Origin: a virus
Length of the DNA: 37,422 bases
Strand: one strand, 5' to 3'
Virus record (IMG/VR): IMGVR_UViG_3300020475_000051
Location: 1-37,422 of that record
Shown here: one piece after another, positions 1-37,422 of the stretch
Position numbering within the stretch: position 1 is the stretch's first letter
Layout of the letters: every line of letters starts with the position of its first letter
The notes under the pieces: model-generated
Databases searched by the model: none
The model's input: the letters and a program-made list of their open reading frames with translations, nothing else
What the model was told of the DNA's origin: nothing
Made by a program: the position numbers and the translations under genes

Positions 1-75
1 ATGTAGTTGTTACTGCACCTGGTGGAAAGATAATGCCACATGAACACCAGATACCACAACCTAGTTGGACTAATC
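1..75. other. Left-edge remainder, no gene assigned
   Basis: This is the 75 bases downstream of the last minus-strand gene. A minus-strand ATG at 41 opens a frame that runs off the window (about 13 codons, beginning MWHYLSTRC), but it has no visible Shine-Dalgarno sequence. I cannot say whether it is the start of the next gene. No terminator is visible here. Confidence 0.3.
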
Positions 76-960
76 CTACTTCTTCACAGCCTTCTTCAGA
101 GTCTGAATTGCCTGATTCCTATCCCTCTGAGCAGCCTGACGTTCCTGAAGAGACAAAACAGGTTCCTTCTTCCCCAGTATCGTTTTTACCTTGGTTACGA
201 CCTTCTTCACAACAGGTTTCACAACCTTCAGGAGCAGATCAGCTAGGGGCTTGGCAAGTAGGGCAGATGAAGTTGCAACCAGAGCAATAGTAGCAGTAGT
301 AGATACAATAGGAACTGATGGGAGGTATTGTTCTGTAAAGGACAGTTCCTCCCATTCTGTTATGCATTCTTTTTTATCTGGACTTAGTTTATATCCCACA
401 ACCTTCTCTGTACCTGCCTGATTCAGGTCTCCAATCCTCCTTGCATTGGGTGGAGGACATTCTACATCTTCAGCAGTTTTTCCTGGTGTATCAGGTGGTG
501 AAGGGGCATCTGGTATCTCAGGTGCAGGTGGTTCTCCAGTATCAATACCCTCAGGTGCTTCTTCTGAATCTGTATATACTGTCTGCCAAGTTAGTCCTCT
601 ATAATCATACTCTGCTGGTTCATAGTATGGAGCACCAGCATCGCATAATACTGTATTACCTTTAGGGTCATCATCGACCAACATCTTATTTCTATTCTTT
701 GGATTCTTTGCGTTCTCCTTGTGTACCTTAACACAACCAGGCATATTAACTATAGGAGTTCCTACATTCATAGTAACAGGAACAGTTATAGGTAATGCTT
801 GAGGAGGTTCAACAATCCATACTCTAGCATCAGCAATATTTCCCACACCAATATAATTTACAGATGATCTAATTGGTTGTATTAATTTTATACCAGTACC
901 ATTAACCTGAATAAAAGGTATACCCTCACCACCAACAACAGGGATATTAGGTATCGTCAT
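76..960 (-). CDS. Unknown protein, likely virion-associated, with Pro-rich linker and hydrophobic segment
   Basis: This 294-aa protein is not recognised. The N-terminal ~100 residues look beta-rich (a Gly/Val/Ile/Pro pattern). A Pro/Glu/Asp-rich linker follows at about residues 130-165. A hydrophobic Ala/Leu/Val stretch lies at about 220-245, followed by a strongly basic Lys-rich tail with a predicted helical end. Such a mix of linker, hydrophobic segment and basic tail could suit a virion or membrane-contacting protein, but this is inference. The ATG overlaps the TGA of the 99-aa gene upstream (ATGA), so the two are probably translated together. It ends in TAG at 76-78. A plus-strand open frame over the same bases is treated as a shadow. 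Confidence 0.75.
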   Translation of the reverse strand: MTIPNIPVVGGEGIPFIQVNGTGIKLIQPIRSSVNYIGVGNIADARVWIVEPPQALPITVPVTMNVGTPIVNMPGCVKVHKENAKNPKNRNKMLVDDDPKGNTVLCDAGAPYYEPAEYDYRGLTWQTVYTDSEEAPEGIDTGEPPAPEIPDAPSPPDTPGKTAEDVECPPPNARRIGDLNQAGTEKVVGYKLSPDKKECITEWEELSFTEQYLPSVPIVSTTATIALVATSSALLAKPLADLLLKVVKPVVKKVVTKVKTILGKKEPVLSLQERQAAQRDRNQAIQTLKKAVKK

Positions 961-1256
961 GACACTTTAACCTTCCATTGAGAATTAGGATCTAGTTTCT
1001 CCATATAATTAAACCCACTACCTTCAGGGTAAACATATTGTCCCTCATCATCAAACATACCTGAAGTATCTGCTATCCTTGACTCCTTTGATGGATACTT
1101 GGGGTAAGGTCTCAACCCTGCTCTCATCTCATTACCCTTTCTTCTTCTAATTTGATTACCAGACTCAGCTATATTATCTTTATCCAACCAAGCAGTGCCT
1201 AGCATCTCCTTGATCATCTCCTGAGTGTAACCGTTAGGATGCATTAGTCCTTCCAA
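957..1256 (-). CDS. Small unknown protein, paralogue of the partial gene at the right edge
   Basis: This 99-aa protein has no recognised domain. The central part, from PYPKYPSKES through the acidic FDDEGQYVYPEGSGF segment (residues ~51-83), is almost identical to the C-terminal part of the truncated gene at 37259-37422. The final residues differ (MEKLDPNSQWKVKVS here). The N-terminus (MEGLMHPNGYTQEMIKEML) is probably helical. Its start overlaps the end of the 70-aa membrane protein gene by 13 bases, and its stop overlaps the next ATG. The neighbours suggest a role in a small accessory or virion-related cluster, but no function can be assigned. Confidence 0.75.
   Translation of the reverse strand: MEGLMHPNGYTQEMIKEMLGTAWLDKDNIAESGNQIRRRKGNEMRAGLRPYPKYPSKESRIADTSGMFDDEGQYVYPEGSGFNYMEKLDPNSQWKVKVS
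1015..1067. repeat. Direct repeat copy A (53 bp exact, within a longer near-identical block)
   Basis: The 53 bases here are identical to 37326-37378. Similarity continues with scattered changes on both sides, covering about 110 bases in total, and both copies lie in minus-strand coding sequence in the same frame. The repeat is the shared core of two paralogous genes rather than a terminal repeat. Confidence 0.9.
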
Positions 1257-1456
1257 CCACCAGCTTTTAACCAGTTATTATAGTGTGGGTTATCCCAGTT
1301 GTCACTAATCTCATAGGATGGAATAACAACCTCTTGGATGTATCTCCTATTCTCTTCAACAAGTGATACCTTGGCATCTATTTGAGCACCCCACCATACA
1401 GCAGCACCTACCTGTGCTGCTAAGAATGTCAGTAATGGAATTGGTAAATTTTTCAT
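1244..1456 (-). CDS. Small single-pass membrane protein, unknown
   Basis: This 70-aa protein has one hydrophobic segment at residues ~4-24 (LPIPLLTFLAAQVGAAVWW) preceded by a Lys. It is followed by a charged stretch (about 27-45, possibly coiled coil) and a Trp/Asn/Tyr-rich C-terminus. The layout is that of an N-terminally anchored or signal-anchored protein. A spanin-like or other envelope role is possible but nothing specific supports it. The start overlaps the end of the 119-aa gene by 4 bases (ATGA), indicating coupled translation. The gene is not recognised. Confidence 0.75.
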   Translation of the reverse strand: MKNLPIPLLTFLAAQVGAAVWWGAQIDAKVSLVEENRRYIQEVVIPSYEISDNWDNPHYNNWLKAGGWKD

Positions 1457-1812
1457 TTTTTCTTCGCTCTTTTTTTAATGTTCATTAATTTTTTCTTTGC
1501 AGGAGGAGGTGCGTCATCATATCTATAGTTGGATGTTGGATTATTAATCAAGGGATCCGTTTCAATAATCTCTGCAAGATTATCGCTTAGATTGAATACA
1601 CGTTGTTCACTAGCATCAGAGTTACTACCCTGAAACTCATCCATTCTACTCTCCTTTTCTTCCTGTGATACATCATCTACTGTGTAGCGATCCCACATCT
1701 TTCCACCGTAGCCACACGTGCCACGCTTCTCCCTCTTTTCACAAAGACGACAGTATTTTTCACCCGTCTTCTTCTTTGCGGGAGGACACTTAAATTCGGA
1801 AAGTTTCTTCAT
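1453..1812 (-). CDS. Unknown basic protein with Cys cluster
   Basis: This 119-aa protein begins with a Lys- and Cys-rich segment containing KYCRLCEKREKRGTCGYG (residues ~19-36). Together with Cys9 this could bind a metal ion, although the spacing does not match a classical zinc ribbon. The middle is acidic and polar, and the C-terminus is very basic (PPPAKKKLMNIKKRAKKK). It could be a small nucleic-acid-binding or core protein. The ATG overlaps the TAA of the NMNAT-like gene and the stop overlaps the next gene, so it sits inside a tight operon. No homologue is recognised. Confidence 0.7.
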   Translation of the reverse strand: MKKLSEFKCPPAKKKTGEKYCRLCEKREKRGTCGYGGKMWDRYTVDDVSQEEKESRMDEFQGSNSDASEQRVFNLSDNLAEIIETDPLINNPTSNYRYDDAPPPAKKKLMNIKKRAKKK

Positions 1813-2378
1813 TTAAAATTAGCAGGTAAGTTGCTCTTAATTTCCTTCATCAACCTCATACATTCTCCATCGCTTAATGCTTTAGGAATGCCTTGACGAA
1901 AGGCAGCAAAGTCTTCAGCAAATGCTGCACGTCTCATCTTAGTACCAGAGATAGCAAACGTATCACCGTCTGCATCACGATTACCAGAGGAAACAATGTC
2001 TAATTTTCTGAAGTAATAGTCCTTGCCATTATATTTATGAATCCACGCAAATGCAGAAACACGATCTGACCCAACAACTAGTGTTGCATCCTCATAACCT
2101 GCTGCTTGTATGTCCTGTAAGCATTCTATCACAGATTTTTGAGCACCGACGATGTTCTTAGCATAGCTAGGGAACATTTTTTTCATCCACTTGACTTTAT
2201 TGTCTGGTAACAGTGGATTTTTACCACTTTTATCTTGCGACTTTGATGTGTAGATCCTCCAGTCACATTTAGAAGCTGCTGTTTTGACCCCTTTTATGTT
2301 CTCCCCGTGTCCTGTGGTGGGTGGTTGGAACCTACCAAAGGTAAAGAAGCAACAATCGTATAGTTTTTCTAACGCCAT
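1809..2378 (-). CDS. Cytidylyltransferase-fold nucleotidyltransferase, NMN adenylyltransferase-like
   Basis: This 189-aa protein belongs to the HxGH nucleotidyltransferase superfamily. The N-terminal strand and loop read FGRFQPPTTGH (residues ~14-24), corresponding to the family's GRFQPxHxGH nucleotide-binding signature with TxGH in place of HxGH. The second signature, ISGTKMR (~143-149), matches the family's ISGTxxR. Both are seen in NadM-type nicotinamide mononucleotide adenylyltransferases, which make NAD from NMN and ATP. The substrate cannot be fixed from sequence, so NMN adenylylation is the best guess. It overlaps the ligase-like gene upstream by 10 bases, so the two are likely co-expressed. 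The missing first His should be considered when judging activity. Confidence 0.8.
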   Translation of the reverse strand: MALEKLYDCCFFTFGRFQPPTTGHGENIKGVKTAASKCDWRIYTSKSQDKSGKNPLLPDNKVKWMKKMFPSYAKNIVGAQKSVIECLQDIQAAGYEDATLVVGSDRVSAFAWIHKYNGKDYYFRKLDIVSSGNRDADGDTFAISGTKMRRAAFAEDFAAFRQGIPKALSDGECMRLMKEIKSNLPANFK

Positions 2379-3577
2379 TGCTTCTGAATAGTAAAGTTGT
2401 TGTATGCAAACTCAAGACGGTTAACCAGTTTGATCATATCACCATCTTGATGTAGTACATAACCCTCAGGTGTAGTAACCTTATATCCCTTCTCAGTTTC
2501 TACGTAAGTTCTAAATCTTTCTAGGTGATCTAGCTTGTCTATAATAAATTGCTTAACATCTTGGATCTCTTTATAGAGTTTCAACAACTGAGTAAAATTA
2601 GATTCGTTCTTGTCTAGGTACACTTCACTATCAAATACCAACTTACGCTTAACTGCAAGTGTCTTGGGAGTCTTGATCTTAGCAAGTTCCTTCTTCATCT
2701 TCACGTGATAGAACTCTATCAAGTTATCAAGTGCTTGACGTGGATTACCTATAGCTACACCTTGACGTACCTGACTATTAAAGAACTGCTTGAGATAACT
2801 AGCAACGTGCCACTTAGCTTCACCAGTTGTTCCAATGTTTTCCACAATATTATCGAGGAATTCCCCACAGTTTCCACAGAGGTGATCTATCCGTTGAATA
2901 TATTGCTCGAAAGTGGTACATTCTTGAGCCGTAAGGGTCACTTCATTGATAGGAGTGTCGTTAGATATGACTGCTACTTCACTAGCACGTGAGAATGTCT
3001 TAATAGGAGCACCAGCCATTGCTTGCATCTCTCCAAAAGTAGTACCACTGTAATGCGTATGGAATACTACACCAATCTTTGATTGCTTGACCTCTTTACC
3101 TATGTCGTGTTCCTGAGGTATTCCGTACGTAATAGTATTGGGTCTAAACGTATATAATTTCTCACCATCTACAGTCTCAGTCTTTAAAGTACTGTCTGTG
3201 TATAGTAAATCTCCTTGTACAACTCCTCTAATGTTCAACTTACTGAAGTAACGTAGAGAATACTTTAACTTCTCTGCTAGATCTCCCTCATAATATACAT
3301 CAACATCCTCTTCTGTGTAGCAAACCTTAGGTGCAGTCTTAGCAAAGACAGACTTAGTACCTACAAAGAACATACCACTGTTAGGATCAGTACCACATAC
3401 TACAGATGGTGCACCATCCCACTTGGTTTGTAAGAATCCTTTCGCACCAGCAGTCTTACCAAGCATCTTATATAATTCTTTCAGGAAAGCAACAGACGCA
3501 GCACAACCATCAGAACCATAGTTCAACATTTCATCTTCTAAGTGTTCAAGGTGTTTGAGTTGCTTTACATTAGCCAT
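2369..3577 (-). CDS. Ligase-like covalent nucleotidyltransferase (predicted from motifs)
   Basis: This protein is 402 aa from the chosen start (MANVKQLKH, ATG at 3577). An in-frame ATG at 3604 would add nine residues but overlaps the upstream gene more. The segment LQTKWDGAPSVV carries KxDG (Lys about residue 52), the motif I signature of DNA/RNA ligases and mRNA capping enzymes, where Lys accepts the nucleotide. IRGVVQGDLLYT at ~115-126 fits motif III. PEGYVLHQD followed by IKLV near the C-terminus resembles motifs IV and V. Between them lies an unusually long, mainly helical insert of about 150 residues. The motif match is mine; the substrate (DNA, RNA or other) is unknown. The operon partner downstream is the NMNAT-like gene. 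Confidence 0.7.
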   Translation of the reverse strand: MANVKQLKHLEHLEDEMLNYGSDGCAASVAFLKELYKMLGKTAGAKGFLQTKWDGAPSVVCGTDPNSGMFFVGTKSVFAKTAPKVCYTEEDVDVYYEGDLAEKLKYSLRYFSKLNIRGVVQGDLLYTDSTLKTETVDGEKLYTFRPNTITYGIPQEHDIGKEVKQSKIGVVFHTHYSGTTFGEMQAMAGAPIKTFSRASEVAVISNDTPINEVTLTAQECTTFEQYIQRIDHLCGNCGEFLDNIVENIGTTGEAKWHVASYLKQFFNSQVRQGVAIGNPRQALDNLIEFYHVKMKKELAKIKTPKTLAVKRKLVFDSEVYLDKNESNFTQLLKLYKEIQDVKQFIIDKLDHLERFRTYVETEKGYKVTTPEGYVLHQDGDMIKLVNRLEFAYNNFTIQKQWR

Positions 3578-4757
3578 TATCGTGTGCGTCCTCCTCTGCG
3601 TCACCTGGAAATTTGGTCATAATGCTTTCACCTTTCATCTTATATCCTGACTGTAGCTTGTCTGGATACACACGATCTGGATCTGCTTTACTTCCCTTAT
3701 CAGATGTGTTTCTGATGTTAAAAGCCATATCCAATAATGGTGTTGTTAAGTTTATATTAACACGTTTTGCCCCTCCTGTGTTACCACCGTATGCCACTTT
3801 GACACCTGACGCAACGGAGGCAGCATTTAGAAATCTTTCATCAATTTCTAGATGATGTATGTGGCCACCGTGTAGATGGACATAATGATATCCCCAACCA
3901 AGAGATCCTTTAATCAATTCCTTAAGTAAGTTACGGTCATAGCTAGGAGCATTATCAATCTCGTGGAAGTTACGGTTACCTGCTTGGAAGTTATTAAAGG
4001 TTTCGCAAAGTAGATCTTGCTTTAGACCGAATGTTTTAATCAATGCTAGACCTGCTTCAGTGGTAATACTACCTGCTTTAACTTGATCTACAGGGAACAC
4101 GTTGGTCTTAAGACCTAAGTTAGATAGGTTTGTGGTACCACTTGTCTTTAGTGACAGATATGTATTCCTTTCTTGCTCCCCCTTACACTGTGTCACCAGT
4201 GTTACGTCAGTAACAGTTGCACCAATATTATATCCTTTAGTTGGTGAAGCACCACCTATCTGCCAATGACCATTAACAATTTTCATTGGTCTTTTCTTGT
4301 TCTCAGCACCTTCAGGTACTACTCTCAATGCTGTACACTTCTCCAAACCATAATGATCTACAAGACCAAAGATAAAATTTCTATACTTATTACTCTTTAG
4401 ATCATCTGGATTCTCAATCCAATCATTGAGTAAGTTCTCCATCTCTCTTTCAAAGAGACCACCTTGGTTTGCTGCTCCTCTATTTCCTCTACTACCATTA
4501 CCAAAGTCAGGTTGTAAATTTTTAATCTTCAACTGATTTTTAATTTCTCTGATCGTAAAAGTTCCTACTAGCTGTCTGCTAATCTTACATACACTTTTAT
4601 TACTTGGATCAAATGCAATAGGATCTGGTAGTATGTTTCCATACCTCTCTGTTAATACATTAAACAACCTAAGGGCTTCAGAAGCACGGGTTTGATCCAT
4701 ATGCTTGACTGCTTTACCTGCTTCTTCAAATGTTTTTGGTATTACATTGTATGCCAT
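3570..4757 (-). CDS. Unknown protein, possibly restriction-endonuclease-fold
   Basis: This 395-aa protein is not recognised. It has a helical N-terminus, then a Gly/Asn/Arg-rich loop (~87-100), then GLFEREMENLL (100-110), an Asp at 184 and YLSLKTSG (200-207). The order Glu in a helix, Asp, then xxK on a strand is reminiscent of the PD-(D/E)xK nuclease core with Ser in place of the usual acidic residue. This is a weak, motif-only argument. The C-terminal third is beta-rich (VKVAYGGNTGG, INLTTPLL, FNIRN). Its stop overlaps the start of the ligase-like gene by 8 bases. A late-promoter-like TCTAAATA lies only 6 bases before the ATG. Confidence 0.7.
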   Translation of the reverse strand: MAYNVIPKTFEEAGKAVKHMDQTRASEALRLFNVLTERYGNILPDPIAFDPSNKSVCKISRQLVGTFTIREIKNQLKIKNLQPDFGNGSRGNRGAANQGGLFEREMENLLNDWIENPDDLKSNKYRNFIFGLVDHYGLEKCTALRVVPEGAENKKRPMKIVNGHWQIGGASPTKGYNIGATVTDVTLVTQCKGEQERNTYLSLKTSGTTNLSNLGLKTNVFPVDQVKAGSITTEAGLALIKTFGLKQDLLCETFNNFQAGNRNFHEIDNAPSYDRNLLKELIKGSLGWGYHYVHLHGGHIHHLEIDERFLNAASVASGVKVAYGGNTGGAKRVNINLTTPLLDMAFNIRNTSDKGSKADPDRVYPDKLQSGYKMKGESIMTKFPGDAEEDAHDNG

Positions 4758-4762
4758 ACCAG

Positions 4763-4770
4763 TATTTAGA
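4763..4770 (-). promoter_or_regulatory. Possible late promoter (TCTAAATA) next to the ATG
   Basis: The minus strand reads TCTAAATA, matching the NNTAAATA form seen before the structural genes. It sits only 5 bases from the ATG at 4757, so a transcript starting from it would be leaderless or start inside the gene. That makes it weaker than the others. Confidence 0.3.
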
Positions 4771-4773
4771 GTA

Positions 4774-5079
4774 TTATTCTTCTATATCATACTCGATAAC
4801 TATCTTTTTACTTTTTCTTCCGACACTATTTGAAGTGTCCACTCGCTCAACACTACCACCTAGTTCAGCAGCAATACATAAGATCTCAGCAATCAGTTCT
4901 CCTTTGTCTACTGAATTAAAAGTATCTGCTATTTCTTCTTCAGGTCTTGGAATGTCGCAGTCCTTATAATCCTCAACACATTCTGTTTCACACTCTTTAT
5001 CGTTTGGAGGACAATCGGTAGTGCACTCCATAAGTTGATCAGTACAATCTAACTCTTCCTCCTTAGGTCTAAGTTTCAT
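4774..5079 (-). CDS. Small acidic Cys-rich protein, unknown
   Basis: This 101-aa protein is strongly acidic. The first half carries a run of cysteines: DCTDQLMECTTDCPPNDKEC, then ECVEDYKDC (Cys at about residues 11, 18, 22, 29, 33 and 40). The spacing suggests CxxxC pairs that could form disulfides or bind metal. The second half contains a helix (IAEILCIAAELGG) and a short basic stretch (GRKSKK) before an acidic end. It starts in an ATGA overlap with the oxygenase-like gene. No family is recognised, and no signal peptide is visible, so disulfides would have to form in the cytoplasm or after lysis. Confidence 0.65.
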   Translation of the reverse strand: MKLRPKEEELDCTDQLMECTTDCPPNDKECETECVEDYKDCDIPRPEEEIADTFNSVDKGELIAEILCIAAELGGSVERVDTSNSVGRKSKKIVIEYDIEE

Positions 5080-5888
5080 TTGAATACAGGAATAGGAACT
5101 AACTTGGTGTTAAAGAAATCTTTTGATCTCTCGAACACTGGATAGAATTGACATAAACCCTTCTCAGAGTGACATTGCTCTAGGGGCAACCAGTTAAGGT
5201 CATCTATAATATCATACCCTATACTAACACGGATTCCCTCATATGGCAAGGGCTTTACAGCGTGCATTAACGGACCTGGACCGATATACTGTAGTCCTTG
5301 CTTGTTAGGGATGACATATGGATACTCTTCAGCATCTAGTGGATGTTTAGTACGATCTTCTAGATCAAGGTATGCCAAAGTCTGTTCATCTCTCTCCTTA
5401 AAATCTCTTGGTATATCACTAGCAAACACAGTTTCTGTAGGTTTATCACTCAAGTGAATGAAACCGTGATACCTACAGTAGCTATGATTATGCCACCCCA
5501 AAGACATCTTACCCAACTCCTCATACTTATGTGCATTCATCCAAGCGTGTATCCACAATGGTTTAGTTTCTAATCCTGGATAGGATCTAATATTTTTAAA
5601 TACTTGGTTCCACAAATAAAAAAATTCTGGCATAGTGGATGAAAGTGTGATAATGTTATAAGCGTTCTTGCTCATAGACATATCCCATTCATCCCTACTA
5701 CCAGACATAGAAGACTCTGCTAATGGTTCAATATTTGATTTCCAGAGTCCGTAACAAGTACGTGCTTCAGTCAGTATTTCTTTCCAAAGCACATCAACAT
5801 CATATATCTTTACCAGATCCAATAAGTTATCACAATCATATGAAACTAGTCTTTGGGTACTCTCGTGCGATTCCCAATCTCCACTCAT
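5076..5888 (-). CDS. 2-oxoglutarate/Fe(II) oxygenase-like protein, long paralogue
   Basis: This 270-aa protein is predicted to have a jelly-roll fold like the putative 2OG-Fe(II) oxygenases common in marine phages. WHNHSYCRYHGFIHLSD (132-148) resembles the strand that begins the metal-binding site. MHAVKP followed by GIRVSIGYDI near residues 208-226 resembles the distal His and the Arg that binds 2-oxoglutarate. The exact HxD ligand is not obvious (HNH rather than HxD), so activity is uncertain. It shares order and wording of these blocks with the shorter protein at 15254-15820. It carries an extra ~30-residue insert (residues ~157-189) and a longer C-terminus. It is coupled to MazG upstream (ATGA overlap). 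Confidence 0.65.
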   Translation of the reverse strand: MSGDWESHESTQRLVSYDCDNLLDLVKIYDVDVLWKEILTEARTCYGLWKSNIEPLAESSMSGSRDEWDMSMSKNAYNIITLSSTMPEFFYLWNQVFKNIRSYPGLETKPLWIHAWMNAHKYEELGKMSLGWHNHSYCRYHGFIHLSDKPTETVFASDIPRDFKERDEQTLAYLDLEDRTKHPLDAEEYPYVIPNKQGLQYIGPGPLMHAVKPLPYEGIRVSIGYDIIDDLNWLPLEQCHSEKGLCQFYPVFERSKDFFNTKLVPIPVFK

Positions 5889-6298
5889 AAATCACCTGCT
5901 TGTCTATTCTCAGATCGAGTGACCTCAAATGTTCCAGTAGGATATCTAGCTAGAAGTTTTGCCATATTCTGTGCAACAACTTTATCAAAATCAAATCCTA
6001 ATGCTATACAAGCTTGACTGTAGTACCAGAACACATCACCTAGTTCACGAAGTAAATGTGTTTTAGTGTCACCAGTTAATACCTTTCCTTGGAAAGTAAT
6101 CTTCTTCACAATCTCTGCGAACTCACCACCTTCAGCACTAAGACCAATAGCAGCAGTCAAGAGACGTGCAATATCTACACCCTCTTTGTCTAGCTCCAGA
6201 ATTCTATGGATGAACTCTTGATTGTTCTTCGATGGTTGACTTGTGGTACCATCCACAAATTCCATATACTGATTGATGTCTACTTTAGTTTCGGTCAT
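5885..6298 (-). CDS. mazG: MazG-like nucleotide pyrophosphohydrolase
   Basis: This 137-aa protein has the helical MazG/all-alpha NTP pyrophosphatase pattern. LSAEGGEFAEIVKK (about residues 53-66) supplies the ExxE-type metal-binding Glu residues, and LRELGDVFWYYSQACIALG (~84-102) supplies the second acidic pair. The family hydrolyses (d)NTPs to monophosphates. Cyanophage MazG proteins have been proposed to alter host nucleotide or ppGpp pools, but substrates differ between studies. The length suits a single-domain phage MazG. It overlaps gp41 upstream and the oxygenase-like gene downstream by 4 bases each, which ties it to the replication operon. Confidence 0.88.
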   Translation of the reverse strand: MTETKVDINQYMEFVDGTTSQPSKNNQEFIHRILELDKEGVDIARLLTAAIGLSAEGGEFAEIVKKITFQGKVLTGDTKTHLLRELGDVFWYYSQACIALGFDFDKVVAQNMAKLLARYPTGTFEVTRSENRQAGDL

Positions 6299-7671
6299 AC
6301 TACAAAGTCTGCAAATTTAGATGAAGATTTTTTATCAAAGTCAGGGGTGAAGTCGATGTCTTTAGCTTCTGCTTCAGCATCCTTACCTTGCTCTACATCA
6401 TACAGCTTCATCTTCGCTCTGTCAATACCTATAACAAATCTTCTATACATTGTAGGATCATTGTACCTGTTCTTTAACTGCTTGACCATTATTTGATTCT
6501 GGGCTTCAAGTTCTTCAGAAGATATAAGAGCAAACATAAAGTCAGCAGTAGCAGGTAACCCGAAGGATTCAGAAGTGTCAGTAAGATCAACGTCAGTAGA
6601 ACCAAAGCCAGAACGAGTGGTCTGTGTCGCTGAGATAATCGGGAGATTGAACTCGACGGCGAGACCACGAAGTTCTTCTGCAATCGCTTTAACATAAGTA
6701 TAGGAATTAACAATAGCACCTTTGTATCTGGAACTAGCACAGATGTTAAGGTAGTCGATGAATATGATGTCAGGTACGAATGACTTCTTCAAGGATAGTT
6801 CATTCATCAATGACCTGAAGTGACCTGAGTGTGCAGATGCAGTAGGATACTCTTTAATGATAAGTTTACCCTGTGTCTTACGTGACAGATCTGCTACCTT
6901 AGATTCAAAGATCATCCTAGGTAGCTCTGGTATGTCCTTTATATTAACGTTGAGAAGGTTAGCATCAATACGTTCTGCTATCTTTTCTTCTGCCATCTCA
7001 AGGGTAATATACAAGACATTCTTGCCTTGCGATAAACAAGCTGCTGCTACGTGACACATAAAGAGTGACTTACCAACACCTGTACCAGCTAGAGCAACGT
7101 TGAGTGTTTTGTTTGGTATTCCACCCTTGGTAATCTTATTGAAATATTCGAGATCAAACGGAGTTTTCTCTTCGTCTGTTGTGTAGAAATCAAATCTTTC
7201 TTGGTAGTCTTCCAAATAATCGTGACCAATATGGTCATCAAAAGATACCGATAAAGCTTCTTTGAGAATGTCAGGAATTGCATCCCGACTCTTCTTCTCA
7301 TCTTTACCATCTGCTAGCTTGATAGACTCCATCAAAGCTATGTAAATAGCACGATCTTTACACCACTTCTCAGTAGCATCGAATAACCAATCCTGTGTCG
7401 GATCCTCTATATCTTGGAAAGAATCACAGACACTTCTGACTTGACCATAAGTCTCATCAGAAACATCCGACCGTCCTTCGACTTCAATGAGTATAACCTC
7501 CGTGGTCGGGAGACGGTCATACTTAGAAGCGAACTTTTGGATCTCTTCGTAAATGACCTTTTCGTGTAGTTCTTCATAGTAATCGGATTTTATAAAGGGA
7601 AGTACCTTACGATAGTAATCTTCAGATCTGAAGAGACTACGTAGGATAGTCCTCTCAATACGTTCATTCAT
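6295..7671 (-). CDS. 41: Replicative DNA helicase, DnaB-type (T4 gp41)
   Basis: This 458-aa hexameric 5'-3' helicase unwinds the fork for gp43. The N-terminal ~150 residues are helical, as in DnaB-like proteins. The RecA-like core carries Walker A AGTGVGKS (~195-202), followed by [20 protein letters not shown], the DnaB family motif with the catalytic Glu. IIFIDYLN (about 305) is Walker B, and [18 protein letters not shown] is the DnaB H4-like loop. The length is close to T4 gp41 (475 aa). It overlaps the uvsX stop by 8 bases. No primase gp61 is found in this window. Its acidic C-terminus ([14 protein letters not shown]) ends at the MazG start. Confidence 0.95.
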
Positions 7672-8680
7672 TGCCGTACTTAAATTCTTTTTGTGCAGCC
7701 TCGTCTAGTGCTTGCATTATTTCTGGAGTGAAATACTTTTCTGGATCATTGAGGATAACTTTAGGATAAACAGAAGTTTCACCCAACTTAATCCTATTGC
7801 CCACACGGTTAAAGACTCCGTGCTTCTCACCCAATTCCAGTAATCCGTAATACTTGTCAAGACCTCTCTCATCGAAGAACAACCTTACTTTAACCTTACT
7901 ATTCTCTTTTGTAAACCTTGATTTACGATTTGTGGCAGTAATGAGATTGCCAACAACCTCGGTACCGTCTTTCTCCTTAGCCTTCGATAAGAAAACAATG
8001 TTAGAAGCAGCGTACTTAAGTCCTGTTCCACCACTCATCTCCTTCATAGGGACATAGCTACCCACGACTTCGTAGGTATGATTAGTAACTAGCAGTGGTA
8101 TATTCGCTCGACCAAGATTAAGTGTCAAGACCCTGAAGATAGACTTGATCACTTGTGCTCGTGTCATATCTCTGGTATCTTTTCCTGCTGCGGAATCTTC
8201 AATTTCTTTAGAAGTAGATAAGTTACCTAAACTATCTAGTACCATAAGAAGAGGTGGTCTGTCTTCTTTGTTAAGTTTCTCATACTCAGATACTATTTTC
8301 ATAGCCTGTGTACGAAACTCTTGTACTGTCACAACAGGTACTACACCCACACGTGACACATCTAAACCTCTTTCTGCCATCATCTCCTTAGAGATAGCAG
8401 ACTCAGATTCAAAGTATAGAACATTACCCTTAGGGTTCTGTTCTAGAAAGAACCTACAGACGCTGAGGGCAAAGAAAGTCTTGCCAGTGCTTGACTCGCC
8501 TGCAAGAGCTGTAACTTTATTTGATGGTATTCCACCGTAGACTGAACCAGATACCAAAGCGTTAAAGATATAACTGCCAGTATCAACCCAGTTAGCAGTA
8601 TCGCCAGCAGCGATACCTTGGTCTGCGACTGCTGCATACTCATTACCAATCTCTTTGATGACCGAATTTAAAAAACTCAT
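7664..8680 (-). CDS. uvsX: UvsX, RecA-like strand-exchange recombinase
   Basis: This 338-aa RecA/Rad51-type ATPase drives recombination-dependent replication and repair. It has Walker A GESSTGKT (61-68), the catalytic Glu segment VLYFESES (~91-98) and Walker [13 protein letters not shown] (~143-154). [23 protein letters not shown] carries the DNA-binding L2 region. Its usual T4 partners are all nearby: mediator UvsY (27676), gp41, and UvsW. The start ATG overlaps the stop of gp43 by one base (TAATG), so it follows the polymerase in one transcript. It is somewhat shorter than T4 UvsX (391 aa), as is usual in cyanomyoviruses. Confidence 0.96.
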
Positions 8681-11163
8681 TAGAAAAATTCCATAAGACT
8701 ACCAGAACGTTCTGGTTTCCATCCAATACATTCTAGCACATTACGCAAGGGTTCGTAAAATGCTTTGTTAAACTGTTTGTCGTGGTCTATGTACTTCTCC
8801 AAATTAAACTCGGATGGTAAGTCTTGGAAGAATGAGATCACGTTCTCCTGTATAGGGTTCGGTGTCTTTAGATAGACAAACTTAATCTTCTCACCCTCTT
8901 GAATAGAAGCATTCTTATGTTGAATCTTCTTATCCTTGATGTAGTAATTGTACAACAACGCACCACGTACGTGTATGGGAGTACCTTTCTGATAGATCTC
9001 CCTAGGGTGTTTATACTTGGTGACACCATTACATCCACGTGGGAATGCAATGTCTGCGACTACTGCCTCACGTGTCTCCTTCTTACAGTTATCGATGAAC
9101 TCAATAACTGTATCGTTATCAGATGACATAATAAGTCTGAACGCTTTCTTAAGGCGATCTCTGAAGTACTGTGGAACAGAAGACCTCGCAGTCTCCAATC
9201 CCATAATCTTCATCTTTGGTTCACTATACCTTACTCCCTCGGAATCCCATACGTTAAGAATGTAGCGTTTCTTTGCTGTCCATATACCACGATCCGCTAT
9301 ATTCTCACGCTTCATTATCATCTTCTGTTCATATGCTTGAACGTACGTCGCCAGTTCCTCATAGCTAGTATCAATGTACGGTTCAATCTTCTCTTTACAG
9401 ATCTTATCGAGTAGCGAAACAATCTTGCTCTTATCACTAACCCGATTACTAAAAAATTTATCAACAAGAGGTCCGAGATTAAGATATATTGAATCCGTGT
9501 CGGATGCAATAACATAATCTACGTTATTTGTTTGTAGTAAATTATTTAGGTATTCATTTATCTTGTTCTCTATCCACCTGATAGAGACCTGTCCAGACAG
9601 AGTGATTGCTTCTGCATTAGCTAGTTTATAATACCTGAAGTACTCATTACCAATAGCACCATAAGCACTATTGAGTTGAATCTTCCTAGCCATCTGGAAG
9701 TTATTAAACTTTGATATCTTTTTCTCTAGTGTGAGGGAAGGTTCTTTCTCATACTTCTTCTTCGCCTCAATCATATTACGTTTGTAGATACTACGTTCAT
9801 CGTAGATCTTTTCCATTAGTTCTGGTAGAAAACCCCGTACATCCTTACGATACTGAGCACCGTTAGCACAAACACAATCATCCCCATCAATCTGCACCTC
9901 GCCATTTAAGATCCCTTCAACGCTCGCACTGGGATGTCTAGTCTCCCTGAGGGTTTCGGGTGAGATATTATATTGCATAATAAGATGAGGATACAGGCTG
10001 TTGAGGTCAAAATTAACCACCCAGTCATAGCGTCCTGTTTTCGGTTCCTTAACATACGCACCTGCATACTTATCGGACTTTTCATTTCGATGCTTGGGAG
10101 GGATAACGATATCCCTCTTACGCAAATAATTATAGATTATGCTATCCCACATCCTCACCTGTGAAAAGACATCTTCAAGGTTGACCTTAGCATCATACGC
10201 AAGCGTAAACGCCAAGTCCATAAGCTTCATCTTGTCTTCGAGTTGATCAACCAGACGTACGTCGTGGATGTTATACTCTACAAATTTCTGCCAGTCTTGG
10301 GTATAGAACTCCTTGAAGGTGTCGAACTCTGAGTGGTCTAACTTCTTAGATCCCAACTCAACTAACGCTATGTGATCCAAGCGGTAAGACTCCTGATTCG
10401 TATAAGTGAATTTCCTATACAAATCAAGATAGTCCAGCACCGTAATCCCCGATACATCATAACAGATGTTTTTTCTGCCCTGTATATAAATTTCACGGGA
10501 ACTTAAAAGTTTCCAAGGCGAAAAGAGTTTTGTTTCCTTGGTTCCAAGGATACGATCCAATCGATTACAGATATACGGAACGTCGAACAGTTGAACATTC
10601 CAACCTGTAATAACATCAGGATAATTCTCGATCCACCAAGCGAGGTACTTCCGTAGTAGTTCCTGCTCGTCAGCACAGAGTGTGTACGATACATCAGTGT
10701 GGCTATTCTCGAAGGGTTTTGATCCCCATACGTGATACAAGCCAGTGAAACTGTCCTTAACTGAGATAAGTAAGATTTCCTGATCAGCAGATTCGATGTC
10801 GGGGAATCCGTTCTCTGCTGCGGTTTCAATATCGATCGTGAACACACGGATCTTACTTGGGTCATAGTCAACTTCACCAGGGAAGTTGTCACTGATCCAT
10901 TGATAGAGATACATCTGATTACCAGAGATCTCAAAACCATCTACCTCGTCATACTGTTGGCAGAACTGCTTACAGTCTCGGATGGTACCTGGTTGAATAG
11001 GTCGAACTGGTTCTCCATATAAAGTGGAAAACTTTGATTCCTTCTTACTCTTTACGTACAGGGTAGGTCGAAACTCGTCACGAAAACGAATCTCTTTATA
11101 CCCATCACAACCTCTTACAAGAATTCGATCACCAACTTGGTCAACGTTCTTGTAGAACTTCAT
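8680..11163 (-). CDS. 43: DNA polymerase, family B (T4 gp43)
   Basis: This 827-aa replicative polymerase has a proofreading exonuclease. Exo I is TIDIETA (D111, E113), Exo II is NVQLFD (~189-194) and Exo III is YNIHD (~297-301). The polymerase palm has motif A DLNSLYP (386-392), motif [10 protein letters not shown] (494-502) and motif C SDTDS (554-558), so all catalytic Asp residues are present. The C-terminus ([17 protein letters not shown]) resembles a clamp-binding tail for gp45. The protein is complete with no intein or insertion, and shorter than T4 gp43 (898 aa). The upstream 86-aa gene overlaps its start by 23 bases. Confidence 0.97.
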
Positions 11164-11401
11164 TATACTTTTGAATAAGGGAGGTAACAGGTTCGACGAT
11201 TGTAAGAATCTGATCCGAATGAATCATCATCTCGTTCTGTATTGTAACCTCTTCTAGCCATTTTGTCAATGATCCATTTGTCAGGAGACAAGGATCCGTT
11301 AACTTGACATCAGGTTCACCTGGCAACTCTGCGTCAGTCGGTTCCAGTTGGCTCAGTAGGATTTGTTGGTTCTTGAGCACCAGCACTTGACAGTTCTTCA
11401 T
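11141..11401 (-). CDS. Small beta-rich protein, relative of the neighbouring 118-aa protein
   Basis: I chose the ATG at 11401 (86 aa, MKNCQVLVLKNQQ) because GGAG lies 6-7 bases before it and the longer frame from 11434 would overlap the upstream gene by about 100 bases. The layout is an N-terminal strand pair (VLVLKNQQILLSQLE), a middle strand with DPCLLTNG, WLEEVTIQNEM, then SDQILTIVEP and a helix ending at a Tyr. The same order of elements occurs in the 118-aa protein upstream and in the 143-aa protein at 25773. The family may have an Sm-like barrel, but this is a guess from the strand pattern. Function is unknown. It directly precedes gp43. Confidence 0.65.
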   Translation of the reverse strand: MKNCQVLVLKNQQILLSQLEPTDAELPGEPDVKLTDPCLLTNGSLTKWLEEVTIQNEMMIHSDQILTIVEPVTSLIQKYNEVLQER

Positions 11402-11690
11402 CACTTTCTCCAAAACGTTCTCTAAAATGTTCAATAAGGGGATTTAGGGGGTCACACATTGTAATGAATGCGTGTTCTTTAACAAGGAATTTCCTTTGTT
11501 GTGATAGAGGTGCCCAGTTATGGAACTGAACATTTGGTCCTTTCTCAGGGTCTTCTACATTGGGTAGTAGCTTACAGATCTGAGGTTCTCTAAGGACAAA
11601 CCCCTGAGGCATACCTTCTTTATCTCTGATCTCATAAACATCAGCGATGACTTCTTCACCGCTTTTCATCAACAGGAGTTGGATAGACAT
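11334..11690 (-). CDS. Small beta-rich protein, possible Sm-like fold
   Basis: This 118-aa protein begins MSIQLLLMKSGEEVIADVYE, a strand-turn-strand typical of small barrel proteins. It continues with VLREPQICKLL, a Trp-containing segment (FHNWAPLSQ), then EHAFITMCDPLNPLIEHF and a disordered Pro/Thr-rich tail. Related elements occur in the next gene and at 25773. The Sm-like suggestion rests only on this pattern. The gene follows a perfect sigma70-type promoter embedded in the terminator of hsp20 (11709-11737). The expected leader is only about 12 bases and no Shine-Dalgarno is visible, so it may be translated from a near-leaderless transcript. It may head the gp43-uvsX-gp41 operon. Confidence 0.75.
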   Translation of the reverse strand: MSIQLLLMKSGEEVIADVYEIRDKEGMPQGFVLREPQICKLLPNVEDPEKGPNVQFHNWAPLSQQRKFLVKEHAFITMCDPLNPLIEHFRERFGESDEELSSAGAQEPTNPTEPTGTD

Positions 11691-11708
11691 TATAGAATAT
11701 TTTTATAT

Positions 11709-11737
11709 ATTATAAAAGACCCCCTGACATTTGTCAA
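11709..11737 (-). promoter_or_regulatory. Sigma70-type promoter inside a terminator hairpin
   Basis: On the minus strand TTGACA (11732-11737) and TATAAT (11709-11714) are both perfect consensus, separated by exactly 17 bases. The -35 box lies in the hairpin of the hsp20 terminator and the -10 box just beyond its T-rich stretch. It points at the 118-aa gene and, beyond it, gp43. Confidence 0.85.
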
Positions 11738-11741
11738 GGGG
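11720..11741 (-). terminator. Rho-independent terminator after hsp20, overlapping a promoter
   Basis: The stem pairs CCCC with GGGG and TGACA with TGTCA around a 2-base loop, with one C-A mismatch. On the minus strand it is followed by TCTTTTATAATAT. It begins 9 bases after the hsp20 stop. Its stem contains the -35 box of the promoter listed at 11709-11737. Confidence 0.8.
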
Positions 11742-11749
11742 TTAGATGG

Positions 11750-12181
11750 TTAAAGGTAATCTTTACGAGAGTGGTGTTCAGGGACGATCTTACCTAACTC
11801 GATAGTCAACAGACCATCTTCAAACTTTACATCTCTGATTTCTGTTTCATCAGAGAGTGTCCAGACACGCTTGAAGGATCTCTGAGCTAGTCCTTTGTGT
11901 TGGTATGTAAGTTCAGTTTCTTTATCTTCCTTTTGACCCTCCACAAAGAGTTTACCATACTCAGAATATACTAGTACTTCTTCCTTCTTAAATCCAGCTA
12001 GTGCAATCTCTAGTCTAGACTCTACGTTGTTAACCTGAACAAGGTTGTAAGGAGGATAGTTACTTGTAGTTTCGTGTAGATTGAAAAACTTATCAAGGTA
12101 ATCATCCATCCCAATACTGTTTCTTGTGATGCGATCCATTAGTTCTGGAAGATCGGCAGCACGATATCTTTGAATTTCCAT
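11750..12181 (-). CDS. hsp20: Small heat-shock protein (Hsp20/alpha-crystallin)
   Basis: This 143-aa ATP-independent holdase chaperone is of the IbpA type. The alpha-crystallin domain spans about residues 45-130: NLVQVNNVESRLEIALAGF, KEEVLVYSEYGKLFVEG, and the closing block FKRVWTLSDE through GLLTIELGK. The short N-terminal arm contains FDK-like dimer-arm wording (YLDKFFNLHE). The C-terminal IxI/V anchor is represented at best by GKIVPEH. Hsp20 genes are common in T4-like cyanophages, where a role in virion assembly or stress is suspected but not shown. AAGGAG lies 6 bases before the ATG. A late-type element is at 12236, and a strong terminator follows. Confidence 0.93.
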   Translation of the reverse strand: MEIQRYRAADLPELMDRITRNSIGMDDYLDKFFNLHETTSNYPPYNLVQVNNVESRLEIALAGFKKEEVLVYSEYGKLFVEGQKEDKETELTYQHKGLAQRSFKRVWTLSDETEIRDVKFEDGLLTIELGKIVPEHHSRKDYL

Positions 12182-12235
12182 TTGGTTCTCCTTAGTTAAG
12201 CGAGTGTTAAGTTGTGTCCCTTACGGCGACAATAC

Positions 12236-12243
12236 TATTTAAC
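12236..12243 (-). promoter_or_regulatory. Late-promoter-like element before hsp20 (GTTAAATA)
   Basis: The minus strand reads GTTAAATA 54 bases before the hsp20 ATG. It fits the NNTAAATA form found before gp3, gp18-20 and gp22 in this window. It would place hsp20 in the late class. Confidence 0.45.
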
Positions 12244-12284
12244 CACAAGAAGATAGTGATGTCAGTGGTGAGAACCCTCAAGAT

Positions 12285-13121
12285 TTATTCGGGTTTTTGG
12301 GTAATGAAAGCTGATTTGTTTTTAGAAGGTGAGGTTAACGCTAACATAGATACGAAAGAATACCGTACGTGATCATCAGAATAATTCTGTGGATCATATA
12401 CAGCAGTGTGGAATAGAGATCCTCTATATCCAGAAAGACAATTAAATCCAGCTGGTACTGTAGTAACATATTCATATACGTCATCACCCTTAAAGAATTT
12501 CCAATCATCTAACAGACCTTCACCCACTCTACCTTGATCCATTCTCTGACTAATCAATCTAGGATGTAGACCAGATATCTTTTCCATATCTCTAATATCA
12601 ATCCACTTCTGTCCGTCAGGCATAACTATAGCAAACACAGCAGTACCTTCATCTTTATGAAGATCATCTGATAGAAATAGATTGAATGCAAAATCACCAG
12701 GATCTACGTGTGGACGGTAGTTACTGTCAATAGCAACCATATTCTTCCAGAACATATTGCTATAACAATTAAAATCGTACCACGTTATCTCTCTACGTGT
12801 AATCTTATGGTCGTATAGAAGTTGTCTGAGATATAATATAAAACCTTTAACCCACTCGTTAGCTATAGGTTGTTGCATACCTGGTGCACCAGTCTTATCA
12901 GGTATTAGATCATTGGTGCCAGCAATATAAGCTGAGTTAATAAAGAAATCCTTTACGTCATAAGGATTGACAAGAAGATCCTCTACAATAAGATACTTAT
13001 GATCCCAAGGATCAGGAAGTTTCTCTATGTATTCCTTACGGTTTGGATTGATTTCAAATAATGTTTTTAACTCATCAGGTCGAATGATACGACCTTTAAA
13101 GTCATCAAATGTTAATCCCAT
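12285..13121 (-). CDS. 2OG-Fe(II) oxygenase-like protein (DUF6445-like)
   Basis: This 278-aa protein has a jelly-roll oxygenase pattern. YRPHVDPGDF places an HxD pair at H138/D140, YRGSLFHTAVYD places a distal His at about 237, and VRYSFVSML places an Arg at about 252. Together these form the HxD...H...R signature of 2-oxoglutarate/Fe(II) dioxygenases. The spacing is plausible for the fold. It is not closely similar to the other two oxygenase-like proteins in this window. The family resemblance (DUF6445-like) is from memory. Substrate is unknown. It overlaps the regA stop by one base (ATG directly after the Ala codon), so it ends the clamp/RegA operon. Confidence 0.65.
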   Translation of the reverse strand: MGLTFDDFKGRIIRPDELKTLFEINPNRKEYIEKLPDPWDHKYLIVEDLLVNPYDVKDFFINSAYIAGTNDLIPDKTGAPGMQQPIANEWVKGFILYLRQLLYDHKITRREITWYDFNCYSNMFWKNMVAIDSNYRPHVDPGDFAFNLFLSDDLHKDEGTAVFAIVMPDGQKWIDIRDMEKISGLHPRLISQRMDQGRVGEGLLDDWKFFKGDDVYEYVTTVPAGFNCLSGYRGSLFHTAVYDPQNYSDDHVRYSFVSMLALTSPSKNKSAFITQKPE

Positions 13122-13540
13122 TACGCTTCTGTTTTTTTCTTACCAATATTATACTTGGATTCTAGAATCCATTCTCCCTTCTCCTTGAAGGAGAGAACCT
13201 TAATCTGGTTCAAGGGAGCTATAGTATCGATTTTATCAGTTGTTATTATACTCAATAATCCCCAATCTGACAAGAGGGATGCAATTCTGTTACGACGTTG
13301 TACGTCGTTGATGCTTAGATTAGTTTGTTTACCGTCAAGTGCGAAGAGTTCCTTGAAGTGAACGATGTAATATTTACCACGTTTGTGGAGGATGTGACAA
13401 GATTGATAGATCTTCTTTTCTTTACGAGAAGCTACACCTATCCTTGTTAATGTTTCTCTCACTTTTAGGAAGTCATCTGGTTCCTTTAGAGCAACCTCAA
13501 TCATTGATTGCTCTGTCCATTGTACAAATTCTTCAGTCAT
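13121..13540 (-). CDS. regA: RegA translational repressor
   Basis: This 139-aa RNA-binding protein represses translation of early mRNAs by binding at their start regions. Family wording includes LTRIGVASRKEKKIYQSCHI, RGKYYIVHFKELFALDGK and LSINDVQRRNRIASLLSDWG, the central helix region of RegA. IKVLSFKEKGEWILESKYN is near the end. Length and position, directly after gp62 in the gp45-44-62-regA order of T4, support the call. The clamp-loader genes 62, 44 and 45 are known RegA-regulated genes in T4. The start overlaps the gp62 stop by 4 bases (ATGA). Confidence 0.95.
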   Translation of the reverse strand: MTEEFVQWTEQSMIEVALKEPDDFLKVRETLTRIGVASRKEKKIYQSCHILHKRGKYYIVHFKELFALDGKQTNLSINDVQRRNRIASLLSDWGLLSIITTDKIDTIAPLNQIKVLSFKEKGEWILESKYNIGKKKTEA

Positions 13541-13920
13541 TTACTGCCACCAGTATCAATAAGGGATCGAATCTCTTTCAACTGTGATGTAGTCAGAACC
13601 TTTAATGCTTGTCGTGCTTTTTCATTACTATATCCATAGTATGTTTTTACTGCGTCAAGATCATCAAGTGCAGACTTCTTCAGCCAAGGAGAGAATCTCT
13701 TCCTAGGTCTGAGGGTATTTATGTAATAATCATACTGTAAACGCTTATCCAAATGAGCAGAAGCATTCATTTCATTTGCGTGTAGTACAGAATCTAATTG
13801 ACCAGCAAGACACTTGTTGATCACATAGGGGACATAGTTCTTTTTGTCTTCCTCATCCCATATATCCTTTTTGGATTGATTAATAGAATAGAGGTAATCA
13901 TTTAGTTTCAAGGTGCTCAT
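13537..13920 (-). CDS. 62: Clamp loader small subunit (T4 gp62)
   Basis: This 127-aa protein from ATG 13920 (MSTLKLNDYLYSINQSKKD) is the small subunit that pairs with four gp44 subunits to load gp45. Typical wording is VPYVINKCLAGQLDSVLHAN followed by RFSPWLKK and YYGYSNEKARQALKVL. A longer in-frame start at 13974 exists, but it would extend further into the preceding gene and its extra residues do not look like gp62. The length is shorter than T4 gp62 (187 aa), as usual in cyanophages. Its stop overlaps regA by 4 bases. It is separated from gp44 and gp45 by several accessory genes, unlike T4, where the three are adjacent. Confidence 0.9.
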   Translation of the reverse strand: MSTLKLNDYLYSINQSKKDIWDEEDKKNYVPYVINKCLAGQLDSVLHANEMNASAHLDKRLQYDYYINTLRPRKRFSPWLKKSALDDLDAVKTYYGYSNEKARQALKVLTTSQLKEIRSLIDTGGSK

Positions 13921-14191
13921 ACCAAGGGTGTTTGTACTCAGTGTAGGTGGGTTCGTCTTCTTCTGGCATATCATATGGTCCGTTCATCTTCTTGTTATAC
14001 TCTCTCTCGTCGAGAACCTCATTAATGAGATCCTTAAGTTCAATTCTAAGTTGTGGTTCCAGTAATGTCAATGGTGTAGTTTTCATCTCAGGATAGATGG
14101 AATTTCCATCTACATCCTTAGGAAACACATTATCCTTACAACCTTGTGTTGTAGGTCCACTCATTCCCTGAGTGTCAATCTTTTCAGTCAT
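13898..14191 (-). CDS. Small unknown protein
   Basis: This 97-aa protein has no recognised domain. The N-terminal half is polar and loop-like. A helix around LRIELKDLINEVLDEREYNKK is followed by an acidic, Pro/Tyr-rich end (EEDEPTYTEYKHPWYEH). The start overlaps the upstream stop (TAATG), supporting the ATG at 14191, although a second Met at residue 10 is possible. It overlaps the gp62 start by 23 bases. It could be an adaptor-like peptide, but nothing specific supports that. Confidence 0.65.
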   Translation of the reverse strand: MTEKIDTQGMSGPTTQGCKDNVFPKDVDGNSIYPEMKTTPLTLLEPQLRIELKDLINEVLDEREYNKKMNGPYDMPEEDEPTYTEYKHPWYEHLETK

Positions 14192-14397
14192 TAATAGGTT
14201 CTTACAGGTCCGAATACGGTACGACCAGAAGCATTGAATCTGTAGATCTGTGTCTTACCTGAGGTAAGATTCACTACTACTTCATCTCCTTGGACCATAG
14301 CACTAGCTACGTCAACACCAAAAGTTTGGACTACGCCCATCTTAGTGTCAATCAGTTGTGCACGTCCACCACGTGCCCTTGCAATTAGGTTTCCCAT
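14191..14397 (-). CDS. Small beta-rich unknown protein
   Basis: This 68-aa protein starts MGNLIARARGGRAQLIDTKM and continues with strands VVQTFGVDVASAMVQGDEVVVNLTSGKTQIYRF in overlapping order, ending GRTVFGPVRTY. The basic N-terminus and strong alternating hydrophobic pattern suggest a compact barrel, possibly nucleic-acid-binding. No family is recognised. The ATG overlaps the dam stop by one base (TAATG), and its own stop overlaps the next ATG the same way. Confidence 0.65.
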   Translation of the reverse strand: MGNLIARARGGRAQLIDTKMGVVQTFGVDVASAMVQGDEVVVNLTSGKTQIYRFNASGRTVFGPVRTY

Positions 14398-15257
14398 TAC
14401 TTGTACCAGTTACCTGTACTGTTGTTGATCGTATAATTGACCAGAAGAAGTTCTTTACGCTTATCTTGGTCAGCACCATATGACTGTGTTGATCTCATAG
14501 TATATGTGAGATCCCACTTCAGCTTAGAGTACTCAGGATATAATTTTTCAATATCCTTAGATGCATTGTAAGTGAGCATTATATTACCAGAGAATACATT
14601 GCAGAGATCTGCAAGTTTCTGGTGTCCAAAGTTCTTATGTAAAGATCCCTTACTACCATAGAGGTTGTCTTTGATGCTGTAAGGAGGATCAAGAAAATTG
14701 AATGCACTAGGGTTCATTACCTGAGCGTAGTCTTGGTTCGTAATGTTCCAAGTACGAATTGCTTGGTGGTACCACAGTAGGCTATTTATGCCATTAAATG
14801 AAAAGTTAGATTGACTTGCCTGAGCAGAAAAAGAAGAGTTCTCGCTAAGACCAGAGAAACTACACTTGTTGCAAATGTAAAAATTAATTGCTGTCTCATA
14901 GATGTCCTTCTTTTCTTTTAGTTTGTCCTTCGCATTGTTGAATGCTTCTCTATGTGCCTTCAATACATCTTCTTTATCCTCGTGCTTAGACAGATATGTC
15001 TTAACGTTATGAAGATGTGATTGCATCTGTGGACCTGCATCTCTCAAAGCAGTCCAAAAAGCAAAGACAGGATAGTATAGATCATTGATAACAACCTTAA
15101 GATCTGGACGTTGCTTTGTTAGAGCAATGGCCATAGATCCACCACCAATAAAAGGTTCGACATAATAGTCAAAGTTATTTGGTATGTACTCTAGAAGGAT
15201 CTTAGTGGCACGAGATTTACCACCAGGATACCTTAGGGGTGTTTTAAACTTTTTCAT
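14397..15257 (-). CDS. dam: DNA adenine methyltransferase, D12 class (Dam-type)
   Basis: This 286-aa N6-adenine methyltransferase contains LRYPGGKSRA (residues ~8-17), which binds AdoMet, YVEPFIGGGSMAIAL (~32-46), and NFLDPPYSIKD (~187-197) with the catalytic DPPY. The middle segment FNAQ-type target recognition region is about residues 95-175. The length matches Dam/DpnIIA enzymes. The target is probably GATC by family, but it is not provable from sequence. Methylation could protect phage DNA from host restriction or mark replication. It overlaps the upstream oxygenase-like gene by 4 bases. Confidence 0.93.
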   Translation of the reverse strand: MKKFKTPLRYPGGKSRATKILLEYIPNNFDYYVEPFIGGGSMAIALTKQRPDLKVVINDLYYPVFAFWTALRDAGPQMQSHLHNVKTYLSKHEDKEDVLKAHREAFNNAKDKLKEKKDIYETAINFYICNKCSFSGLSENSSFSAQASQSNFSFNGINSLLWYHQAIRTWNITNQDYAQVMNPSAFNFLDPPYSIKDNLYGSKGSLHKNFGHQKLADLCNVFSGNIMLTYNASKDIEKLYPEYSKLKWDLTYTMRSTQSYGADQDKRKELLLVNYTINNSTGNWYK

Positions 15258-15820
15258 AGTATAGGAACCAATTGAGGGAGTGCTCCAGAATCAATTACCT
15301 GTTGTACGAATACAGCAGGATTAGGGTTGTGTAGTATATCAAACCCTATACTAGCACGGATACCAGAGAATTGTCTATTCTCTACACGATGTTCACGTGC
15401 TGCTTCAAACATACACATCTGACCTTGCTTGTTTGGTATCACTTGACCATCCCTAAAGACAGTATCTGTCTTCTTATCACTGATGTGTACGAATCCGTGG
15501 TAGTCAGCATAAGAATGATTGTGCCAATTAAGTGATTCATTTTCATCACACAGATCTTCAGATCTATGGACATTTAACCAAGCGTGGACAAACGTCGGAC
15601 TACCTATCTGACCTTTAACGTTAGAAAGAACTTGCTGCCACAAACTGTAGTATGTTGGTAGGTATGAACTCAATAGAATGAGGTTGTACGCATTCTTAGA
15701 TAGGGTAGGATCGTAGCCAGGAGGTGCCATTGGTTTGATGGTCATCTGCCAGATCTGATATACTTTTTGTGTCTCCCTAAGGAGTTCATTAAAATCAAGA
15801 TCTATGGTAAAGTTTACCAA
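15254..15820 (-). CDS. 2-oxoglutarate/Fe(II) oxygenase-like protein, short paralogue
   Basis: About 188 aa if started at TTG 15820 (read MVNFTIDLDF). A TTG at 15850 would give 198 aa but overlaps the 40-aa gene upstream. No ATG is available near the region that aligns with its paralogue. Blocks shared with the protein at 5076-5888 are LSKNAYNLILLSS, LNWHNHSYADYHGFVHISD, VIPNKQG and GIRASIGFDI. EHRV holds a candidate distal His. The shorter protein lacks the insert between the two metal-site halves and the C-terminal extension. The fold assignment is inferred, and substrate is unknown. It sits just before dam and overlaps it by 4 bases. Confidence 0.62.
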   Translation of the reverse strand: MVNFTIDLDFNELLRETQKVYQIWQMTIKPMAPPGYDPTLSKNAYNLILLSSYLPTYYSLWQQVLSNVKGQIGSPTFVHAWLNVHRSEDLCDENESLNWHNHSYADYHGFVHISDKKTDTVFRDGQVIPNKQGQMCMFEAAREHRVENRQFSGIRASIGFDILHNPNPAVFVQQVIDSGALPQLVPIL

Positions 15821-15824
15821 TGTC

Positions 15825-15947
15825 TTATGACCCCCGAAATAATAAAACAATTAGTGATAAGATAAGAAAGAAAGATAAGAGATCGTACAATGACAATAGT
15901 ATTATCATACCTCTGCGTCTTCGTATCATCGAAACTACCCAACGCAT
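15825..15947 (-). CDS. 40-aa putative membrane micropeptide
   Basis: The frame begins MRWVVSMIRRRRG, followed by a hydrophobic run of about 22 residues (MIILLSLYDLLSFFLILSL and on), ending FRGS and TAA. The four arginines before the helix fit the positive-inside rule. GGAGG lies 10 bases before the ATG. The frame fills most of an otherwise unexplained 147-base space and ends 4 bases before the TTG start chosen for the oxygenase-like gene. It is not recognised and is short enough to be chance, but the combination of Shine-Dalgarno, fit and membrane character argues for a real gene. Confidence 0.45.
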   Translation of the reverse strand: MRWVVSMIRRRRGMIILLSLYDLLSFFLILSLIVLLFRGS

Positions 15948-15967
15948 ACTTCCATATCCTCCATAGT

Positions 15968-16165
15968 TTAGTCAGTGATACCATACTTAGTCAAATCATA
16001 CTTGGGTAGACTCAATGGTTCTACCTCTACTTTAGGTGGAAGACCTATCTTATCCTCAATTTCAGATACTAGTTTCTTCTTGCCTATGTCATATGGACAG
16101 GGTGCATTCTGTAAGCACACTTGTAAACACAGAAGTTCTTCATCCGTGAAGGTGAATGTATTCAT
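15968..16165 (-). CDS. Small unknown protein
   Basis: This 65-aa protein is read from ATG 16165 (MNTFTFTDEELLCLQVCLQN). I prefer this start over an ATG four codons upstream because it overlaps the stop of the 28-aa gene as ATGA. The N-terminal half looks helical (EELLCLQVCLQNAPCPYD), followed by a charged helix (KKKLVSEIEDKIG) and a Pro-rich acidic end. Three cysteines are present without a clear metal motif. No family is recognised. It belongs to the gp45-gp44 transcript. Confidence 0.65.
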   Translation of the reverse strand: MNTFTFTDEELLCLQVCLQNAPCPYDIGKKKLVSEIEDKIGLPPKVEVEPLSLPKYDLTKYGITD

Positions 16166-16248
16166 TGATTCTTCCACCTTTCAATCCAACGTCGCAATTC
16201 AGCAATACGCTTCTCTGCCTCTAGGATTTTTTCCTTTCTGTAATTCAT
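16162..16248 (-). CDS. 28-aa coupled microgene, charged helix
   Basis: A very short frame encodes a single highly charged amphipathic helix (MNYRKEKILEAEKRIAELRR and eight more residues). Its ATG overlaps the gp44 stop as ATGA, and its own TGA overlaps the next ATG as ATGA. It therefore exactly bridges gp44 and the 65-aa gene with translational coupling at both ends. Such precise bridging is unlikely by chance, although length alone gives no support. The product could be a coiled-coil peptide that binds a larger protein, but that is speculation. Confidence 0.55.
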   Translation of the reverse strand: MNYRKEKILEAEKRIAELRRWIERWKNQ

Positions 16249-17183
16249 TTAAACTCACACTCCAACATAATCTGTGTCATACAAGCTAGAAGATTAATTT
16301 CCTGATCTGCAACGAAGGCAGTCTTATACTGATAATCTGCAAGTATAAGAACTAACTGAGGGATACTCCTACCAGTTAACTTATCATCTAACCCCTCATA
16401 GATCTTACGAAAGATCATATTAGAATCATTGTCAAGGTTCTCTACAACCCAACTACGGACAGTGCTAAACTCTTTTCTAGCTAGTGCTTTTACCAGCGTC
16501 GAAATGTCCAGTTCTGATATATCAACCAGAATACCACTATCAATAGACCCTCGTACACTGTGTCTCTGTAATTCATTTAATGTTCTTCTCCAATCTGGAT
16601 AATGCTTTTGTACTAACTTTACTAATACCTTGTCTTCTCCCGTAACCTTATTATCTTTAAGGATCTGTTTGATCCTCAGGAAAAACTGACCCTGAAGATC
16701 TAACTTATCCTCCTTCTTGATAACAAAGTCAAAGACAGAACACCTAGACTGCAACGGTTGAATGATCTTGTTCTTGTAGTTACAAGTAAAGACAAATCTA
16801 CAGTTGTTCTGGTAATCCTCAATAGCAGCACGTAACTGTGACTGAACGTCAACAGTCATATTGTCTGCTTCATCTATGATGACGCATTTGTGCTTACTAC
16901 CTGTGAGACTAATCGTACTAGCAAAATTCTTAACCTTAGTCCTGACAGTATCAAGGTAACGACCTTCATCAGAACCATTAATAACAATAGAACTAACACC
17001 TAACTCATCACATAATGCTCTAGCTACTGTTGTCTTACCAACACCAGAAGATCCAGATAGAAGAAGGTTAGGAAATTCACCAGCATCTACAAACTCTTGG
17101 AAGGTTGTTTTAAGATACTGTGGGAGTATACAGTCTTTGATTTTGGTGGGTCGATACTCCTCAACCCATAAAAATTTTCTCAA
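16245..17183 (-). CDS. 44: Clamp loader large subunit, AAA+ ATPase (T4 gp44)
   Basis: This 312-aa protein loads the gp45 clamp at primer ends with gp62. The N-terminal LWVEEYRPTKIKDCILP is typical of clamp loader ATPases. Walker A is GSSGVGKT (44-51), Walker B is VIIDEADN (~101-108), and the SRC motif carrying the arginine finger is QSRCSVF (~145-151). The C-terminal helical collar follows. Length matches T4 gp44 (319 aa). Its start overlaps the gp45 stop by 4 bases. Confidence 0.96.
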   Translation of the reverse strand: MRKFLWVEEYRPTKIKDCILPQYLKTTFQEFVDAGEFPNLLLSGSSGVGKTTVARALCDELGVSSIVINGSDEGRYLDTVRTKVKNFASTISLTGSKHKCVIIDEADNMTVDVQSQLRAAIEDYQNNCRFVFTCNYKNKIIQPLQSRCSVFDFVIKKEDKLDLQGQFFLRIKQILKDNKVTGEDKVLVKLVQKHYPDWRRTLNELQRHSVRGSIDSGILVDISELDISTLVKALARKEFSTVRSWVVENLDNDSNMIFRKIYEGLDDKLTGRSIPQLVLILADYQYKTAFVADQEINLLACMTQIMLECEFK

Positions 17184-17851
17184 GGTTCTAAGGCGATGTA
17201 GTAAGTCAAGTCTATGCTACTGTGATTCCATTTAGAAATCAACTTGTCGGACACACTTACTCCGTAGTCTCCTTGGAAGAGTCTGAGGTTTTCAACTTTA
17301 AAATCGAGCGAGTAATCACCGTCTGTTGATCCTTGTACAACTTGATCATAAGAGTTGGAGGTGTCGTCTTCTTTGTCACGCACTTTTAGGATAACGGTTT
17401 GCTTTTCACCAGACACAGTAAAGTCTGGTAGACCATACACAGCAGCAGCTTTGCTGAGTGCACCGATCTGTTCCTCGGTCACATTAAATTCAATGTTCCC
17501 ACCAGGAAATTTGATCTCACGATCAGGTGCTGCCTTCATAGTGATTTCAGGATCACTGAAGTAGTATTTGACTCTACGTCCCTGACCTTGATCTTTAATC
17601 GTAACGTGGTTAGGATTATCGAAGTGAAGTACAGGATCATCAAACAACAAGAGACCAGCAATAAACTGATTCAAGTCATAGATGGCAAAGTCAATTGGAA
17701 ATGTCTCCTCTACCTTAGCAGATGCCAGAATGTTTTCTGCATTGCTGATAGTCTTAAGAACATTACCAGTCTTTACTACGATACTCGTATTGATCGTAGC
17801 AAAGTTTTTAAGAATGGCTAGTGTAGTCTTTGATAATGTGACTGCGGTCAT
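17180..17851 (-). CDS. 45: Sliding clamp (T4 gp45)
   Basis: This 223-aa ring-forming processivity factor tethers gp43 to DNA. In T4 it also activates late transcription with gp55 and gp33. Family wording includes LSKTTLAILKNFATINTSIV at the start, FAIYDLNQFIAGLLLFDDP (~55-73), the strand EIKFPGGNIEFNVTEEQI and SDKLISKWNHSSIDLTYYIA near the C-terminus. Length matches T4 gp45 (228 aa). It is coupled to gp44 and, upstream, to the DUF3310-like gene by 4-base overlaps. Gp55 is also encoded in this window, so two components of the late-transcription apparatus are present. I did not find an obvious gp33. Confidence 0.95.
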   Translation of the reverse strand: MTAVTLSKTTLAILKNFATINTSIVVKTGNVLKTISNAENILASAKVEETFPIDFAIYDLNQFIAGLLLFDDPVLHFDNPNHVTIKDQGQGRRVKYYFSDPEITMKAAPDREIKFPGGNIEFNVTEEQIGALSKAAAVYGLPDFTVSGEKQTVILKVRDKEDDTSNSYDQVVQGSTDGDYSLDFKVENLRLFQGDYGVSVSDKLISKWNHSSIDLTYYIALEP

Positions 17852-18159
17852 TTGTCGTAATCAACTGAGAATGATGTAGTTCCATCATTGATAGATTGGG
17901 CACGTGCCGTCTTATCATTGAAGTGGAGTAAGAGTATAGCATAGTGGGCAATCTTTACGATGTCCTTACGTGCTGAACCCTTTCGATCGTAGCGAGAGGC
18001 ATACTTTAGGATGTTACTCCTACAGAATGCCTCAGCATCACCTACCGAATCGATGAGATCCAACGTCTGAACCCCACCTGGACTGTAATGACCTCGGTAC
18101 GTGTTATGAATGTAAGATTTGACTTCTTCCAGAAGTTCATCTTCATTGTACTTGTTCAT
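17848..18159 (-). CDS. DUF3310-like protein (T7 gp1.7 nucleotide-kinase family)
   Basis: This 103-aa protein matches the short DUF3310 pattern: GHYSPGGVQTLDLIDSVGD, then SNILKYASRYDRKGS (compare the family's gN.iKYl.R...K), then RKDIVKIAHYAILLL. A member of this family, T7 gp1.7, has been shown to be a nucleotide kinase, so a role in dNTP supply is plausible. The region SNILKYASRYDRKG is the best supported part. The gene starts the gp45-gp44 transcript. A perfect 6-bp hairpin (18165-18180) lies directly before the ATG and no Shine-Dalgarno is visible. Confidence 0.7.
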   Translation of the reverse strand: MNKYNEDELLEEVKSYIHNTYRGHYSPGGVQTLDLIDSVGDAEAFCRSNILKYASRYDRKGSARKDIVKIAHYAILLLHFNDKTARAQSINDGTTSFSVDYDK

Positions 18160-18164
18160 ATACG

Positions 18165-18180
18165 TGGTAGTTTTCTACCA
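18165..18180 (-). other. Perfect hairpin directly upstream of the DUF3310-like start
   Basis: The minus strand reads TGGTAG-AAAA-CTACCA, ending 5 bases before the ATG at 18159. There is no T-tract, so it is unlikely to be a terminator. Its position over the expected ribosome binding site suggests a translational control element. In T4 this genome region is under RegA and related control, but no specific site is recognised here. Confidence 0.5.
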
Positions 18181-18194
18181 GTATAACAGAGTGG

Positions 18195-19280
18195 TTACGT
18201 AATTGCAACCACTTTGTCAGAATGAACTTCTACAGGTGATTCTCCCTCGTCTACAGGAAGGTCAACCTTGTCATCAACCTTACTGTAAAGGTCTAAGAAT
18301 GCTTGCTTGGTCTCATCATCGAAACGATTCAAGCAAAGTTGTACTGCTTCTAGACGATCACCAAAGATAGAAAATGCCTTAGTGATGTGTACAAGTCTAC
18401 GTGTACTGATCACCTCATCGATACCACCATCGTAAAATGTCTTACGGATGATGTCTGCCCAGTCAGCAAGTTTCTTACAGTAGTCAGCATCCTTACATAC
18501 CTTGTTAAGGATCTTCTGCTCTATGTTAACTGAAGGATACTCTTGCTCAAAGGTCAAAGCGAATCTCTCAAGGAATGCTTCATTCAATACGTTAGTACCA
18601 ATGAATCTACCATCTTCAGATCCTTTACCCTTAGTGTTAGCAGTAGCTATAACTGTGAATCCATCAGCAGGTTGAATGTACTTACCTATCTTTTTGAGGA
18701 AGACTCCCTTCCCTTCGAGGATGGACTGAAGACAAAGTATCTTATTAGATGCAAGATCCACTTCATCCAAAAGTAAGACTGCTCCTTTTTGGAGTGCTTC
18801 GATGACTGGACCGTTGTGCCATACCGTTTCGCCATTAACAAGGCGAAACCCACCAATAAGATCGTCTTCATCAGTTTCAATAGTAATGTTAACTCTAATC
18901 AAGTCACGCTTGAGTTGTGCTGCTGCTTGTTCTACACCAAAGGTTTTACCATTACCTGATAGACCAGTGATGAATGTAGGATAGAAGATACCAGATTTAA
19001 GGATCTTCTTAAGACGATTAAAATTGCCGAAAGGAACGAAGTTAGCATCTACATCTGGAACTAAATTCTGCTCTACAGCAGGTGCTGCTGCTGGTTTGCT
19101 GTAGGTTTTTTCTAGTGCTTCTTTCACTGTTAGATCCCAAGTACCACGCTTTACTTTGTAAGCACTTAGTCTATTAGTGATTGCACGATAACCAAGTCCA
19201 ATCTTTCTAGCATATTTTTTAACTTCAGTAGCAGTAATGTTATTACCATACTGGTCACGGAGATCGGAAACTACGGTCAT
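18195..19280 (-). CDS. cobS: AAA+ ATPase of the CobS/MoxR type
   Basis: This 361-aa protein is the gene usually annotated cobS in cyanomyoviruses (cobaltochelatase subunit). The first ~60 residues are basic and may contain a small helix-turn-helix-like domain (ATEVKKYARKIGLGYRAI). Walker A is GLSGNGKT (106-113), Walker B LLLDEVD (169-175), and IATANTKG carries sensor 1. LERFALTFE is the arginine-finger region. Known cellular CobS works with CobT and CobN to insert cobalt, while MoxR relatives pair with VWA proteins. Here it directly follows an HExxH-VWA protein, which fits either model. It has its own promoter merged with the upstream terminator. Confidence 0.9.
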   Translation of the reverse strand: MTVVSDLRDQYGNNITATEVKKYARKIGLGYRAITNRLSAYKVKRGTWDLTVKEALEKTYSKPAAAPAVEQNLVPDVDANFVPFGNFNRLKKILKSGIFYPTFITGLSGNGKTFGVEQAAAQLKRDLIRVNITIETDEDDLIGGFRLVNGETVWHNGPVIEALQKGAVLLLDEVDLASNKILCLQSILEGKGVFLKKIGKYIQPADGFTVIATANTKGKGSEDGRFIGTNVLNEAFLERFALTFEQEYPSVNIEQKILNKVCKDADYCKKLADWADIIRKTFYDGGIDEVISTRRLVHITKAFSIFGDRLEAVQLCLNRFDDETKQAFLDLYSKVDDKVDLPVDEGESPVEVHSDKVVAIT

Positions 19281-19315
19281 TAGATTTAAGAGGATTAATT
19301 TGTTTGTATGTACTT

Positions 19316-19343
19316 ATTATAGTACAAAAAATGGGGGTGTGAA
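19316..19343 (-). promoter_or_regulatory. Sigma70-type promoter inside a terminator, before the CobS-like gene
   Basis: On the minus strand TTCACA (19338-19343, 5 of 6 consensus) and a perfect TATAAT (19316-19321) are separated by 16 bases. The -35 box covers the loop and edge of the terminator hairpin at 19332-19349. The -10 box lies in the imperfect palindrome GTACTTATTATAGTAC (19310-19325), which could be an operator. Confidence 0.75.
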
Positions 19344-19349
19344 CCCCCA
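19332..19349 (-). terminator. Rho-independent terminator after the HExxH-VWA gene
   Basis: A perfect 7-bp stem TGGGGGT/ACCCCCA with a 4-base loop is followed on the minus strand by TTTTTTG. It lies 14 bases past the stop of the VWA gene and overlaps the next gene's promoter. Confidence 0.92.
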
Positions 19350-19362
19350 GTGTACCAGTTTC

Positions 19363-21528
19363 TCAACTGACCATATCTACAAAAGATGTTAGAATCTTTT
19401 TGTTGACACTCTTGTTACCAAGAGACTTTTTGAAAGCAGCTTTGATCTTTGCTTTAGTTGCACCTTCATCAACCTCAAACTCGGTGTTGAGACCTAGGTT
19501 CTTGTTTGGCATTAGGTACAACTCATCATAGCCAAGAGACTTCTTAACGATTAAGGACTTGTCTCTTCTAAGTCTTGCTTTAATTTCATCTCTGGAAATT
19601 CCACGCTCCATCCAGTCGGTGCATAAGTAAGATGCATTACGAATCCAGTAAGAAACATCCCTAGATTCGATAAGTCTGAAACTAACAAAGTTGGATTCAG
19701 GAAACGACTCTTTAAGATCTTTAACAAGGATTCCAAGGTTCTCCATATAATTATTTGAAAAACGATTAAAAACACGCCCCGTACGATAATTCCTAAGAGC
19801 AGTGCTATGTTCCACTGTACGTGTAAGAAGTTCTTCGTTGCTCCAATGATCTTTGTCAGTCGTGTAGACTCCTGCGTGGGATTCTCCATCAGATAATACA
19901 ATAACGTTTAACTTTTCAACACCATACTTCTTTTTGAAGTAAGGTATAACAGTATGCATTGATACAATAGCATCTGAAAGTGGTGTACCACCTAGGTATA
20001 AACCAATTGGATGACTGAGTGAACGTGCGTATTGAAATATTTCACTGTTGCAGTAGCTAGAGTAGTATGCACCTAAACGGAACATATACTTTAACTGTTG
20101 CTCAAACTCATTGCCAGTAGTATCGGTGGTAAGCACATTAATGAGATTAAAGTGATCTCCAAAGGAATATTTGTAAGGTTCTGATCTGTCGGGTCTTTCA
20201 TCGGATGGCCACTCAGTAGTGAATAGGTATGCATTGAATGGAATCTGTGCTTTCTTACAGAACCACGCAATATTTAGAAGTTGCTTTACCATATTAAAGC
20301 ATACTTCACTAATAGATCCAGACCAGTCAACTAGTGCAATTAGACCGTGGTTCTTACCATCAGGTATAATTGTTACTCTCTTGAATAGATCTTCGTTGTA
20401 CTTATAAGTATGTAGTAACGAAGTATTCAAAACACCAGTCTTTGCAGTAGATGCACGTGCATAAGCAGCAGCAGATTTCTTACACTCAAACTCTTTAACA
20501 AGGTAGTTAACTTCTCTTGCTGCTTCCTTGCGGTAGTCAGCAAACGCTTGGTCGGCAATCCCTACAGGATCGTGTCCATACTCCTTGCTCATTTCGGTGA
20601 CACCAACATAGTGCTCCTCACATCTCTCCATAAAGATTTTGTTAGAAACAACGATCTTCTCATACTTACTTGGTTTGATCTGTATGATATCAAGTTCCTC
20701 ATAAGCGTTAGTCGAAGATAGATCTCTCAACTTAGATTCTAATGATTCAACAGTGCTAAGATCCTTAGGTGATTCTCCTTCACCATCATCAAATCCTGTA
20801 CCATCATCACCTTCATCACCACCTTCACCTTGCTCAGACTTAGTTTCAAAACCATCATCACCTTCTTCATCACTCTCTTCACCATCTTCTCCTTCACCCC
20901 AGTTGCTACCAGGTTGTGAACCATCACTAACACCGTCTGTCTCCCCCTGTGGCATTTGCTTTTTCTCTGCTGGTTGCTCTACATCCTTTCTGTACTCCCA
21001 GAGGACTCTTGCTGCCTCTATAGCGTCCTCGAAAGTTTCTACTAGTGCTATTTGATCTACGATTGCTTGCTCTACAGTATTGAAAGGAACGTCAACATAG
21101 TTTCCAATCTTGAAATGAAGGTTCACTCTATCTGCCATAGTAAACTCTTCAAGATCTTTCTCCCAAACACTAAAGAAGTCTTGATCATTTAATTGCTTAT
21201 AACCTTCAAAGAAAGACTTACGTAAACCAGGAAACTTACGCTTCATTAACTTCTCAATACGTACGTCCTCTGTGATGTTTAAGTATCCTTGTGGTACACC
21301 AGTTGAACTAAGGTCTACATTAGGTGTGTATAATGCGTGTCCTACTTCGTGTCCTACAAGAAGATCATAGATTGTATTTGTTAGTCCTTTCCAGATAGGA
21401 AGTGTCAAGATTCTCTTCTGCACATCGAACGATGCTGTGTCCACAGTCTTGTGTTGGACAATAAGGTTTTCAGTAGCTAGTAGTCTAGCAAGGTTACCTT
21501 TAACTTCGTAATGTGATGAATCTGGCAT
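19363..21528 (-). CDS. HExxH-VWA protein, CobT-like
   Basis: This is 721 aa from ATG 21528 (MPDSSHYEVKGNLARLLATE), chosen because family members of this type begin there and a TATAAT lies 25 bases upstream. An in-frame ATG at 21699 would add 57 basic residues. LLVGHEVGHALYTPN (~57-71) carries HExxH, the zincin metalloprotease signature. A long Asp/Glu/Gly linker lies at about 195-265. The C-terminal VWA domain has the MIDAS motif DWSGSIS (~399-405), GGTPLSDAI and VLSDGES. CobT-like proteins combine an acidic linker with VWA. This one precedes a CobS/MoxR-like ATPase, suggesting a joint remodelling or chelatase complex. Protease activity is unproven. Confidence 0.88.
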   Translation of the reverse strand: MPDSSHYEVKGNLARLLATENLIVQHKTVDTASFDVQKRILTLPIWKGLTNTIYDLLVGHEVGHALYTPNVDLSSTGVPQGYLNITEDVRIEKLMKRKFPGLRKSFFEGYKQLNDQDFFSVWEKDLEEFTMADRVNLHFKIGNYVDVPFNTVEQAIVDQIALVETFEDAIEAARVLWEYRKDVEQPAEKKQMPQGETDGVSDGSQPGSNWGEGEDGEESDEEGDDGFETKSEQGEGGDEGDDGTGFDDGEGESPKDLSTVESLESKLRDLSSTNAYEELDIIQIKPSKYEKIVVSNKIFMERCEEHYVGVTEMSKEYGHDPVGIADQAFADYRKEAAREVNYLVKEFECKKSAAAYARASTAKTGVLNTSLLHTYKYNEDLFKRVTIIPDGKNHGLIALVDWSGSISEVCFNMVKQLLNIAWFCKKAQIPFNAYLFTTEWPSDERPDRSEPYKYSFGDHFNLINVLTTDTTGNEFEQQLKYMFRLGAYYSSYCNSEIFQYARSLSHPIGLYLGGTPLSDAIVSMHTVIPYFKKKYGVEKLNVIVLSDGESHAGVYTTDKDHWSNEELLTRTVEHSTALRNYRTGRVFNRFSNNYMENLGILVKDLKESFPESNFVSFRLIESRDVSYWIRNASYLCTDWMERGISRDEIKARLRRDKSLIVKKSLGYDELYLMPNKNLGLNTEFEVDEGATKAKIKAAFKKSLGNKSVNKKILTSFVDMVS

Positions 21529-21552
21529 TGGGTGTTTGTTTCTTATGTCCTT

Positions 21553-21558
21553 ATTATA
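21553..21558 (-). promoter_or_regulatory. TATAAT element before the VWA gene (weak -35)
   Basis: A perfect TATAAT lies directly after the hairpin at 21565-21585 and 24 bases before ATG 21528. No good -35 hexamer sits 15-18 bases upstream. It resembles the other merged terminator-promoters in layout but is weaker. Confidence 0.4.
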
Positions 21559-21564
21559 CGAAGA

Positions 21565-21585
21565 AACCCTCCGCTTGGGAGGGTT
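21565..21585 (-). terminator. Hairpin with terminator-like shape upstream of the VWA gene
   Basis: An 8-bp stem AACCCTCC/GGAGGGTT with a 5-base loop is followed on the minus strand by TCTTCGTATAAT. It likely ends the transcript of the small genes upstream. The T-tract is short and interrupted. Confidence 0.65.
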
Positions 21586-21643
21586 AAGTAGACACTTTAT
21601 CAACTGTCTACGTCTTGCTCTCGCTTGACGCAGTGCCTGTGGT

Positions 21644-21799
21644 TTAAGGTGACGTTTCTTTTCTTTCTTTGAATGATGCTGCCAGTTTGGAACTTTCATT
21701 GAGTGCCTCCAGTGCGGCTAGTACTTCGGGAGTCTCTTCCCAACTCCACGTTTCTTCTCGACCTTTCTTATCTATCTTAGTGAATGTCTTAACGGTCAT
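21644..21799 (-). CDS. 51-aa unknown protein
   Basis: The frame begins MTVKTFTKIDKKGREETWSW, continues with EETPEVLAALEALNESSK and ends ERKETSP. A beta-type start with two Trp residues is followed by a helix, which gives a normal protein-like composition. The ATG overlaps the last codons of the 68-aa gene by 11 bases. The 3' end overlaps the ATG 21699 frame by 56 bases, so the two alternative frames cannot both be assigned with certainty. No family is recognised. It was found by reading the space between the 68-aa gene and the VWA gene. Confidence 0.55.
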   Translation of the reverse strand: MTVKTFTKIDKKGREETWSWEETPEVLAALEALNESSKLAASFKERKETSP

Positions 21800-21995
21800 A
21801 AGTTAAATCCTCCGACTTGATTGAAAATAGAATGTCATCCAATTCCTGTATGTGCTCTATGTTGAACACCATCTCGCTGACGTGCTTGATGAGGAATGGA
21901 CTTTCAGATCTAGCAGCAAAGGCAAGTGCTTCTCGCAAATGCTTCTGTGCTTCTGCTAGTTCGGTTTTAACTTGTTCTGAAATTTGTGTTTGCAT
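21789..21995 (-). CDS. Small helical unknown protein
   Basis: This 68-aa protein appears almost entirely helical: VKTELAEAQKHLREALAFAA in the first half, then FLIKHVSEMVFNIEHIQELD in the second. Two helices joined by a short turn (RSESP) suggest a helical hairpin. The ATG overlaps the gp46 stop by one base (TAATG), so it is co-translated with gp46. No family is recognised. A partner role for the gp46/47 complex is possible by position only. Confidence 0.7.
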   Translation of the reverse strand: MQTQISEQVKTELAEAQKHLREALAFAARSESPFLIKHVSEMVFNIEHIQELDDILFSIKSEDLTYDR

Positions 21996-23704
21996 TAGGA
22001 CTCCGTTATAAGTGAGTCGGGACCACCAGATTCTTTAATCTCAAGGTGTGAGAAGTTTTGTGGTTTGGAGAACTGTAGTACCCGCATAAATTTGTCTGTT
22101 AGGTTATCACGGTGCGAGATAACAAATACGTTTGACTTATCGTTAAACGTTCTGAGGATGAATGATAACTCATCTGACCCTACTGTGTCAAGTGATCCAT
22201 CAAAGATCTCATCTAGGATAAGGAGGTTGGTGTCAACGCTGTTCTTTAGTTTAGCAATGGATCGCCAAGTTAGCAACAAACTGATATCAATACGTGCTTT
22301 CTCACCCTCTGAAAAATTTTCATATGAGAACTCATCAATGTATCTAGACTTCAATACTTCCTTAAATTCTTCATCTAATGTGAAGTTACAGTAGAATTGT
22401 AACTTATTTAAGTACTGGTTGATGAGTTTATTCATCACAGGTAAGTACTTCTTAATAATTCTAGTCTTAATACCTGAGTCTCTTAACAACAGACTGGCTG
22501 TCATATGTACATCCAAAGACTTTTTGGAATCTATAAGTGACAAAGTGACAGACTTTAAATCCTTCTGCATTTCAAGCAGTTTAGAAGCTTCTACGTCTAT
22601 AGAAGAGCCACTAGCTTCCAGATCTTTTTGTTGTGCAGTTAATGCCTTTATCGTACCGTTCTGTGTATGTGTGATTTGTATCTGCTTAGATATCTCACCA
22701 CTCAGTTCACGTAACTTTTCTAGCGGTGAAATAACTTCAGTAAGACGTGTATCGATATCTTGAAAAGCCGTTTCGATCTCTCCGATCTTTTCATCGAGTT
22801 CCTTGATTCTGTCACGTTTCAATTCCTCTGTTATAGATTGTCTACAGGTGGGACAGGAATCATTTCTAATATAGAATCCCTTGTCCTTGTTTAGTTTATT
22901 CTTTTTACTAGTTAGTTTCTGTGATACAGTACATAATTGATTCTTAACTTTCTCTGGGTCATTCAGTTCTGCTATCTCATCATTGAGATCTGCTATCATC
23001 TCATTAGCTTCTGCTATCTTAGCTACGCATTTATTCTGTTCATCTAAGATATTTTTTAACTGTGATCTTTGTTTTGATTCTAATTGTGTAATGAACCCTT
23101 CCTGTAGTGTAATCTTCTCCTTAACGCTTTGAGCGTTTAGTTCGTGCACCTGCACAGCATCCCTTATCTCTTTCAACCTGACTTTCAGGATCTCATTCAT
23201 ATTAGAGAAGACATTTATATCTAGGAGGTCTTCTATGATTTCTCTACGTTGAGCACCAGGTAATCTCATAAATGGAACAAATGTTGATGATCCAAGTACG
23301 ACTATCTGTGTGAATGATTTGTAATTAAGTTTTAATATTTGTTTCTCAAGTGTCTTCTGCTGATCTACTACCTTTGAGTCTTGATCAAGCATCTTACCAT
23401 TCTCCCAAATCTCAAAGAAGTTTGGTTTGATACCACGTTTGATATGATATCGTCTCTGACCTATCTGAAACTCTACTTCTACTACAGTACCTTTATCGTT
23501 TACACTATTGACAAGTTGTGATTTACTGATCTTTCTAAATGGTTTTCCAAACAAACCAAAAGTAAAGGCATCAAGGACAGTACTCTTACCTGCACCATTG
23601 CTACCTATAATTAAATTAGTTTTATGTGTTGTAATATCAATCTCAGTAAAGGTGTCACCTGTACTAAGAAGGTTCTTCCATCTTATTTTCTGGAACTGGA
23701 TCAT
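21995..23704 (-). CDS. 46: Recombination nuclease subunit gp46, Rad50/SbcC-like
   Basis: This 569-aa SMC-like ATPase partners gp47 to resect DNA ends and degrade host DNA. Walker A is GSNGAGKS (34-41). Long coiled-coil arms (~170-440) flank a zinc hook SCPTCR at about 283-288. Signature FSEGEKARIDISLLLTWRS lies at ~468-486 and Walker B LLILDEIFDGSLD at ~495-507, with IVISHRD-like VFVISHRDN near the end. Length is close to T4 gp46 (560 aa). The start overlaps the upstream DUF3110-like gene by 41 bases. Confidence 0.96.
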   Translation of the reverse strand: MIQFQKIRWKNLLSTGDTFTEIDITTHKTNLIIGSNGAGKSTVLDAFTFGLFGKPFRKISKSQLVNSVNDKGTVVEVEFQIGQRRYHIKRGIKPNFFEIWENGKMLDQDSKVVDQQKTLEKQILKLNYKSFTQIVVLGSSTFVPFMRLPGAQRREIIEDLLDINVFSNMNEILKVRLKEIRDAVQVHELNAQSVKEKITLQEGFITQLESKQRSQLKNILDEQNKCVAKIAEANEMIADLNDEIAELNDPEKVKNQLCTVSQKLTSKKNKLNKDKGFYIRNDSCPTCRQSITEELKRDRIKELDEKIGEIETAFQDIDTRLTEVISPLEKLRELSGEISKQIQITHTQNGTIKALTAQQKDLEASGSSIDVEASKLLEMQKDLKSVTLSLIDSKKSLDVHMTASLLLRDSGIKTRIIKKYLPVMNKLINQYLNKLQFYCNFTLDEEFKEVLKSRYIDEFSYENFSEGEKARIDISLLLTWRSIAKLKNSVDTNLLILDEIFDGSLDTVGSDELSFILRTFNDKSNVFVISHRDNLTDKFMRVLQFSKPQNFSHLEIKESGGPDSLITES

Positions 23705-23969
23705 CAGGTTCTATCACAGGGGGAATAACAAGTTCATCAGGAGTGATGATACTGTACTTAGAATTCGTTTGCTCACACGTGGCAATGACCTGACGGTCTT
23801 CAACTTCAGTGATGGCCATCGGAGGAAAATCCTCTTCTGCCTCTAGAAGTGTAGCATACCGCATTGCGTCATCTTTGTCAACAAAGAGATACAAAACGTT
23901 TTCATCTATCTCATCACGGACAGCATAAGCCCCCTCCTTGCCCATTCCTTGTAGTGTGATGATGAACAT
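23664..23969 (-). CDS. DUF3110-like protein (cyanobacterial family)
   Basis: This 101-aa protein fits DUF3110 in the order of its blocks: GAYAVRDEIDENVLYLFVDK, then DDAMRYATLLEAEEDFPPM (the most diagnostic part), then TEVEDRQVIATCEQ and YSIITPDELVIPP. The last ~15 residues are Pro/Glu-rich and disordered. DUF3110 proteins are known mainly from cyanobacteria and plastid-bearing organisms and have no firm function. Its position between gp47 and gp46, with an ATG overlapping the gp47 stop by one base, is unusual for a host-type gene and supports a cyanobacterial host. Transfer from a host is inferred. Confidence 0.75.
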   Translation of the reverse strand: MFIITLQGMGKEGAYAVRDEIDENVLYLFVDKDDAMRYATLLEAEEDFPPMAITEVEDRQVIATCEQTNSKYSIITPDELVIPPVIEPDDPVPENKMEEPS

Positions 23970-25000
23970 TAAACAGCTTCACAACTTTCAATATATAGGG
24001 ATTTCATCAATTTTTTAAGGTCGGTTTTATCTACATTAACCTCTACGTCATCAAGGTATTCATCCAGTAGTGACAAGGTATCTTTTACATCTATTTCATT
24101 TGCTTCTGGGTCTTCAAAAACTCCTACCTTTTCTATAACACTAACATCTAATGTACCCTCATCATACAATGAGTTTAGCATATGCTCAAACCGAGCATAG
24201 TTACTTTTCTGTTCTACTATAACCTTAACGTACTGCCCTTTATAATTCTCTGGTTGTATTACTGTATCATCATTCCAGTATATCTTAGAGAAGATCTCAT
24301 ATGGATTCTTAATGAACTCTAGTTCAAAGGTATCTGTATCAAAGCTATGGAACCCTCTAGGATCTCCATAGTCATTCCAATACATTTGATATGGATTACC
24401 TAGGTAAGTTACGTTACCTTTTGTGCTCTTATGATGGAAGTGGCCACTGAATACGAGATCAAAGTTTGCAAAAGTACTAGCGTCCATACCGTGTTCGTAG
24501 ACGAAGCCAGGACGAGCAAGATAGCCACTGAGCTCAAGGTGACCCATTGCGACTTTAGAAGTACTTTGTTGTATAGTCTTAAGAGATTTGTCATAATTAT
24601 CGGGGCATATCCAAGGTACAAATAGTATAGAGGTACCTCCTATATCTAGATCAAGAGCATCCTGATAACAATACACATTGTCATATTCAGACAATAACAT
24701 ATACAATGTGTTAAGATCGTTTGTATTTTTATAGTATGCTGTATGGTTACCTACGATAGTATGGACAGTAATATCCATAGCTCTGAGAGTGTCATAGTAT
24801 CTTCTTGCCCATTGCAAGGTAACGAAGTCTATACTCTTTCTATTATCAAACGTATCTCCTAGATCTAGTAGAGTGGTTATTTTATTCTTCTTCAACCACG
24901 GGAAGAATATATTATCGTAAAATTCTGAGTAGTAATCTAGGTATACCTGACTACCTTTATGGCTACCAAAATGTTGGTCGGTGATGATACCTACTTTCAT
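23969..25000 (-). CDS. 47: Recombination nuclease subunit gp47, Mre11/SbcD-like
   Basis: This 343-aa metallophosphoesterase-fold nuclease contains all the expected blocks: ITDQHFG (D8, H10), LLDLGDTFDNR (D49), IVGNHTAYYKN (N85, H86), MGHLELSG (~152-159) and FSGHFHHKST (~185-194). It acts with gp46 in end resection and recombination-dependent replication. Length matches T4 gp47 (339 aa). The ATG overlaps the stop of the 59-aa gene as ATGA. The acidic C-terminal segment (VKDTLSLLDEYLDDVEVNVD) is the likely capping and partner region. Confidence 0.96.
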   Translation of the reverse strand: MKVGIITDQHFGSHKGSQVYLDYYSEFYDNIFFPWLKKNKITTLLDLGDTFDNRKSIDFVTLQWARRYYDTLRAMDITVHTIVGNHTAYYKNTNDLNTLYMLLSEYDNVYCYQDALDLDIGGTSILFVPWICPDNYDKSLKTIQQSTSKVAMGHLELSGYLARPGFVYEHGMDASTFANFDLVFSGHFHHKSTKGNVTYLGNPYQMYWNDYGDPRGFHSFDTDTFELEFIKNPYEIFSKIYWNDDTVIQPENYKGQYVKVIVEQKSNYARFEHMLNSLYDEGTLDVSVIEKVGVFEDPEANEIDVKDTLSLLDEYLDDVEVNVDKTDLKKLMKSLYIESCEAV

Positions 25001-25176
25001 TTTTTAGTTGTGTTGCTACGTGTTCTGTTTATTATAGTAATAAAACGATCGCCAGCAAATGCACCAGCAAGACAAACGTCAATCTCGTCTCCATCTTTCC
25101 AATTCGTTTCACCATTCATCTTGGTGTGGGTCATTGCAATTTGGATCTTGTCGATCACATCTTGTGTCAGTCTCAT
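24997..25176 (-). CDS. 59-aa small protein between gp55 and gp47
   Basis: The frame begins MRLTQDVIDKIQIAMTHTKM, continues with GETNWKDGDEIDVCLAGAFA and ends FITIINRTRSNTTKK. It has a helix followed by two strands and a basic tail. It is coupled at both ends: its ATG overlaps the gp55 TGA, and its TGA overlaps the gp47 ATG (ATGA in both). It exactly fills the space between them. This bridging plus protein-like composition makes it a convincing gene. No function is recognised. Confidence 0.75.
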   Translation of the reverse strand: MRLTQDVIDKIQIAMTHTKMNGETNWKDGDEIDVCLAGAFAGDRFITIINRTRSNTTKK

Positions 25177-25673
25177 CTAGACATTCTGATTTCAATGTTT
25201 TCTTTGATGGAGTTCATATCCGAATCGGAGCTACCCATCCCACTCATTGTACCATCAAATTTGTCAGAGTGCAACACTTCACTATATCCTGATCTCTCGA
25301 TTAGTTTGGTACGTATCTCCAGTTGCTTTTTCTCTTTCTGGATCTTACGTAAGAATGCGTAGTAAATTATTTGTGTGAAGTATGCAAAAGGATTCTTGGA
25401 TTTCTCTGGATCAAAGTTGTCAACATACTGTAGGCAGTTCTCTATGCCATCACAGACCATATCCTCTCTGAACATATAGTTCACGAAGTTTGGTTTGTAT
25501 GACAGGTGCGTAGCTATCTTTAAGAAGCACTCTGCAATGTAAGGGGTGAGGCGAGGTCGAGGAAGATCATTCAATTTAGCAAATTGTACTTTCTCTCTGT
25601 ACGCTACGATAGCAGCCAAGAAGTCTTTATTGTTGACGTAATACTCCGTCTTGACTTTAGATCGCATTGCCAT
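25173..25673 (-). CDS. 55: Late sigma factor (T4 gp55)
   Basis: This 166-aa phage sigma factor directs host RNA polymerase to TATAAATA-type late promoters, with gp45 as activator. The segment ENCLQYVDNFDPEKSKNPFA followed by YFTQIIYYAFLRKIQKEKKQ (~79-118) corresponds to sigma region 2, the core-binding and -10-reading part. Length is close to T4 gp55 (185 aa). AAGGA lies about 9 bases before the ATG. It has its own sigma70-type promoter (25697-25726), which is consistent with expression before the late genes. Confidence 0.92.
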   Translation of the reverse strand: MAMRSKVKTEYYVNNKDFLAAIVAYREKVQFAKLNDLPRPRLTPYIAECFLKIATHLSYKPNFVNYMFREDMVCDGIENCLQYVDNFDPEKSKNPFAYFTQIIYYAFLRKIQKEKKQLEIRTKLIERSGYSEVLHSDKFDGTMSGMGSSDSDMNSIKENIEIRMSR

Positions 25674-25696
25674 TTTATGTTTCCTTTTGTATCGTT

Positions 25697-25726
25697 ATTA
25701 TAGCACATTGCCTAAGGGCTTGACAA
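25697..25726 (-). promoter_or_regulatory. Sigma70-type promoter of gp55
   Basis: TTGTCA (25721-25726, 5 of 6) and a perfect TATAAT (25697-25702) are separated by 18 bases. A TGC immediately before the -10 box gives an extended -10. The expected leader is about 17 bases and carries AAGGA. There is no clear terminator before it. Confidence 0.8.
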
Positions 25727-25772
25727 GTACTTTGAATCTGTATAGAATAACAGTGTCGCTGTGAAGGGGACA

Positions 25773-26204
25773 TTAGGTCCTATACATCCGTTCAAATAAA
25801 TTCCTAGCTTTATTGATAGAACCTAGGTTACCCATTTCGAGTGTGGGTCTTATCCTATTAGGAATAGAATTTCGGAAGACCATCTCAATATTCTCCTGAT
25901 AAAAATCGGCAATCGGTTTAACCGCCGTCGTCATTGCTACTATCTTAGCACGTTCTACAACAAATGTCTCGTCTTGTGACATACAAGACTTCATCCATAG
26001 ATCTAGCTTGAATCCTTTAATCGTTGTGGATCGATCCGACGCATTTGCTTCTAACACTTGCATAGGATTATGAAGATATACAACAGAGTCATCCTCAGGA
26101 GGAAACGTTACTCCAGAAATGAGCTCTTCACCAGTCAACAATTTGAGTGAACCAATAAAATCGTAGTCTGGTTTGTCAGGTGTGAATTGGATTTCCTTTT
26201 CCAT
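25773..26204 (-). CDS. Unknown protein, related in layout to the small proteins near gp43
   Basis: This 143-aa protein has the core LKLLTGEELISGVTF (~20-34), VVYLHNPMQVLEA, then GFKLDLWMKSCMSQDETFVV and IVAMTTAVKPIADFYQ. This gives the same sequence of elements (strand pair with GEE or NQQ turn, P-containing strand, Trp-containing strand, closing strand and helix) as the 118-aa and 86-aa proteins at 11141-11690. The match is by eye and low in identity. An Sm-like fold is a guess. It follows uvsW by 3 bases and precedes the gp55 promoter. Confidence 0.75.
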   Translation of the reverse strand: MEKEIQFTPDKPDYDFIGSLKLLTGEELISGVTFPPEDDSVVYLHNPMQVLEANASDRSTTIKGFKLDLWMKSCMSQDETFVVERAKIVAMTTAVKPIADFYQENIEMVFRNSIPNRIRPTLEMGNLGSINKARNLFERMYRT

Positions 26205-26207
26205 AGG

Positions 26208-27704
26208 CTAGAATTTGGTTTGAACTTTTATAATTTCATAGTCGAAATTTTCATCGGCATAAATTTTAAGTCGTTCTTCAAAGTGTTTAAAGGTAAAATT
26301 CTTCCACTCTCCACGTGAGATATTATCGCTAATATCGTAGAGTGTAGCTACGGTTTTACCTTTTCCCCTGCGAAGGACTCTACCAATTGATTGGAGGTTT
26401 CTAATACGGGATTTACTGGGGCTTGCGAACACGATATTGTGCAAACGCTTAATATTGATACCAGTACTAAAAGTCCCATAGGACGCAACGATGATAGCAT
26501 TTTCCTCTAGTTCGGTGATTCTTCTTACTTCTTCTCTATCTTCTACATCAACTCCTCCGTGTACGAAGAAGACTTTACGAGATTCAGTACTATTATTTAT
26601 CAAATTGTAAAGCGGTTCTCCGTGTCTCTCCACGTAATTGAAGAGGACTAGAGTGTTTCCACGGAGATCTATGCATAGATTCTTTATAAGGTTGTTTCTT
26701 TTCTCGTGTGATATGAGGTAATCTATCTCATCTTGATAGCTATCGAACGTACCCCACTCGTGCTTAAGCACTAGACACTTCACTTTCAATGGTGTAAGAT
26801 GACCCTTGTCCATCAATTGTTTTGTTTTGATGAGCTGTTCACACGGACCAAACAACCCTTCAAGTATCCACTTGTGTGTAAGCGTACCGTCCAGTGTACC
26901 AGTGAAACCAATTCTATACTTACAGGAATGAAGCTTGGTCATAATCTTAGTCAGTGACTTGGATTTAAACAGGTGAGCTTCATCACCTAATACCACATCA
27001 TATTTCTCAAAGAACTTTCTAGGTTCCTTGTATATGGACTGCCAAGTGGTTATCGTTACATTTGCTTTAGCATACTTATCCGCACCCGCATAAATCTTAT
27101 GACAATGTTTCTTGACATTCCATCCATACTCTATAAAATCTTGATACATCTGTTCTACAAGAGAAGTAGTAGGAACAACAAGCAGTACCTTCCTTCTTTG
27201 GGCTACGTGAAATCTCGTAATCGCATACACCATCAAGGATTTCCCCGAACCCGTAGGAGAAAGTAATAGTTTACGATTGTATCTAAGTGCCAGAGTGACA
27301 CCTTCTATCTGATATGGTCGTGGTTCTATCTTTTCAAACTTACTATTCTTAAGTATGTTCTTCATAAACATACGTACTGCCATCTGTGATATATTGTTTA
27401 CTTCATATGGAGGACCAAAATGGTCATTGTCTTGAAAGTCTAGTGTGTACTTCATTGCTGCACACCACTGCTGGATATGCTCAGTCAATCCACCGTAGAT
27501 CTCACCGTTGCCAGGTGAGTATAAACGTATCTTACCGTCCCATACCTTGTTCCTATACAGTGGCATAAATTTTGCCTCAGGAACATCAAAGGTAAAATAC
27601 TCAGAAAGTTCTCTGTGTACGTGTTCCTCTGCCTTGACTACGTTGTAGACTTCGTTCTTTTTTTGTAGAATAATGTTAGCCACTTCTGAATTTCTCCCAC
27701 TCAA
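26208..27704 (-). CDS. uvsW: UvsW, ATP-dependent helicase
   Basis: This 498-aa SF2 helicase remodels forks and R-loops and controls the switch to recombination-dependent replication. The N-terminal ~110 residues form a UvsW-specific domain. Motif Q-like PRPYQIEG (~128-135), Walker A SPTGSGKS (149-156), GDEAH (240-244), GFTGTLDG and the motif VI QSIGRVLRRGKG (in the C-terminal RecA-like domain) are all present. Length matches T4 UvsW (502 aa). It overlaps UvsY upstream by 29 bases. Confidence 0.96.
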   Translation of the reverse strand: MSGRNSEVANIILQKKNEVYNVVKAEEHVHRELSEYFTFDVPEAKFMPLYRNKVWDGKIRLYSPGNGEIYGGLTEHIQQWCAAMKYTLDFQDNDHFGPPYEVNNISQMAVRMFMKNILKNSKFEKIEPRPYQIEGVTLALRYNRKLLLSPTGSGKSLMVYAITRFHVAQRRKVLLVVPTTSLVEQMYQDFIEYGWNVKKHCHKIYAGADKYAKANVTITTWQSIYKEPRKFFEKYDVVLGDEAHLFKSKSLTKIMTKLHSCKYRIGFTGTLDGTLTHKWILEGLFGPCEQLIKTKQLMDKGHLTPLKVKCLVLKHEWGTFDSYQDEIDYLISHEKRNNLIKNLCIDLRGNTLVLFNYVERHGEPLYNLINNSTESRKVFFVHGGVDVEDREEVRRITELEENAIIVASYGTFSTGINIKRLHNIVFASPSKSRIRNLQSIGRVLRRGKGKTVATLYDISDNISRGEWKNFTFKHFEERLKIYADENFDYEIIKVQTKF

Positions 27705-28119
27705 TAGCGTTTTTAATTTGGTATTGACGTGCGGAGATTTGCTTGAGTACAGACTCTAAAAAATATAGTATAATTTTAAAGAATTCAATCCTTGCTTTAA
27801 TCTTAGCTAGATCTTCATCTGCATCAAGAAACATCTCCACCTCATCTCTAGTGGTTAGTTTTAAATCAAAGGGAATATCTTTATACGCTGAAGCTGGTGC
27901 TTTCTTTTTGTAGTACATCCACTTTTCTTTTAGCTTGAACTTAAGTTCAAACTCTTTGTCCAGTAGCTTATGTTTCCAATCTACGTACTGATCTAAGTAC
28001 TTAGAATGTAGATAGGGAGTTTCATTACAGGCTTTTAGAAAGTCTGGGTAGCCATCATTACCATCAAGAATAGTGGAGTCTTTTCTCCACTGGTCTTTTA
28101 ATTCATCAAGAAGGGACAT
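27676..28119 (-). CDS. uvsY: UvsY, recombination mediator
   Basis: This 147-aa protein loads UvsX on gp32-coated DNA. It is mostly helical, with the typical EFELKFKLKEKWMYYKKKAP (~56-75) and a C-terminal helix IKARIEFFKIILYFLESVLK followed by ISARQYQIKNAIEWEKFRSG. Length matches T4 UvsY (137 aa). It is flanked by gp3 and uvsW in the order usual for cyanomyoviruses. The start overlaps the gp3 stop by 14 bases. Confidence 0.92.
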   Translation of the reverse strand: MSLLDELKDQWRKDSTILDGNDGYPDFLKACNETPYLHSKYLDQYVDWKHKLLDKEFELKFKLKEKWMYYKKKAPASAYKDIPFDLKLTTRDEVEMFLDADEDLAKIKARIEFFKIILYFLESVLKQISARQYQIKNAIEWEKFRSG

Positions 28120-28630
28120 ACTTACGGGATTCCATATTCAAGAACTCATAGAACGAATACTTAAAAGTAACCGTTGCTTGTAAAAATTCTATATCAGTAG
28201 CTGCCACATTAAGTGGTAGTGTAGTTAATGACACAGGAAATAGGTCATTAAAGTTGAGATAGAAGTTAGGATTTAACTGATTGGTTAATATGAATAGTTG
28301 TCCTGTGGCAAACTGTACTTCCTTATTAGTGTCTGGTTCATACGCTAGGGTAGTATCGTTGATCCAGTTCCAGATAGACAAGTAATTTTTTAGATCTTCG
28401 TCTACTAGAAATTGTACTTGGAAGTCACCAAAGGATGTACCACCAGAAGCAGGTATAGGCAAACGTCGCCTAGGTGTAGATACCTCATTCACAACGGAAG
28501 TGATATCTGGTATAGAGGCTTGTTGACAGAAAAAATCTACGCTAGGAAATATATCCAGATCCAGTTTAAAACCAACTGGTGAAAGGAAGTTCCTGTTAGA
28601 TGGTTGCTGACTAACCCAGTTAGCTGGCAT
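28106..28630 (-). CDS. 3: Tail completion protein (T4 gp3)
   Basis: This 174-aa protein likely terminates the tail tube and sheath. Sequence features are an N-terminal FLSPVGFKLDLDIFPSVDFF, VSTPRRRLPIPASG (~50-63), FQVQFLVDEDLKNYLSIWNW and FLQATVTFKYSFYEFLN at the C-terminus, a beta-rich plan common to tail tube-type proteins. Length equals T4 gp3 (176 aa). Position between gp23 and uvsY supports the call. A late-promoter-like ACTAAATA lies 24 bases before the ATG. Confidence 0.82.
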   Translation of the reverse strand: MPANWVSQQPSNRNFLSPVGFKLDLDIFPSVDFFCQQASIPDITSVVNEVSTPRRRLPIPASGGTSFGDFQVQFLVDEDLKNYLSIWNWINDTTLAYEPDTNKEVQFATGQLFILTNQLNPNFYLNFNDLFPVSLTTLPLNVAATDIEFLQATVTFKYSFYEFLNMESRKYVPS

Positions 28631-28654
28631 AACATAATCAGTTCTTTACACCAC

Positions 28655-28662
28655 TATTTAGT
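28655..28662 (-). promoter_or_regulatory. Late promoter before gp3 (ACTAAATA)
   Basis: The minus strand reads ACTAAATA. The TAA stop codon of the upstream small gene (28658-28660) lies inside the element. Confidence 0.6.
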
Positions 28663-28879
28663 CCTTATATTGAACCCAGTTTTCAGCAAAGTCTTCGCAG
28701 TATATTAAATTGTCGTAGTAGCGATGATAAGAAGAAGTAGCCCCCTTAATAAAATCGGTCGCACGTATACAACGTCGATCGTACTCAACGCATATAGCAC
28801 AGAATCTTCCGTCGTCTTCTTCGACAACGAGTGCTGATCTTCGATCATTATCAGAATAATATTGTGAGTGTCTAATCAT
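28658..28879 (-). CDS. Small unknown protein between gp23 and gp3
   Basis: This is 73 aa from ATG 28879 (MIRHSQYYSDNDRRSALVVE). The longer frame from 28912 begins inside the gp23 terminator and is rejected. Two Cys residues (FCAICVEYDRRC gives three with spacing CxxC) and many Tyr and Asp residues are present; no domain is recognised. The predicted transcription start is at or within a base of the ATG, so the mRNA may be leaderless. Confidence 0.65.
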   Translation of the reverse strand: MIRHSQYYSDNDRRSALVVEEDDGRFCAICVEYDRRCIRATDFIKGATSSYHRYYDNLIYCEDFAENWVQYKD

Positions 28880-28886
28880 AGTTATA

Positions 28887-28914
28887 ATTATAGCATAAAA
28901 AAAGAGACCCACAA
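28887..28914 (-). promoter_or_regulatory. Sigma70-type promoter inside the gp23 terminator
   Basis: TTGTGG (28909-28914, 4 of 6) and a perfect TATAAT (28887-28892) are separated by 16 bases. The -35 box is in the terminator loop and the spacer is the descending stem plus T-tract. The ATG lies 7 bases past TATAAT. Confidence 0.65.
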
Positions 28915-28926
28915 GGAGTCTCTTTT
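28900..28926 (-). terminator. Rho-independent terminator after gp23
   Basis: A 9-bp stem (AAAGAGAC/GTCTCTTT plus one more A-T pair) with a 9-base loop is followed on the minus strand by a run of T. It lies 20 bases beyond the gp23 stop. Confidence 0.9.
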
Positions 28927-28945
28927 GATATATTGTGATAATAGA

Positions 28946-30391
28946 TCACATAAGGTTGCGAACAAGAACACGTCTGTAGTACTGGTTTCTTCCAACTCCA
29001 GAGGCTGCAATAACATCTTCTCCAACAGCAGATCCGTCTGCCTTGAATACGAATGGGTTTGCAACAACTCCGTAACGAGTTTTGAATCCAATTTTTGGTT
29101 GGAAGGATCCTTGATCCACTGCTCTTACCATCTGTAGGGGTACATATGGGCAGTAGAACATTCCTGCATCATAAGGAGATGAACCCTTATAACCAGCAAC
29201 ATAGAAGTGATCGTTAGCCAAGTTCGCTGAATATGGATCAACGTAAACTTTAACTCCACCATTAAGTGTTCCAACGAATGTATTACCTGTATCATCAGGT
29301 AGACCATTTGTTGATAGAGCAGGTGTGTAATCAAGTACACCAGCCATATTGAGTGCAGAAGCAACGTCAGCAGAACAAAGGATGAAGTTGCCCTTTCCTC
29401 TACGAGTTTGCTGTGCGATAGCGTTAGCGTCTCTTTCGATTTGATAAATCAAACCTTTGAATTTCTCAACAGACCAACGACCATTACTGTCGGTGTCTAG
29501 GTTGAAGATTCCAGCGTTAGCTACGTTATTTTGTGCTCCAACTTTTGCTTGGAGATAAACAGTTCTGATGACTTCTCTGTTAATTTCAGCAAGGATCTCA
29601 GAAGAGAGAATGTTTGCTAACTCAGTTTCAGCATCTAGACCGTGAATCGCCTTCAAGTCTTGAGCAAGTTCTAAGGTGTACTCTGCTTTCAAAGCACGTG
29701 ATTTGGCAGTAACCGATACCTTATCGATTGTGAAAGCCATTTCACGGAAATCAGGAGAACCTGATGTTCCTAATGCTTCTAGATAGTCTCTTGCACTACC
29801 TTGTGTGTTCTCATAACGGAAACCAGCACCAGCACTAGGGTAGGTTGTGGAGTCGTTAAGGATTGCAGGGTTGTTACCTTCAGCAGTGTTGTCAGCAGAA
29901 GCAGCAGTTCCACTTCCATCTCCACCACCACCAGGATCTACGTAACCAGCTGTAGGGTCATAAGCGTTTGCACCAGAAGCGTCTCCAACTGCGGAGAAAC
30001 CTGGGTTAGGCTCATTGAATAATGCCTCAGCACCACTTCTGTCGTTGTAGTGTGAACGCATTGCGAAGATAAGTCCAGTAGGACCACTCATTGGCTGTAC
30101 GCCACAAACGTCGTATGCAACGAGGTTTGGCATAGCACGACGGATCAAGCTGATTAGGATTGGATCGAATCCAGCTAGACCTGAAGAACCGTGAGAAGAC
30201 TTAAGACCATCAGCACCAACAGAGTTGATAGGTGCTGCTTCTGTAAGCATATTGTGCTCTTCTTTAAGAGCTTTCTCTTGATTTTCTAGGATAGTTGCAG
30301 TAACTTGTCTACGGTGAGAATCTTTAATTTCTGGAAGATCCTTATGTCCTAAGACAGGTGACCACTTCTCCTGTAATTGACGGGTGTCCAT
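28946..30391 (-). CDS. 23: Major capsid protein (T4 gp23)
   Basis: This 481-aa capsid hexamer protein has the HK97 fold. The N-terminal propeptide is helical and charged (residues 1-51). HNMLTEAAPINSVG contains L-T-E, matching the (I/L)xE consensus of the gp21 protease, so cleavage after E51 is predicted. Family wording includes GFDPILISLIRRAMPNLVAY (~74-93), PTGLIFAMR and YPYVPLQMVRAVDQGSFQP-like FYCPYVPLQMVRAVDQ near the end. T4 gp23 is 521 aa. TATAAACA lies 24 bases before the ATG, and a strong terminator follows the stop. Confidence 0.97.
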   Translation of the reverse strand: MDTRQLQEKWSPVLGHKDLPEIKDSHRRQVTATILENQEKALKEEHNMLTEAAPINSVGADGLKSSHGSSGLAGFDPILISLIRRAMPNLVAYDVCGVQPMSGPTGLIFAMRSHYNDRSGAEALFNEPNPGFSAVGDASGANAYDPTAGYVDPGGGGDGSGTAASADNTAEGNNPAILNDSTTYPSAGAGFRYENTQGSARDYLEALGTSGSPDFREMAFTIDKVSVTAKSRALKAEYTLELAQDLKAIHGLDAETELANILSSEILAEINREVIRTVYLQAKVGAQNNVANAGIFNLDTDSNGRWSVEKFKGLIYQIERDANAIAQQTRRGKGNFILCSADVASALNMAGVLDYTPALSTNGLPDDTGNTFVGTLNGGVKVYVDPYSANLANDHFYVAGYKGSSPYDAGMFYCPYVPLQMVRAVDQGSFQPKIGFKTRYGVVANPFVFKADGSAVGEDVIAASGVGRNQYYRRVLVRNLM

Positions 30392-30414
30392 CTTTAATTA
30401 CTAGAATAGATTAA

Positions 30415-30422
30415 TGTTTATA
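30415..30422 (-). promoter_or_regulatory. Late promoter before gp23 (TATAAACA)
   Basis: The minus strand reads TATAAACA, one mismatch from the T4 late consensus TATAAATA, in the gap between gp22 and gp23. Confidence 0.55.
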
Positions 30423-30431
30423 ATGTAGATA

Positions 30432-31523
30432 TCACTTATTAACAGCGTTTCCGATTGCATTCAGATATGCTTGCATAACTGGTGCGTACTCGGTGCTGAC
30501 ACCTTCAAGTGGCTCTTCTTTTACTGCTTCAGCAACTTGTGCTTTCTCAGTAAAGTATGATCCCTTGATAGTGGTTAGTTTTTCTCTGTAGGATGATTCA
30601 TCCTTAAAGGTTACAGCTTCAGCAAGATCAGCGAACTTCTCTTTCTGTGTATCTGTAAGTCCTTCACTCATCTCGGAGACAATGCCTCCTCTGACTTGAC
30701 TTGAGACTTGTTTTGACAATTTCACGTTCGCATCAATCTGTTCATTGAGGCGGTCTTCCATTTCACGAAGCGAAGTGTTCATAGATTCTAGAACATCTTC
30801 TTTGCCCTCAGGCACGTCAATATAGTGCTCTTCAAAGAGTCCCTTCAGACCTTTGATGAACGACTCAGTGATCTCAACTTTGAGACCAGTGTCAATAGCA
30901 ACTTGATTTTCTTCTAACCAACGTTGGCTAGTGTACTTTAAGATACCATCAACTTCTTCGGCCAAGGACGCACGAACTTTTTCGGTGTTCTCGGCAAGCT
31001 TTTCGCTATACTGTACTTCGAGTTCTTCAACAATAGAAACAACTTTAGATTTAACTGCTGCTTCAAAAATTGTTGATGCTTTCTTCAAGAACTCTTCTGT
31101 CAGTTCTTCTCCTTCGGAGAGTGCCTTAACGTCAGCACTTAGATCTACATCGATATCTTCTTTCTTAGTACCGTATGTGATCTTGTCAGCAAGCTTAGGA
31201 TCAGATCCTGATGGCTCGTCTTTACCGCCACCAGTTTGAGCATCGCTCACACCGTCCTTAGTCGCATTCTTATCCAACTTGTTGGAGTCATCTTGCGGAT
31301 GATTATGTGTAGGAGTAGGTCCACCTAAATCTTGGATTGCCTGACCAGGCACCAATGATGGTTCTACTTTACCTGAAGCCTGATCACCTGCTGCTGCTTT
31401 TGCGTTTACCGCAGTTTTGCTTTGGGTGGATGGGGCTACTGGTTCGCTCCCAGGAACTGTTGCACTGGGAAGACCAGATTCACTAATAAGTTCCTCAAAC
31501 TTTTCGTTCAAAATTTCGGACAT
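30432..31523 (-). CDS. 22: Prohead scaffold core protein (T4 gp22)
   Basis: This 363-aa protein forms the internal scaffold of the prohead and is degraded by gp21. It is strongly acidic and mostly coiled coil in the middle and C-terminal parts (about residues 120-340, rich in Glu/Lys). The N-terminal ~110 residues are Pro/Ser/Gly-rich and disordered. Identity rests on length, composition and location between gp21 and gp23. It is longer than T4 gp22 (269 aa), due to the disordered N-terminus. A perfect TATAAATA lies upstream and AGAGG before the ATG. Confidence 0.88.
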   Translation of the reverse strand: MSEILNEKFEELISESGLPSATVPGSEPVAPSTQSKTAVNAKAAAGDQASGKVEPSLVPGQAIQDLGGPTPTHNHPQDDSNKLDKNATKDGVSDAQTGGGKDEPSGSDPKLADKITYGTKKEDIDVDLSADVKALSEGEELTEEFLKKASTIFEAAVKSKVVSIVEELEVQYSEKLAENTEKVRASLAEEVDGILKYTSQRWLEENQVAIDTGLKVEITESFIKGLKGLFEEHYIDVPEGKEDVLESMNTSLREMEDRLNEQIDANVKLSKQVSSQVRGGIVSEMSEGLTDTQKEKFADLAEAVTFKDESSYREKLTTIKGSYFTEKAQVAEAVKEEPLEGVSTEYAPVMQAYLNAIGNAVNK

Positions 31524-31569
31524 CGGGGTTGACCTCTGTTAAGCTTTTATACTGTTTATGTCTAAGAGT

Positions 31570-31577
31570 TATTTATA
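31570..31577 (-). promoter_or_regulatory. Late promoter before gp22 (TATAAATA)
   Basis: The minus strand reads TATAAATA, identical to the T4 late consensus, 3-10 bases beyond the gp21 stop and 46 bases before the gp22 ATG. Confidence 0.75.
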
Positions 31578-31579
31578 AA

Positions 31580-32227
31580 TCAGAGAGTTCCAAGGAAGTT
31601 CTGGAACACCTTGAGTTTCCGTGCCTCTAGATCACGGAGCTCACTTTCGGAGATGAACTTATGGTATTTAGCAATCTTCTCCTCCTTGACAACGCCATTA
31701 ACCCAGGCCCACTCTTTACCTTCCATAATGCCATCAACGAAAGCATCAGGTGCGGAGGGGTCGGCAACGATGTCAGCAGCAGTAGCTAGCATAAAGTCGT
31801 CTCTTACGAAGGAAGTACCTTCTCTTTTATCTACAGTACCTAAACCTCTAGAAGAAACTCCAAGACGTACACCTTCATCTAATAGATTCTGTGCAATCTT
31901 ACCCATAGGTGTGCCAAGGATTCTTGCCTTACCTACGAAGTTATTACCTTCTTTGCGGAGGGAAACGATTCTGTGAGATACCCTATCTAAGTTAATAGTA
32001 GGACCATCGGGGTGACCAAGCTCACCGACAGCACGATCTCTATTGACGTGCTCTTCGATGTACTTATTTACTTCACGCTCAAGAATGTTAATAGGGTATA
32101 CCCTGTTATTACGATTCTTAAGTTCGCCTTGTAAAAAGACACCTTCAATATACTGGGATTTCTTACCGTTCTTAGTTTCAGTCAGGTAGTTAAGACCCTC
32201 AGTTAGTGTTTCCGATATCAGTTTCAT
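31580..32227 (-). CDS. 21: Prohead core protease (T4 gp21)
   Basis: This 215-aa serine protease matures the prohead. VGELGHPDGP supplies the catalytic His (H72) and GVSSRGLG supplies the catalytic Ser (S125 or S126), the His-Ser pattern of the T4 gp21/herpes assemblin-like fold. LKNRNNRVYPINILEREVNK is the typical N-terminal segment. T4 gp21 is 212 aa. Its start overlaps the small gene upstream by 29 bases. Confidence 0.95.
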   Translation of the reverse strand: MKLISETLTEGLNYLTETKNGKKSQYIEGVFLQGELKNRNNRVYPINILEREVNKYIEEHVNRDRAVGELGHPDGPTINLDRVSHRIVSLRKEGNNFVGKARILGTPMGKIAQNLLDEGVRLGVSSRGLGTVDKREGTSFVRDDFMLATAADIVADPSAPDAFVDGIMEGKEWAWVNGVVKEEKIAKYHKFISESELRDLEARKLKVFQNFLGTL

Positions 32228-32492
32228 CAGTTTTTGGTTCTGAGTTGTTTTCTGGTTCTACAGAAGATGGTGTGCCAGGGGCTTCATCATCTACTGGTGT
32301 TTCATCTGGAGCATCTGGAAGTTCCATATCTCCGAAGTATGACTTAGCTAGTACATCAGAGTATTGATCTAATGTCTCAGCCGACTTCCCATACATTAAG
32401 TTGTTGATAGCATCAACAGCAGCTGCACGGTTGCCATCAGCGATAGCATCTACAGCCGCACGTGCGGAAGTTTCTGGTGTAACTTTGTCCAT
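32199..32492 (-). CDS. Small acidic protein, probable prohead core (gp67/68-like position)
   Basis: This 97-aa protein has a helical N-terminal half (ETSARAAVDAIADGNRAAAV, DAINNLMYGKSAETLDQYSD) and an acidic, Pro-rich, disordered C-terminal half. T4 has core proteins gp67 and gp68 between genes 20 and 21, and this gene sits exactly there. That is position-based inference. Sequence gives no direct match. A late-type element lies 20 bases before the ATG. Confidence 0.65.
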   Translation of the reverse strand: MDKVTPETSARAAVDAIADGNRAAAVDAINNLMYGKSAETLDQYSDVLAKSYFGDMELPDAPDETPVDDEAPGTPSSVEPENNSEPKTDETDIGNTN

Positions 32493-32511
32493 AATATTCA
32501 GAATATATTTT

Positions 32512-32519
32512 TATTTAGC
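32512..32519 (-). promoter_or_regulatory. Late promoter at the gp20 stop (GCTAAATA)
   Basis: The minus strand reads GCTAAATA. The gp20 TAA stop (32515-32517) lies inside the element. Confidence 0.6.
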
Positions 32520-34089
32520 GTTCTAAGGAACTTGTGTCCTCAGTTGGCTGGTTTTCAGGGAGTATTGCATCAATTGGAACGATGCTTGGTATCAATCCAG
32601 AAGCACGTTCTTTCTTAATTTCTGCTTCTATCTCTAACCTTTCCGTATCAGACTGTTGTAGAATCTTCTTCTTAATATTCTCAGCACTGAAGTAGCGTCC
32701 AATGTAAGGTTCCATCTTGACAACTAAGTCAAGGCGGTTGTTCATTAGCTCCGCATCTTTCAGTTCATTGAAGTGATTATCAAAGAGATAGTCATATTGA
32801 ATATGCTCTCTCATCTCTTCCCACTCTTCGAGAGAGATAACTCTCTTTAGAACGAGTTGAGTCTTTAGAAGATCATCAAACAGAACAGAAAACTTTTTAC
32901 GCAAGCGACCGACGAACTTGGAAAATTTAAGTTCGTCACGAAGAATTTCATTACTTCTTCCGAGACTAAATCCTTTTTCTCCATCGAGTCTACTGGGGGG
33001 TAAGTTGAGCGACTTGAAAAGTTTGGTGCGGAAGTACTCCACATCCTTTAACTCACCAAGGTTTTGCCCACCAGGAAGAGTAGAGATCTCTGTGCCTCTA
33101 CCACCCTCTCTGCGTGGTAACCAGAAATCCTCAAGCATCGACATATGCTTTTTGTCATCTCTGATTTCACCAGTGTTAGCATCGTATACAAGCTTGTTAC
33201 GATACCTATTCATTACATCACGGAGGTATTGTTCCGCTTTTTGTTTTGGCAGGTTACCTACGTCAATGTAGAATATCCTACGCTCTGGAGCACGGGACAG
33301 TCTATAAATGACAAGTGCATCCTCAATCATCCTAAGTTGATTGAGTGACTTGATAGCCTTATGTAAAAATGATAGTGTAATCTTTTGGTTTAGATCCTGT
33401 AGACCAGAATCTACGTGAGCAATAGAATCCTCTGCCATACGAATGCCCTTTTGCTCAGGACCATTCATATTGAGGAATCCTTTTGGATTGTAGATGTAGT
33501 ATTCTTCGTGCTTACCGAAATCTAAATCCAGAACTGTAGGTTCTTTACCAGCTCTCTTTGCTTCATTAGGATCTTTCTTATCCCTTAGTTCTCTTACCTT
33601 CTTTATTTTAAGCGGATCGATATACCTAAGTTCTGTTATACCTAACTTGGGGTTAGCTAGATCGATTACTTTATGGTAGTGAAGTCTACCATCAATATAC
33701 CAACGACGAAATATCTCGTGAGCTCTTTGCTCGAAACCTAATAGACGCTTGCAATTTTCAAACTCTTCTCGTATCTTAGTCTTAATATTCTCTCCTACGT
33801 TCAGATTAGATAGTTCTATCTGTACAGGTGTGTCATCAAGATCAGATATAATAGCTTCATTAACTACTTCATCGATAGCCGTATCCACTTCTGGATGCAA
33901 AGCCATATCACGATAACGGCGTATCAACTGGTACTCGTTACGAGATGATGCACCGCCATCTAGGTCTACATATTGTCCAAAGTAACCACCAGCAATTGTG
34001 GTGATTGAATCATCTTGACTTGGAGGGATTGGGGATTGACCCTTCGGTCCCTCCTTTCTCTTAATAGAGAATCCAAATAATTGAGCCAT
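32515..34089 (-). CDS. 20: Portal protein (T4 gp20)
   Basis: This 524-aa dodecameric portal forms the DNA entry vertex and starts head assembly. Diagnostic wording includes ELIRRYRDMALHPEVDTAID-like QLIRRYRDMALHPEVDTAID (~53-72), RWYIDGRLHYHKVID (~128-142), YRLSRAPERRIFYIDVGNLP (~262-281) and FWLPRREGGRGTEISTLPGG. Length matches T4 gp20 (524 aa). The gene is a common marker for cyanomyoviruses. CCTAAATA lies 31 bases before the ATG. Confidence 0.97.
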   Translation of the reverse strand: MAQLFGFSIKRKEGPKGQSPIPPSQDDSITTIAGGYFGQYVDLDGGASSRNEYQLIRRYRDMALHPEVDTAIDEVVNEAIISDLDDTPVQIELSNLNVGENIKTKIREEFENCKRLLGFEQRAHEIFRRWYIDGRLHYHKVIDLANPKLGITELRYIDPLKIKKVRELRDKKDPNEAKRAGKEPTVLDLDFGKHEEYYIYNPKGFLNMNGPEQKGIRMAEDSIAHVDSGLQDLNQKITLSFLHKAIKSLNQLRMIEDALVIYRLSRAPERRIFYIDVGNLPKQKAEQYLRDVMNRYRNKLVYDANTGEIRDDKKHMSMLEDFWLPRREGGRGTEISTLPGGQNLGELKDVEYFRTKLFKSLNLPPSRLDGEKGFSLGRSNEILRDELKFSKFVGRLRKKFSVLFDDLLKTQLVLKRVISLEEWEEMREHIQYDYLFDNHFNELKDAELMNNRLDLVVKMEPYIGRYFSAENIKKKILQQSDTERLEIEAEIKKERASGLIPSIVPIDAILPENQPTEDTSSLER

Positions 34090-34120
34090 AATAAGGGTGT
34101 AATACCTTTTCCTATAAAGG

Positions 34121-34128
34121 TATTTAGG
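34121..34128 (-). promoter_or_regulatory. Late promoter before gp20 (CCTAAATA)
   Basis: The minus strand reads CCTAAATA, between the gp19 stop and the gp20 ATG. Confidence 0.6.
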
Positions 34129-34132
34129 CTAT

Positions 34133-34723
34133 CTAATTAATGCCATTATCATACTCTTCAGGATTATCACCAGCAGTCCAGTATTGAACTTGCATCTCTA
34201 CAGTGAATTCTTCTATCTGATCATTGCTATCATATGCAAGATCAATCTGTGAAATCTGAGTTGGAAAACATCCCCAGAGCTTGTAAGACTTAACATAGTT
34301 GTCCTGACGATCTTCGCCATTACGTCCTAGTTGATGTACTACAAGATCCTTTGTGTATCCTGTTCCACCACCATCAGGGTTAACCAATGCAGCAACGTTA
34401 TCTTCGTGTGCGTTGATTGCCTGTAGCCATCCTTCAAAGAGATTACGTAGTCTGAAGTTAGTATCGTTGATGATAGTAACTGACCAAGTGTCAAAGGTTC
34501 TGTCTCCAGCTACCTTAACAACTCTTCCACGGAAAGGAACATCGATAACTCCTAGGTTAGAGGCAGGAAGTGCTGCACTCTTACATAGGAATGATCCAAG
34601 TTCTCTGTCTGACTGTGATACACCTAAAGCTGCTGGCCAATCTAACTTGACCCTAAACAGATTAGGCTTGACTCCACTCCGTACTTTCGAGAGGAAGTCC
34701 TTTACATTACTTGTGACTGCCAT
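34133..34723 (-). CDS. 19: Tail tube protein (T4 gp19)
   Basis: This 196-aa protein forms the inner tail tube. Sequence features are VKDFLSKVRSGVKPNLFRVK near the start, FLCKSAALPASNLGVIDVPF (~45-64), the strand DTWSVTIINDTNFRLRNLFE (~79-98) and the closing IEEFTVEMQVQYW. This is the beta-barrel pattern of the tail tube family. It is longer than T4 gp19 (163 aa), as in other cyanophages. GCTAAATA and AGAGG precede it. Confidence 0.94.
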   Translation of the reverse strand: MAVTSNVKDFLSKVRSGVKPNLFRVKLDWPAALGVSQSDRELGSFLCKSAALPASNLGVIDVPFRGRVVKVAGDRTFDTWSVTIINDTNFRLRNLFEGWLQAINAHEDNVAALVNPDGGGTGYTKDLVVHQLGRNGEDRQDNYVKSYKLWGCFPTQISQIDLAYDSNDQIEEFTVEMQVQYWTAGDNPEEYDNGIN

Positions 34724-34746
34724 TTGCTATTGACCTCTGTAAATTT

Positions 34747-34754
34747 ATTTAGCG
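34747..34754 (-). promoter_or_regulatory. Late promoter before gp19 (GCTAAATA)
   Basis: The minus strand reads GCTAAATA in the gap after the gp18 stop, 24 bases before the gp19 ATG. Confidence 0.6.
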
Positions 34755-34765
34755 GGAGTGAATCT

Positions 34766-36949
34766 CTATCTACCTACAATCTCATCGAAACTTACGCCAG
34801 TACGGGTAGCAACGAATGTAATTGTAATAAAGTTGATAGAACGAGAAGGCTTGAGGTATATCTCAGCAACAAACTCGTTGCGATCTATGACATCGCCTGT
34901 GTTGTTTGTCTCGTCGCAGATTACGAGGTAGTCAGTTAGACCACGACGTGCTTGAATCTCACGAAGATAACCACCAACAGCGTTAGCGAAGGATGAACGT
35001 GTAACGTCATCGTTTAGATCGAAGAGAACATTCTTAGCGAGGTTCTCAACTTGCTTCTCGACAACCAAGAACAGACGACGAACATTAATTCTATCGAATG
35101 CACTAGGTGTGCTGAGTGCAGTCTTGTCTCCAAAGAGAACAGTACCACGACCCTCGAAGCTAGAAACTGGGTTTACACGTGCTTGATATAACTTGTCTCT
35201 ATCAGACTTAGCAGGTGTGTATGCTAGTTTGATTACGTTACGGATGTTACCTCTGTTAAATCCAGCTGGTGAGAACCAAGGATCTAAGTCATTAGCGGTT
35301 TGAACAGCCAAGCCAGCAATATCACCATTGCAAGGTACGTAGCGATAGGTATCATTGAATCTGTCGTAGATGTACTTCCAACCAGAATCAAACACTGCAT
35401 AAGATGTAGAAGAACCAACTCCATCAAAGAAGTCAATTACGTTATCTCTCTGTGCATCAGTGCTTGTAGCAAGTGTGCCAATGACTGCACCCTTATAAGG
35501 TGAGACGAATGCCATACAATCCTTACGTGCAGAAGCAATGTTTATACATTTCTGTGCTACGGAGATTGAATCTACTCTGGTACTTAAAAGAGGACCAGCA
35601 AGGATGAAGTCTAGATTGATTGATTCAGTGTCTGCAAATAGATCATAACCACCGTTAAGATCACCAGCAGTAACTGTATATCCGTCTAATCCACCAGCAA
35701 ATGTATAGGATTGGTATCCTAAAATTGTGTAGTTAGTACCAGATTGGATTCCGCTTCCCCAAGCAGCAGTTGTATAACCACCGTATGAACCTGTTGTGTT
35801 AGTAGTATCGTGCTTACCAAACCATAGGTAAGTAGAAGCAAAGCGAAGGATGTTAGCGTAATAGTTATCTGCACCTTCTGTAGTCTGTGAATCAGCAGAC
35901 TTAGATAAGTTTTGGAACTTCTCAAGAACTGTGTTCTTAGTACCAGAGATTGCACCAGTAGCATCTAGAACAACAATACTTAGTTCGTCATACTTAGAAC
36001 CGAAGTTAGAAGCATATGTAGATGTACCAGGTCTTGAAACAAGAGTGTTCCAGTTGATGTCTGTACCAGAAACCTTAACTGTATCCCACCACTTAGTAGA
36101 AACAGTAACGTTTACAGCAGCAAGTTCGTATACAGTAGCAGTGTCAAGATGATCAGCAGCTGTAGTACCAAACTGTCCACGATCAACTGAGAGTTGAGGA
36201 GCAGAAGCAGTATCAGTTACCTTAACGATCTCTCCACCACTAAGTTGTAGATACTCACCAGTAGCAATACCAGTAGCAGATGTAACTGTGATAGTTGCAG
36301 CAGCTGCAGCTACAGCACCGTCAAGTGTTGTGTTTGTAGCACCTGTGTTCTGAATCAGTAGATTACCAGTACCTGTTACAAGGTTACCGTTAGTTTCAAA
36401 TACTTTAAGAGCAGTACCACCAGCAGGATCTACAAATAATTTACCAGTAACACCGTTGTCTTGGTATACAGTAGTACCAGCAGCAGCAGTTGTAGCTGCA
36501 CTTACAGTTAGATCAAAGTCATAACCGTGGTCTACTACGTGAACGCTGATGTTGTTTCCATATGTACCAGCATACTTAGCGGCATAGTGGAATGACTGGG
36601 CACCATCAAAATGATTGGTAGCATAGTCTGTGTCACTTTCTATTAGTACAGCAGAAGCACTATCAGATACAGCGTTAACTAACGCAGAAGATCCGATACG
36701 TACAACCTGTAGCTGTCCACCATATGAAAGGAAGTTTGTTGCGGTGAACCAAAACTCTGCATTGCTTGAGTTTGGCTTACCAAAATATTCTAGAAGCGAT
36801 TTCTCATTGGTGATATTCACCATCTGATTTACTGGACCTCGCTCAAACGGTCCAACTAATGCTCCAACATTATCAATTGTTGAGTCTATACGAGCGTTAG
36901 TAAGGTCACGTTCCTTAATAACAACTCCAGGTGATACTTGCCCTGCCAT
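34766..36949 (-). CDS. 18: Tail sheath protein (T4 gp18) with an inserted repeat-type domain
   Basis: This 727-aa contractile sheath subunit begins with VSPGVVIKERDLTNARIDST and contains LVGPFERGPVNQMVNITNEK (~31-50), typical of gp18. Conserved C-terminal blocks are DRINVRRLFLVVEKQVENLA, LREIQARRGLTDYLVICDE and FITITFVATRTGVSFDEIVG. It is longer than T4 gp18 (659 aa). Residues ~207-276 (ATITVTSATGIATGEYLQLS and VDRGQFGTTAADHLDTATVY) resemble a small beta module seen in many marine phage structural proteins and look like an insertion on the outer surface. A late promoter and a GGAG/AGAGG site precede it. Confidence 0.97.
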   Translation of the reverse strand: MAGQVSPGVVIKERDLTNARIDSTIDNVGALVGPFERGPVNQMVNITNEKSLLEYFGKPNSSNAEFWFTATNFLSYGGQLQVVRIGSSALVNAVSDSASAVLIESDTDYATNHFDGAQSFHYAAKYAGTYGNNISVHVVDHGYDFDLTVSAATTAAAGTTVYQDNGVTGKLFVDPAGGTALKVFETNGNLVTGTGNLLIQNTGATNTTLDGAVAAAAATITVTSATGIATGEYLQLSGGEIVKVTDTASAPQLSVDRGQFGTTAADHLDTATVYELAAVNVTVSTKWWDTVKVSGTDINWNTLVSRPGTSTYASNFGSKYDELSIVVLDATGAISGTKNTVLEKFQNLSKSADSQTTEGADNYYANILRFASTYLWFGKHDTTNTTGSYGGYTTAAWGSGIQSGTNYTILGYQSYTFAGGLDGYTVTAGDLNGGYDLFADTESINLDFILAGPLLSTRVDSISVAQKCINIASARKDCMAFVSPYKGAVIGTLATSTDAQRDNVIDFFDGVGSSTSYAVFDSGWKYIYDRFNDTYRYVPCNGDIAGLAVQTANDLDPWFSPAGFNRGNIRNVIKLAYTPAKSDRDKLYQARVNPVSSFEGRGTVLFGDKTALSTPSAFDRINVRRLFLVVEKQVENLAKNVLFDLNDDVTRSSFANAVGGYLREIQARRGLTDYLVICDETNNTGDVIDRNEFVAEIYLKPSRSINFITITFVATRTGVSFDEIVGR

Positions 36950-36990
36950 TTAATTACCTCTCCGAATGAAGATCCAGATTTGTCTAAATT

Positions 36991-36998
36991 TATTTATC
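36991..36998 (-). promoter_or_regulatory. Late promoter before gp18 (GATAAATA)
   Basis: The minus strand reads GATAAATA, 41 bases before the gp18 ATG, after the stop of the zinc-finger gene. Confidence 0.65.
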
Positions 36999-37034
36999 TA
37001 AACCTAATGTTTCAGTGGGGAAACGATGCGTGAA

Positions 37035-37259
37035 CTACCAGTCAGGGTATGATTCGTTTGGTGACTTATCCTTTCTTTTCTCTCGTATTCTATTAATAGT
37101 ACAGACTTTACATTCATATGAGTAGCTAGATGCCAGTTTACCTCTAGACTTCCTAGTAAGGTAGAAGTCTTCTATCAGACTTTTCTCTTCACCACATACT
37201 CTACAACACCTTGTCTTAAAGACTAAGTGATCTACAGAGAACTCCTTATCAAATTCCAT
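37035..37259 (-). CDS. Small zinc-finger protein, like the N-terminal part of HNH-type endonucleases
   Basis: This 74-aa protein contains two CxxC pairs: CRVCGEEKSLIEDF at ~19-32 and YECKVCTINRIREKRK at ~48-63. This spacing is that of the zinc-binding domain found at the N-terminus of phage HNH or endonuclease VII-like proteins, where it is followed by a nuclease domain. Here no nuclease part follows, so it may be a stand-alone zinc finger or a truncated remnant. The ATG overlaps the TAA of the partial gene upstream (TAATG). Confidence 0.75.
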   Translation of the reverse strand: MEFDKEFSVDHLVFKTRCCRVCGEEKSLIEDFYLTRKSRGKLASSYSYECKVCTINRIREKRKDKSPNESYPDW

Positions 37260-37422
37260 TACGATACTTTACCACCTGGAAGATATCCCTCGTGATTAGG
37301 ATCACATTTCTCCACCCAATTAAATCCACTACCTTCAGGGTAAACATATTGTCCCTCATCATCAAACATACCTGAAGTGTCTGCTATCCTTGACTCCTTT
37401 GATGGGTACTTGGGATAGGGTC
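37259..37422 (-). CDS. Partial unknown protein, paralogue of the 99-aa protein at 957-1256 (C-terminal part)
   Basis: The gene runs off the right edge, so only its last 53 full codons are seen. It reads PYPKYPSKESRIADTSGMFD and continues through the acidic EGQYVYPEGSGFN block, then ends WVEKCDPNHEGYLPGGKVS. The first ~34 residues are identical to residues ~51-84 of the left-hand paralogue. The C-terminal ~19 residues diverge, with a new Cys and Gly-rich end. The stop TAA overlaps the next ATG. Its N-terminus and full size are unknown. Confidence 0.85.
   Translation of the reverse strand, partial: PYPKYPSKESRIADTSGMFDDEGQYVYPEGSGFNWVEKCDPNHEGYLPGGKVS
37326..37378. repeat. Direct repeat copy B (53 bp exact)
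   Basis: Identical to 1015-1067, about 36.3 kb away in the same orientation. It lies in the shared core of the two paralogous genes. Confidence 0.9.

Follow-up and report, generated by a model that had tools for sequence, protein, structure and literature searches.

A swappable nuclease-like gene beside a conserved ligase-like and NMN-adenylyltransferase-like pair in marine T4-like phages

Three overlapping genes in a viral DNA fragment raise the question of whether a nuclease-like, a ligase-like and an NMN-adenylyltransferase-like protein belong to one system, and what that system would act on. The fragment, referred to here as the window, comprises 37,422 nucleotides (positions 1 to 37,422 of IMG/VR record IMGVR_UViG_3300020475_000051). 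All three genes lie on the minus strand: a predicted restriction-endonuclease-like PD-(D/E)XK protein of 395 aa (3570-4757, phrog_8438), a ligase-like DUF6267 protein of 402 aa (PF19782, 2369-3577) and a nucleotidyltransferase of 189 aa (PF01467, phrog_3041, 1809-2378). They are co-directional and tightly packed within the replication cluster of marine T4-like phages, which has the order gp43-uvsX-gp41-mazG-slot-DUF6267-nucleotidyltransferase. The DUF6267 start is the ATG at 3577, preceded by AGGAGG; the mechanically called reading frame begins further upstream, at a GTG at 3604. The head-to-tail overlaps of 8 and 10 bases, described in the original prediction, are both real. As evidence of linkage, overlap was nevertheless rejected: overlaps of 1-23 bases join most adjacent genes between positions 76 and 11,163, and because overlap is general in this genome, it says little by itself. 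The overlapping run continues downstream through genes at 1453-1812, 1244-1456, 957-1256 and 76-960. The first of these, also on the minus strand, encodes a basic, Cys-rich protein of 119 aa beginning MKKLSEF, which, judged by position and composition alone, may be an internal head protein.

The proposal that the three genes form one unit lost its overlap argument but gained another from the 16-base gap ahead of the first gene. This gap contains CTAAATA (4763-4769, minus strand), a T4-type late-promoter motif separated from the start codon by 5 bases, as would be expected of a gene for a T4-type internal head protein. A late-type motif lies within 50 bases upstream of only 6 of the 44 window genes. 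The other five encode the tail sheath, the tail tube, the portal, a 97-aa protein following the portal and a second tail-tube-like protein, so that outside the cassette the motif marks only tail, portal and adjoining head-region genes. In related phages, [ACT]TAAATA precedes the nuclease position in 232 of 233 loci, against a background of 6-8%. The reported cyanophage late promoter is NATAAATA, and in S-PM2 late-type motifs are also found at genes with early promoters (PMC2984593). By its promoter motif, the cassette looks like the start of a late operon; any anti-defence role early in infection would then require delivery in the virion.

The predicted PD-(D/E)XK character of the first protein, which belongs to the family designated f0, is well supported by modelling. 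The AlphaFold model of the 3570-4757 product (pLDDT 81) has a single significant PDB match in Foldseek, the restriction enzyme MspI (1sa3, probability 1.00, E 7.8e-4). Across 30 sequences, down to 28% identity, Glu103 in the helix before the core (4449-4451), the presumed metal-binding Asp184 (4206-4208), and Ser202 and Lys204 of a Ser-Leu-Lys triplet (4146-4154) are invariant, SxK taking the place of E/DxK. The active site of MspI has NxK, and the two proteins thus share an aspartate and a non-acidic residue before xK. The phage protein differs in being longer, with 12% identity over the structural alignment and TM scores of 0.31/0.43, and in having no methylase partner.

The gene represents one allele at a variable slot, where nuclease-like genes of unrelated sequence replace one another. 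Most slot genes have an E...D...SxK signature in common, and in groups f1, f2 and f4/f5 these residues follow in the same order as in f0. The f0 profile gave no match above noise to the other slot families, which also had no Pfam or PDB sequence match; PDB sequence searches with the nuclease profiles returned coiled-coil or noise matches only, and a PADLOC search of the slot families matched no anti-phage defence model. Slot nuclease genes are exchanged between phages as single cartridges. Unrelated nucleases can occur at loci that share 98-99.8% identity in DUF6267, with homology breaking at the gene borders, and the slot family differs in 219 of 644 DUF6267 pairs of 90-99% identity. At one pair of loci (L145/L146), homology ends 10 bases into the slot gene and returns near the stop codon; two further pairs (L188/L189 and L272/L274) are swapped as well, but retain roughly the first 43 and 100 bases, which encode the leader. 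In two lineages the leader peptide is constant while the remainder of the protein is exchanged. No immunity or methylase gene moves along with the nuclease. A fixed three-gene cut/repair/cofactor cassette, as first proposed, is therefore not supported, since the nuclease is replaced by unrelated nuclease-like genes or is absent. Of the three genes, only those for DUF6267 and the nucleotidyltransferase keep together, as a conserved and sometimes fused pair in 270 of 275 informative contigs.

Exchange of this kind could also arise from location alone, the slot being a hotspot for selfish nuclease genes (homing-like or acting in phage exclusion) near a late promoter, next to a pair with an unrelated virion or metabolic job. 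The sharp borders of single-gene exchange fit this explanation, as do slots that are empty, with the helicase directly upstream of DUF6267, and a random spread of families on the DUF6267 tree. In three lineages, slot-family changes equal those obtained with shuffled labels (22 vs 22.4, 12 vs 11.7 and 8 vs 8.7); in the window's lineage they are rare (4 vs 15.8). Homing genes, however, insert at the sites they recognise, and occupied sites alternate with empty ones, whereas here nearly all non-helicase genes upstream of DUF6267, about 260 of 263, are nuclease-like. The late promoter, joined in some lineages by a leader peptide, is moreover built into the slot, and the close co-directional packing also argues against mere proximity. 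Location alone is considered unlikely, though less so than the other rival explanations.

The DUF6267 protein, which matches PF19782 with an E-value of 2.6e-125, carries candidate motifs of covalent nucleotidyltransferases such as DNA and RNA ligases and capping enzymes. Invariance was scored on 41 diverse sequences. The putative motif I, K52-W-D-G-A-P57 (3407-3424), contains the candidate nucleophile of a KxDG motif, with K52, D54, G55 and P57 invariant; Q121-G-D123 (3209-3217), assigned by eye, occupies the position of motif III (EGE/EGD in ligases), with Q121 and D123 invariant. Candidate motifs IV and V are E371-G-Y-V374 (2456-2467; E371, G372 and V374 invariant) and K383-L-V-N-R387 (2417-2431; K383 and R387 invariant). 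The invariant KxDG and EG...K elements thus stand in the order seen in these enzymes, from which DUF6267 differs by its lack of profile similarity to known ligases and by a large helical insertion between the presumed motifs IIIa and IV (model pLDDT 88). The nearest unrelated folds include ligases and capping enzymes, both enriched, with weak scores: DNA ligase 4eq5 is top among the listed PDB matches (probability 0.44, E about 0.025), and many ligases follow at E 0.2-0.8. Matches to carbonic anhydrase were discarded as low-probability noise. PDB sequence searches with the DUF6267 profile returned coiled-coil or noise matches only, and hhalign found nothing against the T4 RNA ligase 2 profile. 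The earlier ligase-like assignment is likely and moderately supported. DUF6267 has 36 matches in cellular genomes, and all those with informative neighbours (gp43, uvsX, gp41) look like T4-like phage contigs, giving no sign of a cellular system. In the large-genome cyanophages ACG-2014f, S-CAM7 and S-SCSM1, DUF6267-like genes lie far from the nucleotidyltransferase.

The third protein contains a HIGH-type nucleotidyltransferase domain (23.7 bits against PF01467, cut-off 21) with both expected motifs: the nucleotide-binding F14-GRFQPPTTG-H24 (2307-2339; F14, G15, R16, P19, G23 and H24 invariant) and the C-terminal ISxTxxR-type ISGTKMRR (1929-1952; S144 and R149 invariant). In both NCBIfam and the PDB, NMN adenylyltransferases are the families closest to it, with archaeal MJ0541 as the best solved relative (E 0.0059), so that the NMNAT-like assignment holds as nearest family. 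GRFxPxxxGH and SxTxxR motifs are shared with MJ0541 and NadR, but the phage protein reaches at best 23 bits against curated NMNAT models with cut-offs of 127 or more, and no NadV partner occurs in related genomes. Plasmids gave no match to it. In S-PM2 it is fused to DUF6267, and both halves fall into one family, phrog_455. The same gene is known as T4-GC190, a cyanophage core gene annotated as a cytidylyltransferase whose product is a virion protein (PMC3037559); in the literature on T4-GC190, no description was found of its DUF6267 partner or of the adjoining nuclease slot.

T4-GC190 was detected in virions of S-SM1 (PMC3037559), where its gene, SSM1_190, adjoins the DUF6267 gene SSM1_189. 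The protein begins with MKKFSAFLNEA, a T4-like capsid-targeting leader. Published virion presence concerns only the nucleotidyltransferase, in other phages (PMC3037559, PMC9602691); S-PM2 proteomics did not detect it, and virion detection can reflect contamination (PMC3037559, PMC10665884). Leaders were found on 15 of 15 Syn9-type and 34 of 36 Melnitz-type nucleotidyltransferases and on 47 of 50 Melnitz-type DUF6267 proteins, proportions that are descriptive because a first, stricter pattern missed the Melnitz-type nucleotidyltransferases and was relaxed after the sequences had been seen. All three window proteins lack such a leader. In T4, the internal proteins IPI, IPII, IPIII and Alt are late gene products whose leader is cut by the prohead protease and which are injected with the DNA (PMC3012670, PMC9026906), and they are variable behind a conserved leader (PMC3012670). 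A constant leader followed by a variable body is likewise seen at the slot in pelagiphage-like and Melnitz-like lineages. The comparison has its limits: IPI inhibits restriction whereas slot proteins resemble restriction endonucleases, the window's lineage has no leader, and the slot is accompanied by DUF6267 and the nucleotidyltransferase.

The reading tentatively preferred here is a late operon that combines a swappable nuclease with a constant ligase/NMNAT-like pair, is delivered by the virion in at least some lineages and acts on host or competitor nucleic acid. Late in infection, the operon would produce a variable restriction-endonuclease-like protein, its gene exchanged as one cartridge between phages, together with DUF6267, an enzyme that probably works through a covalent lysine-nucleotide intermediate, and a partner resembling NMN adenylyltransferases. 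Because their leaders resemble the T4 capsid-targeting sequence, the leader-bearing members in several lineages would probably be packaged in the capsid and injected alongside the DNA; for the window's leaderless lineage, injection is suggested with particular caution. The slot nuclease would then probably cut DNA of the host or of a competing phage, and its identity would be under diversifying selection; the constant pair would probably process or protect nucleic acid ends. A more novel version, judged rather unlikely, is a virion-delivered restriction kit. Its exchangeable endonuclease would, on entry, destroy the DNA of the host or of a rival phage, while the universal pair would shield or mend the phage's own DNA whichever cartridge is present.

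A restriction-modification-like arrangement, in which the pair makes or attaches a nucleotide mark on phage DNA, would suit the restriction-enzyme-like fold of the slot protein and the position of a constant pair, fused in S-PM2, beside a variable nuclease. Since no methylase is exchanged with the nuclease, such protection would have to be general, shielding against any slot nuclease; yet the pair persists at empty slots, and an enzyme at work during replication would not be expected to have a late promoter, making this arrangement improbable. Restoration of NAD against NAD-depleting defences, part of the original prediction, draws on the NMN adenylyltransferase kinship and on the NAD modulation suggested by cyanophage authors (PMC9602691). 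A nicotinamide phosphoribosyltransferase is present in every NadM phage of a published survey (PMC9503650), but none (PF04095) was found in six related complete phage genomes, the window itself being a fragment. Together with the low curated scores, the late-type promoter and a swappable nuclease left without a role, this weakens the proposal and makes it quite improbable. DUF6267 and the nucleotidyltransferase might instead be components or assembly factors of the virion whose catalytic activity has been lost or become secondary. Such a role would match the late motif before the slot, the status of the nucleotidyltransferase as a core virion protein (PMC3037559) and the head and structural genes that follow the cassette in Syn9 and S-RSM4; the invariant candidate catalytic residues of both proteins make it very improbable. 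Least probable is the other suggested role, in which the cassette would repair RNA or tRNA to counter defences that cut tRNA. In its favour are the ligase-like motifs and the presence of RNA ligases in the list of weak fold matches. Against it, profile comparison of DUF6267 with T4 RNA ligase 2 gave nothing, the promoter is late-type, the nucleotidyltransferase differs in type from those of tRNA repair, and no PF09414 RNA ligase was recognised in the six related genomes, which thus yielded no known RNA-repair set alongside the cassette.

Among the most abundant viruses are the marine T4-like phages that infect cyanobacteria, pelagibacteria and methylotrophs. The rapid exchange of nucleases at this slot suggests an arms race, whether phages are pitted against hosts or against one another, and there are hints that the cassette is a previously undescribed weapon or counter-defence kit. 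The slot is a source of many diverse nuclease genes, recognised by where they lie and not by similarity. Some lineages probably carry its proteins in their virions, and the slot offers a direct route to asking what cyanophages inject.

The 37,422-base window is an IMG/VR virus record from a T4-like phage near the cyanophages (Kyanoviridae). On its minus strand, the genes for DNA polymerase, UvsX, the gp41 helicase and a MazG-like protein are followed by a cassette of a nuclease-like gene (3570-4757), which occupies a position termed here the slot, a DUF6267 gene (2369-3577) and a PF01467 nucleotidyltransferase gene (1809-2378). These genes and their overlaps of 8 and 10 bases are as originally predicted, and Synechococcus phage S-RSM4 carries the same three in unchanged order. 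Because overlap is common in this genome, involving nearly every neighbour pair between 76 and 11,163, the cassette is better delimited by the 16-base gap upstream of it, which contains CTAAATA. A 270-aa gene (5076-5888) with weak 2OG-Fe(II) oxygenase similarity separates the MazG-like gene from the cassette. The 119-aa protein encoded directly after the nucleotidyltransferase (1453-1812) is basic and Cys-rich, with the N-terminus MKKLSEF; its relatives at other loci begin MKSFKQFREECGC..., resembling short leader-bearing internal proteins.

The window's slot protein has phrog_8438 as its sole known family, and its model has a single significant PDB match, to the restriction endonuclease MspI (probability 1.00, E 7.8e-4). 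All of 30 relatives, at identities as low as 28%, retain E103, D184, S202 and K204. Across loci, the gene upstream of DUF6267 splits into many families, numbered f0 (the window's) onwards. Chained profile matches group f1, f3, f4, f5, f7, f13, f14 and f18 together, and f2 with f8; f0 gave no match above noise to other slot families. A D...(S/N/E)xK pattern marks the families of about 260 of 263 non-helicase slot genes. When the f1, f2 and f4/f5 groups were each aligned on their own, E and D proved invariant and SxK conserved, and these elements follow one another as they do in f0. The slot thus appears nuclease-like, by a modelled MspI-like fold for f0 alone and by motif order for f1, f2 and f4/f5. 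Family f9 (L312:1003-1848) has a classical D...ExK in place of SxK.

Slot families are exchanged between loci. Among 644 locus pairs with 90-99% identical DUF6267, 219 differ in slot family. In one pair (L145/L146, DUF6267 99.7% identical), flanks are ~94-96% identical, and homology ends 10 bases inside the slot gene and returns at its end. In two others, L272/L274 (99.8%) and L188/L189 (98.5%), the first ~100 and ~43 bases of the slot gene, respectively, are still homologous, and homology is then absent until DUF6267. The slot proteins of L272 and L274, the latter of the window's family, have a common MSLRKSIRQLRPIQENFTAP(I/V)DKVQ(S/N)FLSE and are completely different after it. Mapped on the DUF6267 tree, slot families change as often as with shuffled labels in the Melnitz-like (22 vs 22.4), pelagiphage-like (12 vs 11.7) and Syn9-like (8 vs 8.7) lineages, and less often in that of the window (4 vs 15.8). 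The slot is empty in some Melnitz-like and pelagiphage-like loci. No methylase or immunity gene was exchanged along with the nuclease in the compared pairs.

The downstream genes form a constant pair. The middle protein of the cassette belongs to DUF6267 (PF19782, E 2.6e-125), a name under which no paper was found. Its structural model is good (pLDDT 88), and K52-x-D54-G55-x-P57, Q121-x-D123, E371-G372 and K383, invariant in 41 diverse relatives, are arranged like ligase motifs I, III, IV and V, as assigned by eye. Fold searches agree weakly with a ligase assignment: a DNA ligase tops the probability among the PDB matches listed (0.44, E 0.025), and among viral models its own orthologues are followed by RNA ligases, DNA ligases and capping enzymes, roughly twelve in all (E 0.2-0.8). 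No similarity to T4 RNA ligase 2 emerged when the profiles were compared. The third protein belongs to the PF01467 nucleotidyltransferases (23.7 bits, cut-off 21); among named families and solved structures, NMN adenylyltransferases come nearest to it, at scores far under their cut-offs. Conserved co-occurrence was borne out for this pair and not for the variable first gene: 270 virus contigs have the nucleotidyltransferase downstream of DUF6267, and 15 others with some downstream sequence show none, 10 of them ending within ~2.1 kb (270/275 informative). One PHROG profile, phrog_455, covers both proteins in separate halves, and in S-PM2 the DUF6267 end continues straight into the nucleotidyltransferase, deposited as a 591-aa single protein. 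In the S-PM2 record NC_006820 (L349:5026-6805), p141 and p142 are this one protein split by a frame change, the intact version being found in another deposit. Exceptions to the pairing include large-genome cyanophages such as ACG-2014f, S-CAM7 and S-SCSM1, in which the DUF6267-like gene is distant.

Of 50,697 phage records, 467 gave a match to DUF6267 and 542 to the nucleotidyltransferase, mostly cyanophages; jumbo phages also carry the latter, and among them no match to DUF6267 appeared. Genome-collection matches with informative neighbours resemble phage contigs. Contigs filed as bacterial or archaeal genomes (L353, L351-L384), such as a 188-kb Nonlabens xiamenensis contig, look T4-like around the cassette. 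In E. coli jumbo phages, a nucleotidyltransferase relative adjoins a different recurring partner, a Dam-type DNA adenine methyltransferase (L111:3489-4540; LT603033, MW822008, ON286972). A small protein (L106:8905-9159; phrog_4808) resembles the C-terminal portion of nucleotidyltransferase family phrog_395, and its database name, 'ribonucleotide reductase alpha subunit', looks like an annotation error.

Of 233 loci, 232 have a late-promoter motif, [ACT]TAAATA, in the 120 bases before the slot gene (background 6-8%); its form is CTAAATA in 79/97 loci from the lineage of the window and TATAAATA in 36/39 Melnitz-like loci. It is almost missing before the nucleotidyltransferase (1/266 in four main lineages). 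Within the window, it stands within 50 bases of 6 of 44 genes, namely tail sheath, tail tube, portal, a 97-aa gene after portal, a second tail-tube-like gene and the slot gene. In the isolates S-RSM4, Syn9, S-SM1, HTVC008M and Melnitz it precedes the slot gene, and in S-PM2, with no slot gene at this place, it precedes DUF6267. NATAAATA is the reported S-PM2 late promoter (PMC2984593), and CTAAATA that of the T4-like phage Aeh1 (PMC1524935). Since some genes of S-PM2 are served by an early as well as a late promoter (PMC2984593), exclusively late expression of the cassette can only be inferred.

A virion link comes from the cytidylyltransferase T4-GC190, which belongs to the cyanophage core proteins and was detected in virions of S-SM1 (PMC3037559). 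This is SSM1_190 (N-terminus MKKFSAFLNEA), encoded directly after the DUF6267 gene SSM1_189; the slot gene preceding both carries a TDIL...CSMKWG motif. Related enzymes were detected in virions of S-SCSM1, S-CBWM1 and S-CREM2, with the caution in both papers that virion proteins may be carry-over rather than packaged (PMC9602691, PMC10665884). Leaders like that of SSM1_190, comparable to the T4 capsid-targeting sequence (PMC9026906), are present on 15/15 distinct Syn9-type and 34/36 Melnitz-type nucleotidyltransferase N-termini, 47/50 Melnitz-type DUF6267 N-termini and 19/28 pelagiphage-type slot proteins, against 5-11% of shuffled sequence and 13-24% of other genes, by a pattern refined after inspection of the sequences. 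None of the window's three proteins has such a leader, and their packaging may be predicted only from the late motif and homology.

The three overlapping genes of the original prediction are confirmed, and its interpretation is partly supported. NAD restoration against NAD-depleting defences would fit an NMN-adenylyltransferase-like enzyme, but its usual partner, nicotinamide phosphoribosyltransferase, is missing in six complete relatives. For RNA repair against tRNA-cutting defences, no recognisable partners turned up in related genomes. The best-supported reading is that the slot would provide a swappable nuclease that is produced late and that several lineages deliver to the next cell, with DUF6267 and the nucleotidyltransferase as constant enzymes of its operon. 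T4 internal proteins offer a precedent, being late, variable, preceded by a constant leader, injected and directed against host enzymes (PMC3012670). That the nuclease is swapped rapidly and with no cognate protector points to a target differing between hosts or between competing phages, together with general self-protection, of which the constant pair could be the source. The unexpected part is a nuclease slot under a late promoter, beside a constant enzyme pair.
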